Below, in pieces: positions 1 to 41,279 of a DNA stretch of 41,279 nt. The stretch is from positions 1-41,279 of the IMG/VR virus record IMGVR_UViG_3300025769_000269; one strand, 5' to 3'. This DNA is from a virus. The translations under genes were made by a program, and so were the position numbers. A model generated the notes under the pieces. That model searched no databases, had not been told where the DNA came from, and was given only the letters and a program-made list of their open reading frames with translations. The first letter of the stretch is position 1, and every line of letters begins with the position of its first letter.

Positions 1-178
1 TATCGGCGAACCAGTAGGCTCCACCGCCACAGTTTTCAAGGAAATATTCCACGCCCTGCGTGTAGATTAACTTAGGCGAGTTGGGAAGGGCTACAGGATG
101 GCGAAACAGTTTTTCGCTACCGTAGTAATGAGCGAGTTGTGTTGCAAACTCGGCTGGTGAAAGTGTTTCAGTATTCAT
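1..178 (-). CDS. DUF6876-like small protein (3' end cut by window edge)
   Basis: The first 59 residues are visible, starting from ATG at 178 with GGAGG ahead of it; the rest lies left of base 1. The visible segment contains FRHPVALPNSPKLIYTQGVEY followed by a GGAYWF stretch, which resembles the DUF6876 family (short proteins with a RHP...YT.GV.Y...GGAYW pattern) found in phages and plasmids. No biochemical role is known for that family. It is the last gene of the leftward cluster seen here and starts 3 bases after the stop of its neighbour, so co-transcription is likely. The family call comes from memory of the pattern. Confidence 0.65.
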   Translation of the reverse strand, partial: MNTETLSPAEFATQLAHYYGSEKLFRHPVALPNSPKLIYTQGVEYFLENCGGGAYWFAD

Positions 179-181
179 TGG

Positions 182-403
182 TTAATCCTCCAGTTGTTCC
201 ACTCTAACAAGCGATAATTCTTCTTCGCGCATATCGCTAAGTTCTTTTTCGCTGATATAGTAGGGTGAATGGTCAACACGCCATTGAACGGCATTGTCTA
301 TAAAAGCGTGGGCGAAATCGTCTGCTTCATCAAAAGTATCAAACGACTGAACACTTGGATTAGGGTCCAGAGTGTCAGCATGGATGGTTACTTTGTATTT
401 CAT
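182..403 (-). CDS. Hypothetical small acidic protein
   Basis: A 73-residue acidic protein with no recognised domain, transmembrane segment or Cys motif. It is rich in Asp and Glu, especially the last third. The start is well supported: GGAGGTAACA directly precedes the ATG. It lies between two other small genes on the same strand with a gap of 9 bases upstream and 3 downstream, which fits a compact early operon of host-takeover or accessory proteins. Function unknown. Confidence 0.7.
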   Translation of the reverse strand: MKYKVTIHADTLDPNPSVQSFDTFDEADDFAHAFIDNAVQWRVDHSPYYISEKELSDMREEELSLVRVEQLED

Positions 404-412
404 TGTTACCTC

Positions 413-610
413 CTATTGGAACAGAGTGTCGTACTCATGGGCTGAAAGGAAATGGGAAAAGTTGCTATCGACAATATCTTGCCATTTAGCCCACTCATCC
501 AGGAAAGTTTGAGCATCATCGCCCTGTATAAAGAACGACCACCCAGACTCATAATGTTTAACAGTAATACTGTCAAACTCTTGTTTGAGGCTGTAGCCAC
601 CGATAACCAT
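413..610 (-). CDS. Hypothetical small phage protein
   Basis: A 65-residue protein with an aromatic, acidic core (YESGWSFFIQGDDAQTFLDEW) that I associate with small conserved phage proteins of unknown function. The start codon follows AGAAAGGAG at 617-625, a copy of the leader element repeated ahead of many genes in the early half. It is the first gene after the untranslated stretch to its right, so it probably has its own promoter. No enzymatic motif is visible. Confidence 0.7.
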   Translation of the reverse strand: MVIGGYSLKQEFDSITVKHYESGWSFFIQGDDAQTFLDEWAKWQDIVDSNFSHFLSAHEYDTLFQ

Positions 611-660
611 AATAGACTCCTTTCTGCGAGTTAAGGTTATAGTTTAATATTAAAGTGTGA
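611..660 (-). promoter_or_regulatory. Leader and possible promoter of the leftmost gene cluster
   Basis: Read on the minus strand, an AT-rich block with TTTAATATTAAACTATAACC leads into AGAAAGGAG and then the ATG at 610. The same arrangement (AT-rich block, about 10-20 bases, then AGAAAG) precedes several other early genes. A sigma70-like -10 such as TATTAA or CTATAA is plausible but no convincing -35 was found, so the promoter call is tentative; the ribosome-binding element is clear. A weak stem, GTGCTTG against CAAACAC with one mismatch, lies just upstream at about 660-680. Confidence 0.4.
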
Positions 661-728
661 GTGCTTGAAAGCAAACACTAAATGCTCAAAGATAAAAAAG
701 GGTGTTCCATGGATTTACAGGCAATGAT

Positions 729-830
729 TTAAGGCAGACTCTGCTTTGACAATCTACACTGCTTACAAAACGAGGCGAACAACTCCTCTGAGGGGAACAG
801 TGTTTCGGCATCCATGGCCTTGTATTCCAT
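729..830 (-). CDS. Possible 33-residue protein in an otherwise empty gap
   Basis: A short reading frame from ATG at 830 to TAA at 729 encodes 33 residues, including FASFCKQCRLSKQSLP at the end with a CxxC pair. AAAGGGG sits about 7 bases before the ATG. The gap between flanking genes is about 290 bases, which is long for this compact genome, so a small gene here is plausible. Against it, the frame is very short and there is no recognised homolog, so chance is not excluded. A second in-frame ATG at codon 6 is an alternative start. Confidence 0.35.
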   Translation of the reverse strand: MEYKAMDAETLFPSEELFASFCKQCRLSKQSLP

Positions 831-904
831 AGGAGAGCCCCTTTAGCAGAGGATCACTATGTTGGACGAGGACAAACCCTTTGCTCCCCGCCACTGAAAG
901 GAGT

Positions 905-1156
905 TTAGTCTGCCCCCTCCAATCCTAACGAATACCGCATGATAGCAATTGCTGGGTCTTTCGGCCACGGCATAATACTCAGGTTATTGCCATCGATCAC
1001 CCAGACTTGTTTATGGGTATTCTTAAAACAAATGCGAGCGTGTAGGTTATCTTCAATACCTAATGCTTGGACTTCAATAGCGGTTGGACTCATCCAATCA
1101 CAACTTACGATAGTCTCAAGAAGGCTCGGATTGCGTTCCAGATCTTGTCTGTCCAT
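905..1156 (-). CDS. Hypothetical small protein
   Basis: An 83-residue protein with the pattern of a small beta-rich domain (ICFKNTHKQVWVIDGNNLSI) and no recognised family. The start is strongly supported by GAGGAGG five bases before the ATG, located inside the end of the upstream gene. The ATG abuts the upstream stop codon exactly, which suggests translational coupling. It ends about 75 bases before the possible 33-residue frame. Function unknown. Confidence 0.7.
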   Translation of the reverse strand: MDRQDLERNPSLLETIVSCDWMSPTAIEVQALGIEDNLHARICFKNTHKQVWVIDGNNLSIMPWPKDPAIAIMRYSLGLEGAD

Positions 1157-1444
1157 TTATTCCTCCTCGGTGTCGAAGTCGCTATGTGTAGGGAAATCAA
1201 TTTCCCGCTCAGGGATACCCCAATCTTTGCGGTCTTCTTCGTTTTCATACCCATAACGATACTCCTCAATTTGAGCTGGCGTCATATCCTCAGCACCTAC
1301 CCGATCACTTTGGTAAGTATGACCAGTGTAATAGTGCGGTTCAAAACCGCGACCATAATAAGCATCAGCACCGCCACGATCCTGTGGGCTACCATGACGC
1401 GGTAGCCCATCAGTTACAATATTAGGCTTGGAGAGATTGGTCAT
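1157..1444 (-). CDS. Conserved-looking small phage protein, Tyr/Gly/acidic rich
   Basis: A 95-residue hydrophilic protein. It has a Gly/Tyr/His-rich centre (RGGADAYYGRGFEPHYYTG) followed by a helical acidic segment with DMTPAQIEEYRYGYE. I have seen this YYGR...PHYY followed by MTPAQIE pattern in marine phage small proteins, but no function is assigned. GGAGGGGTGACCA precedes the ATG. Its start overlaps the end of the preceding gene by 23 bases, so they are surely co-expressed. The low-complexity composition suggests a flexible binding protein, but that is only a guess. Confidence 0.7.
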   Translation of the reverse strand: MTNLSKPNIVTDGLPRHGSPQDRGGADAYYGRGFEPHYYTGHTYQSDRVGAEDMTPAQIEEYRYGYENEEDRKDWGIPEREIDFPTHSDFDTEEE

Positions 1445-1649
1445 TGGTCACCCCTCCGTTTTGCATAATGTGTTCTTCAACGAACAGCATAGCCTCCCGA
1501 TGCACATCCGGATGCCGTGCTTTCACATAAGTGTGGAACAACGATATTTCGGCATATGCCCGAGCTAAAGAATAAATATCCCGAGCGACTGCTTCAACAT
1601 CACCACCAACTTTGGTGAAGTGATCCATTGCGTTTGTTTCATTAATCAT
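1422..1649 (-). CDS. Hypothetical small helical protein
   Basis: A 75-residue, probably all-helical protein with no recognised domain. The ATG at 1649 is preceded by AGAAAGGAGCTTGCC, a good copy of the repeated early leader (1656-1664), and by an AT-rich block TATTATTAAATATGG further upstream, so this gene may start a transcription unit. It overlaps the next gene by 23 bases. Function unknown. Confidence 0.7.
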   Translation of the reverse strand: MINETNAMDHFTKVGGDVEAVARDIYSLARAYAEISLFHTYVKARHPDVHREAMLFVEEHIMQNGGVTNDQSLQA

Positions 1650-1696
1650 GGCAAGCTCCTTTCTGTAAACTAAATGCCATATTTAATAATAGCGGT

Positions 1697-2011
1697 TTAC
1701 ACCTCTTTGGCAAGTCTTTTTGCTTCACGCTTGGCAATAGCCAAGACGCGTTGCCGAGTAATGCCGTAACGCTCACCAATGCTCTGAAGCGTTTCATTGA
1801 GGTTATACCGCCTATGCCATATATCATGATTCCGTTCGGCTTGTTTGGGCGAACCAGAGGGGTTGCCCACCCTACCGTCAGGAATATCTAGGTTATATCG
1901 CATAGACCATACCCGAGCAGTTTGGTATGAGTATCCTAACCGCTCGGCAAAGTCTTTCCAGCTAGTGGATTGTGCGGCTGTGTCGCGTATCCACTGTTCT
2001 TTATTTTCCAT
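1697..2011 (-). CDS. Double helix-turn-helix DNA-binding protein
   Basis: A 104-residue protein that I start at the ATG at 2011, because GGGAGG lies 7 bases ahead and the longer frame would run far into the neighbour. Two helix-turn-helix units are visible. The first, around residues 14-40, contains SWKDFAERLGYSYQTARVW. The second, around residues 72-100, contains LQSIGERYGITRQRVLAIAK, which resembles sigma-70 region 4. The Lys/Arg-rich tail fits DNA binding. It may be a phage transcription regulator; the target is unknown. The start overlaps the preceding gene by 11 bases. Confidence 0.7.
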   Translation of the reverse strand: MENKEQWIRDTAAQSTSWKDFAERLGYSYQTARVWSMRYNLDIPDGRVGNPSGSPKQAERNHDIWHRRYNLNETLQSIGERYGITRQRVLAIAKREAKRLAKEV

Positions 2012-2246
2012 CCTGCGCCTCCCAATACGCATCCGATCTATCATAGGGATGTTTTGGAGTGGTTGAATCACCTGAGCGAACCTTGGAGGAGGTACGCTCT
2101 TTTGGTGTTTCATGGAAAGATTCCATGTAATTATACATCGTAGATAGAGATGAAAATACAATGGGTTTTTTCAGCATTGGTCCATCCAATACCCACATCC
2201 GGGACAAAGAGTCTTCAACTTCATAAACTTCCCAAACAGGTTTCAT
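2001..2246 (-). CDS. Hypothetical small protein
   Basis: An 81-residue protein. I choose ATG at 2246 over a longer frame because this ATG overlaps the upstream stop codon as ATGA, the usual coupling arrangement in this genome. The N-terminal half looks like a small beta domain (PVWEVYEVEDSLSRMWVLDG); the C-terminal half is hydrophilic and probably disordered. No recognised family. It sits between two predicted DNA-binding proteins, which may hint at a regulatory role but proves nothing. Confidence 0.65.
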   Translation of the reverse strand: MKPVWEVYEVEDSLSRMWVLDGPMLKKPIVFSSLSTMYNYMESFHETPKERTSSKVRSGDSTTPKHPYDRSDAYWEAQDGK

Positions 2247-2497
2247 CCGAACCACCGTTTGATGCGCTCCCACAGGCTCGGCTGAGTCTGTGCTTCATGC
2301 TTCTGCGCTTTGTTATTGAACTGATCGACATGAATTATTGTCGGTTCGTAAGCGGCCTGAGTCTGGTAAACAATGTAGGAAACCTGATTCATGGTCAGTT
2401 TATGTTTCTTAGCAATATCTTTGAGCTTCATGCCCTTCGCTTTATCGGTGCGGACTTTCAGCTTCTTAGATTCAGTGAACAGTGTTTTACGAGCCAT
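2243..2497 (-). CDS. Small basic helix-turn-helix-like protein
   Basis: An 84-residue basic protein. Residues 18-45 (AKGMKLKDIAKKHKLTMNQV and following) read as a resolvase-like helix-turn-helix, with Lys-rich flanks and an amphipathic C-terminal helix ending WERIKRWFG. The GAGGTCACAAA leader supports the ATG at 2497. It overlaps the preceding gene by 11 bases and the following one as ATGA. Probably a DNA-binding regulator or nucleoid-type protein; the specific role is unknown. Confidence 0.65.
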   Translation of the reverse strand: MARKTLFTESKKLKVRTDKAKGMKLKDIAKKHKLTMNQVSYIVYQTQAAYEPTIIHVDQFNNKAQKHEAQTQPSLWERIKRWFG

Positions 2498-2936
2498 TTT
2501 GTGACCTCCTTGCGTTGATAATTTTCTTAGCCCTCACTTGACCCTGTGGGGTGATCTGGTAATAAAAAGGTGATACATTACCAATGCGTTTTAAATCACC
2601 TCTGGTAGCCATTGCGTAGAGCAATTTGGCTGGGTCATCTACAGGTAAATCCTGGAAATCTTTAGCGCACATAGTTGCTTCTGTCTGGTAAAACCTGACA
2701 AGCATATCGGCCGAAGCCCCTGTAGAAATAATCCTAGTAAATGAAGGTTTAGGCTTCATTTTAATTGGTGGTGGTGTTTCATCAATCACAGGGGATACAT
2801 CAATGTGCTTCCCATTATTTTTAAGGAGCCATTTGATTTGCATCGCAACACTACGGCACTCTTCCTCAGCCATGCGGGTGAGGATGTTGTAGGTTTGGAT
2901 GTCAATCGCTACTGATTTGTGGGTATTTGTGTCCAT
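2487..2936 (-). CDS. Ribbon-helix-helix-like protein with C-terminal extension
   Basis: A 149-residue protein started at ATG 2936, which has GGAGAAAGAAA just ahead; an upstream in-frame start would lack this. The first 45 residues (HKSVAIDIQTYNILTRMAEE and onward) have the strand plus two-helix pattern of ribbon-helix-helix proteins. After a Pro/Lys linker, residues 85-145 look like a winged-helix fold (PAKLLYAMATRGDLKRIG, then YYQITPQGQVRAKKI). Both parts suggest DNA binding, so this may be a transcription regulator of the leftmost cluster. Inference from pattern only. Confidence 0.6.
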   Translation of the reverse strand: MDTNTHKSVAIDIQTYNILTRMAEEECRSVAMQIKWLLKNNGKHIDVSPVIDETPPPIKMKPKPSFTRIISTGASADMLVRFYQTEATMCAKDFQDLPVDDPAKLLYAMATRGDLKRIGNVSPFYYQITPQGQVRAKKIINARRSQNGS

Positions 2937-2946
2937 TTTCTTTCTC

Positions 2947-3420
2947 CTATGCACACAGGTCTGCTACGAATTCAGGGATAGGCCGACACTCCCACTCAAA
3001 GAGGTGTTGCTTTTCCCCACGGTAATAGTCACGGTATGCCGTGACTACATCATGATGGTGATACTCCTTGGGCATAGCCTGAGGGAATTTGGTAAACCCT
3101 CGGGCTGTGAGGTTTGGTGGAGCACACCGTAAACTAAAGAAGATATGTTCAGAGCCATGTGGTTTACCACGGCGATACCTGAACTCTTTGAATAATTGGA
3201 AACCGAGGTTCCATGTCATACGGTAGTTTTCTACCGTCTGTGCCGCCCAAATCGTGCATGGGTGATGCTGATGGTTAGGCATATACGGACCTTCGGTATT
3301 GTTGAGCCAATACGCAGTAGAGAGTATTTGCGTAGTCTCAAGCGGCATCTTAGTAATATGGTTCTTGCAGTGCATACGAGCGCACTCCTCAAGATCCATG
3401 GACAGCCAAAACAGGTTCAT
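2947..3420 (-). CDS. Conserved phage protein with H..HxxKMPLET motif
   Basis: A 157-residue protein of a family I know from many phages but for which I know no function. Typical signatures are the N-terminal CKNHITKMPLETTQILSTA, the central HHPCTIWAAQTVENYRMTW, and EFRYRRGKPHGSE, followed by a PQAMPKEY segment and a VVTAYRDYY helix. Conserved His, Lys and Glu residues look enzymatic, perhaps nuclease or nucleotide related, but this is a guess. The ATG overlaps the preceding stop as ATGA. The C-terminus stops 10 bases before the start of the next gene. Confidence 0.7.
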   Translation of the reverse strand: MNLFWLSMDLEECARMHCKNHITKMPLETTQILSTAYWLNNTEGPYMPNHQHHPCTIWAAQTVENYRMTWNLGFQLFKEFRYRRGKPHGSEHIFFSLRCAPPNLTARGFTKFPQAMPKEYHHHDVVTAYRDYYRGEKQHLFEWECRPIPEFVADLCA

Positions 3421-3668
3421 GGCAGTTTGTCCTCCGCAATGGGTAGGCTGACCGTGAGCTGGCGATTAGGTGGCTGGCAAACAGCGTAGACCAAAACCCT
3501 GCGGTTAGGCGACTCGCGCCTGATATCGCGGTAAACTTTAGCGCATATATTAAGGTCGGAGTATTTGGTGGTGAGATAATGGCCTCTGCCAAAAGACTCT
3601 GTAATTGTGTAATGCACGATGTAACGAAACATATCGTCTTCGTACTGTTGCCATGTGCTGTGTTCCAT
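3417..3668 (-). CDS. Hypothetical small protein
   Basis: An 83-residue protein with no recognised domain and a mix of aromatic and basic residues. AGAAAGGATGACCT precedes the ATG, a copy of the repeated early leader (3674-3682), and an AT-rich promoter-like block lies just upstream, so this gene probably begins a transcription unit separate from the HD hydrolase. Its stop overlaps the next start as ATGA. Function unknown. Confidence 0.65.
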   Translation of the reverse strand: MEHSTWQQYEDDMFRYIVHYTITESFGRGHYLTTKYSDLNICAKVYRDIRRESPNRRVLVYAVCQPPNRQLTVSLPIAEDKLP

Positions 3669-3749
3669 AGGTCATCCTTTCTACAATTAACCTATGTAAA
3701 CTATAGTATGTTAGTTAACAGAATGTTAGCCCTTAATTTATCTTTTTAC
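3669..3749 (-). promoter_or_regulatory. Promoter-like intergenic segment with AGAAAGGA leader
   Basis: An 80-base gap downstream of the HD hydrolase gene. On the minus strand it reads from an AACATACTATAGTTTACATAG block into TTAATTGTAGAAAGGATG and the next ATG. TACTAT or TATAGT would serve as a -10 hexamer; there is no clear -35. GTTAACTAAC with the nearby GTTTACATAGG forms a partial repeat. The combination matches the other early leaders of this window. Confidence 0.4.
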
Positions 3750-4277
3750 TCATACACTAAGGTTGTGGTGGATAAGCACTTTATTCACAGGGGCGAAGTC
3801 AGGAAGGTCAGAAAACTTTTTGTAAAGATAATTGATGCCAGTGTGCATGACTGTTTTCATCTGCTCACTTCCTTCCGAATGGCGATGGGAATAGAGCACG
3901 AGTTCAAGCATATCGGCCATTTTAAGTCTGTTCTTTTCATCTGGCGAAAGCATAAAATTCAATCCAAGGTCGTCCATCACCTTTTTCTCTGCTCTTTCAA
4001 AGGCTTGCATCACTTCAGGGAATGCCCATTTCGCAGTAGCGGGGATATCACCTAAGACAATTTCAGGTACATCATGGTACAAAGCCGCCATAATCAATTG
4101 TTTAGAACTATCTGGCCATAATTGGTCAATCAAAATGCTTACTGCGTATGAATGTGCTCCCACTGTTTGCCTCTCTGCTTGCATTGGAACAGTATGGTAG
4201 CGCAGTAAGAACTGTGCATCCCATGCTGTCATCAATGTTTTAATGTTGGTTGTTGTCTTGCATCGGCGTCCCGCCAT
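3750..4277 (-). CDS. HD-domain phosphohydrolase (YfbR/DatZ-like nucleotidase)
   Basis: A 175-residue HD-superfamily enzyme, expected to bind a divalent metal and hydrolyse a (deoxy)nucleotide phosphate in the cytoplasm. Visible motifs are RYHTV at 26-30, GAHS with H42, the H68-D69 pair in AALYHDVPEIVLGDIPA with E72 and D77, and D122 in KMADMLE. Length and motif order fit the YfbR 5'-deoxynucleotidase and DatZ group. The start at 4277 is preceded by GAGGAGTAAAGG and overlaps the polymerase gene by 38 bases, so the two are coupled. Likely role: shaping the dNTP pool for the phage polymerase. Substrate cannot be read from the sequence. Confidence 0.85.
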   Translation of the reverse strand: MAGRRCKTTTNIKTLMTAWDAQFLLRYHTVPMQAERQTVGAHSYAVSILIDQLWPDSSKQLIMAALYHDVPEIVLGDIPATAKWAFPEVMQAFERAEKKVMDDLGLNFMLSPDEKNRLKMADMLELVLYSHRHSEGSEQMKTVMHTGINYLYKKFSDLPDFAPVNKVLIHHNLSV

Positions 4278-6159
4278 CCTTTACTCCTCTTGCCCAAGGC
4301 TTATCGCTAAATGTTTTCTTGGCTTCACCCCAACTCGGACCGAACTCAGCATCTACAACGCTGGGGATTTGCATATTCACACAGGTTTCCATAATACCCT
4401 GTATCTTTTTACCTGTTTCTGGGTCACCTACTGATATATCCAATTCATCATGTACTTGTATCAGGGGTGTAATACCTTCTTCGTACAAGGCTACCATCGC
4501 CGCTTTAGTTTGGTCAGCGGCACTGCCCTGTATCAATCTATTTAAGGCTTTGTAAGTAAACGCTCTTTTGATAGCAGGACCATGCTCGGCATACGCATCT
4601 TGGTAAGATTGTGGCTTGAATGTGCCATAGGCATTTGGCTCCCACTTATCAAAACGACACTTGCGTCCAAGTAGGGTGCGTATCACACCTTTGTTAGAAG
4701 CACGGTTGATTACATAATCAGCCAACTGTTGCACAAAGGGGACTTTACCGTGGTACTCAGCAAACAACTCTTTTGCATCTTCAAACTCCAGCCCCAACTG
4801 CTCAGCCAGTTTGTTCTTACCCATACCGTAAAACAATCCAAGGTTGATGTCTTTGGCTTGCTTGCGTGGCACTCCCACAATATCAGCCGCCATTTGGTGA
4901 AAATCTGTATTAGCATCAATATTGTATTGGTCAGCAAAGTCTTGTGCGCCTTGCAGTTTGAGTAGGCTGGCGTAATGAACAACGAGCCGTGGTTCTTGGC
5001 TACTATAATCAAATGCCCCCCACACTTCACCCTCTTCAGGTAAGAACAGGCCACGAATCATTGGACCAATCTCAGCGTTCCGTGCTGGCACTTGCTGTAG
5101 ATTAGGGTTGCTGTAACTGAAGCGGCCTGTAACTGTGCCACCATCATCACTCCTCAGGCTGTGTGCTTCAGCATGGATGCGACCATTGTGCTGGTGCTTC
5201 AGTATAGTGTCTATAAAGGTAGTTCGGGCTTTATTCAGCTCTCGAGCTCGAACCACAGCCTTTGGCAAGTCATGGGCATGGTTAGCCAGAAAGTTTTTAG
5301 TGAAGCTCGGTGCGCCACTCTTGGGCGTTTTAGGGTATCGCAACCCCTGAGCATCGAAAGATTTAGCAATACTCGCCGCCGCCCAAATATCAATGTCTTG
5401 CCCACCGACAGAAGCAAGCACTTTTTGTTCTTCTGATTGCAGATAATCTTTTAACTGCTCGGCTTTTTCAAGGTCTACACGCACACCCTTCTTACGCATG
5501 GCGAAGACGACTTTTAGCACTTTAAGTTCTAGGTCAAATATATCGGCAATATCTTCTTTAAGTATCAGCCCTTTGAAATGTTGCCACAGTTTCAAAGTCA
5601 AGGCGGCATCCTGCTCAGCATACGCACCGACAAAATGTGCTGGTAGTTTCCACATTTCACTCTTAGCATTTACGCCAAAAGACTCAGCGGCTTCCCTTAA
5701 ATCCTTTTCGCTTTTACGCTCATTAAGGTAATCCCTACCCAAAGCATTGAGGGCATAACTGAATCTATTTTCATCGAGCAAGGCGGCAACGAGCATAGTA
5801 TCTACAATGCGACCTTTAACCTCAATCCCTTCTGCCCACAGCCAACCGAGGTCATACATAGCATTGTGCATAATATAATCACGCTCAACTGAGCATACAT
5901 CAGTAAGCCAGCGGAGGGTTTGTTTAGCATCAAAGTTGCCACCGTTTTCATGCCTGATCGGGAAGTACCATGCTTCACCTTCAACAGCCACAGCCACACC
6001 GATTACATACCCATCCTTGCGAGGCCACCCACTGCCCATCGTTGTAAGATTTGGGTCGCGTGTTTCAAGGTCGATTGCAACCTCTCTGGCATCAGACAGA
6101 TCAGGGTAGCCATCAGGCATAACCCACTCAGTCGGTGGTGTGAACAGGGGGAATTGCAT
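4240..6159 (-). CDS. polA: Family A DNA polymerase with 3'-5' exonuclease
   Basis: A 639-residue replicative polymerase. The proofreading domain shows Exo I D30/E32 (VAIDLETRDP), Exo II N99/D103 (HNAMYDLGWL) and Exo III Y180/D184 (YAEQD). The polymerase domain shows motif A at D384 (FDYSSQEPRLVVHYA), motif B at 432-447 (RKQAKDINLGLFYGMG) and motif C H570-D571-E572 (IQVHDELDI). There is no N-terminal 5' nuclease domain, as usual for phage Pol A. Aligned with E. coli Pol I motif B, L440 stands where Phe762 would be, a variant known in marine viruses. Lies between a zinc-ribbon gene and the HD hydrolase, overlapping both. Confidence 0.97.
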   Translation of the reverse strand: MQFPLFTPPTEWVMPDGYPDLSDAREVAIDLETRDPNLTTMGSGWPRKDGYVIGVAVAVEGEAWYFPIRHENGGNFDAKQTLRWLTDVCSVERDYIMHNAMYDLGWLWAEGIEVKGRIVDTMLVAALLDENRFSYALNALGRDYLNERKSEKDLREAAESFGVNAKSEMWKLPAHFVGAYAEQDAALTLKLWQHFKGLILKEDIADIFDLELKVLKVVFAMRKKGVRVDLEKAEQLKDYLQSEEQKVLASVGGQDIDIWAAASIAKSFDAQGLRYPKTPKSGAPSFTKNFLANHAHDLPKAVVRARELNKARTTFIDTILKHQHNGRIHAEAHSLRSDDGGTVTGRFSYSNPNLQQVPARNAEIGPMIRGLFLPEEGEVWGAFDYSSQEPRLVVHYASLLKLQGAQDFADQYNIDANTDFHQMAADIVGVPRKQAKDINLGLFYGMGKNKLAEQLGLEFEDAKELFAEYHGKVPFVQQLADYVINRASNKGVIRTLLGRKCRFDKWEPNAYGTFKPQSYQDAYAEHGPAIKRAFTYKALNRLIQGSAADQTKAAMVALYEEGITPLIQVHDELDISVGDPETGKKIQGIMETCVNMQIPSVVDAEFGPSWGEAKKTFSDKPWARGVKDGGTPMQDNNQH

Positions 6160-6304
6160 CGTCTGCCTTTACTTTCATAGGTTGATTACAGGAACAATGT
6201 GGCCATTTGTTTTTGAGTTTACGAAAGGTGAGGCGTTTAACCTCACCCTCGCACTCACAAACAGCAACAACAGGTTCATCCAACTTCGAGTTCGAGTTGT
6301 CCAT
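6128..6304 (-). CDS. Small zinc-ribbon-like protein
   Basis: A 58-residue protein started at ATG 6304, with GAGGGG 13 bases upstream; a longer frame would need a TTG start. It has two CxC pairs, AVCECEG near the middle and HCSCNQP about 20 residues later, separated by a basic strand (VKRLTFRKLKNKW). This is the layout of a very small zinc-binding domain. The gene overlaps the polymerase start by 32 bases and the preceding gene by 29, so it is embedded in the replication operon. It could be a polymerase accessory or regulatory protein; function unknown. Confidence 0.6.
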   Translation of the reverse strand: MDNSNSKLDEPVVAVCECEGEVKRLTFRKLKNKWPHCSCNQPMKVKADDAIPPVHTTD

Positions 6305-6725
6305 TATCAGGGCGTTCCCCTCGTTGCATTCTAATTTCAGCTTCAACTAAAAACAAATAACGCCGTAGGTCGCGTATATCATCTATAACACCTTCCTCAC
6401 GGCTGTCTTCGTATGCCGTTTGGAACACATCATAATTCCAGTCAGCCACTTGCTTTTCAAGCCTGTCCCATTTGCGAGCCAGCATCATGAAAGCACCAAC
6501 ACCTCCGCGCTGTTTCCAACTGTTGCCATAGGATTGCTCAGATATATGCAACCCTTCAACATCTTCATTAGCCAGACCTAGCACCTTATTGATAATGGCA
6601 CTGTAGTCATCAGCCTCTATTTCACCATTGGCTACCATTTTTTCATACTCCTCCTCTTCTAATTCACGCATACGCCGCATCATATAAGCCTCGTGACCTT
6701 CATAGCCTAAACCGATTCCATCCAT
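6276..6725 (-). CDS. Conserved phage protein, possibly Nmad1/DUF1599-like
   Basis: A 149-residue helical protein. The first 30 residues are strongly acidic and charged. The core has YGNSWKQRGGVGAFMMLARK followed by WDRLEKQ and a C-terminal DDIRDLRRYLFLVEAEI. The YGxSW...R..RLE...D...DL..Y order resembles the nucleotide-modification-associated domain 1 (DUF1599), which Iyer and colleagues linked to DNA base modification loci. I hold this as a possible distant relation, not a firm call. It overlaps the end of the thymidylate synthase-like gene by 19 bases, so the two are co-translated, consistent with nucleotide metabolism. Confidence 0.55.
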   Translation of the reverse strand: MDGIGLGYEGHEAYMMRRMRELEEEEYEKMVANGEIEADDYSAIINKVLGLANEDVEGLHISEQSYGNSWKQRGGVGAFMMLARKWDRLEKQVADWNYDVFQTAYEDSREEGVIDDIRDLRRYLFLVEAEIRMQRGERPDNGQLELEVG

Positions 6726-7723
6726 TTTTCACGCCTCCGTTCTAACCATTCGTAACACGCCAAATGCCAATCATCTGGCTTTATGTCCTTCGAATGTTCT
6801 ACGGCTTGGAAAAACTCTTTTTCTTTCCATGCCACCCACATTCTGTGCATAGGCTGTGCCACTTCGCTAAAAACGGAGTTAATATAATGTCTTGGTTTCT
6901 CGGCATCTTCCATAAACCACTCAAGCTCTTCTTCAAAGGTGACTATATCGTCAATCAATGGCGAAGGTTTAATCATGCGTGTGGCATATGAATCATAATC
7001 AGGGGTCATGCCATCTAACTGCTCCAGCACTTCGGTATAAGCATGGAGGTTATTGCTAAACTGTGTGTAGATCCCTACCTTTGCGCCAATCCGTGCCGCA
7101 ATATATTCTTGCAGAATGGACATATGGACAGCGTTAGCTCCCAGCGCACCCCAGATCATATCATTACTGCGGTTACATACGGTCATATCCAGTTTGTTAT
7201 CGCGGACACCAAAATAGATATGAGTATTGCAAGGGTGGTCTTTGCACCCATTATCTTTACGCAAATCCCACTCGGGATCCCACATTGTTAAAACAGTTCG
7301 TCTATCATTTTCATAGGTCATAAGTCTATGAATAACGACTTCTAACTGGTCACGGTGGAAATACTTACGCCATCTAAAACCATATGCACCTTGAAGGTGA
7401 GTACCGTTATCGCTATAAGTACCCATCCGTTTATTATACCGCTGGATCCACTCAAGGTCATTACGCCCTGCCAACATCCAGAGGCTTTCCATAAAGTGGA
7501 AGATGGGGTTTGCATCCCGCTGGGGATAAAACAACACACGCTCACAAGGGTTATTATATGTGATAGCGCATGGTTCACGGAACTCTAATGCTTTACCATT
7601 TCTGGTTTCTACTTCTACACCAGAAGTTTCCAAGGCTTGCTTGACAAGCCATAGTGCATCACTCACATTAACTGCTGTGAAAGTGTGCATACCCCTCATT
7701 GGGGCTTTACCGTATAGTGCCAT
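6707..7723 (-). CDS. Thymidylate synthase-fold enzyme, divergent (possible pyrimidine hydroxymethylase)
   Basis: A 338-residue member of the ThyA superfamily, which transfers a one-carbon unit from methylene-tetrahydrofolate to C5 of dUMP or dCMP. Visible: FMESLWMLAGRNDLEWI (residues 77-93), LQGAYGFRWRKY (110-121), the catalytic Cys165 in DHPCNTHIYF, and the nucleotide-binding RSND at 185-188 followed by N197 in GALGANAVHMS. In true ThyA the Cys lies in a PPCH context, so this enzyme is diverged, and the usual ThyA C-terminus is missing. Asn at 197 favours a uridine-type base (dCMP hydroxymethylases of T4 type have Asp). It may make TMP or hydroxymethyl-dUMP. Start supported by AGAAAGG. Confidence 0.85.
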   Translation of the reverse strand: MALYGKAPMRGMHTFTAVNVSDALWLVKQALETSGVEVETRNGKALEFREPCAITYNNPCERVLFYPQRDANPIFHFMESLWMLAGRNDLEWIQRYNKRMGTYSDNGTHLQGAYGFRWRKYFHRDQLEVVIHRLMTYENDRRTVLTMWDPEWDLRKDNGCKDHPCNTHIYFGVRDNKLDMTVCNRSNDMIWGALGANAVHMSILQEYIAARIGAKVGIYTQFSNNLHAYTEVLEQLDGMTPDYDSYATRMIKPSPLIDDIVTFEEELEWFMEDAEKPRHYINSVFSEVAQPMHRMWVAWKEKEFFQAVEHSKDIKPDDWHLACYEWLERRREKWMESV

Positions 7724-7751
7724 ATTGAACCACCTTTCTATGGGGTTATAA

Positions 7752-7767
7752 AGCCGCTCGAGCGGCT
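7752..7767 (-). terminator. Perfect 16-base palindrome between radical SAM and ThyA-like genes
   Basis: AGCCGCTCGAGCGGCT is a perfect palindrome that folds into a 6-bp GC-rich stem with a TCGA loop. On the minus strand it is followed by TTTATAACC, a weak U run. It lies between the stop of the radical SAM gene and the ThyA-like start, so it could attenuate or terminate upstream transcription, or be an operator for the next gene, whose AGAAAGG leader is about 15 bases further on. Confidence 0.5.
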
Positions 7768-7824
7768 GAAGTTAGTTTGCCCTACCCAACTACCAAAAGC
7801 AACCTTCTAGTGGCTGTATGGGGC

Positions 7825-8826
7825 TTAAATAAAGTCATAATGTTTCTTTACACGCGGGGTATAAGTACCTCCACTCAAAGCATTTTCTATTGCCGTTTCT
7901 GTTTCCTGCGTAGGCTCGGGTAACTCCTCGCGTCCCATACGGTCAGGCAAAAGTCCATTACGCAAAGTGGTATTGTCACAGCCGTTGCAAGGACCAAAAT
8001 CCCGCTGACCGTGGTACAGCTTCGTTCTCGCCGCATGGAAAGCATCCCCCTGCCATATTTCTTCTAACGGTGTTTCTAAAACATTGCCGCACTTATACCA
8101 TCCTACCCAATCATTACAGCAAATAGCGACATTACCATCCCAGCGTATAGACATCTCACGGAAAGGTTTTGCACAGCGTTTGCCATCTTGCTCATGGTTC
8201 AAAGGGAAAGCATTTCCAGCATGGTTGCTAACTTGGGCATGAGTTCCACTTGTAGCCAATGTGAGATCCATGCCAACGACAATATCATGATCTGTAACTT
8301 TTCTTCTACGGTGGGGGTTTGCGGCACGATCGGCGGGATATTCATAAACGGGATGTGGACCATTGTAACGCTCCTTGATTTTATCTACGATTTTGATGCG
8401 GTCGTAGTTATCCAAAAACAAAACATTCAGCCCTGCGTCCATCAGCCTATTGACGCTTTCCTCTGTATCTTTCAAAAGGCCACCGCCATTGCTGGTCATC
8501 ATCATGGGGGCTTTTGGTAGGATCATGCGGAACTGCCGTATAATTTCAGCACAGATGGGGTGCATTGTTGGCTCACCGTGCATAGCAAACTCAAGCCGAG
8601 GATTCCACCCTGAATCTTTTATTGCTTCGGCTATTGCCTTTGCATCATTTAGACTTAGGTTTTTGTATGGAGCCGATGCTTTACCATGTATATCTTCTGG
8701 ACCATCAGCACCATTTTCCCGTATTGATTGAATACCGCAAAACGAGCAAGCAAGGTTACATCCTTCCACTAATTCTATCTGAATAGCGTTTGGTGGATCT
8801 TGGTAATAGTTAGATACAATCGCCAT
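7825..8826 (-). CDS. Radical SAM enzyme with SPASM-like C-terminal cysteines
   Basis: A 333-residue iron-sulfur enzyme. The CNLACSFC motif (C23, C27, C30) binds the 4Fe-4S cluster that cleaves S-adenosylmethionine; HGEPTMHP (83-90) is the GGEP-type SAM motif. C-terminal cysteines at about 218, 236, 237, 246, 280 and 283 (for example VAICCNDW and GPCNGC) fit a SPASM or twitch domain with auxiliary clusters. I start at ATG 8826 because GGAGAAAGG lies 8 bases ahead; this leaves a 17-base overlap with the glycosyltransferase gene. Co-expression suggests that both act on the same product, perhaps a modified base. Substrate unknown; radical SAM enzymes of this type otherwise act on peptides. Confidence 0.9.
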   Translation of the reverse strand: MAIVSNYYQDPPNAIQIELVEGCNLACSFCGIQSIRENGADGPEDIHGKASAPYKNLSLNDAKAIAEAIKDSGWNPRLEFAMHGEPTMHPICAEIIRQFRMILPKAPMMMTSNGGGLLKDTEESVNRLMDAGLNVLFLDNYDRIKIVDKIKERYNGPHPVYEYPADRAANPHRRRKVTDHDIVVGMDLTLATSGTHAQVSNHAGNAFPLNHEQDGKRCAKPFREMSIRWDGNVAICCNDWVGWYKCGNVLETPLEEIWQGDAFHAARTKLYHGQRDFGPCNGCDNTTLRNGLLPDRMGREELPEPTQETETAIENALSGGTYTPRVKKHYDFI

Positions 8827-9595
8827 CTTTTGCGGCCTTTCTCCATTGTACGCGGACATCCCAGCGGGTTTTCATACCGTCCCAGCCTGTTTTAGTTTCT
8901 TTCTGTACTGCCTTTACATGGTCAGGGAAAGCGGCGGCAAGAGCAAGGCTGGCTTGTTCTTGTAGTTCAGCATTACGGTAAGAACTGCACCCTCCTGCCG
9001 CACCAGAAGCACCACGCTGATCCCAAGTCCAATCTACAATAACATAATTAGGATATCCCTTACTGAACAGGCTGAGGGTTACATAGTAATCTTCCATCAG
9101 TTGCATTGTATCATACCGTATATTTTCTTTATGCAGAACTTTTGGCTGGATACCATGGACAGCGTTTTGCCGCATACCCTCTTTGAATAAATGGGGGAAA
9201 TGTTTATCATTCATTTGCCGTGGGCTAAGTCCCACATGAACATAACTATTAAGCATTCTATCCATACGCTCCCACAACTCGTGCATTTCTTCTTGAGTTG
9301 TTTTTCTTAAATTGGGAGCATCTGGCATTGCACGACGACCAAATACAAGATCGTCATCCAGAATAAGCACTTTATCATGGCCTCTCTCCACTGCATGATC
9401 TACTATAAATTGTCTTACATTATTGATGCCCTTAATATCGCCACGGTTTAAGCAGTAGCGACCATTGTTAATGTGGGCTTGGACTTCTTCTTGGGGGCAA
9501 ACCAGAACAGCGTGTTCTCGTGCTTCCGGACCAATACTTTGCCATGTGGTCTGTTTATTGATCCTGCCCCTTGTTGGAATATAAATTGGTATCAT
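8810..9595 (-). CDS. GT-A glycosyltransferase resembling TET-associated glycosyltransferases (TAGT)
   Basis: A 261-residue nucleotide-sugar transferase. It begins IPIYIPTRGR, typical of this group, and carries the metal-binding acidic triad D80-D82 in LILDDDLVFGRR, an ED pair at 168-169 (LMEDYYVTLSLFSKGYPN), and GGCSSYR at 201-207 followed by KETKTGWDG and DVRVQW. This combination matches my memory of the TAGT family, which Iyer and colleagues (2013) found in phage and eukaryotic base-modification loci and proposed to glycosylate hydroxymethylated bases in DNA. The ATG overlaps the zinc-ribbon stop as ATGA, with GAGGAAG ahead. Surface or protein glycosylation is the alternative. Confidence 0.8.
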   Translation of the reverse strand: MIPIYIPTRGRINKQTTWQSIGPEAREHAVLVCPQEEVQAHINNGRYCLNRGDIKGINNVRQFIVDHAVERGHDKVLILDDDLVFGRRAMPDAPNLRKTTQEEMHELWERMDRMLNSYVHVGLSPRQMNDKHFPHLFKEGMRQNAVHGIQPKVLHKENIRYDTMQLMEDYYVTLSLFSKGYPNYVIVDWTWDQRGASGAAGGCSSYRNAELQEQASLALAAAFPDHVKAVQKETKTGWDGMKTRWDVRVQWRKAAKDGDCI

Positions 9596-9912
9596 AACTC
9601 TTCCTCATCAAACCTTATTGAACCAGAGGCCATTGCTTCTTCTAACTCTTCATCGGTTAGGTTGTCAATGTCTGCTTCTGTGTATCTGAATTGTTTTTTA
9701 GCCGCCCATGTAGTCTTCATCCTCGGCTTCCGTTTTGGATTTGGTGCTTCGGGCTTCGGTTTCGGCGTGGTGGGCTTGGAGGTCTCTAATACTTCCAATG
9801 TCCGATAGACGTGTTTGCATTTCTGACACACTCTCTTCCTCCGAATTGATTTGTCCGGAGTAATTCTGCTGTCTACGACGCTGGATTTGCCACTGCATTT
9901 TGGACACAACAT
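9592..9912 (-). CDS. NrdR-like zinc-ribbon protein without ATP-cone
   Basis: A 106-residue protein started at ATG 9912, right after the upstream stop, giving an N-terminus of MLCPKCSG. Cysteines at 3, 6, 31 and 34 (CPKC and CQKC) around VVDSRITPDKSIRRKRV form a zinc ribbon that closely resembles the N-terminal half of NrdR, the repressor of ribonucleotide reductase genes. The nucleotide-binding ATP-cone of NrdR is absent; instead there is a Pro/Lys-rich linker and an acidic helical tail. It may bind DNA or zinc in the modification operon, but the role is unknown. Coupled to both neighbours. Confidence 0.75.
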   Translation of the reverse strand: MLCPKCSGKSSVVDSRITPDKSIRRKRVCQKCKHVYRTLEVLETSKPTTPKPKPEAPNPKRKPRMKTTWAAKKQFRYTEADIDNLTDEELEEAMASGSIRFDEEEL

Positions 9913-9914
9913 TT

Positions 9915-10811
9915 CTATACCACCCCGCCATTTGGAGCCTCCAACCACATACCAATATTAGCGCGATACTTACTACGAGGCTTGCCTTGGCCTAACCGTA
10001 CACGCTCATACTTATCCCACTCACACAGGCTATGCTCAATCGTACGCATATCTACTGCTTCAATGGGAACATGAGATTGAATGTAATCTGGTGCTTGAAT
10101 CAGTAACTCTTGCATTTCTTTATTGGCTTGGGTCTGCGGCATGGACTTTGTCAGGGTTCTGTCGTGGATTCTGTTGAGTCCTCGCTTTGCTCCTGGACCA
10201 GCGTTTGCCCAACTAAAACGGTCTGATGCCTTGTCCAATACAGGCGTGTAGTTGAGGTCGGTAACCACTTCATATGACATAAAACCTCCCCCTCCCCATC
10301 CCCTATAGGAAGCCATCGCTTCATGTACGGCTTGGAGCGAGTTCGTGTTGGTGGCGGTTTCCGCCAGTTTGTGTTGCGCTTCCCAGATCGGCGTGAGAAA
10401 ATGGTCAACCACTACCTCCGACTTTTTAGCCTTGAGTCCTTGGTTAGTGATTATATAAGCTCCAGTGAATGTTCGTAAACCAACAGATAATCGGGTATCG
10501 ATAAGTTCCTTAGTGCGGGTAGGATCCCACTCTGTTACCCACCCATGTTCATCCGCAAACTCGCTTGTGCCGACCATGCGGAATAAACAGCAGTTAAAAA
10601 TGATCTCACCATGTGGGCGGTTATCATTGGGCTTTGTCCAATTATTTCGCATCCACACAGTAACACGGTCATTTTCACGGAAGGGATTAGTAAACTTATA
10701 ATCCTGTAGGATATGGTCATCAGTCCAAGGGGGAGTGACCCCCTTGGCTCGCTTTTGGTAAATGGCATGACGCTCATTTATCCAGTAAAAGAACCTTTCT
10801 ATGTTCTCCAT
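9915..10811 (-). CDS. 5-hmdU DNA kinase helical-domain-like protein (base hypermodification)
   Basis: A 298-residue protein resembling the HMUDK helical domain family (earlier called aGPT-Pplase), implicated in phage thymidine hypermodification, where it acts on 5-hydroxymethyl-dU in DNA. Features recognised: FFYWINERHAIY at 7-18, PWTDDHILQDYKFTNPFREN with DRVTVWMRNNW (28-58), FTGAYIIT (115-122), a glycine-rich turn GWGGGGFMSYEVVTDL (171-186), WANAGPGAKRGLNR (201-214) and the C-terminal IEHSLCEWDKYERVRLGQGK. The family call is by memory of this order. GGAGGTTAGTTCT supports the start. Placed just upstream of the zinc-ribbon, glycosyltransferase and radical SAM genes, it suggests a common DNA modification pathway. 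Confidence 0.8.
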   Translation of the reverse strand: MENIERFFYWINERHAIYQKRAKGVTPPWTDDHILQDYKFTNPFRENDRVTVWMRNNWTKPNDNRPHGEIIFNCCLFRMVGTSEFADEHGWVTEWDPTRTKELIDTRLSVGLRTFTGAYIITNQGLKAKKSEVVVDHFLTPIWEAQHKLAETATNTNSLQAVHEAMASYRGWGGGGFMSYEVVTDLNYTPVLDKASDRFSWANAGPGAKRGLNRIHDRTLTKSMPQTQANKEMQELLIQAPDYIQSHVPIEAVDMRTIEHSLCEWDKYERVRLGQGKPRSKYRANIGMWLEAPNGGVV

Positions 10812-10815
10812 AGAA

Positions 10816-11436
10816 CTAACCTCCTAACTGGATAGCACCTTTTTCAAGGGCTAGACGGATATCTACGCTATTGCCTCCTGGAGTCAGGGCTTTCATAGCG
10901 GCAAGTGCATCTGCCACAGTAGCCGACTTTGCAAGGGCTTCAAAGTTATGCCAGCGATTGCTACCTTCACGGTAGGGGTTATCACCTGTAACTACGATTT
11001 TAGCATCGGGATCATATTTAGACCTAGCCGTGCGCTGAGCTTTTGGCTCAGTTTTGATAGGTGCGGTAGGCTCGATGTTTATTACTTCTGCAGACACTTT
11101 GGTCTCCTTTTTCACAGGTTTGTATTTTCGCGCAATAAAATCCACATATGAAAAGAACTCTCCGTGGACACCTTGCGCTCGCAAATAGCCAGTTGTCTCA
11201 TTGTCTAAGGGTGACTTGAGTTTATTGTAACTAGCTTCCATAACACTAAGGAGCTCTTCCTCAGTGTGGGCTTCCTTCAACTGTTCAACTGTGGAGTATA
11301 CAATACTGTACTCATCTATCTCCTTGCAGTTACGCAGTTCCCTCATTGAAGGAAAAACAAAATACGAATACGGCTCATTACGGTCAGACTCAATATTGTT
11401 TTCAAGTACAACATATGTCTTTACTGATGCGGCCAT
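10816..11436 (-). CDS. Hypothetical phage protein, two-part
   Basis: A 206-residue protein with no firm family. The N-terminal 110 residues look like a mixed alpha/beta domain; residues 110-145 are a Lys/Glu/Thr/Pro-rich linker; the C-terminal 60 residues form a small domain with VTGDNPYREGSNRWHNFEAL and a VADALAAMKAL helix, which I have seen in other phage proteins of unknown function. The gene stands at the head of the modification block, ending 4 bases before the kinase-like gene, with GCGAGGTAATC before its ATG. A role in the same pathway is possible by position only. Confidence 0.65.
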   Translation of the reverse strand: MAASVKTYVVLENNIESDRNEPYSYFVFPSMRELRNCKEIDEYSIVYSTVEQLKEAHTEEELLSVMEASYNKLKSPLDNETTGYLRAQGVHGEFFSYVDFIARKYKPVKKETKVSAEVINIEPTAPIKTEPKAQRTARSKYDPDAKIVVTGDNPYREGSNRWHNFEALAKSATVADALAAMKALTPGGNSVDIRLALEKGAIQLGG

Positions 11437-11500
11437 GATTACCTCGCTTTCTATAAAGGTTTACCATTTAACTCTACTACATATTGGGAATCAAGCAAGC
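11437..11500 (-). promoter_or_regulatory. Leader and possible promoter of the modification block
   Basis: On the minus strand this segment reads AATATGTAGTAGAGTTAAAT, then GGTAAACCTTTATAGAAAGC and GAGGTAATC before the ATG at 11436. TAGAAAG at about 11446-11452 is another copy of the recurring early leader element. A promoter here would drive the 206-residue gene, the kinase-like gene, zinc ribbon, glycosyltransferase and radical SAM gene as one unit. The -10 and -35 assignments are not convincing, so this is tentative. Confidence 0.35.
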
Positions 11501-11510
11501 CCTAAATACT

Positions 11511-11550
11511 CCAATGCCCCACTAAAAGTTCTCTCCTAGCAGGGCATTGG
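11511..11550 (-). terminator. Long hairpin between DUF932 gene and modification block
   Basis: A perfect 9-bp inverted repeat, CCAATGCCC at 11511-11519 and GGGCATTGG at 11542-11550, with a 22-base loop. Together with the neighbouring GC-rich hairpin it lies just after the DUF932 stop codon, where a terminator or mRNA 3'-end stabilising structure is expected. It lacks a run of T after the stem, so a factor-independent terminator is not certain. Confidence 0.5.
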
Positions 11551-11554
11551 GCGA

Positions 11555-11576
11555 GGGGTGAGCTTCTGCCCACCCC
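11555..11576 (-). terminator. GC-rich tetraloop hairpin after DUF932 gene
   Basis: On the minus strand GGGGTGGGC, loop AGAA, GCTCACCCC form a 9-bp stem with one G-U pair. It starts 8 bases after the DUF932 stop codon. The very stable stem suggests a transcription terminator or a barrier to 3' exonucleases, although no T run follows; a second hairpin (11511-11550) comes directly after it. Confidence 0.55.
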
Positions 11577-11583
11577 CACATTC

Positions 11584-12615
11584 CTAGGCGGCTTTAGCGT
11601 ATTCCAAAGCCTTTGTAAGAGCCTTGCGCTTCACTTGGGCATTGTTTCCAAACCAAGTAGAAGTAAGGGCATGGTCGCGGGTTTTGGCTCGCTTTTGGTG
11701 ATCCATAACATATGTAACACCATTGAGCGCACCCCACCAAGTCCCCTTGGCTGATGCTTTGTCATGTCCTGGAGAAGTTTCAATAGCCTCCAGTATAGAC
11801 TGGGAAGTTTTGCTAAACTCCTCATGAAGCGGTGGAAGGTTGGCCTCATTAGACTTACCACGCTCCACTAACAACTTCGGCTGGAATAACTCAGCAATGA
11901 AGTTATCAACCTGATCCTTGGTAGCCTTTTGCTTGGCAAGGAACTCGGACTGCTGTTGGAACTGTGTCATTTGCTCACCGCTAATACCAAGTGCTGTTTC
12001 AGCCGCTTGCATAATTTCCTCGTCAAACATTTGCAGATGCAATACACGGAACTTACCAGTAAGCCCTTCTTGGTTGAGAGCCATAGTAATCGTATTGTTG
12101 CACACTACGCGGATAGGCGTGAACATAATGGTCATTGCCGAACCAACTTTGTGACTGTTAGCCATAAGCAAGTAACCTTCAACTTCATCACCGCCAGCGA
12201 GGGTAAAGCCCTTCTTGATTTTGGCCAAGCCCCAAATGCGCTCACCATCACTAAGGCTACCCGCCGTATCCATTTCCATATGCCCTGCTTCAGTAAACTT
12301 TTTAAAGAAGGACATTGTTTCGTGGTTCTGGAATGGAACAAACCCTTCACCGCAGTGCGATAGCACACGGTTATCTGTATCACGCACCACTACATAATGG
12401 TCGTGAGCACGAAGCATCTCGGCTTCCCCGCGTGGGTCATTGAGGTTCCAAGTATTGGGCTTATCAGCGTAGTAAACAGGACGCTTACTAACTGTCCAAT
12501 CAAGCCCTGCGGCTTTAAGCATTTCCTCGGGTGTGAGGTTATGCTCAACTTTTTGACCAAGCCCATGCCAAGGTACTTGACCTGCATAAGCCATCGTTTC
12601 TACCATATGCGCCAT
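11584..12615 (-). CDS. DUF932 phage/plasmid-like protein
   Basis: A 343-residue protein of the DUF932 family (TIGR03299, phage/plasmid-like). Characteristic are the N-terminal VPWHGLGQKV and later SHCGEGFVPFQNHETMSFFK, then GYLLMANSHKVGSAM and a TPIRVVCNNTITMAL segment, followed by a helical C-terminal half ending with the W-G-A-L-N-G-V-T-Y region near 285-300. The family is common on mobile elements and large phages; its biochemical function is not established. AGAAAGGAGACTATT precedes the ATG. It forms its own short unit, with a leader upstream and two hairpins after the stop. Confidence 0.9.
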   Translation of the reverse strand: MAHMVETMAYAGQVPWHGLGQKVEHNLTPEEMLKAAGLDWTVSKRPVYYADKPNTWNLNDPRGEAEMLRAHDHYVVVRDTDNRVLSHCGEGFVPFQNHETMSFFKKFTEAGHMEMDTAGSLSDGERIWGLAKIKKGFTLAGGDEVEGYLLMANSHKVGSAMTIMFTPIRVVCNNTITMALNQEGLTGKFRVLHLQMFDEEIMQAAETALGISGEQMTQFQQQSEFLAKQKATKDQVDNFIAELFQPKLLVERGKSNEANLPPLHEEFSKTSQSILEAIETSPGHDKASAKGTWWGALNGVTYVMDHQKRAKTRDHALTSTWFGNNAQVKRKALTKALEYAKAA

Positions 12616-12636
12616 AATAGTCTCCTTTCTACAAAA

Positions 12637-12903
12637 CTAGGCGTTATGACCAGCTTCCACAGTTGGAAGCACATCAAAGTCAGCCAGCGAAATATCTAGC
12701 CAACAAGTTTCCCCCATTGCACTATACGCAATCTGACAACGCATCTCAACATCGTTGTGCAACATTGTGTCGATAATGGGGTATTTGAAAGAGTCGTCAA
12801 GCGCATCAATAAACTTACGCTTGAGTGTGCGGTTAGCCTTGCGGCGAACAGCACGGTCATTGAGCTGTATAAAATGCTCTTTGGTTAGGTATGGTACATC
12901 CAT
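12637..12903 (-). CDS. Hypothetical small protein
   Basis: An 88-residue protein. I use ATG 12903 because AGAAGGGGCTAAATTT leads into it, whereas the longer frame has no ribosome site and would cover the inverted repeat. The N-terminal half is basic and helical (NDRAVRRKANRTLKRKFIDA), the C-terminal half looks like a short beta segment (MRCQIAYSAMGETCWLDISL). No family recognised. Downstream lies the DUF932 gene, 21 bases away with its own leader. Confidence 0.65.
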   Translation of the reverse strand: MDVPYLTKEHFIQLNDRAVRRKANRTLKRKFIDALDDSFKYPIIDTMLHNDVEMRCQIAYSAMGETCWLDISLADFDVLPTVEAGHNA

Positions 12904-13003
12904 AAATTTAGCCCCTTCTATGGCTGGTTGCGTTATGGGTATATTAAAAAGGTATAGCATTTGGAGCGCAACCAGTAACAGGTCGCGGCGACCAACTAAA
13001 TTG
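12904..13003 (-). promoter_or_regulatory. Operator-like intergenic region with inverted and direct repeats
   Basis: A 100-base gap after the UvrD-like helicase. It holds a perfect 9-bp inverted repeat, CTGGTTGCG at 12924-12932 and CGCAACCAG at 12967-12975. Between the arms are two direct copies of GGTATA (12938-12943 and 12951-12956), 13 bases apart. Nearer the helicase stop is GGTCGC-G-GCGACC (12981-12993), a compact palindrome that may be a terminator stem. The layout suggests a promoter with a regulator site for the 88-residue gene. Confidence 0.5.
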
Positions 13004-14524
13004 TCATGCTGGTATTTGATAACCTCTGCTGTACATCGGGTGTATCAAATGAAGATGTTGTAAAGCGCGAGTAAGACCCACATAAAACACGCGAGCTTCA
13101 TCCAAATGTTCGTTCTCAAACTTACGCCACATAGAATAGGAACGGCGCATAGTATCAGTGAGAAGCATAACATTATTCGCCTGAGCTCCTTTTGCAGAAT
13201 GAATCGTTGAGATTCGAATGCGTGGCTCTTCTGTAAGTGACTCCCCCTTACGCAAACAGGCTTTGATATAGCGTTTATCAGTATCTGATATTTTGCCTAA
13301 CCCCTCATCCCATGGGAGGCTGTGCAATAAGCCGTGGAAATCTAATAACTCCTGCATCCCGTAGCGTTGGTCAGATTGGCCTTTGCTAAAAGTCTTATGA
13401 CCATACTCAACCTGAGTACCTAACAGCATCTGGCTGTAGACAGTACGCACTTGTTCAGCCGTTAAACTTCCACCACTTCTCAAGTTTTCCCAGAGGCGAA
13501 CGGCTTCAAGAACTTTACCGTCTATTGATTTACTGCCATTGTAAATATAGAGGTGGCCACGGCGACGAACTTCTTCCTCTATTTGTTTAGCCCCTCGGGT
13601 TGTACGACTAAGTAAGAGCCAATCACCATCGGCCATGTTAACTTCTTCGGAGTGGCGATGCCAATGGACAAACCCATTCTCATCCCGTGGGTTGAATTGT
13701 TTGGGGCGGCGATTGACGACGCGCTGAATTACTTTCTGGCTAAGTGTGTGATGCAAGGCGGGTATCCTGTAACTTTGATCCAGGACAGTAACACTACCTT
13801 CCAGTCCTATGAAGTAGTCTACATCTGCACCCGCATAACGGAAGATGGCTTGGTCATCATCGCCAGCCACAAATATCTCTTTGCAGTTGGCCTGTAACAG
13901 ACGCACCATTTTCCATTGCAAAGGTGATAAATCTTGCGCTTCATCAATAAACACCACCTCTAGTTTCGGGGCTAACTCCCTATAACAGAACTGCTCAAGC
14001 ATATCCGTATAATCAAATAGGTGGTATCTATCTTTCCAAGCCTTTAAGCCACGGTCAACATAATCAACTCTAGCCCAATCTGTTTTAAGTGGCACGGTAG
14101 AAGCATTGTATACCTGACGCAATGGCTGTTGCTGGATACGAGCAATGTTTATGATTTCAAGGAACTTATCCCCATAGCCAAAGTCTTTGTACGGACCTTG
14201 GTCTACAGGTTGGTTACTTCCAAAAAAGCCACCAATCTTTAACCAATCACCTATTTCTGAATATTTGTCAGAGGTCATTATTTGGTTTTGGTTGATACCC
14301 ATCTGCATGAACGCTAGACTGTGTAGCGTACGGAAAAAGGGTAGGTCGCGCCTGTGCAGTTTAAACTTATCACAAGCGCGGTCTATGGCTTCACTAGCGG
14401 CACGGCGAGTAAAGCCAAAGTAACCGATACGATCAGGAGCGACACCTTTTTGCAAATACTCTTCGACCTTATTGAGGAGGTATGTTGTTTTCCCTGTCCC
14501 TGGAGGTCCGAGTATAATGTTCAT
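13004..14524 (-). CDS. UvrD/Rep-family SF1 DNA helicase
   Basis: A 506-residue ATP-dependent 3'-5' DNA helicase of superfamily 1A. Motifs in order: Walker A GPPGTGKTT (6-14), Ia FGFTRRAASEA (37-47), Walker B FIDEAQDLS (192-200), motif III GDDDQAIFRYAGA (221-233), motif IV QSYR near 248, motif V STIHSAKGAQANNV and motif VI RVFYVGLTRALQ near the C-terminus. It is shorter than UvrD (about 720), as in phage versions with trimmed accessory domains. The ATG overlaps the primase stop as TAATG, so it is coupled to primase and most likely serves replication. Confidence 0.95.
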   Translation of the reverse strand: MNIILGPPGTGKTTYLLNKVEEYLQKGVAPDRIGYFGFTRRAASEAIDRACDKFKLHRRDLPFFRTLHSLAFMQMGINQNQIMTSDKYSEIGDWLKIGGFFGSNQPVDQGPYKDFGYGDKFLEIINIARIQQQPLRQVYNASTVPLKTDWARVDYVDRGLKAWKDRYHLFDYTDMLEQFCYRELAPKLEVVFIDEAQDLSPLQWKMVRLLQANCKEIFVAGDDDQAIFRYAGADVDYFIGLEGSVTVLDQSYRIPALHHTLSQKVIQRVVNRRPKQFNPRDENGFVHWHRHSEEVNMADGDWLLLSRTTRGAKQIEEEVRRRGHLYIYNGSKSIDGKVLEAVRLWENLRSGGSLTAEQVRTVYSQMLLGTQVEYGHKTFSKGQSDQRYGMQELLDFHGLLHSLPWDEGLGKISDTDKRYIKACLRKGESLTEEPRIRISTIHSAKGAQANNVMLLTDTMRRSYSMWRKFENEHLDEARVFYVGLTRALQHLHLIHPMYSRGYQIPA

Positions 14525-16038
14525 TATAATATGTCGTCCTGCTGAGGTAAGTCAGGCAGTTGCATTGGCTCATCGTCATCAGCAAAGAACTCCTGCGGTA
14601 GTGACCACACATGGATACCTTTACCTTTTATTCGCCAAAACATTTTTTCTGCTTCCATGCCCTGAAGCCTCAGCGTAATTTTGTTGGAGGTGTAGTGGTT
14701 AAAATCATTAACGGTCAAGTGTTTCTTAATATCCTTAACTTGGAAATATACATTTCCTTCCGACCAAACTGCTACACCCTGTAATATGTCTTCACGCTCT
14801 ACACCTTTAGCTCTATCAGTGCAGAACTGTGATAACAGGTCTTCAAACTCGCCTTTAATAGTAGCATCAGGTGGTACTTCTACAATGGTTAAGTTATCTA
14901 ATAGCAGTTGTATTCTGGTCTGCCATGCTCTTTGGCTGACAGCGATAGGTAATTTATTGATTTGTGCCACACAATCTTTTTGGAAGCGTGTTTGACTAAT
15001 CAATCCATCAGTGCTTAATTCAACACGCTGGCCATCTACATCCAATATCCAAATTGGTGGGTCACCATCAATCTTGGTAAGGCTGGACATTTGGTTTTGG
15101 ATACCCGCTGGACCAACACCATATTTGCGAGTAACGCATAGATCCTTATTACAAAAGGGTTTGATAGGTTGGTCGTCACATTTGTAATAGTAATCCTTGC
15201 GCTGTAATTGTTTGATTACTGCCCCAACTTCTGTATGACTGAGGGGTGGATGCAAATACTCAACATTGTAACGCTGGATTAAGGCTTCCCAATTATCCGC
15301 GTCAAACATCCGCGCATACACACCAAGGTTAAAGAGAGCATTGTTCCGTGAGCCTTCGCCAAAGCCCTGCTGACAAAGTTCATTCAAGCATGGTGGACCA
15401 TCCTTTAACTTAGGCTCTGGTTCGGATATACGGTACTTAGCAAAGTCTTCAGGGCTAATTTTGTTACGGGAGGCTTTGGTCACAAACTCTTCAGGTGACA
15501 TAAGTTCACCCTTAAAGTCGTACACTGACCGTGTGCTCAAGTCGCCTTTGAAGTAAGGCATATTCAAACCATTACCTGTATCACCACGGTCTACAAGAAT
15601 GGTTGATTGTTTGGGGAATATCTCACCTTCGGCATGACCAAGTGATGCGGCAAGCTCAGTAAGTTTGGATTGTACAAACTCGGCTTTTAGCGCATCTGTA
15701 AAAAAGAAATAAATATGTGCGCCACCAGATTTACTGCGACCCACCCATCCTATAATTTTGGCATCTTTGAGTTTATTAACAAGAGCCTTATGGTCAACAT
15801 CATAGGTATCAATATCAATCGCACCCCACATACAAAGGTTGTCATCGCGTATGGGGATAATGCCTAGCCCTTGCTTACCATCTAGGTGCTGTTGCCAAAG
15901 TTCTTCAGTTGGTGGCTGTTTTATGATTTTGTAAACGCCAAGCCGCTTGCCATCACTGCGCTGTTCGTCAGGATTAAACACGCCATGCGCTCGTTTGTTG
16001 CCATCAAATAGCTTTAGAAATTTCTCTGCTAAAGACAT
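14524..16038 (-). CDS. Primase/polymerase of the archaeo-eukaryotic (AEP) superfamily
   Basis: A 504-residue DNA primase, probably PrimPol-like. The N-terminal domain has the metal-binding D75 and D77 in WGAIDIDTYDVD, the SKSGGAHIYFFF motif (102-113) that contacts the nucleotide, and TILVDRGDTGNG further on. The middle contains RNNALFNLGVYARMF, typical of the helical domain that follows AEP domains, and a CDDQPIKPFCNKDLC region that could be a zinc-binding element. The C-terminal part probably substitutes for a helicase-interaction domain; no Walker motif is seen. GGAGTAAGAT precedes the ATG. Coupled with the UvrD-like helicase. Confidence 0.88.
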   Translation of the reverse strand: MSLAEKFLKLFDGNKRAHGVFNPDEQRSDGKRLGVYKIIKQPPTEELWQQHLDGKQGLGIIPIRDDNLCMWGAIDIDTYDVDHKALVNKLKDAKIIGWVGRSKSGGAHIYFFFTDALKAEFVQSKLTELAASLGHAEGEIFPKQSTILVDRGDTGNGLNMPYFKGDLSTRSVYDFKGELMSPEEFVTKASRNKISPEDFAKYRISEPEPKLKDGPPCLNELCQQGFGEGSRNNALFNLGVYARMFDADNWEALIQRYNVEYLHPPLSHTEVGAVIKQLQRKDYYYKCDDQPIKPFCNKDLCVTRKYGVGPAGIQNQMSSLTKIDGDPPIWILDVDGQRVELSTDGLISQTRFQKDCVAQINKLPIAVSQRAWQTRIQLLLDNLTIVEVPPDATIKGEFEDLLSQFCTDRAKGVEREDILQGVAVWSEGNVYFQVKDIKKHLTVNDFNHYTSNKITLRLQGMEAEKMFWRIKGKGIHVWSLPQEFFADDDEPMQLPDLPQQDDIL

Positions 16039-16053
16039 ATCTTACTCCAGTAT

Positions 16054-16098
16054 AAAAAAGGTGGGAGAGTAGTTAGGCAGACTCCCGACTACCCTCCC
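16054..16098 (-). terminator. Factor-independent terminator after the SSB-like gene
   Basis: On the minus strand GGGAGGGTAGT pairs with ACTACTCTCCC (one G-U), leaving a 14-base loop, followed by ACC and TTTTTT. The arms are 16063-16073 and 16088-16098; the T run is the complement of the six A at 16054-16059. It lies about 35 bases after the stop of the SSB-like gene, and would limit readthrough into primase, giving more SSB than primase. Confidence 0.75.
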
Positions 16099-16101
16099 GA
16101 G

Positions 16102-16130
16102 CAACTATGGGCGATCAACTCCCATAGTTG
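16102..16130 (-). terminator. Second hairpin after the SSB-like gene
   Basis: A perfect 10-bp stem, CAACTATGGG at 16102-16111 and CCCATAGTTG at 16121-16130, with a 9-base loop. It lies directly after the SSB-like stop codon and before the T-tailed hairpin, so the two may act in tandem as terminator or as mRNA end protection. Confidence 0.6.
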
Positions 16131-16133
16131 AAC

Positions 16134-16946
16134 TTAAAACGGCACATCGTCATCATCGGCTACAGAACCATTGCTCTGCTGTGCTGATTCAGTGGGTGCT
16201 TGTTCTTTTACCTCTACCTCACCAGCCTTTACCGATTTTGCAAACGCTACCGCCATTTCAAACACAGAATTATCTTGGTCATCTGCAAGGTTAAGTGGAC
16301 CAATTTTGTTGATTTCCCAACCAAACCAGTTACCCTTATCATTGCTTTCTGCAACAGTGCCGAGCTGATAGCTGTGCGACATCATTGGCAGAGTGAACGG
16401 ACCATTCTTACCCTGTGCTGTAAGAGATTGCATTTGTGTAACCCACTTACGAGCTTTCTTGAGTTGGGTGCTAGACATTGTGATCAAACAACGCTGAGGA
16501 CCATCCTCATCAAGCAGGATTACAAAGAACTGCGCTGTGTTAGTCAGGATATTACCATTAGGCAAAATATACTCACCACGCTCGTTTTTGGTTGTCGTAT
16601 TGACAATATCATCATCGGGTGAATAAGAGCCAAAATAGCCACCACCCTTTTCACGCGGAGCCCACTCAACATAACGACGGTTGTAGTAACATGGCACTAC
16701 AGTCACGCCCTTTTCACCATCGTATGCTTTATTGGCTACCGTATTGAAGATCATGCCAGCTTCTGCACCATCAACATATGCGCCATCACGCTTATTAACT
16801 TGTGGGCTGAGTTGTGCGAGGATACGCAGGAATGGGATTGCCATATCCTGTGATGTTGTTTCCTCAAAACCCAAACCACCCATATCCTCAAACTGAGATG
16901 CCATCGCTACCGCAGTTGATTCTTTCTTTGCTACTTCTGTGGCCAT
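16134..16946 (-). CDS. Probable single-stranded DNA-binding protein
   Basis: A 270-residue protein with an N-terminal disordered segment, a beta-rich core (residues about 45-235) and an acidic tail ending ADDDDVPF, which matches the C-terminal tip that SSB proteins use to recruit replication partners. The core, with VVPCYYNRRYVEWAPREKGG and SSTQLKKARKWVTQMQ, resembles the SSB-like proteins of marine podoviruses rather than E. coli SSB. GGAGGTAAGT supports the start. It is followed by two hairpins, one with a T run. Likely coats ssDNA at the replication fork. Confidence 0.75.
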   Translation of the reverse strand: MATEVAKKESTAVAMASQFEDMGGLGFEETTSQDMAIPFLRILAQLSPQVNKRDGAYVDGAEAGMIFNTVANKAYDGEKGVTVVPCYYNRRYVEWAPREKGGGYFGSYSPDDDIVNTTTKNERGEYILPNGNILTNTAQFFVILLDEDGPQRCLITMSSTQLKKARKWVTQMQSLTAQGKNGPFTLPMMSHSYQLGTVAESNDKGNWFGWEINKIGPLNLADDQDNSVFEMAVAFAKSVKAGEVEVKEQAPTESAQQSNGSVADDDDVPF

Positions 16947-16948
16947 AC

Positions 16949-17491
16949 TTACCTCCGTATCTTGGCTCGCTGTCCCACGAATATACCCAACAGGTCGTAT
17001 GGTAGGTTTTCACCTTTTTCAACCTGTTCCTTAACAAAAGACTTGAGCGTCATGGGTTCAACCCAAGTCTTAGTTTGAGTTGCCATACCGCGCTGGTCGA
17101 GCTCGGCAAGCAAATCTTTGGCAAGGTTATCCTCGCCACGCCCAAAGGCCGCTGTTACATGGTTCTTGATTAATGAGCCATGCCCTGCTTCAGTAAGCCA
17201 TTGAAAGGCTTCATCAGCACGGTCTTTGGAAATGCTGGCACTGTAATAAGGTGAAACACTTATTTCACTACCATCATCCATTTTTAACTGAGACATACCA
17301 TGCTCATCCATCGCGGCTGGGAGTAAATCCTCAGCAATTTTGCGATGTTCACGCTTGGCATCTTTCAGCTCTTCTTCTAGATCAGCGATCCGTTTTTCCA
17401 AGGCAAGTTGTTGTTTGCATAGGTTACTGATAGTGCTGATACCAGATTGATTTATGCTGGTTAGGTCTCCAGCCACACTTTCAAAGTCCAT
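16949..17491 (-). CDS. Conserved coiled-coil phage protein next to SSB
   Basis: A 180-residue protein. Residues 25-60 form a strong coiled coil (LALEKRIADLEEELKDAKRE), followed by a mixed domain with MSQLKMDDGSEISVSPYYSA and a C-terminal helical region. A gene of this kind commonly precedes SSB in marine phage replication regions, but no function is known. AGGAGGTCCAAA precedes the ATG and the stop lies 2 bases before the SSB-like start, so a partnership in replication or recombination is likely by position. Confidence 0.7.
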   Translation of the reverse strand: MDFESVAGDLTSINQSGISTISNLCKQQLALEKRIADLEEELKDAKREHRKIAEDLLPAAMDEHGMSQLKMDDGSEISVSPYYSASISKDRADEAFQWLTEAGHGSLIKNHVTAAFGRGEDNLAKDLLAELDQRGMATQTKTWVEPMTLKSFVKEQVEKGENLPYDLLGIFVGQRAKIRR

Positions 17492-17813
17492 TTTGGACCT
17501 CCTTCCTATGATACAAGTCCACTTCCAAAGGGTAGTAGCGTTCTTCTAACCTATCCCACTTGAGTGCTTTGAACCTACCATTGTTACGCCGTGCCGCTTC
17601 TGCACAGGCAATACCAATGCACAAAGGGTCACCAGATAACAAAATGTAATCCTCGTCACAAAAGTTGCGAAGGCCACGATGAATTCTACGAACCGTCGGC
17701 TGAGTGCTAAATGAAACTTGCTCCTTGGCAGGAACAAGTATTTGCAAGTCACCAAAAGCAACTGCATCTGTGATATCTCTACCACGCACTTCTTGTGTTA
17801 TGTAGACTGTCAC
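17481..17813 (-). CDS. Conserved small phage protein, first gene of the early operon (GTG start)
   Basis: A 110-residue protein beginning at GTG 17813, with GGAG nine bases ahead. Recognisable conserved segments are YILLSGDPLCIGIACAEA and NNGRFKALKWDRLEERYYPL, known to me from other phages without function. It is the first gene read leftwards from the divergent region, so it is probably among the earliest expressed. It overlaps the coiled-coil gene by 11 bases. Confidence 0.7.
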   Translation of the reverse strand: MTVYITQEVRGRDITDAVAFGDLQILVPAKEQVSFSTQPTVRRIHRGLRNFCDEDYILLSGDPLCIGIACAEAARRNNGRFKALKWDRLEERYYPLEVDLYHRKEVQNGL

Positions 17814-17868
17814 GGCTTTCTACTCCGTTTGCTTTCTACGCTGGGCAGGATTACCCAACACCCCTACA

Positions 17869-17892
17869 TTACACTTTTATAAATAGGTGTAA
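17869..17892. promoter_or_regulatory. Inverted repeat, possible operator
   Basis: TTACAC and GTGTAA are perfect complements separated by 12 A/T-rich bases containing TTTATAAATA. The spacing of about 1.7 helical turns between half-site centres suits a dimeric repressor. It lies about 55-80 bases ahead of the leftward GTG start, where a promoter would sit. Confidence 0.45.
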
Positions 17893-17930
17893 AACATAAA
17901 TGTTATCGTTACGATTAATCCGATATTTTA

Positions 17931-17951
17931 ATATCTGATATCTGATATCTG
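17931..17951 (+). repeat. Three tandem ATATCTG heptamers (iteron-like)
   Basis: Three exact, contiguous copies of the 7-base unit, preceded by ATATTTTA. They lie in the middle of the divergent AT-rich region. Short iterated sites of this kind bind initiators or regulators in other replicons; here the binding protein is unknown. Confidence 0.7.
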
Positions 17952-18074
17952 GGTTTTATCCAAAAACAAATACTTACTTTGACTGGTCGCGCGGATTAAA
18001 AACAGATACAAAAACATATGCAGTTTTTTGCGTTCGGTGCTATTATACAAAAGTACCCATTAGAAAGCGGTGTT

Positions 18075-19511
18075 ATGCGTTACAAATTTAAATTCCAGCC
18101 CTATGAGCACCAGCTCGAGGCTTTGAAAAAATCTTGGAACAAGCCAGAATTTGCCTACTTCATGGATATGGGGACAGGTAAATCAAAAGTGCTTATTGAT
18201 AATATGTGTGTGCTGTATGACCGAGGTGAGATTACGGCGGCATTGATAATCGCCCCCAAAGGTGTGTACCGAAACTGGGAAAAAGGTGAACTGCCCACGC
18301 ACATTCCAGACCATGTTATGTATGACACGGTGCTGTGGAATCCTAGCCAAACCAAAACACAACTTGAAAAACAAAAGACCCTGTTTTTCCCCGACGATAA
18401 CCTCAAGATCTTTGTTATGAATGTTGAAGCCTTCAGTACAAAGAAGGGTTGCGATATTGCCGAGCGTTTTATCAATGCTCACAAATGTCTTATGGCTGTA
18501 GATGAAAGCACTACCATAAAAAGCAAGGATGCTAAACGCACTAAGAACATTGTGAAGATAGGCAAAAACGCTACCTTCAAACGCATACTAACGGGGTCAC
18601 CAGTAACCAAAAGCCCTATGGATTTGTATACACAATGTGAGTTCCTTGATCCATGGTTACTTGGCCACAGTAGTTACTTTAGCTTCCAATACGAGTATGC
18701 CGTGGTGCAACGCCGCACAATGGGAGCGCATAGTTTTAACCAAGTAGTAGGATACCGTAACCTTGATAAACTCAACGGTGTTCTAGAAAACTTTAGTTTC
18801 CGTGTAAAGAAAGAAGACTGCTTAGACTTGCCCGATAAAGTGTATATCAAACGCAGTGTGGAACTTACCACTGAACAAAAATCGGTATATTCAAGCCTTA
18901 AAACATTTGCCCTTGCCATGCTTGAGGAAGGTTCTGTAACCACAGATACAATCCTTACGCAACTGCTCAGGCTACAGCAAGTTTGCTCAGGCCATGTGCG
19001 AATGGACGATGGTGAAATGAAAATATTTGATTCAGCTAAGTTACCTGAACTAATGTCCGTTCTAGAAGAAGTAGATGGTAAGGTTATCATTTGGGCTAAC
19101 TTTACACATGACATTAAGAATATTGAGCAAGCCATTGCAAAGGTTTACGGCGAACAATCAGTAGCCACTTATTACGGTGAAACCGAGAGTGATGAGCGAC
19201 AGGAAATTGTTAACCGTTTCCAAGACCCTAACGACCCATTGACTTATTTTGTAGGGCAACCACGGACAGGTGGTTATGGCCTAACATTGACAGAAGCTAA
19301 AACTGTGGTGTATTACAGCAATAACTTTGACCTTGAAATACGGTTACAAAGCGAAGATAGAGCGCACCGTATCGGGCAAACTAGCAAAGTAACATATATT
19401 GATATTGTAGCGGAAGACACAGTCGACGAGCGTATCTTGAAAGCCTTGCGGAATAAAATCAATATAGCAAGCCAAGTCCTCGCAGAAGACTTTAGAGATT
19501 GGATTGTTTAA
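18075..19511 (+). CDS. SNF2/DEAD-like superfamily 2 helicase (DEXDc)
   Basis: A 478-residue ATPase, the only plus-strand gene. I start at ATG 18075 because TAGAAAGCGG lies just ahead, as for other early genes; an upstream ATG would add 19 residues without a ribosome site. Motifs: FQPYEHQLEAL (Q-like), Walker A DMGTGKSKVL (31-40), Ia APKGVYRNW (60-68), Walker B AVDESTTIKS (141-150), III LTGSPVTKSPMDLY, V GYGLTLTEAKTVVYYS and VI RAHRIGQTSKVTYIDIVAED. This is the SNF2-type architecture common in HMO-2011-like marine phages. It probably remodels replication or recombination intermediates. Its stop codon overlaps the convergent neighbour's stop. Confidence 0.92.
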   Translation: MRYKFKFQPYEHQLEALKKSWNKPEFAYFMDMGTGKSKVLIDNMCVLYDRGEITAALIIAPKGVYRNWEKGELPTHIPDHVMYDTVLWNPSQTKTQLEKQKTLFFPDDNLKIFVMNVEAFSTKKGCDIAERFINAHKCLMAVDESTTIKSKDAKRTKNIVKIGKNATFKRILTGSPVTKSPMDLYTQCEFLDPWLLGHSSYFSFQYEYAVVQRRTMGAHSFNQVVGYRNLDKLNGVLENFSFRVKKEDCLDLPDKVYIKRSVELTTEQKSVYSSLKTFALAMLEEGSVTTDTILTQLLRLQQVCSGHVRMDDGEMKIFDSAKLPELMSVLEEVDGKVIIWANFTHDIKNIEQAIAKVYGEQSVATYYGETESDERQEIVNRFQDPNDPLTYFVGQPRTGGYGLTLTEAKTVVYYSNNFDLEIRLQSEDRAHRIGQTSKVTYIDIVAEDTVDERILKALRNKINIASQVLAEDFRDWIV

Positions 19512-19981
19512 TTCTGTTTGCTTTTCATAAGCCAAATGAACCCAAACAGCAATGCCGCTCCAGTAACAATGGCTAAAATGATTACTACTATTTCAATAAA
19601 CTTTTGCCTACGCTCGCGCTGTCGGTAAATTGTTTCTTGGCGTTGTTTACGGATTTGGCCTTCCATTGAAATAAGCTCATCCCATGCTTTTGAACCAATG
19701 GTGAATTGCAACCACTGTTTAAGTTCATCTCGCTGTGCTTGAGCTTTTTTCTTTGCGGCGAAGGCTTCTATCGCTTCTTGTTCTACAGACTTACTGCTGA
19801 TTATTTTCTTAAAAATAGGTGGGTTTTTAGCTTCTTTTTCAGCTTGCTCAATATCGGAAAGCGCACCCATCCACCTTGATAAATCACTAGCCATGGATTC
19901 AAGGTCGCGACCTATGGCGAAACCTCTTTTAAGCGCACCGAAAGCCGCTGAAGCGGTCGCCATTGCGCTTACAGGATCCAT
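19508..19981 (-). CDS. C-terminally membrane-anchored protein, last gene of the late operon
   Basis: A 157-residue protein. The N-terminal 60 residues are mixed (MATASAAFGALKRGF), residues 60-125 are helical and charged with KKKAQAQRDELKQW and QIRKQRQETIYRQRERRQK, and residues 130-152 are one transmembrane helix (VVIILAIVTGAALLFGF) near the C-terminus. This type is common next to lysozyme in marine phages. It may be a lysis or membrane-tethering protein (spanin- or holin-like), but neither is shown. Its TAA overlaps the helicase TAA on the other strand. Starts 2 bases after the lysozyme stop. Confidence 0.7.
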   Translation of the reverse strand: MDPVSAMATASAAFGALKRGFAIGRDLESMASDLSRWMGALSDIEQAEKEAKNPPIFKKIISSKSVEQEAIEAFAAKKKAQAQRDELKQWLQFTIGSKAWDELISMEGQIRKQRQETIYRQRERRQKFIEIVVIILAIVTGAALLFGFIWLMKSKQN

Positions 19982-19983
19982 AA

Positions 19984-20427
19984 TTAGTACACTGCTCGCA
20001 TACGGTCTACAAGCCGTTGTGCTCTATTAGTAACTTGCTGATACCAGCGTGAGTCAACCATTTCATCAGCGGCTTTATTCCAATCACGAGCATCCACACC
20101 AGCTTTCATTCCTTTAAATTTGCTGAGGCGTGGTCTGCCCATATTGAACATCATGTTTGCAATTATGTGTTGGACTTCTTCCGGAAGCGTTTCAAAATCT
20201 TCATAGAGCGTATTGCAGTCATCCAGTACAATACCCATGTCTGTATTGAATGCCTGTATGACACGAGCTTCGCTGACACTCGTCCCGACTTCTGCTCCAT
20301 GCTCTGGATCCGTTTCGCTAATAAGATGGCCAATACCAAAAGTAGGGTAGCCAAGATGATCCAAGTAAATATCATACCTACACCCCTCATCTGCTTCTAT
20401 TTCTTTGCGTAATTGCTCTAAATTCAT
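19984..20427 (-). CDS. Endolysin, GH24 (T4-type) lysozyme
   Basis: A 147-residue muramidase that cleaves peptidoglycan at lysis. The catalytic triad of T4 lysozyme (E11, D20, T26) has exact spaced equivalents here at E14, D23 and T29 (ADEGCRYDIYLDHLGYPTFG), followed by IGHLI. The C-terminal helices include MMFNMGRPRLSKFKGM and SRWYQQVTNRAQRLVDRM. There is no signal peptide or N-terminal anchor, so it needs a holin for release. It follows the 1056-residue virion gene with 3 bases between them and precedes the membrane-anchored gene. Confidence 0.92.
   Translation of the reverse strand: MNLEQLRKEIEADEGCRYDIYLDHLGYPTFGIGHLISETDPEHGAEVGTSVSEARVIQAFNTDMGIVLDDCNTLYEDFETLPEEVQHIIANMMFNMGRPRLSKFKGMKAGVDARDWNKAADEMVDSRWYQQVTNRAQRLVDRMRAVY
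20163..20375 (-). CDS. Possible embedded membrane protein in another frame of the lysozyme gene
   Basis: A 70-residue frame lies wholly inside the lysozyme gene. From ATG 20375, with GAGGGG 7 bases ahead, it starts MIFTWIILATLLLVLAILLA, a strong single transmembrane helix, followed by a positively charged tail. Embedded lysis genes are known in other phages (for example Rz1 within Rz). The shifted frame of a conserved Tyr/Ile/Leu-rich enzyme segment can look hydrophobic by chance, so this is only a candidate holin or spanin subunit. Confidence 0.25.
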   Translation of the reverse strand: MIFTWIILATLLLVLAILLAKRIQSMEQKSGRVSAKLVSYRHSIQTWVLYWMTAIRSMKILKRFRKKSNT

Positions 20428-20430
20428 AAC

Positions 20431-23400
20431 TTATCCTAAACTCATAATCCCTTGGCCACGGCTTGCTATTGCACCACCTATTTCATCGCGTGGGAATAGA
20501 GAGGAATAGTCCGTGGTTGATTGTGCTGGCGCAGGAGGCACACTCGCTAACGGTATTTTAGGCAACCCTATATTAGCACTCGCTACAGGAGGCGCAGGAG
20601 CGGTTACAGGAGGCGTAACAGGCGCACTCGCTACATTGGTAGTAGCCTCTGTTTCTAGAGCTGAGGTATCCCCCATAGCAGGAGCCATTTGGGTGCGTAA
20701 TGTTTCTTCCTCCAGGGTTTCACTTTGGTCTACAAAACCCTTACGCATAGTGTCTAGTACGACGCCGTACACGGAATCTTTTTTAAATTTAAAGGCGTTT
20801 GGACCATGGGCTCTTTTCATTTGTCCAACCGAAGGTGGCGACGCTAAGAACTTAGCCATGAGATTTTGTTGCAAAACCATTTTCATTGCTCCGAGTTCAA
20901 GACCTTGCAATCCGGCAACAGTAGAAGCAGATTGCAAACTTGAACCCAAATCATCAAGTTTGTTTGTGTACATGACATAAGTACGGATGTCAGCCAACTC
21001 TTGCATATACTCTGGGTGCTCGGCGTTTCTAAAAAGAGGCTCGAGGCCAGAATACTCACCATCAAATTTCAAAAGTTTATCTATTTCAGTAGAAAGAACC
21101 TTGGGGTCAACAACATCTGTGCCTAAATCGGTATTATAAGAACTTGCTTTTTTAAGGATGCTATCAAAAATAGATGCTCGCATATTAAGCGCACGGTTGC
21201 TCAAAAACCCACCGCCCTCTGCAATAAACTTAGCAACTTCATTATCTGTCATATTTTTTATAAGCGTGATAGCCCGAGCACCGTTTGACATATCTCTAGA
21301 CAAGGCTGTTTGCACAGCATCTGATTGTATCCAAGCCGCCCGTTGTGCAATATCATCTATAGCCGCCCTATCTGCCGCGTTAGGGACAAGTTTTAAATAT
21401 AACTCAGGGTCGTTTTCTTTCATTGTACGAATACGCTGAGCAATCAAATCAGGTTTAGCGGCAAGGTCTTGAAAAAACCCGTTTTGCACATCACGAATAA
21501 GTTGATTAGCGGCATCACGCCCTGCTGGGGTTTTAGAGGCACTGATTAACCAGTTGCTCATAACATTCCAATCAGAAGAGTTAAACTCACCAGACCAGAA
21601 TTTTTTACCAAGTTCAGCGGGATTTACCTGTGTGTTTCTTGCAAAAAAAGTATGGAGCTTACTAGCGTTTTTTACATCGGAAGCAAGTTTAGAGAGCGCA
21701 GTAGCTTCTTCCCATGCTTCTTTCCATGCAGTATTGCCCCCTCTGGGGTTTTGCATAACTTCATCTATAGACTTTAATAGCTTCACAGCATTTTGGTTAG
21801 TTTGACCACCACCAAACGCAATATCAGCAACTTCATTACGCATGGCTTGAAGTTGTTTGAGAGCATTGAAACTATAGTCTTTGCCTTTATCGTTTACAGC
21901 AAGGGTAGTAACTTCCTGATTCCAAACATTTTCAAACTTATCAGCAATATTCAGCAACCTTTGGTCTACTGACTCAATCGTTTCAGTTAGTTCTTTAGCA
22001 GGAGTTGTGACAGTGCGGGTAACAGGCTTACCATCCGGACCTAACACACCTGTTTCTATAACTTCTGTCTTTGCTTCGGTTGTGCCAGCACGAGTTTGTG
22101 TGCCAACCCGAAGATCTTGTGCTACCTCTTTTACAGGGGCTAAATCAAAAACAACAGGAGGCATATCTTTGCTTCCTCCTGCAATTTCAAAAGCTCGAAG
22201 GTATGCTTCGTCAGTTACTTCCCGAAGACTTTTGTCTAACTGGCCTGTAAGCATACGGATGTCTTCTTGCGTTTTCTGTAGCGTTTTGACGTCAACATCC
22301 GCGCCTTGAGCACGAAGTTTATACATATCATCAAGTTCCACACTAAGCCTACGGGCAGACAAATCTAAATACTGGCGTAACTCTGCCGCAGTAAACCCTT
22401 GCATTCCGTCTGGTCTTAAAGATTTTTCATGAAGCATATCCCACAGTTTTGCTTGTTGATTGTTGAAAACCTGTTGAGGAGTTTTAGATACCCCCGCTAC
22501 CTGACCTTGGATACGCTGGATAATGGGGCTGTCAGTTAACTGGGAAACCGTGAGTAGTGGTAAGCCCAACCGTTCTGCGGCTTCCTGACCAGCAATAGCT
22601 CCTGGAGCAGTTTTACCAGCAAGAATGGCACTTGGACCTTCGGAAGTAAACATTGCCCTAAACCGATTACCAAGAATAGGCGAAACTTTAAAAATTGCGG
22701 CTTCCAAACTACCTATTATTGCGGCATCTTTCCAAACAGAAATATCACCCGCCATATCCCCAAACGACCTTCCTGTTTCGTTTACCGCCCATTGTTCTAA
22801 AAAATTAGCCCCTGTCGTTGCGCTAAGAACTCCGAGTGTACCAAGTAGGCTAGGTGGGAAAAGAATACTAGAGACTACTGCCGTTGCATTCGTGGGTGTA
22901 AGAATATTAGCTTCTACCTCTAACGCATCGGCTAAAAATTCATACCCTGCTCCTGGGGCTTCTGGGTTAAATGTAGGGTCAGCACGATACAACGCACCGT
23001 TTGGTACAACACTATAAAGTTCTACTGTTTCGCCACCACCCACATCTATCCGTAGATAACGGCCTTCGGGGTAATGCTTTTTGAAATAACCCATACGGTC
23101 TTCAAATTTACCACGGCGAGCTAAACCTTCGCGCACACCCAATTTTATTGGACCAACAGTATCTGCCCCTTGATAACCTTTGCCGCCATATTGATCAATA
23201 ATCAAGTTTTCAATACGCTGACGGTTAAGGCTTTCTAACTCAATATTGCTTTTGAAAGGCTCTTCCGTAAGCAGTTGACCTTTCCCAACATCAGGTTCAA
23301 CAGTAAGGGGTTTGAAATCATCGGGGCGAGTGCCTACATCCATAGCCCCTGTAACATCTTCCATAAACTGTGACTCTATAGCGGCACGGTTCACAGTTTC

Positions 23401-23601
23401 AACTGTTTCAGGGTCTAACTGTCGGGTAGGTACATCTTCAGTAGTGTATGGTGTTATCCTTGCCCCTTTAGGCGTGAAGAACACTTCTGGCAAAGCATCT
23501 ACGGTTAGCGCATCATCAGGAAGAGTCATAAACTCAGGGGTTACATCAACTTGCTCATCAGTAACCGTATCAACTACAAGAAGGTCGTCTGGTCTAGCCA
23601 T
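20431..23601 (-). CDS. Large internal virion / DNA-ejection protein
   Basis: A 1056-residue protein, one of the longest in the window, placed between another internal-type protein and lysozyme as in podovirus virion operons. It has a central amphipathic-hydrophobic region at about 240-310 (AVVSSILFPPSLLGTLGVLS, then AAIIGSLEAAIFKV), long helical stretches and a Pro/Ala-rich tail (VTPPVTAPAPPVASA). No lytic transglycosylase motif is seen. By position and size it resembles gp16-type ejection proteins of T7-like phages that form the channel across the cell envelope; sequence similarity is not shown. The ATG directly abuts the upstream stop. Confidence 0.65.
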   Translation of the reverse strand: MARPDDLLVVDTVTDEQVDVTPEFMTLPDDALTVDALPEVFFTPKGARITPYTTEDVPTRQLDPETVETVNRAAIESQFMEDVTGAMDVGTRPDDFKPLTVEPDVGKGQLLTEEPFKSNIELESLNRQRIENLIIDQYGGKGYQGADTVGPIKLGVREGLARRGKFEDRMGYFKKHYPEGRYLRIDVGGGETVELYSVVPNGALYRADPTFNPEAPGAGYEFLADALEVEANILTPTNATAVVSSILFPPSLLGTLGVLSATTGANFLEQWAVNETGRSFGDMAGDISVWKDAAIIGSLEAAIFKVSPILGNRFRAMFTSEGPSAILAGKTAPGAIAGQEAAERLGLPLLTVSQLTDSPIIQRIQGQVAGVSKTPQQVFNNQQAKLWDMLHEKSLRPDGMQGFTAAELRQYLDLSARRLSVELDDMYKLRAQGADVDVKTLQKTQEDIRMLTGQLDKSLREVTDEAYLRAFEIAGGSKDMPPVVFDLAPVKEVAQDLRVGTQTRAGTTEAKTEVIETGVLGPDGKPVTRTVTTPAKELTETIESVDQRLLNIADKFENVWNQEVTTLAVNDKGKDYSFNALKQLQAMRNEVADIAFGGGQTNQNAVKLLKSIDEVMQNPRGGNTAWKEAWEEATALSKLASDVKNASKLHTFFARNTQVNPAELGKKFWSGEFNSSDWNVMSNWLISASKTPAGRDAANQLIRDVQNGFFQDLAAKPDLIAQRIRTMKENDPELYLKLVPNAADRAAIDDIAQRAAWIQSDAVQTALSRDMSNGARAITLIKNMTDNEVAKFIAEGGGFLSNRALNMRASIFDSILKKASSYNTDLGTDVVDPKVLSTEIDKLLKFDGEYSGLEPLFRNAEHPEYMQELADIRTYVMYTNKLDDLGSSLQSASTVAGLQGLELGAMKMVLQQNLMAKFLASPPSVGQMKRAHGPNAFKFKKDSVYGVVLDTMRKGFVDQSETLEEETLRTQMAPAMGDTSALETEATTNVASAPVTPPVTAPAPPVASANIGLPKIPLASVPPAPAQSTTDYSSLFPRDEIGGAIASRGQGIMSLG

Positions 23602-25971
23602 TTATTGCTCCCCAAATCGGAAACCTGAATAGATTCCCCAAAGTCTATCCATATCGGCATCAGTTGGATTAGTGGCAATAACCTTACCATCTTTATCTCT
23701 TAATACTCCAAGTTGGACTAAACCACCGACATTTGCTTTAAATTTTTCTTTGGTATCGAACTCACTAATGAACCTAGCAAGAGTATCTTGATCCTGAGTC
23801 AGTCGCACCGTTTGTGTTTCACGCTCAGTCCCCTCACCTACAGTACGCTGGGCGGTAATCTCACCGCCTATTGTTGTTTTGGGAAGGTTTGCTATAATCT
23901 CAGAATCCACAACAGGGTTTTCTGAAAGCCAGTTTGATCTTGCTTGGTTAAGTGCGATGTATTTATCTTCAGCATTCGGATATTTTTGGCTATTCGTTTG
24001 CATCCAATCAGTTACAAACTGTTGCTCTTTGATAGCACGGTCAGCGGCGGCATTGTAAATTTGCGACAATACTTGCAAGCCTTCAGGTGTGGTGTAAAGG
24101 CTCGGACCTGCTTTTTGAACCATCTGCAATTCTTCAACATTGAGGTTTCCAGGAATAAACTGGGACATCCTCAATGCAAACTGGTTACTGGCTCGTTCAG
24201 CAAGTTCACCCTGCACAGGATCGCCACCCATAATAACAGCATAGTTTTCGGGCGACATACCCTCTTTAATGAAAGTATCCAATCCTGGGATTGCTTTAAC
24301 AAACTTCTGGATACGCAACCGAGTACCAGCCAGAGCACCTGTTTCAAACCCTTCGGAAGCCTGTGCCGCTTGGTTAGCAAAATTCTTAAGATCTTGCGTT
24401 GATGCAACATTGGCATTGATAGCGGCAATATCCTCACCCAGCATTTTTGCAAATACATCATCAATAGATTTGCGTGGGTTGTATTGCAAATTAGGTGTCG
24501 TGTTAGCTGTAATGTAACCTTCCAAAGCATTAGCTTCAAACTTATCAGCCGCCGCCTGTTTTTCTTCTTCTGTACCCTCTGTTTGAGCATACACTTTATC
24601 TTTACCCGCTTGGAGCAACCGCTCAAACTCTGTACCCTGTGGAGAAGGAGTAAGTTTGCCAGACAAAAAGGTAAGTTCTTGCTTGGCTTTTGCTATAGCA
24701 TCTGTGGTAGAAGCAGGGTTATCGACAATGGCTTTTTGATCATTAAAGCGTTCAATAAGTTGAACAAACTCAGGGGCTTCCGGACCCTGACCAGCTTGCA
24801 GGACAGAACTTGTGCCATCCGCTGGGTTATAGGTATAGAACCCAAACTCGGCATTACCATAGATTTGTTTATCCGGACCTGCACCCGCTTTAGCAGTAAC
24901 AACAGAATTATTTTCATCCAAGTAAAAGAACCCTGATTCTGCATTACCAAAGATATCGGGTTTACGCCCTAAACCTTCTTGCAAGGTAGTTGTTGTGCCA
25001 TCATCATTAAGCAGATAATACCCTAGGGTAGCATCACCAAACGGGGTTTGTTTACGACCCAAACCCTGTTTCAAAGTGATGATGTTGTTAGGATTGCGTG
25101 GGTCTACTGCATACTGCCCAAGTGCATCACTGCCAAAAATCTTAAGGTCAGGTGTTTTAAGTGCTTCAGTAGCAAAAGTCTTAAGCAGATCTGTTTGAGC
25201 TTCTTGTGAAGTCGCTTGGCTTTTACTTGCCGCTTCAGCCGCTTTAAGTTTGATAGCTTGCTCCTGCTTACCTTTAGCCTGAGCCATTTGCAAAATAGGG
25301 TCAGCAACAGCAGAAATGGTTTGTGGAGCAAGGATACTGCTCAGTAGCCCACCTTCCGGCGCATTTGCGACAGCCGCCGCTAACTGCAAACCCGAAATAT
25401 AAGGGGCATACTCATACCCTGTTTGATCACTTCCCAATAAATCTTGGTACTGTTTCAAATAAGTTTCATAACTGGTTGGCTTAGGAACCATACCCATAAT
25501 CTGCTTATAAGCATCAATATTAAACCCAGCAGGAACAGTTTCACCTTCTGAAGGAGATCCTTCTTGGCGCATTACGGGTTGTTCACCCATAGCCATGCGA
25601 GCCATAGCCTCTTGCTGACGAGGAGCTTGCATCATACCCATATTGATGCCGCCCTCTGGAGCTTCATTTTCAGCCATTTCCAAAATGCTGAAAGTAGGCT
25701 GAAGCAAAGTCAACACAGAATCAGGGGTTTTATTTGCATCTTTACGACCCACATACCCTGCAAGTTCAGTACGGCGTTCATCTATTGATGCTTCATCCCC
25801 ACGGAGAGCATCCATAACACCAGCATAATCTTCAGCATTATCAATCTTTGTTCCTACTTCTTCCATAGCTTCAGCAGTATCAGCCAAACCTGAAGTGATA
25901 CCTGAACCCTCAGCTTGCATAGGCTGTGGCCGTTGACCTTGAAACATTGCTCGTTGTAGGACATTATCCAT
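23602..25971 (-). CDS. Internal virion protein with four ~30-residue tandem repeats
   Basis: A 789-residue protein started at ATG 25971 (GGGTGAT ahead); the longer frame needs a TTG. The N-terminus MDNVLQRAMFQGQRPQ is typical of a marine phage virion family. Residues about 277-402 hold four imperfect repeats of about 30 residues, each with an I/F-F/Y-G-x-A-x-x-G-F/Y-Y start, a D-G-T turn and an L-Q-x-G-x-G end (for example FGNAESGFFYLDENNS and YGNAEFGFYTYNPADG). The C-terminal half is helical. Expected to be packaged in the head or to form the ejection apparatus. Function inferred from position. Confidence 0.65.
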   Translation of the reverse strand: MDNVLQRAMFQGQRPQPMQAEGSGITSGLADTAEAMEEVGTKIDNAEDYAGVMDALRGDEASIDERRTELAGYVGRKDANKTPDSVLTLLQPTFSILEMAENEAPEGGINMGMMQAPRQQEAMARMAMGEQPVMRQEGSPSEGETVPAGFNIDAYKQIMGMVPKPTSYETYLKQYQDLLGSDQTGYEYAPYISGLQLAAAVANAPEGGLLSSILAPQTISAVADPILQMAQAKGKQEQAIKLKAAEAASKSQATSQEAQTDLLKTFATEALKTPDLKIFGSDALGQYAVDPRNPNNIITLKQGLGRKQTPFGDATLGYYLLNDDGTTTTLQEGLGRKPDIFGNAESGFFYLDENNSVVTAKAGAGPDKQIYGNAEFGFYTYNPADGTSSVLQAGQGPEAPEFVQLIERFNDQKAIVDNPASTTDAIAKAKQELTFLSGKLTPSPQGTEFERLLQAGKDKVYAQTEGTEEEKQAAADKFEANALEGYITANTTPNLQYNPRKSIDDVFAKMLGEDIAAINANVASTQDLKNFANQAAQASEGFETGALAGTRLRIQKFVKAIPGLDTFIKEGMSPENYAVIMGGDPVQGELAERASNQFALRMSQFIPGNLNVEELQMVQKAGPSLYTTPEGLQVLSQIYNAAADRAIKEQQFVTDWMQTNSQKYPNAEDKYIALNQARSNWLSENPVVDSEIIANLPKTTIGGEITAQRTVGEGTERETQTVRLTQDQDTLARFISEFDTKEKFKANVGGLVQLGVLRDKDGKVIATNPTDADMDRLWGIYSGFRFGEQ

Positions 25972-25975
25972 ATTA

Positions 25976-26938
25976 TCACCCAAATGCTTTATTAGCCGCG
26001 CCGTACAAACTCAACCCGCCGATACCCGCGCCAAGTAATTGGTTAAGGAATCCTGGTTGAGGAGCAGAGGCTGTGCTGATAGTTTGCTGTGTAGAAGGCG
26101 CACCACGCAGTATATCGCTGTAAAAGCCAAGCCGCTGATACGGTTCATAAATAGTTTGCAAGTCTGTTGCTCTTTGTGCTTCAGCCTGTTGTTGCAAGAC
26201 CTGACGCTCTTGTTCACCGAGCTGTGCCAACTGACCAATTTCAGATTGGGCTATTTTACTGCCAAGTTCACTCAGGCTTGCTTGACCAAGACCAAGTTGA
26301 CCAATACCCTGTGCTAACCCTGCTTGAACACCGCCCAACTGACCAATGCCTTGTGCCGCCTGAAGAGAACGCCCTAATTCTTGCTGAGCCGCTTGTTGTG
26401 CTTGCAAGAAGTTTTGTGCTTGGCTCTGCGCCAGAGCCTGAGCACGATTGCGCTGGTTTTCTGCCTGTAGAACTGCCGCCCGACTCCCGCCAAAAGCACT
26501 TGGTCCACCAGCTTGGCCTACTGCTTGGGCTTTTGCTTGAATATCTTGAATATCAAAACTACGGTTAATTTCATCTTGTATAGCTTGTTGAAATGGATTC
26601 ATATACGCATCCATTTGTGCTTGTGTCGGCGCACCCGTTCCTGCCCCGTATGTACCAGCCGCTTGCCCAATAAGACCTAAACCAGCCTGATACGCTGGCA
26701 ATGCCGCACCCATTGTTGTTGCACCAGATGTAAGATAGGGTTGATATGCGCCTAATCCCATTCGTGCCGCCCCAAGAGCGTCTTGTCCGGCTCCCGTCAT
26801 ACCTTCTGCAGTGACAGAAGGAAGCCCACCAGTAGCGGGAGCACTGGTAAGAGCTTTAGCTTGTTCCATTAAGCCTATTTTATAGGCTTCAATTTCGGGG
26901 GCTTCGCGTTGGATTACTTCTTGGGTTTCAGTAGCCAT
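25976..26938 (-). CDS. Ala/Gln-rich internal virion protein
   Basis: A 320-residue protein with long helices rich in Ala, Gln and Gly. A central region repeats GIGQLGGVQAGLAQGIGQLG, and the segment near 160 has QAGGPSAFGGSRAAVLQAEN. The C-terminus is Gly-rich (LLGAGIGGLSLYGAA). This matches a family seen in marine podoviruses near internal core proteins. TAATG joins it to the upstream gene. Probably an ejected core or scaffold-like virion protein; no enzyme motif. Confidence 0.65.
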   Translation of the reverse strand: MATETQEVIQREAPEIEAYKIGLMEQAKALTSAPATGGLPSVTAEGMTGAGQDALGAARMGLGAYQPYLTSGATTMGAALPAYQAGLGLIGQAAGTYGAGTGAPTQAQMDAYMNPFQQAIQDEINRSFDIQDIQAKAQAVGQAGGPSAFGGSRAAVLQAENQRNRAQALAQSQAQNFLQAQQAAQQELGRSLQAAQGIGQLGGVQAGLAQGIGQLGLGQASLSELGSKIAQSEIGQLAQLGEQERQVLQQQAEAQRATDLQTIYEPYQRLGFYSDILRGAPSTQQTISTASAPQPGFLNQLLGAGIGGLSLYGAANKAFG

Positions 26939-28305
26939 TATGCTCTCCCCTCTAACTGTTTCATCATGGCGTACATTTTCTTAGCACCTTCCTGGCGATC
27001 GCCACCACCAGCACCACGGACAGCACGGGCATTCATTACAAACTCACCATCACTAAGCATGGCTGGGATAGAATCACTGGTCGGTGTTCCAGGACCAACG
27101 ATTTCACCACCACCAGCCGCCGTTACAGGAGGCATGAAGGTTGGGTCTTGATAGTATGGGTTATTGCCATAGAACCCTGCACCAAATCCGTATAAACCAG
27201 GATTTTGTTCATATAACTGCATTCCAGTTATATCATCAATCCCATCCCCATCTTCATCAACGGGAGGAGGAGGCATTAGAGCGGCAACACCTAATCCAGT
27301 AGCCGCTAATGGACCGTACTTAGCAAATACCCCAGGAGCGTCCGCACTTATCGCTTTTTGCATAGTTGAATCAACCATTTTTTGCGACAATTCTTTAGAT
27401 ATTTGCCCAGATGCTTCCATTGCTTTTATTTGTTCAATCTTTGGACCAGCTTGAACCATCGGGTCTAAACTTGTACGACTGGGGCTAAGGTACTTTTCAA
27501 GGAAAGACTCACCACTGGTTGTGACCTGTCCCGTAGTTGGATCCATCACGGCAACATTAGGGTCGGGATCGTACAATGTTTTTTCAAAAATGTTTTGCTG
27601 AGCCGCTACTTCAGGAGTAACCCCTGCTTGTGCTTGCAATGTCGCTAATTGTTGCTGACCAGCTTGGCTAAATGGATTTACAGGCGTCATTGCTTGACCA
27701 GCACCAAATGTTCCTAGCCCCGCAGAAGGTGCGGCACGGCTACCAAAGAAAGCACCACTGCCAAAGCCTTCACTACCACCAAAAGCAACATTGCCGAGGC
27801 CAGCTAATCCACCTGTAATAACTGCATTCTTCAGTGCATCTTTTGGACTTTGACCAGCAATCAAACCACCAGCTAAACTACCCAAACCCGAAGCAAAAGC
27901 GATAGGCATAGCTGGCAAAAGGAAAGGCGCGGCGATAGGCAATACAATCGGCGCAATCTTTTTAACAATTTTTTTAACGCTTTTGAACAGTTTCTTAAGG
28001 AAAAACTCAGGCTGACCAGTAGCGGGGTTAATACTGTTTAATTCATTACCAACGATATAACGCTCAGGATCTAACCCCATATCTTCCATTTGCTTAAACA
28101 GCATTTTTTTCATACGGGGGTTAGCATCAAGGACTTCTACAGGAATAACTGTTTCGCCCTCAGCGGCGTGTACAATATATGTATCACCCTCACGCCCAAA
28201 ATCAGCAAGCATATCAGCCGCTCGACGCACAGACCCAAGGCCACCTGTCGGCACAAGTGGCGTATTTTGTACTTCAAATGGGAGCGTTACTATACCTTGC
28301 ATCAT
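26938..28305 (-). CDS. Virion structural protein with Ca-binding-like loop
   Basis: A 455-residue protein heading a late sub-operon, with GAGG just before ATG 28305. The N-terminal GDTYIVHAAEGETVIPVEVL and the C-terminal GEIVGPGTPTSDSIPAMLSD plus GEFVMNARAVRGAGGGDRQE regions are widespread in marine phage virion proteins. Between them are an Ala/Gly-rich hydrophobic part (KIAPIVLPIAAPFLLPA) and a DEDGDGIDDITG loop that looks like a dockerin or EF-hand type calcium site. Likely part of tail or internal core; exact role unknown. Confidence 0.65.
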   Translation of the reverse strand: MMQGIVTLPFEVQNTPLVPTGGLGSVRRAADMLADFGREGDTYIVHAAEGETVIPVEVLDANPRMKKMLFKQMEDMGLDPERYIVGNELNSINPATGQPEFFLKKLFKSVKKIVKKIAPIVLPIAAPFLLPAMPIAFASGLGSLAGGLIAGQSPKDALKNAVITGGLAGLGNVAFGGSEGFGSGAFFGSRAAPSAGLGTFGAGQAMTPVNPFSQAGQQQLATLQAQAGVTPEVAAQQNIFEKTLYDPDPNVAVMDPTTGQVTTSGESFLEKYLSPSRTSLDPMVQAGPKIEQIKAMEASGQISKELSQKMVDSTMQKAISADAPGVFAKYGPLAATGLGVAALMPPPPVDEDGDGIDDITGMQLYEQNPGLYGFGAGFYGNNPYYQDPTFMPPVTAAGGGEIVGPGTPTSDSIPAMLSDGEFVMNARAVRGAGGGDRQEGAKKMYAMMKQLEGRA

Positions 28306-28389
28306 AAAACCTCATTATAATGTGATGCAGGGTAGCTATTCCTGTAATTTGCTGATCTTAGCATACCCTTATTAATCCTTTTTCGCAAC
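28306..28389 (-). promoter_or_regulatory. Probable late promoter ahead of the internal virion genes
   Basis: In an 84-base gap, the minus strand shows TTGCGA, a 17-base spacer and TATGCT, which matches a sigma70-type promoter at four of six bases in each box. Just downstream are the near-palindrome TGCTAAGATCAGCA and the perfect palindrome CATTATAATG (28313-28322), possible regulator sites. It is the only clear gap inside the late operon, so it may give extra transcription of the internal virion and lysis genes. Confidence 0.5.
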
Positions 28390-28617
28390 CTATGAACTTC
28401 CACCTGACATAGCTTCAGGCACAGTTACTTGGATAACCGTACTTCTTTTTTCTGTACCCAGCCATGTATTACCACAATCAGGGCAATTACCATCGGGGTA
28501 ACTTGCTATTTCGGCAGGGGTATCCACCTCATTAGGGCAACTCGCACAATGAACAATATCACGGCTTGTTGAAGGTTTCCATTTAGAGCCATCAGGCATT
28601 ACAAGGGTGTCGCTCAC
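28390..28617 (-). CDS. Small zinc-ribbon protein in the late operon (GTG start)
   Basis: A 75-residue protein starting at GTG 28617, which overlaps the upstream stop as GTGA. Two Cys pairs, HCASCPNEV at about 23-31 and NCPDCGNTW at about 44-52, form a zinc ribbon. The rest is hydrophilic. Small zinc ribbons are frequent in marine phage late operons; whether this one is a virion component or a regulator is unknown. Confidence 0.65.
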   Translation of the reverse strand: MSDTLVMPDGSKWKPSTSRDIVHCASCPNEVDTPAEIASYPDGNCPDCGNTWLGTEKRSTVIQVTVPEAMSGGSS

Positions 28618-29348
28618 TTTTTATCTCCTGCAACAAAGTTTTTTACTAATTTTTTGGGTCTGTGCCTATCTACAGACCGCATCAGTTTCCAAGTTAGCTT
28701 TGGTATAAAGGCATTTGATCTTGTCCTACCATGAGCTTTTATAAGCTCTTCTGACCTATGTATTTCTCGCAAATTAAAATTATCGTTTAGGTTTTCGCTA
28801 ATAAACCGCACATAAAAAAGAGGTTGTCCCTTTTTTATACTTACTGGCTTACGCTTATCTAACATTTCAAAAGAAAAATCTACAGGTCTTTGCCAGTTAT
28901 AAATGTCAAAAGTGCCGTTTATAACCCTCGTATTATCTACCCCACCATGTAAAAAAGGAGGGAAAAGTTCAATCCACACAGGAACATCTGCAACAAAAAG
29001 ATACTGGAAAGCTACTGTAAACAGCGGTAAGTCTTTTTCCGGGTCAAAATCTTCTGTCCGAAACAAAATAAAGTTGTCAAAAAACATTTGATTCTGATTA
29101 CATGAGACTCGGCCAAGTTTCTCGTCATACTCAATAACAAGGTCTACCGGAGACTTCACTGCCCAGAAATTTTTTATAAAAGACTTGTGCGCCGGACAGT
29201 CCATAAAATAACTGGAAGACCCTTCATAAAAAGAGCTTATTTTTTCGGGAGGATAAAAAACTCTGTCCACCCACTCAAGCTGACTGTTTTGAACAGTTAT
29301 ACCGTGAGGAAAAAAACACCACCCTATATCAGTCATTTTTCGGCTCAT
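28614..29348 (-). CDS. Uncharacterised phage protein with two beta-rich halves
   Basis: A 244-residue protein with conserved-looking blocks: SSFYEGSSSYFMDCPAHKSF, then IKNFWAVKSPVDL, PVWIELFPPFLHGGVD, VINGTFDIYNWQRPVDFSFE and KKGQPLFYVRF. I recall this pattern from other marine phage and host-like genes, without an assigned function. It does not look like a fibre or adaptor, despite lying among virion genes, so it could be an accessory or host-modifying protein. Overlaps both neighbours by 4 bases (ATGA and GTGA). Confidence 0.65.
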   Translation of the reverse strand: MSRKMTDIGWCFFPHGITVQNSQLEWVDRVFYPPEKISSFYEGSSSYFMDCPAHKSFIKNFWAVKSPVDLVIEYDEKLGRVSCNQNQMFFDNFILFRTEDFDPEKDLPLFTVAFQYLFVADVPVWIELFPPFLHGGVDNTRVINGTFDIYNWQRPVDFSFEMLDKRKPVSIKKGQPLFYVRFISENLNDNFNLREIHRSEELIKAHGRTRSNAFIPKLTWKLMRSVDRHRPKKLVKNFVAGDKK

Positions 29349-29575
29349 GTTACTATCTTTACTGTTCCAGAATCATTGTACAATGCACCTGTTTCTAACC
29401 CTGTTGCAGAGGTAGGTAAATCTGTCAGCGTTATTTTTGTGCCTCTTAACTCTCCTGGATTACGCTCTTGTTGGATAAAAATCTCTAATGCCCTGAGTAA
29501 ATCTTGCATATATGTGATGCTATATTCAACAGGTGCATCTGGTAATCTGGGTGGAGGTAATTGAGTAGAAGACAT
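29345..29575 (-). CDS. Small conserved virion-operon protein
   Basis: A 76-residue protein that starts with a Pro-rich stretch (STQLPPPRLPDAPVEYS), continues with a helix (YMQDLLRALEIFIQ) and ends in a short beta segment. It is joined to the preceding gene by a 1-base overlap TAATG and to the next by ATGA. Similar small proteins lie beside tail genes in marine phages. Probably a minor tail or fibre-associated protein. Confidence 0.6.
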   Translation of the reverse strand: MSSTQLPPPRLPDAPVEYSITYMQDLLRALEIFIQQERNPGELRGTKITLTDLPTSATGLETGALYNDSGTVKIVT

Positions 29576-31473
29576 TAGCGTCTGCCATCCTGTCTTAGAT
29601 CAATGCGAGGACTACCTAATTTCCATTTGCTACCCAATGCGCTTGAGTCTATCCGCAAAGCAAAAGACCGACCTCTTGCTCGCAAATAGATTTGATCAGT
29701 GTAGTCTTCAACAGGGCTTGTTGCTGTTCTTGTGACCGTTCCAGAAGCAGTGCTGTTGAAATTACCTCCTGGAAAATTACGAGCCTTTACTGTAAAAGTG
29801 GCTTGAGGAGTGCTCAACGCTGTTGAACCGTCAAATGTCAAATCAGGAACAATCCTACCAATCAAGGTAAACTTATCACCATCCCCGATATCAATAACAG
29901 AAGACTCAATGAACGAATCTATAGGAGACCCATCGTCATCATACCCAATCTCGTGGCTATAAATATAACCATTAGCAACCGCAATAGGGTATTGACGAAC
30001 CCCTCTATCTATCCACGCTGTTCTTTCAAGTGTGCCGAAATACCAAACTTTTTCTAAATAATTATAAGTCACATAACGATCATTTTCGCCATCACCACCA
30101 TTATTCACAGAGTTTGTTAATGAGGGATAAAACCATGTGACTTCCCCAAACTCTGAGTTTATACCAGAAGTAACTTTATCAGACTGCGATAAATCAAAAT
30201 CATTGAACACTTTGTCTTTTACCGTACATGGCAACTGTTGTGTTTGACCGGAATAAACATAGAAATTGTCTCTGCCCATCCAAAATACCGTATCCTCAGT
30301 AGCGACTGCCGCCTTTGGACCAACAATAGTTATATTGAGAGAAAGTTGTTGTAGGCCAAAAGTAAAAGGAGGACCAATGTAGCGCAAAGAGTGTAATGCT
30401 GTATCTGTCCAAACAAGCACTTCTCTTTTAGTTTCTACTGCTTGTATAAAAGTAGAACCCGAACCGAGCCTAAGATCACCTGCTGTGTTAGTAGCTGTAG
30501 GATACCAAACTAAAGGATTTTCTTGATCTGAAAATCGAATAAGCAAAGGGTCTTGTGTTCCATCGCCTTGTGTAGCACTTGAACTTGCATTAACGCTATC
30601 ACAACCAAAAGCAAGAACATGGCGATCTTGATCAGATACCAGCACTTGTTTAGCAATCGTTGGTACGCTTCTAGCACTTGCATCTCTCGTGCTTAGTTCA
30701 ACAGCTCTTGTGCTCAAAGTATTAGTGGCATCCCAGTAGTAAATACCTGAATCTCTGGCATTTATAATTAAATCTTCCCCGAAATTATCCTGCGTCCAAA
30801 GTCGTAACTCAGTAGTTGTTGTTATACCTCCTGGAGCGGCAGAACCCCATGTCCCCCGACCGTATGTTCCTGCGCCCCAGCCTGTACCACCAACGGTAGT
30901 ATCTAGCCCAACATTGATTTGGTATGCTCCTACGACAGAACCCCCACCGTTTCCGGTATCCGAAGCATCTGCCGTAACGCTAACAGAAATAGTGTAGGTG
31001 TCTGCGTCTACCACAGAAACAACTTGATGCTCAGCGTTTAATATTTCCGCCGTTACATTTCCGCCTAAACTCACAGCCCCACTAAATGTAACAAAGTCGT
31101 TTTGCTGACAACCGTGGCTTGTGTCCGTTACTGTTATTACGGAACTGCCATTTGTCGCGGAAAAAGTCACATCTCCTGCAGAGGTTGTTTCTCTTATGGG
31201 GGTGATATCGTATAAGGTTGTGCCTTCTTCGATATAGTATTTTAAATGCGTACCAATGCCGAGATAGTTAGAACTATCTAACGCAACCCAAGTGTGAAGC
31301 GCACGAGCTGAACCCAAATAAGTAGAAGAAGTAAGTTTTTCCCAACCACCTATCTTTTCGGGGAATCCAAATCTAAACCTAATTTTATCACAATCATACC
31401 AGCCTCCTTCATTACTATATGAAGTAACTTCTCTGTTGATTCCTGGTTTGAACTGTAACTTGGTTAAAGGCAT
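29575..31473 (-). CDS. Virion protein, tail/packaged-DNA stabilisation type
   Basis: A 632-residue beta-rich protein. The N-terminus MPLTKLQFKPGINREVTSYS followed by GGWYDCDKIRFRFGFPEKIG is a widespread marine podovirus signature; later regions contain LSTRDASARSVPTIAKQVLV and VFWMGRDNFYVYSGQTQQLP, typical of a repeated beta-propeller-like fold. By length and pattern it matches proteins often annotated as phage stabilisation or tail proteins (P22 gp10-like). It probably forms the tail tube or plug below the adaptor rings. AGGTGA precedes the ATG. Assignment to a specific tail part is inferred. Confidence 0.75.
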   Translation of the reverse strand: MPLTKLQFKPGINREVTSYSNEGGWYDCDKIRFRFGFPEKIGGWEKLTSSTYLGSARALHTWVALDSSNYLGIGTHLKYYIEEGTTLYDITPIRETTSAGDVTFSATNGSSVITVTDTSHGCQQNDFVTFSGAVSLGGNVTAEILNAEHQVVSVVDADTYTISVSVTADASDTGNGGGSVVGAYQINVGLDTTVGGTGWGAGTYGRGTWGSAAPGGITTTTELRLWTQDNFGEDLIINARDSGIYYWDATNTLSTRAVELSTRDASARSVPTIAKQVLVSDQDRHVLAFGCDSVNASSSATQGDGTQDPLLIRFSDQENPLVWYPTATNTAGDLRLGSGSTFIQAVETKREVLVWTDTALHSLRYIGPPFTFGLQQLSLNITIVGPKAAVATEDTVFWMGRDNFYVYSGQTQQLPCTVKDKVFNDFDLSQSDKVTSGINSEFGEVTWFYPSLTNSVNNGGDGENDRYVTYNYLEKVWYFGTLERTAWIDRGVRQYPIAVANGYIYSHEIGYDDDGSPIDSFIESSVIDIGDGDKFTLIGRIVPDLTFDGSTALSTPQATFTVKARNFPGGNFNSTASGTVTRTATSPVEDYTDQIYLRARGRSFALRIDSSALGSKWKLGSPRIDLRQDGRR

Positions 31474-31483
31474 TGGGGTTCAC

Positions 31484-32725
31484 CTAAGTCTTGATGATGT
31501 AGTTCAAAATAAGTGTAGGTTGGACGTTGTTGTGAGCAGTATCCGAACCAACAGCACCCGATTTTCCAATATTTGGTACGAGACCAGAGTCAGAATAGGC
31601 CAAAGAATAAGCTGTAACATTGTTGTAAGAGGCTTTGCCCGGAATAGCTCTTGTCGCACCCTCTTCTTCGGTAATATCTACAGCAATTTCCCGACCCCCA
31701 ACAGTTTCTCTGCGAAGCAGAAGGTGTGTGTGGTCCGCCATCTCTGCTTCGGTTAAAGTGTGCGTTTCATCACCCCCTGAAGCACCTAATGTGTCACCAT
31801 CAACACCCCCGCTTTGACCCGTTAGGCGATCTGCTGAAGTTCCGCCCATATCGTCTTGACCCGCAATAGTGCGACCCCGCAAATCAGGAACATTAAAGGT
31901 GGTAGACCCATCCCCTGAACCATAAGTTGTGCCGAGCACGGCAAACAAATCAGAGTAAGTTGTTCGGCTAATCGCCTGACCGTACAAAAGCAACCACCCT
32001 GAAGGAGCGGATGTCCCTGCATACGGCATAATCATGCCCGATAGGAAGGCTACAGGAGGGGTGGTATAACTAAATGAACCGTCACCATCACTGGTAACAT
32101 ACTGCCCAGATGTACCATTTCCTGAAATGTTTAGAGCCGCCGCACCGACAGAGTTATCAATAAGCTCGTCTGCACCTACAGAGTCGTCAGCCATTTTTGC
32201 ATTAGTCACTGCATCAGCGGCTATTTTTGCTGTGGTAACTGCAAGGTCATTTATTTTTGCTGTAGTGACTGCATCGTCGGCTAGTTGAGCTGTGTCAATA
32301 TCTCCATCTGATAATGTAGAAATACTGTTTACTGCCGCACCAGAACCAGCACCATCGGCGTAAATGATGGCTTGTTTACCGTCTGCAACTGTAACATTGC
32401 TACCCGACCCTTGCGAAAAGATAGCTGACTGACCAGAGTTGTTGGCAACAAAATACAACTTTTCTTGATCGTTAGGTGAGATGGTTATGGTATTCGTACC
32501 AGAAGGTGACCCACCTAATACCAAAACTTTATGGCCGCCCTCAGAAAGCGATCCATCGGAAGTTGTAAGCGTATGAGTTGTGCCTGATAGGGTGATTTCA
32601 ACAACGCCGTTAATACCCCTGTCGATAATATCGAAATTAGTATTGGTTGTATCCCCCCAAGCACCAGATTGTTCACCAGTGGCGGGTTTTTCTATACCTA
32701 AATTTGCTGTGTATGTAGAAGCCAT
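31484..32725 (-). CDS. Tail fibre with decapeptide repeats and collar domain
   Basis: A 413-residue fibre. Residues 1-130 form an N-terminal virion-binding part (GAWGDTTNTNFDIIDRGING). Residues about 141-195 hold five roughly 10-residue repeats such as DAVTTAKIND and DAVTNAKMAD, which form a trimeric stalk. Residues 229-287 are a phage tail collar domain (MIMPYAGTSAPSGWLLLYGQ, then YGSGDGSTTFNVPDLRGR). The C-terminus has THLLLRRE and ends NNVQPTLILNYIIKT, as in collar/microcystin-dependent-type proteins. Likely contacts the host surface. AAAAGG precedes the ATG. Confidence 0.88.
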   Translation of the reverse strand: MASTYTANLGIEKPATGEQSGAWGDTTNTNFDIIDRGINGVVEITLSGTTHTLTTSDGSLSEGGHKVLVLGGSPSGTNTITISPNDQEKLYFVANNSGQSAIFSQGSGSNVTVADGKQAIIYADGAGSGAAVNSISTLSDGDIDTAQLADDAVTTAKINDLAVTTAKIAADAVTNAKMADDSVGADELIDNSVGAAALNISGNGTSGQYVTSDGDGSFSYTTPPVAFLSGMIMPYAGTSAPSGWLLLYGQAISRTTYSDLFAVLGTTYGSGDGSTTFNVPDLRGRTIAGQDDMGGTSADRLTGQSGGVDGDTLGASGGDETHTLTEAEMADHTHLLLRRETVGGREIAVDITEEEGATRAIPGKASYNNVTAYSLAYSDSGLVPNIGKSGAVGSDTAHNNVQPTLILNYIIKT

Positions 32726-32740
32726 TTTGTAACCTTTTAA

Positions 32741-34234
32741 TTATGCCGCTATTTCCCCCCAAGAAGGAGCTTGAGACGGAGATATCGCACCCCAAGAAGG
32801 TGTTTGATCTGGGACTATTGTTCCCCATACTAGCACTCTTCCTACTTCTCCGGTAGCAGAATTACCCGTAACCGCTACATTTGCATCAGCCACAACAGTT
32901 ACAGAACCCAAAGAAGCCGTAGCAGAATTACCTGTAACCACTACATTTGCATCAGCCACAACAGTTACAGAACCTACCGCTCCCGTAGCCGGAATACCCG
33001 TGGCTGGAACATTTGCATCACCCGTAACCGTTACAGCTTGAACAAACCCATCATTTGTAAAAGTAGTTGAGCCGTTTGCACCATCAAAGTGCAGTAAAGT
33101 AGGAGTGTTGCCATCCGCAGTGTATGCCGAAGTTGGCGGGGTAAAGTCGTTCCCGTCATATCTGTCTACCGCAGATATACGAAGTTCGTCTATATACCCT
33201 TCCCAAGTATTAGAGCCATTAAAATCTGAACCAATATGTATATTCGCGGCAGTGGCCGTTGTTCCAAAAAGTGTGTCATCTACTTTAACGCCATCTACAA
33301 AAACAGAGTAAGTATTACCAAAAGGATCACCTCTAGTAACCGCAATATGAACCCAAGTGTTTGCTGAAAACACGCCATTTATGTTAAATAGCGTTCCGTT
33401 TGCTCGAATAATTAACAGATTATCCGTTGCTTGGCGGAAAGCTAACGCATTGTTAGATGTGGAATCCCTAGAGTCAAAGAAAACTGCATCTTGTGTCCCG
33501 CTGGTTGGTCTGACCCACATATCTATTGTAAAAGGGTCGCTTCCAAAGTTGTATGTTTCTTGAGACTCTAAATAATCTCCGGAGCCGTCTAAAAGTAAAC
33601 TTGCCCCACCAAATTTCGACTGAGCTGTGGATATTTGAGCATCTCCAAACCCAGAGAAAATAATTGGGGCAGGAAGAGACGCCCTAGCACTTACGCCGCT
33701 TGGTTGAACATTTGCTCCTGCCGCTACCGTTACACTGCCAACAGCACCAGTAGCCGCAATCCCTGTAGCTGGAACATTTGCTTTACCTGTTACATCAACA
33801 CTGCCAACTGCGCCAGTAGCGGCTTCACCTGTCACAGCTACGTCTGCATCTGCTTTTACCGTTACACTACCTACTGCGCCAGTAGCGGCTTCACCTGTTA
33901 CAGGAACATTTGCTATACCTGTTGCGGTGACTGTACCAACTGCGCCAGTAGCGGCTTCACCTGTAGGACTAATAACGGCTTCCGCAAGTACAGTAACAGA
34001 GCCCTCACTACCTGTAGCCGATTCACCTGTAACAGATACATCCGCTCCAGCGGCGACGGTAACACTGCCAACACCTGTTGTTCCTACTAAGCCAGTAACA
34101 GGGATATTAGCAATACCTGTAGCCGTAACTGTCCCAACACCACCTGTGGCAGAAACGCCCGTAACAAATACATTAGTATCCGTCGCGCCTTGCGCCGATA
34201 AAGCATCATTAGATAGTGTGGTAATACCTAGCAT
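32741..34234 (-). CDS. Adhesin-like fibre: LamG-like domain flanked by 22-residue repeats
   Basis: A 497-residue protein. Residues 22-178 hold seven tandem 22-residue repeats of the type VPVTGEAATGAVGSVTVKAD; residues 400-470 hold about three more. Between them, residues about 200-395 read as a concanavalin/laminin-G-like lectin domain: KFGGASLLLDGSGDYL, FTIDMWVRPTSGTQDAVFFD, NTWVHIAVTRG, YSVFVDGVKV and YIDELRISAV. The end repeats PSWGAISPSQAPSWGE. Such domains bind glycans, so a receptor-binding or virion decoration role is likely. The repeat DNA (66-base unit) could vary by recombination. Confidence 0.82.
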   Translation of the reverse strand: MLGITTLSNDALSAQGATDTNVFVTGVSATGGVGTVTATGIANIPVTGLVGTTGVGSVTVAAGADVSVTGESATGSEGSVTVLAEAVISPTGEAATGAVGTVTATGIANVPVTGEAATGAVGSVTVKADADVAVTGEAATGAVGSVDVTGKANVPATGIAATGAVGSVTVAAGANVQPSGVSARASLPAPIIFSGFGDAQISTAQSKFGGASLLLDGSGDYLESQETYNFGSDPFTIDMWVRPTSGTQDAVFFDSRDSTSNNALAFRQATDNLLIIRANGTLFNINGVFSANTWVHIAVTRGDPFGNTYSVFVDGVKVDDTLFGTTATAANIHIGSDFNGSNTWEGYIDELRISAVDRYDGNDFTPPTSAYTADGNTPTLLHFDGANGSTTFTNDGFVQAVTVTGDANVPATGIPATGAVGSVTVVADANVVVTGNSATASLGSVTVVADANVAVTGNSATGEVGRVLVWGTIVPDQTPSWGAISPSQAPSWGEIAA

Positions 34235-34244
34235 TCAAACCTAC

Positions 34245-34613
34245 CTAAACGTCCTCAATAATCCAGCCATCCCCTGTTGACTCGTAAAGATCATCGCTCC
34301 ATTTAGCTCGTTGATTCGCACCAACATTGGTGGGCACTGCTTGAGGACATTCGTAAACACATTTAGTTTCGTCTAATACCCAAGTCCTGTAAGGCTTAGG
34401 GGGTATAAAAGCATCTCTTACAGAATCATAAGTGAAACCTATCCCAGCAAAGTTTTTCCGCAAAGGTGTACCGCCAAGTAGGTGTTCACCTTCATGTGTG
34501 TTGTAACTTGTTTGAACCCACGCACTTGCATCTGGGAAAGTATCAATTACATCCTGTTCCGCAACAATAACCTCTGTTACCACACCATTTACGACTTTCG
34601 CAAAATGACTCAT
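34245..34613 (-). CDS. Conserved small virion protein
   Basis: A 122-residue protein of a family common in cyanophage and pelagiphage virion regions. It begins MSHFAKVVNGVVTEVIVAEQ and has WVQTSYNTHEGEHLLGGTP, then KNFAGIGFTYDSVRDAFIPP and KPYRTWVLDE. The function is not established; it usually sits beside tail fibre genes, as here between two adhesin-like proteins. Possibly a fibre-assembly or fibre-tip protein. A weak ribosome site is present at the end of the upstream gene. Confidence 0.75.
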   Translation of the reverse strand: MSHFAKVVNGVVTEVIVAEQDVIDTFPDASAWVQTSYNTHEGEHLLGGTPLRKNFAGIGFTYDSVRDAFIPPKPYRTWVLDETKCVYECPQAVPTNVGANQRAKWSDDLYESTGDGWIIEDV

Positions 34614-34622
34614 ACTTAAACC

Positions 34623-35624
34623 CTACCCGATATAAGACCCTGACGAATTGTATACTAGAATAGTGTCATCTCCCGAAGTAGAAACACTGGGACTTCCTGT
34701 TGTTGAACCTGAGTATTTGATGGTCGGCATACGCAAAATCACAACACCTGATCCGCCGTTTCCGCCGGAAAGACCCCCAGTAGAATATGTTGTAGCACCG
34801 CCGCCTGCGCCACCAGTGTTTGCCGTTCCGGGATTACCGTTACCGTTACCTGTGCTACCCGCACCGCCGCCGCCAGCACCGCCCGGACCGCCTGAACCAA
34901 TGTTTCCGTTATTATAATACCCTGCACCGCCGCCACCGCCGCGAGTTACAGAAGAGCCTGTAATACTAGAAGCAAGTCCGTCACCACCATCACCAGCATC
35001 ACCGCCGCTACCTTCTTGACCAGTTTCACCAGCACCGCCACCGCCGCCACCGCCTGAACCAGCCGTACCAGTTAGAGATACCCCCCCGTTGCTACCTTGC
35101 CCTGCTATGCCTTGTCCTTCTTCTCCCGGATCTCTACCGTTAGCACCAGCACCGCCGCCTCCAGATCCACCATCATTTGGTTCACCACTATTTGTAGATT
35201 CTGTGCCACCTCCACCTCCACCTGTGGACGTAACCGTGGTAAACCCTGTCCCTGAAATCGAACTATTTGCACCGTTTGAACCTCTAGCACCAGCGTTGCC
35301 GCTACCCCCTGCACCAACTGTTACAGTTATGGTAGACCCCTGAGGCAAGAGTATAGGCGTTTCCGTGCTGGAGTTTCCACCAGATGTCTCGCTAGCATAA
35401 CTGTTTCGATAGCCACCAGCACCGCCGCCGCCAGCACCGTTATTAAAGGCTCCACAGCCACCGCCAGCCGCCCCGCCAGCTACAACTAAATAAGATATTT
35501 CAGTGTCCGTAGTAGGCCAATTATCCCCCTGCTGAAAAATGCTTTGTTCTTTTAAATCATACACGCCACCTTCAGTCTCTACATCAGTGACCTGTATGCC
35601 GATATATGACCCATTTCTGTGCAT
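34623..35624 (-). CDS. Glycine-rich adhesin (polyglycine sandwich-like)
   Basis: A 333-residue fibre-tip protein. After an N-terminal part with EGGVYDLKEQSIFQQGDNWP, residues about 43-300 are dominated by glycine runs (GGGGGGGAGETGQEGSGGDA), entered by YLVVAGGAAGGG and closed by GGSGVVILRMP. This glycine-rich domain resembles that of phage adhesins which form polyglycine-II helix bundles with variable loops for receptor binding. The first and last segments share NGSYIG and SGSYIG. Likely determines host specificity. TAATG joins it to the preceding gene. Confidence 0.8.
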   Translation of the reverse strand: MHRNGSYIGIQVTDVETEGGVYDLKEQSIFQQGDNWPTTDTEISYLVVAGGAAGGGCGAFNNGAGGGGAGGYRNSYASETSGGNSSTETPILLPQGSTITVTVGAGGSGNAGARGSNGANSSISGTGFTTVTSTGGGGGGTESTNSGEPNDGGSGGGGAGANGRDPGEEGQGIAGQGSNGGVSLTGTAGSGGGGGGGAGETGQEGSGGDAGDGGDGLASSITGSSVTRGGGGGAGYYNNGNIGSGGPGGAGGGGAGSTGNGNGNPGTANTGGAGGGATTYSTGGLSGGNGGSGVVILRMPTIKYSGSTTGSPSVSTSGDDTILVYNSSGSYIG

Positions 35625-35986
35625 TAGCTTATTTCCTCATAGGAAATTACAACTTCAAGATCTCCTGTTGCATTTGCACCACCGCGGATAGAGTTGTTTT
35701 CTTCAAGGTAAATACTAGAGTTTTTGTCCAACAAAACGATAGTGGTATCAGCAGGAACATTTATGGTATTTGCAAATTTATATCCTGTACTACCGTTGTA
35801 GTAATCCATTGTAACTTGTGCCGCATTTGTTCCGTCTACATTTGCAACCAAAACAGTGTTTACTTTGAAAACCTTGTTTGACCCGCTTGTGTTACTAAGC
35901 AGGGTTGTAGTTGTAGTCGTACCAAGGGCGGCTCCTGTTGTTTTGCCTGTAATAGTTGATACATTTACAATATTCGGTGCGGCCAT
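35624..35986 (-). CDS. Small beta-rich virion protein
   Basis: A 120-residue protein starting at ATG 35986 with GGAGGG ahead. It begins MAAPNIVNVSTITGKTTGAA, followed by TLLSNTSGSNKVFKVNTVLV and ending DLEVVISYEEIS. This pattern is common in marine phage virion operons. It is predicted to be a compact beta sandwich, probably a fibre or capsid decoration protein. Overlaps the next gene by 1 base. Function by family context only. Confidence 0.72.
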   Translation of the reverse strand: MAAPNIVNVSTITGKTTGAALGTTTTTTLLSNTSGSNKVFKVNTVLVANVDGTNAAQVTMDYYNGSTGYKFANTINVPADTTIVLLDKNSSIYLEENNSIRGGANATGDLEVVISYEEIS

Positions 35987-35987
35987 T

Positions 35988-37304
35988 TTACCCTCCAAAC
36001 ACTATAGCCATCGCTATAGCCTTTCCTGTTGTTGCGGCAGATGAACCATTAATCTGTACATCTGTTGTTGCATTCAATGTTCCTGTAACCAACACATGAG
36101 GAGATGAGTTCTTAATCTCTAATCTTTCAGTCCCACCAACAACATGACGCTGTTGATCGGCGGCGTGAAACTGGAAGTAGTTGTTGGTATCACCTTCATG
36201 AATGATTTGATCAGCAAGATAAATATCATCTACAGCATTGATGTTGCCACTAATATTTAGGTTACTGCCATCAAAAGTCAGATTAGCTTCCCCATTCATA
36301 GCATCTGTGCCAGTAGCCGTAAGAACTCTGTTGTTAGCACCATTTGTCATAAAGTCAGAAACATCAACAGATACTTCATCAGCAGTAACATCAATGCCTG
36401 TACCCGCACCAACAGCAAGCGACCCGCTTGTTGTGATACTGCCAGTAAGACCATTACCACCACTTACAGAAGTGACTGTGCCTGTACTTGTGGTAAAACC
36501 AGAGTCGTTATTGAACCCAGATATGTTGATGTTACCTTTGGTCAACTTTCGTTGGACATTACTCGCATCCACGACCACAAAAAAGTCACCATCGCCATCT
36601 GTGGTAGAAGTAGTCAACTCTGACAAATCTACATTGATAGTAACTGTCGCTGTTTCTGAACCGCCACCTGATACATCAATAGCACTACCCGCTGTGATGT
36701 CAGCGACATAATTGCCTGTTGTATCCGTGCCTAACGCAACAGAGTTTGCTTGGATAGTGGTGGTGAGTGTTATATTGCTCGTACCATCAAAACTGACACC
36801 TGTAGCCGCTACATCGCCACTCAAAGCAATAGTGCGACCTGTGGCTAATGCTGTAGCCGTAGCCGCATTGCCCGTGATATCAGAAGAAATGGTGGCAGGA
36901 AGCCGTGCGTCAGCTACTGTTCCACTAGCAAGATTGCTGGCATTTAAGTTAGTTAACGCACTACCGTTAGCGGCAATGAGGTTATCACTGCCGTCAAGAT
37001 AAATGGCTTTATCCGCCGGATAGGTGATAAATATTTCTTTGGCTGAAGACGAGAAACTAACTTTTGACCCTGAGTTTGTGCTGGCTAACACCGTAGTTCT
37101 TTGCAAAGTAGTTGTGCCAGACACAAAAGTACCAAGCCCTACTTCGTAATCGGAACCCTCAACACAAACATAGTATGTCGTATCACTATTAGACAAAGCA
37201 GAACTAAAGGTTGAAAACCCCGTAACTGCCCCAGCTAGTACGAAATCCGAAGTACCAGAGGTGGTGGTTGTTTCTTTTATCCTATCCGCAATGACAAGTG
37301 CCAT
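35988..37304 (-). CDS. Long tail fibre protein, beta-repeat rich
   Basis: A 438-residue Ser/Thr/Gly/Asn-rich protein. The N-terminal 95 residues (MALVIADRIKETTTTSGTSD and YYVCVEGSDYEVGLGTFVSG) form a typical marine phage fibre attachment domain. The middle contains repeated tail-fibre motifs such as ISSDITGNAATATALATG and GTVTSVSGGNGLTGSITTSG. The C-terminal part has LNISGNINAVDDIYLADQII and VQINGSSAATTG. Expected to be a trimeric fibre shaft. GGGGC before ATG is a modest ribosome site. Confidence 0.8.
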   Translation of the reverse strand: MALVIADRIKETTTTSGTSDFVLAGAVTGFSTFSSALSNSDTTYYVCVEGSDYEVGLGTFVSGTTTLQRTTVLASTNSGSKVSFSSSAKEIFITYPADKAIYLDGSDNLIAANGSALTNLNASNLASGTVADARLPATISSDITGNAATATALATGRTIALSGDVAATGVSFDGTSNITLTTTIQANSVALGTDTTGNYVADITAGSAIDVSGGGSETATVTINVDLSELTTSTTDGDGDFFVVVDASNVQRKLTKGNINISGFNNDSGFTTSTGTVTSVSGGNGLTGSITTSGSLAVGAGTGIDVTADEVSVDVSDFMTNGANNRVLTATGTDAMNGEANLTFDGSNLNISGNINAVDDIYLADQIIHEGDTNNYFQFHAADQQRHVVGGTERLEIKNSSPHVLVTGTLNATTDVQINGSSAATTGKAIAMAIVFGG

Positions 37305-37317
37305 GTTTAGCCCCTAC

Positions 37318-37761
37318 TTAGGCAATGCGGATAATAGCGTTACTTGCATCCGCAGTTGGAAACTGAATAGTAAAGTCCCCCGCTGTCGAGGTTTTATCAC
37401 CACCAAAAGCAAGAACAACTACTGAGTCCGTTGTGCCAGAACCACCACCTGTTGTGGTGTTATAAATAAGAGCACCGTTGGCTGTAATTGTTGCTGTGCT
37501 AAAGGTAAGATCATCAAAGTCAGTAAATGCCGTCGTACCACTTGTGGTAGGGGTGACATTAGTCAATGCCCCACCGCCAGCACTATACCCTGTGCCACTT
37601 ACCTCATTAGTCGCGCTATAATCAGTTGTGGTGGCTCCTAGAGTTGCACTGCTAGTATACAGAGCAAGTTTAAAGCTATGGCCTGTAGAGGCCGTAAAAT
37701 CATGTTGAGCTTGGAGTAGTTCCTGTTTAAAGGAAGTACACATTGCTTGGGTGATAGCCAT
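37318..37761 (-). CDS. Conserved virion protein
   Basis: A 147-residue protein starting at ATG 37761, which overlaps the previous stop as ATGA with AAGGAG ahead. The N-terminus AITQAMCTSFKQELLQAQHD followed by FKLALYTSSATLGATTTDYS is found widely in marine phage tail or fibre regions. The protein ends in a short beta-rich domain. Likely a minor tail or baseplate-like component; specific function unknown. Confidence 0.75.
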   Translation of the reverse strand: MAITQAMCTSFKQELLQAQHDFTASTGHSFKLALYTSSATLGATTTDYSATNEVSGTGYSAGGGALTNVTPTTSGTTAFTDFDDLTFSTATITANGALIYNTTTGGGSGTTDSVVVLAFGGDKTSTAGDFTIQFPTADASNAIIRIA

Positions 37762-38054
37762 CAAAATCTCCTTATCGCTTCAGCCAGTTCAGGATGCCCC
37801 GCATCCAATAATTTATTATATACAGTAGTTCTATCACTTCGAATAGCCTCTCGCATATAAAACGCCACAACTTTTTCCATATGCTTTTGGAACGCTCTGG
37901 CTTGGTCTCGTATAGCTGGGGGTGCGGAATCTGAGACCGAAATCAATTTATTTACGCACCGCTCTGCGACTTCATCAGGGGTAAACCCCCGATTCTGGGT
38001 CGTTTGCACCGTTACAATCGGTGTTTCAGGAAGTTTCAAATCAGCTTTAAACAT
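37761..38054 (-). CDS. Small helical virion-operon protein
   Basis: A 97-residue protein with the conserved GFTPDEVAERCVNKLISVSD, APPAIRDQARAFQ and YMREAIRSDRTTVYNKLLDA segments seen in cyanophage and pelagiphage late regions. It ends GHPELAEAIRRF. All-helical, cytoplasmic. Possibly a chaperone or minor virion component. TAATG connects it to the adaptor gene upstream. Confidence 0.72.
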   Translation of the reverse strand: MFKADLKLPETPIVTVQTTQNRGFTPDEVAERCVNKLISVSDSAPPAIRDQARAFQKHMEKVVAFYMREAIRSDRTTVYNKLLDAGHPELAEAIRRF

Positions 38055-38701
38055 TATGCTTTTTGCCTCATTAACATCCCTTGACGATAAGCATCAGTAA
38101 CCTCAAGTGCTTCCCCGAAGTTTTTCAGCCTACCAATAGCCTCAGCAAACATTTTTTCATACTGCTGAAGCACATCAGCTTCGCCCTTCATAAAAGTATA
38201 CGCCTCTAGGAGACTTCCGTAAAGAAGAGCTCTATCTGCATTAGTGCTGAGCCATGTTGTTCCACTCGCCACACCCGCAGTGAGGCTGTTTGGTCGGTAC
38301 ATATAATGCAACTCAGCGGTATAATTATCATCAGGGGTAGGCGCAATAATCAAATTGCTTACATCAAAGTAAGCGTAATATTTCGGCACACCTGTTGTAG
38401 CAGGGTTAGGGTTTACTTCCTGGATAAAGTTCACATCTTTGTATAACAAAAAGACATGGTTGCTAGAACTAATAATAGATAGAGACAAAGGCGTTAAAAA
38501 ATCCGTAGGGACAGCAAGGTACTTATTACCTGATGTCATAGCTCCTGTAGCGTTTTTGCGGAAAAACTCAAGTTGTACAGATTTAAGAATACGCTCTTCT
38601 GCCCCTTTGATAAAATCATCAAGGTGGTTAACAAAAGTTGTTTCTTGGTTTTCTGTATAATCTTGGATAGCTGTTTTAAGCTCTGCGTATGTGAAACTCA
38701 T
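38054..38701 (-). CDS. Head-tail adaptor-like protein (gp4/gp11 type)
   Basis: A 215-residue protein. It starts FTYAELKTAIQDYTENQETT followed by FVNHLDDFIKGAEERILKSV, and has a YLAVPTDFLTPLSL strand and a RALLYGSLLEAYTFMKGEAD helix. This is the pattern of phage adaptor proteins that form the ring below the portal. A second adaptor-like protein is encoded nearby (38994-39674). The ATGA overlap couples it with the zinc-ribbon gene. Assignment by pattern and position. Confidence 0.72.
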   Translation of the reverse strand: MSFTYAELKTAIQDYTENQETTFVNHLDDFIKGAEERILKSVQLEFFRKNATGAMTSGNKYLAVPTDFLTPLSLSIISSSNHVFLLYKDVNFIQEVNPNPATTGVPKYYAYFDVSNLIIAPTPDDNYTAELHYMYRPNSLTAGVASGTTWLSTNADRALLYGSLLEAYTFMKGEADVLQQYEKMFAEAIGRLKNFGEALEVTDAYRQGMLMRQKA

Positions 38702-38994
38702 GATACCGACACCGTAACTATGCCCACAGAAGTTATCATCTGTAAGGGGGCTGTTTCATTAAACACCGATTCTCCCACTTGCACAACCAGAGGTTCTTTA
38801 CGGTCTACCCGAGGCTTATATATTGCTTGTGGGTCTGTTGGTGTAAAGATAGGGTCTAATTGTGGGTGCTTTGTTTCAAAACACTCAGGGCATACCTTAT
38901 GGCCGTTCCATTCCTGACGCATTTCAAGGTATGGGTATTGAAACCCACACCTGTCACAAATAGCCTGAGAATATTTACCGACCGCATATGCCAT
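38698..38994 (-). CDS. Zinc-ribbon virion-operon protein
   Basis: A 98-residue protein with an N-terminal zinc ribbon: ICDRCGFQYPYLEMRQEWNG then KVCPECFETKHPQLDP. The rest is a beta-type tail. This family is common next to adaptor genes in cyanophages and pelagiphages; its function is not known. It is coupled to its neighbours by 1- and 4-base overlaps. May be structural. Confidence 0.75.
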   Translation of the reverse strand: MAYAVGKYSQAICDRCGFQYPYLEMRQEWNGHKVCPECFETKHPQLDPIFTPTDPQAIYKPRVDRKEPLVVQVGESVFNETAPLQMITSVGIVTVSVS

Positions 38995-39674
38995 TACAAG
39001 AACCCATAATAATCTCTGCGCGGGGTAAGCGTGAGGTTTGCCCGATCTACATCTTCATATGCCGCCCGTTGGAACTCTTCTTCGTACACCGCTTTCAACA
39101 ACTGCATACGCTCAGGGGCTTTTTTCATGGAAATGTAATACGCCAGACCTGCGGCCAAACACGGATAAAACCTAAAGGGTACTTCTACCGTATTTGTGTA
39201 ATCGTCTGCATCCTGGATGCGGGTCAACCTATCGTACACAAAAGTGTATGATTGATCAGGCGTAGGCCATATGTTCAAAACAGGTGTAATAGAACGATCT
39301 ATATACCATTGCGACGGTTTTGCTTGGGAAAGTTTGCTAGGGATGTTCAGGAACTCATCGCGGCTTACTCTATCAATAGTGACATCGGATTGTGTAGATG
39401 CCCCCGCATTAGTACGAATAACAGCACTCAATACATCAATTGTATCTGCATCAAGATTATAACTGTTTGTTCCTGCGACCAAAGAAACAGTGCTTTGCTC
39501 AATTGTCCAACGGTTCAAACCACGGTTAGCCCAATCAGCAAACAAAAGGTTAAGCGACCTCTTCGCTGTAGTAAGATCATATCCTGTGCGGACTGACATA
39601 CCACAACGCTCAAATGCTTCTTCAATGTAATCACTTACATCTAATTCAAAATCGGTAGAACCAGAAGTCGCCAT
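38994..39674 (-). CDS. Tail accessory / packaged-DNA stabilisation protein, P22 gp4-like
   Basis: A 226-residue protein. Recognisable is the N-terminal YIEEAFERCGMSVRTGYDLT, LNLLFADWANRGLNRW, a VLSAVIRTNAG strand and PSQWYIDRSITPVLNIWPTP, a pattern of P22 gp4-like tail accessory factors that bind the portal and close the head. Length fits. GGAGTAAGTT precedes the ATG. It neighbours the second adaptor-like protein, so both probably make up the connector rings. By family pattern. Confidence 0.75.
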   Translation of the reverse strand: MATSGSTDFELDVSDYIEEAFERCGMSVRTGYDLTTAKRSLNLLFADWANRGLNRWTIEQSTVSLVAGTNSYNLDADTIDVLSAVIRTNAGASTQSDVTIDRVSRDEFLNIPSKLSQAKPSQWYIDRSITPVLNIWPTPDQSYTFVYDRLTRIQDADDYTNTVEVPFRFYPCLAAGLAYYISMKKAPERMQLLKAVYEEEFQRAAYEDVDRANLTLTPRRDYYGFL

Positions 39675-39684
39675 AACTTACTCC

Positions 39685-39849
39685 TTATGAGCACGGACCT
39701 TTTACCATTTTGCCGCCGCCCCTCATTTTCTTCCTTGCTGAGCCACCATACGCCATTTTCTTCCGTGGTGACATCATCATTTCACCACCGCCCATCATTT
39801 TCTTGCGGCCATAACCACCGCCCATCATTTTTTTGCGACCATTTTTCAT
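39685..39849 (-). CDS. Met/Gly/Lys-rich 54-residue repeat peptide
   Basis: A short gene from ATG 39849 to TAA 39685 encoding 54 residues. It is a set of RKKM plus glycine units: GRKKMMGGGY, GRKKMMGGGE, PRKKMAYGGS, ARKKMRGGGK. Its ATG overlaps the previous stop as ATGA and it ends 10 bases before the tail accessory gene, so the frame fits the operon exactly. Peptides of this style, with AYGG and MRGGG, occur in marine phage late regions; function unknown. The strong positive charge suggests nucleic acid binding inside the virion. Confidence 0.72.
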   Translation of the reverse strand: MKNGRKKMMGGGYGRKKMMGGGEMMMSPRKKMAYGGSARKKMRGGGKMVKGPCS

Positions 39850-40118
39850 GACTTTTTCTCCTGTTTAGCCTTTGGTTTTTTACCTTTACCAAAGATATGA
39901 GCATCTACTTTTGCGGCTTTACCGCCTGTCAACACACTGTTGACTCTAGCCATCGCCCATTGGCTTGGTGTAGCTCCGGGACGATGTCCAGTTCTGTATG
40001 CCGCCAACCCTTTATTGTACACACGCTGGAGTTGGCCAGCCGTTACCTTCTTACCTTTTTTGCGAGCCGCCTCTGCTTTTTTAGCTAGAGACTTTTTTAC
40101 GCTTGCGCTTAGTGCCAT
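39846..40118 (-). CDS. Small basic protein, DUF5824-like
   Basis: A 90-residue basic protein. The central GQLQRVYNKGLAAYRTGHRP and GATPSQWAMARVNSVLTGG segments match my memory of the DUF5824 family of marine viruses. Lys-rich N- and C-terminal arms flank it (KKSLAKKAEAARKKGKKV). It overlaps the 48-residue basic gene by 38 bases and the RKKM peptide by 4. Probably packaged with DNA; role unknown. Confidence 0.75.
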   Translation of the reverse strand: MALSASVKKSLAKKAEAARKKGKKVTAGQLQRVYNKGLAAYRTGHRPGATPSQWAMARVNSVLTGGKAAKVDAHIFGKGKKPKAKQEKKS

Positions 40119-40227
40119 TTTTCTTCCTCTTAGCGGCAGTAATTATATCCGCACGGGTAATCTTTTTGCGGGGTGGGGCAATAGCGGCAAGCCGCTTTTG
40201 TTTTGGAGTGTACTTGCTGTAAGGCAT
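40081..40227 (-). CDS. Tiny basic protein, 48 residues
   Basis: A short gene from ATG 40227 to TAA 40081. The sequence starts MPYSKYTPKQKRLAAIAPPR and continues KKITRADIITAAKRK with a Lys/Arg-rich end. The MPY.KY.PKQKRLA.VAPPR.KIT pattern is known to me from marine phages. Its ATG overlaps the upstream stop as TAATG. It overlaps the DUF5824-like gene in another frame by 38 bases. Probable virion-associated basic protein. Confidence 0.72.
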   Translation of the reverse strand: MPYSKYTPKQKRLAAIAPPRKKITRADIITAAKRKKNGTKRKRKKVSS

Positions 40228-40514
40228 TAGGTTTTCCTCGTCTTAGTACCAAACTTTTTTCGGAACGCTTTTGTATACTTGGATTCCTTTGTCTTCCTTC
40301 TAGCTCCAGAGCTCGTATAATCGCTAGGGAAAACATATGCAGAAGGATCCTTTGAAGACTTTTTAGCGTTTCGCTGTATTTCTTTTTTACGCTTGGCCTT
40401 ATCAGCAGAACTAAGACCAGCTAAATATTTGGCAGGGATTTTACGCTTCTTTTTCTTTTTAGAAGCGGGAGCTTCCTCTATTTGCTTTCGCATTTGTCCC
40501 CGTGTCATTGCCAT
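40227..40514 (-). CDS. Small Lys-rich protein
   Basis: A 95-residue very basic protein (APASKKKKKRKIPAKYLAGL, then KAKRKKEIQRNAKKSSKDPS, AYVFPSDYTSSGARRKTKES). This conserved-looking pattern occurs in marine phages without a known function. It lies in a run of small basic proteins, coupled by TAATG overlaps on both sides. Possibly a DNA-condensing virion protein, by composition only. Confidence 0.7.
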   Translation of the reverse strand: MAMTRGQMRKQIEEAPASKKKKKRKIPAKYLAGLSSADKAKRKKEIQRNAKKSSKDPSAYVFPSDYTSSGARRKTKESKYTKAFRKKFGTKTRKT

Positions 40515-40729
40515 TATTTCATCAACTTAATAAGTTCCAAAAAGCTACCACTATTTGTCAAACCAATAACCACCACAGCTCCGATCAACATCCATTTTGC
40601 TTGAAACACAGCCTTTTTAACTTCTTTCATATCGTCATGAAGTTCATCAACATGACGAACTAAATGATCTTGTTTTGTCTTCCACTCGGTAAACTCAATT
40701 TCCAAGTCATGTACACCACGGTCTGCCAT
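40514..40729 (-). CDS. Small membrane protein, holin- or XhlA-like
   Basis: A 71-residue protein, started at ATG 40729 just after the upstream stop; a longer frame from ATG 40750 is also possible. Residues about 5-40 form a charged helix (EWKTKQDHLVRHVDELHDDM), followed by a transmembrane helix MLIGAVVVIGLTNSGSF. This topology resembles hemolysin XhlA-type or holin-associated phage proteins. It is in the virion operon rather than beside lysozyme, so a membrane or lysis role is only a guess. Confidence 0.55.
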   Translation of the reverse strand: MADRGVHDLEIEFTEWKTKQDHLVRHVDELHDDMKEVKKAVFQAKWMLIGAVVVIGLTNSGSFLELIKLMK

Positions 40730-40734
40730 AAATT

Positions 40735-41019
40735 CTACCACGCTTTGCATGACCAATACCTTGCCGAGAATTTATCGGAAGCACTGGCACAATTATGGCG
40801 AGCTCTAAAAGACTTGCGTCTAGCAGGGATGCTCTTTTTAATTTTCATATTAGGGTCACCAAACCGTACCAATTTTACTTGGTCACCCTTTTTAGCCAAC
40901 ACCGCAGACTTGCGCTTTGCTCCAGGAGTACGCTTGGGTTTATTGTACCCACTAAAAGTTTCTCCTCTGTAGCTTAATTTACCGCTAGGGGTGCGTTTGA
41001 CATTTTTAGTCGTAGCCAT
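40735..41019 (-). CDS. Small basic protein, DUF5872-like
   Basis: A 94-residue basic protein with the segments GYNKPKRTPGAKRKSAVLAK, KGDQVKLVRFGDPNMKIKKS, RRKSFRARHN and a C-terminal SARYWSCKAW. This follows the GYNKPKRTPG...KVKLIRFGD...RRKSFKARH...AYWANK pattern, which I associate with DUF5872 of viruses and phages. Function unknown. The upstream gene stop overlaps its ATG as TAATG. Likely a virion protein. Confidence 0.7.
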   Translation of the reverse strand: MATTKNVKRTPSGKLSYRGETFSGYNKPKRTPGAKRKSAVLAKKGDQVKLVRFGDPNMKIKKSIPARRKSFRARHNCASASDKFSARYWSCKAW

Positions 41020-41279
41020 TAAAACGAACTCCCATTTTGAATGTAAATAAACTCCATTGATGCGGAGACATTAAAGCTAACAGATCCAGAAGAGGAAAAC
41101 GCCCTCATCTCTAAATCTGTTTTTTCTGTAAACCTTAATGGAAAAGTATAAAACTGCTCGTGTGTGGTATCTGTCAGGGTAAATCTTTCCTTTATCTGAA
41201 AGACTTCTCCATACGGCCTAGCAACAAGACTAGCATTCAAAACGGCTTTGGTGTTGGTAGAGGTCCCTGTGGACAAAGC
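41019..41279 (-). CDS. C-terminal part of a beta-rich protein (5' end beyond window)
   Basis: An open frame that runs off the right edge; about 86 residues are visible. It is beta rich (PYGEVFQIKERFTLTDTTHE, FTEKTDLEMRAFSSSGSVSF) and ends EFIYIQNGSSF. Its stop is joined to the next gene by a 1-base overlap. No ATG lies in the visible part, so the start is outside the window. Probably a virion structural protein, based on position. Confidence 0.65.
   Translation of the reverse strand, partial: ALSTGTSTNTKAVLNASLVARPYGEVFQIKERFTLTDTTHEQFYTFPLRFTEKTDLEMRAFSSSGSVSFNVSASMEFIYIQNGSSF

Follow-up and report, generated by a model that had tools for sequence, protein, structure and literature searches.

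Does a compact block of genes beside the DNA polymerase of an environmental virus encode a complete route to hypermodified DNA, and which chemistry would it use? The question is raised by the window, the whole 41,279-nt stretch of viral DNA analyzed here (IMG/VR record IMGVR_UViG_3300025769_000269, positions 1 to 41,279). An analysis of open reading frames combined with a Pfam profile search delineates in it an island of about 7 kb (3750-10811) with tightly packed leftward genes, the first four of which overlap by 4 to ~50 bp:

9915..10811, minus strand: HMUDK_hel protein (formerly aGPT-Pplase1), 298 aa, without P-loop (PF18723, 7.1e-52, 176.9 bits against a cut-off of 25)
9592..9948, minus strand: NrdR-type zinc ribbon protein, 118 aa, without ATP-cone, accessory (PF22811, 2.8e-11, 43.6 bits)
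8810..9595, minus strand: TAGT glycosyltransferase with DDD motif (PF20691, 9.5e-16, 58.8 bits against a cut-off of 27.5)
7825..8859, minus strand: radical SAM enzyme with BtrN-like twitch/SPASM domain (PF04055 and PF13186, both above cut-off)
6707..7723, minus strand: ThyA-fold enzyme, putative deoxypyrimidine hydroxymethylase (PF00303, 76.1 bits)
6276..6725, minus strand: conserved cassette protein of 149 aa, without Pfam family above cut-off
6128..6346, minus strand: small Cys-rich protein, 72 aa, flanked by the polymerase and 149-aa genes, kept in relatives
4240..6159, minus strand: family A DNA polymerase with 3'-5' exonuclease domain (PF00476, 1.1e-58; PF01612)
3750..4277, minus strand: YfbR-like HD-domain protein, putative deoxynucleotide phosphohydrolase (PF12917, 3.3e-9; PHROG 7076, dATP triphosphohydrolase, 1.2e-17)

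The Pfam profiles bear out seven of the families originally named (HMUDK_hel, TAGT, radical SAM, ThyA fold, NrdR-like zinc ribbon, polymerase and HD protein), and the two key proteins, HMUDK_hel and TAGT, both score above their cut-offs. A chance arrangement is ruled out because the same gene layout is kept in dozens of contigs. The polymerase is 51-56% identical to those of Pelagibacter and seawater phages, which makes the proposed marine origin plausible; since the genome collection yielded two MAG contigs only, we assign no firm host.

We consider it fairly likely that the block encodes a kinase-free, glycosylation-type pathway of thymidine hypermodification with a putative radical tailoring of the sugar. 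The ThyA-fold enzyme would convert dUMP into 5-hydroxymethyl-dUMP, the HD protein would trim competing nucleotides (its substrate could be dTMP or dTTP) and the polymerase would build 5-hmdU into DNA. After replication, a sugar would be placed on the hydroxymethyl group, in this virus by the TAGT, in its sister phages by an enzyme of the GT4-like, GT-B or third type. HMUDK_hel, the partner of a kinase in M6-type phages, would here most likely bind DNA and present the base, bringing 5-hmdU to the sugar transferase, and the radical SAM enzyme would then most likely oxidize (dehydrogenate) the attached sugar at one of its carbons, in the way that BtrN acts on an aminocyclitol. Of the original prediction, a pathway of thymine hypermodification beside polA, with a ThyA enzyme of the M6 type, is well supported; the phosphorylation step and the Nmad1 protein are not.

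The glycosyltransferase slot and the radical SAM enzyme

In all 74 of those related contigs that run from HMUDK_hel through to ThyA, exactly one glycosyltransferase-type gene is present. This slot is filled by a GT4-like gene at 30 loci, by TAGT together with radical SAM at 27, by a GT-B gene at 13 and by a third family at four. The 41 PDB matches that the model of the GT-B slot genes gives at E<=0.001 are all glycosyltransferases, among them T4 alpha-glucosyltransferase on HMU-containing DNA, and the third family gives a marginal glycosyltransferase match (E 0.025). The exchange is best illustrated by loci L052 and L059, which are 96% identical across 10.9 kb upstream; their homology ends exactly at the slot and resumes at 92%. 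The difference between them is a clean swap of the glycosyltransferase-type gene. Two candidates for true empty slots (L067 and L068) are accounted for by a relocated GT4 gene, located ~6 kb upstream. Sugar chemistry is also suggested by further genes in the slot, namely FkbM methyltransferases in L066, L186 and L206 and a cytidylyltransferase/mannose-6-phosphate isomerase fusion in L171. In the TAGT, the acidic DDD metal motif (D80-D82) is invariant across 11 relatives, and its predicted activity is the transfer of a sugar onto a hydroxymethylated base in DNA. The gene for the zinc ribbon protein, which is matched by the NrdR model at positions 1-51 of 147 only, accompanies 18 of the 27 TAGT loci.

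In complete cassettes the radical SAM gene always occurs with a glycosyltransferase, and distant phages keep it together with HMUDK_hel, a glycosyltransferase and ThyA. The TAGT and the radical SAM enzyme were considered as an obligate pair, which held for 27/27 spanned loci in a first scan of the window's clade, yet the pair is broken in a member of that clade (L206), where TAGT occurs without radical SAM, and distant phages combine radical SAM with glycosyltransferases other than TAGT. Three cysteines of the CxxxCxxC motif (C34/C38/C41) and four cysteines of the auxiliary cluster (C229/C247/C291/C294) are invariant in 48 radical SAM sequences. BtrN is the only PDB relative, and both the core and the four twitch cysteines align. 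By analogy, the enzyme is a candidate for oxidizing an alcohol group of a sugar-like substrate in a two-electron reaction. The similarity to BtrN leaves the substrate itself unfixed.

A less probable but credible course, concerning this step only and compatible with the rest of the pathway, is that the radical SAM enzyme acts elsewhere than on a DNA-bound sugar, either oxidizing or rearranging the 5-hydroxymethyl group or modifying a small-molecule sugar nucleotide ahead of the transfer. BtrN itself oxidizes a free small molecule (PMC9012708), and the sugar-nucleotide gene in the slot of L171 shows that genes for making the donor can reside at this position. The association of radical SAM with three unrelated transferase families fits a common product as well as a common donor and does not separate the options.

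The target base and the smaller cassette proteins

The ThyA-fold enzyme is 43% identical to M6 gp58 and has the active-site motif NRSND..WGA.GANAVH in common with it. It groups with the M6-type dUMP hydroxymethylases, and dUMP is its probable substrate. It is unlikely that cytosine is the target instead, with the ThyA-fold enzyme making 5-hydroxymethyl-dCMP and the TAGT glucosylating 5-hmC as in T-even phages. The top PDB match of the enzyme is a CMP 5-hydroxymethylase, and glucosylated 5-hmC is the substrate of the characterized T2 and T6 TAGTs (PMC13216743), but the active-site segment, including the Asn of GANAVH, is as in M6, a virus with 5-hmdU-derived bases, and HMUDK_hel is tied to 5-hmdU systems.

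In line with a thymine target, we retain 5-hmdU as the probable base. The 149-aa protein is 50% identical to the product of Pam3 gene 54 and occurs in nearly all relatives. Its suggested Nmad1-like identity is not supported: Pfam returned no match to the Nmad families at E<=1 for this protein and 15 relatives (16 family members), and PF07659 (DUF1599), which we take to be Nmad1, matched nowhere in the sequences searched. The 72-aa protein, put forward as a small zinc protein, is Cys-rich and conserved in relatives, and matched no family in profile searches. Searches for the Tet_JBP dioxygenase (PF12851) of base J-type modification gave no match in the window and 14 relatives, nor in any positive control.

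HMUDK_hel and the 5-hmdU kinase

The HMUDK_hel protein is 35% identical to gp55 of Pseudomonas phage M6, and its AlphaFold model (pLDDT 86) is all helical. The assignment of the M6 kinase (gp54) follows Pfam names and secondary papers. A P-loop kinase accompanies HMUDK_hel in M6, Pam3, Sonora and Guetzie, in the last under the annotation adenylate kinase. The P-loop 5-hmdU kinase (PF18748) was found neither in the window nor in 22 near-complete relatives (50-69 kb) nor in 20 further records, whereas control searches were positive in M6, Pam3 and Sonora. Likewise, the amino acid:DNA transferase (PF18724) gave no match above cut-off in the window and the 22 near-complete relatives, and was again detected in the controls M6, Pam3 and Sonora. 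As the window is a 41-kb fragment missing 18-20 kb, gene absence is judged here from its relatives; the kinase search covered PF18748 and one P-loop motif, and a kinase unlike both could escape it. At none of the 74 spanned loci is there a gene for an M6-type kinase, amino acid:DNA transferase, PLP enzyme or Nmad5, and in two full TAGT-type contigs a P-loop motif scan retrieves the UvrD helicase as the sole P-loop protein with a length of 150 aa or more. A 151-aa P-loop protein in G017, considered as a hidden kinase, is distant from the cassette and was set aside because G017 also carries a GT4 gene. The phosphorylation step of the original prediction is probably wrong, because HMUDK_hel is the helical partner only and the P-loop kinase is missing in every relative tested.

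Quite unlikely is an M6-type pathway in which HMUDK_hel belongs to a functional 5-hmdU kinase supplied by the host or an unrecognized viral protein and the phosphorylated base is an intermediate for subsequent glycosylation or radical chemistry: the invariant HMUDK_hel residues are identical to those in kinase-linked proteins and the gene order near ThyA, HD and PolA resembles that of M6 and Pam3, but beyond the missing kinase and the full TAGT contigs with a P-loop in UvrD only, the enzymes that could make use of the phosphate (amino acid:DNA transferase, PLP enzyme) are absent, and a sugar transferase requires a free hydroxyl.

In HMUDK_hel, 23 residues are invariant in kinase-linked and glycosyltransferase-linked proteins alike, with no fixed difference between the two, which also counts in favor of the kinase-free glycosylation pathway. 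Comparison to the PDB by sequence and fold gave nothing significant, the weak DNA-glycosylase-like matches all lying above E 0.001. As a tentative generalization, possible rather than probable, HMUDK_hel may be a general subunit for recognition and presentation of 5-hydroxymethyluracil, able to partner an M6-type kinase in some phages and, in others, one of three or more unrelated glycosyltransferases; these transferases would be exchanged in an allele-like manner, varying the sugar on DNA, which the BtrN-like radical SAM enzyme would oxidize. That HMUDK_hel stays conserved although the kinase is lost would also be compatible with HMUDK_hel being an enzyme itself.

If the proposed pathway is right, there would be a second, sugar-based branch of the known phage thymine hypermodification pathway that disguises DNA from bacterial defences, present in a widespread, probably marine pelagiphage-related group. 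The DNA coat could then be changed by a one-gene swap, probably in answer to bacterial restriction, HMUDK_hel would gain a testable role outside the kinase setting, and a candidate radical SAM enzyme for a DNA-bound sugar would be at hand. We know of no report of radical SAM oxidation of a sugar on DNA.

Relation to known systems

Phages of the M6 group (M6, Pam3, Sonora and SN1) share with the window the ThyA-type hydroxymethylase (43%), HMUDK_hel and the adjacency to PolA; M6 and Pam3 also have the HD protein, and Pam3 the relative of the 149-aa protein. In contrast to this group, the window lacks the P-loop 5-hmdU kinase, the amino acid:DNA transferase, the PLP enzyme and Nmad5; in their stead it has a glycosyltransferase, along with a radical SAM enzyme of another kind. 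To our knowledge, the T-even system acts on 5-hmC and has neither HMUDK_hel nor a radical SAM enzyme. What it has in common with the proposed pathway is the glycosylation of a hydroxymethylated pyrimidine after replication by GT-A (TAGT) or GT-B enzymes (PMC13216743). BtrN, a dehydrogenase of butirosin biosynthesis, acts on a free aminocyclitol outside DNA modification, unlike the role proposed here.

The HTVC023P-type pelagiphages have polymerases related to that of the window (51-56% identical) and have TS and aG/PT-PPlase1 in common with it. According to the available text of a 2022 report, these two occur near PolA, in some genomes with a 5'-deoxynucleotidase and a TAGT-type glucosyltransferase (PMC9599517). 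That text presents the system as extending that of M6, mentions no radical SAM enzyme and does not discuss the swapping of unrelated glycosyltransferases or the missing kinase. The gene set, for which the original prediction knew of no exact precedent, is not wholly undescribed, as TS, aG/PT-PPlase1, 5'-deoxynucleotidase and TAGT near PolA had been reported; what appears to be new is the radical SAM enzyme, the absence of the kinase and the slot with its exchangeable glycosyltransferases. In the Brevibacterium phage LuckyBarnes cluster, where ThyA is only 30% identical and no radical SAM gene was found alongside, ThyA, two TAGTs and HMUDK_hel are adjacent without a 5-hmdU kinase, and DUF932 lies nearby, as here.

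Composition of the cassette

The record, a linear virus of 41,279 bp, encodes a leftward block comprising, in order of transcription, HMUDK_hel (the helical partner of a P-loop 5-hmdU kinase in M6-type phages), an NrdR-type zinc ribbon, TAGT, a radical SAM enzyme, a ThyA-fold protein, a 149-aa protein, a small Cys-rich protein, a family A polymerase and an HD protein. The families named for this block in the original prediction are all backed by Pfam except Nmad1, for which Pfam gives no confirmation. By their coordinates, neighbours among the HMUDK_hel, zinc ribbon, TAGT and radical SAM genes share 4 to about 50 bp, as a single translation-coupled unit would. Cassette-bearing relatives extend to 50-69 kb, which marks the window as a fragment; the relatives compared are mostly incomplete.

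Features of the window
3750-10811, leftward: modification cassette (Pfam for the named families, Nmad1 excepted)
6276-6725, minus strand: 149-aa family including Pam3 gene 54, with YGxSWxxRGGxGAxMMLARKWDR ... DLRRYL
7724-7824, minus strand: G+C-rich hairpin, GCCGCTCGAGCGGC then TTTAT in the sequence, between radical SAM and ThyA
11584-12615, minus strand: DUF932 protein, located upstream of HMUDK_hel in almost every relative
18018-19511, plus strand: SNF2-type helicase, with NCBIfam similarity to ZorD and DISARM helicases far below cut-offs

The closest characterised relative of this system is that of Pseudomonas phage M6, whose DNA contains 5-(2-aminoethyl)deoxyuridine made from 5-hmdU (PMC6449724). 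The M6 cassette adjoining PolA consists of an amino acid:DNA transferase (AADT), a PLP enzyme, a radical SAM enzyme, the P-loop 5-hmdU kinase, HMUDK_hel, Nmad5, ThyA and HD. The cassette of the near-identical SN1 has likewise been described (PMC9476957); Pam3 carries the same gene set as M6, and Sonora a similar one with a kinase ahead of HMUDK_hel. The window shares HMUDK_hel, ThyA, HD and PolA with M6, but lacks the kinase, the amino acid:DNA transferase, the PLP enzyme and Nmad5. Its ThyA shares 43% identity with M6 gp58, along with the NRSND-WGA-GANAVH active-site segment, so that, judged from sequence, it most likely produces 5-hmdUMP; which base is modified, which sugar is attached and what each enzyme of the cassette does are predictions.

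The polymerase is most similar to that of seawater phage 023Pt_psg01 (56%), with those of Pelagibacter phages HTVC027P and HTVC023P at 51-53%, and three early proteins upstream match Pam3-specific Pfam families. Two GTDB MAG contigs with the cassette (L205 and L206) lie in Flavobacteriaceae and Woesebacteria bins; both look like phage contigs, and the bin names are thus weak host evidence.

Exchange of glycosyltransferases

Among IMG/VR relatives, all 74 distinct contigs spanning HMUDK_hel to ThyA carry exactly one of four slot families, i.e., GT4-like (30), TAGT with radical SAM (27), GT-B (13) or a third family (4), and none encodes a kinase, AADT, PLP or Nmad5 gene. The GT4 gene of the related contig L079 matches Pfam Glycos_transf_1 (9e-9); the third family has only a marginal Glyco_trans_1_2 match. 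For GT-B, the Pfam search gave no match; the AlphaFold model (pLDDT 64) has 41 PDB matches at E<=0.001, all glycosyltransferases, among them T4 alpha-glucosyltransferase on HMU-containing DNA.

On the HMUDK_hel tree there are about 11 changes of slot label, some of them at weakly supported forks; counting starred branches alone, each of the three main slot types must have changed at least 2-3 times. The clearest swap separates related contigs L052 (GT4) and L059 (GT-B), which are 96% identical over 10.9 kb of nucleotide sequence ending with HMUDK_hel, have no nucleotide match across the slot, and resume at 92% from about the ThyA start. Different transferase families are therefore exchanged like alleles, with HMUDK_hel nearly unchanged.

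TAGT is an already known GT-A family (PMC13216743). For HTVC023P-type pelagiphages, PMC9599517 described TS and aG/PT-PPlase1 genes, in some genomes with a 5'-deoxynucleotidase and a TAGT-type glucosyltransferase close to PolA; the term 'radical SAM' is absent from the accessible part of its text. What appears new is that the kinase and the amino-acid branch are missing throughout the clade, that unrelated transferases replace one another one for one, and that a BtrN-like enzyme is linked to this exchange.

Proposed roles of HMUDK_hel and the radical SAM enzyme

HMUDK_hel could act as half of a kinase or have a single shared task, that of recognising 5-hmdU in DNA or presenting it. Because 23 residues are invariant across 67 glycosyltransferase-linked and four kinase-linked proteins, and no position distinguishes one set from the other, we favour the shared task. 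The all-helical model (pLDDT 86) gives weak fold matches, several of the best being HhH DNA glycosylases, which would be consistent with a base-handling fold.

A profile of nine radical SAM relatives has BtrN as its sole PDB match (1.9e-10), aligned over the core and the twitch domain including its cysteines. The reaction of BtrN, a twitch radical SAM dehydrogenase, is the oxidation of 2-deoxy-scyllo-inosamine (PMC9012708). Across 48 sequences, with identities as low as 38%, each of the seven cluster cysteines is conserved without exception. The gene also occurs in phages distant from the clade of the window, one of them represented by a 177-kb contig; where their cassette lies wholly on the contig, it always accompanies HMUDK_hel, at least one glycosyltransferase and ThyA, and the M6 kinase was never found beside it. 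Some of these loci additionally encode FkbM methyltransferases or a cytidylyltransferase/mannose-6-phosphate isomerase fusion, which points to sugar chemistry. The BtrN kinship, the glycosyltransferase association and these neighbours together favour oxidation of the sugar as the predicted reaction; alternatively, the enzyme may oxidise the hydroxymethyl group or a sugar nucleotide.

Further observations around the cassette

In the related locus L171 (6114-6974), the gene separating HMUDK_hel from the GT-B gene encodes a cytidylyltransferase-like domain fused to a mannose-6-phosphate isomerase-type cupin, which suggests that a phage-encoded protein supplies the sugar nucleotide. In a distant relative, the modification cassette contains a gene of the uracil-DNA glycosylase superfamily (L195:12178-12774; Pfam UDG, 9e-37). 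The 149-aa family is strongly conserved and present in nearly all cassettes, and it matches no family. DUF932 also lies near HMUDK_hel in the unrelated Brevibacterium phage LuckyBarnes and, given this recurrent placement, may share a functional neighbourhood with it.

The hairpin lies directly upstream of the ThyA ribosome-binding site. Relatives retain a stem at this place, with changed letters on both sides, and shuffled versions of the intergenic RNA fold less well than the sequence itself (z -3.0 for the latter); the element may act as a terminator or as a regulatory stem. The SNF2-type helicase gene runs on the strand opposite to its neighbours, and in the related locus L190 an SNF2 gene adjoins the radical SAM gene.
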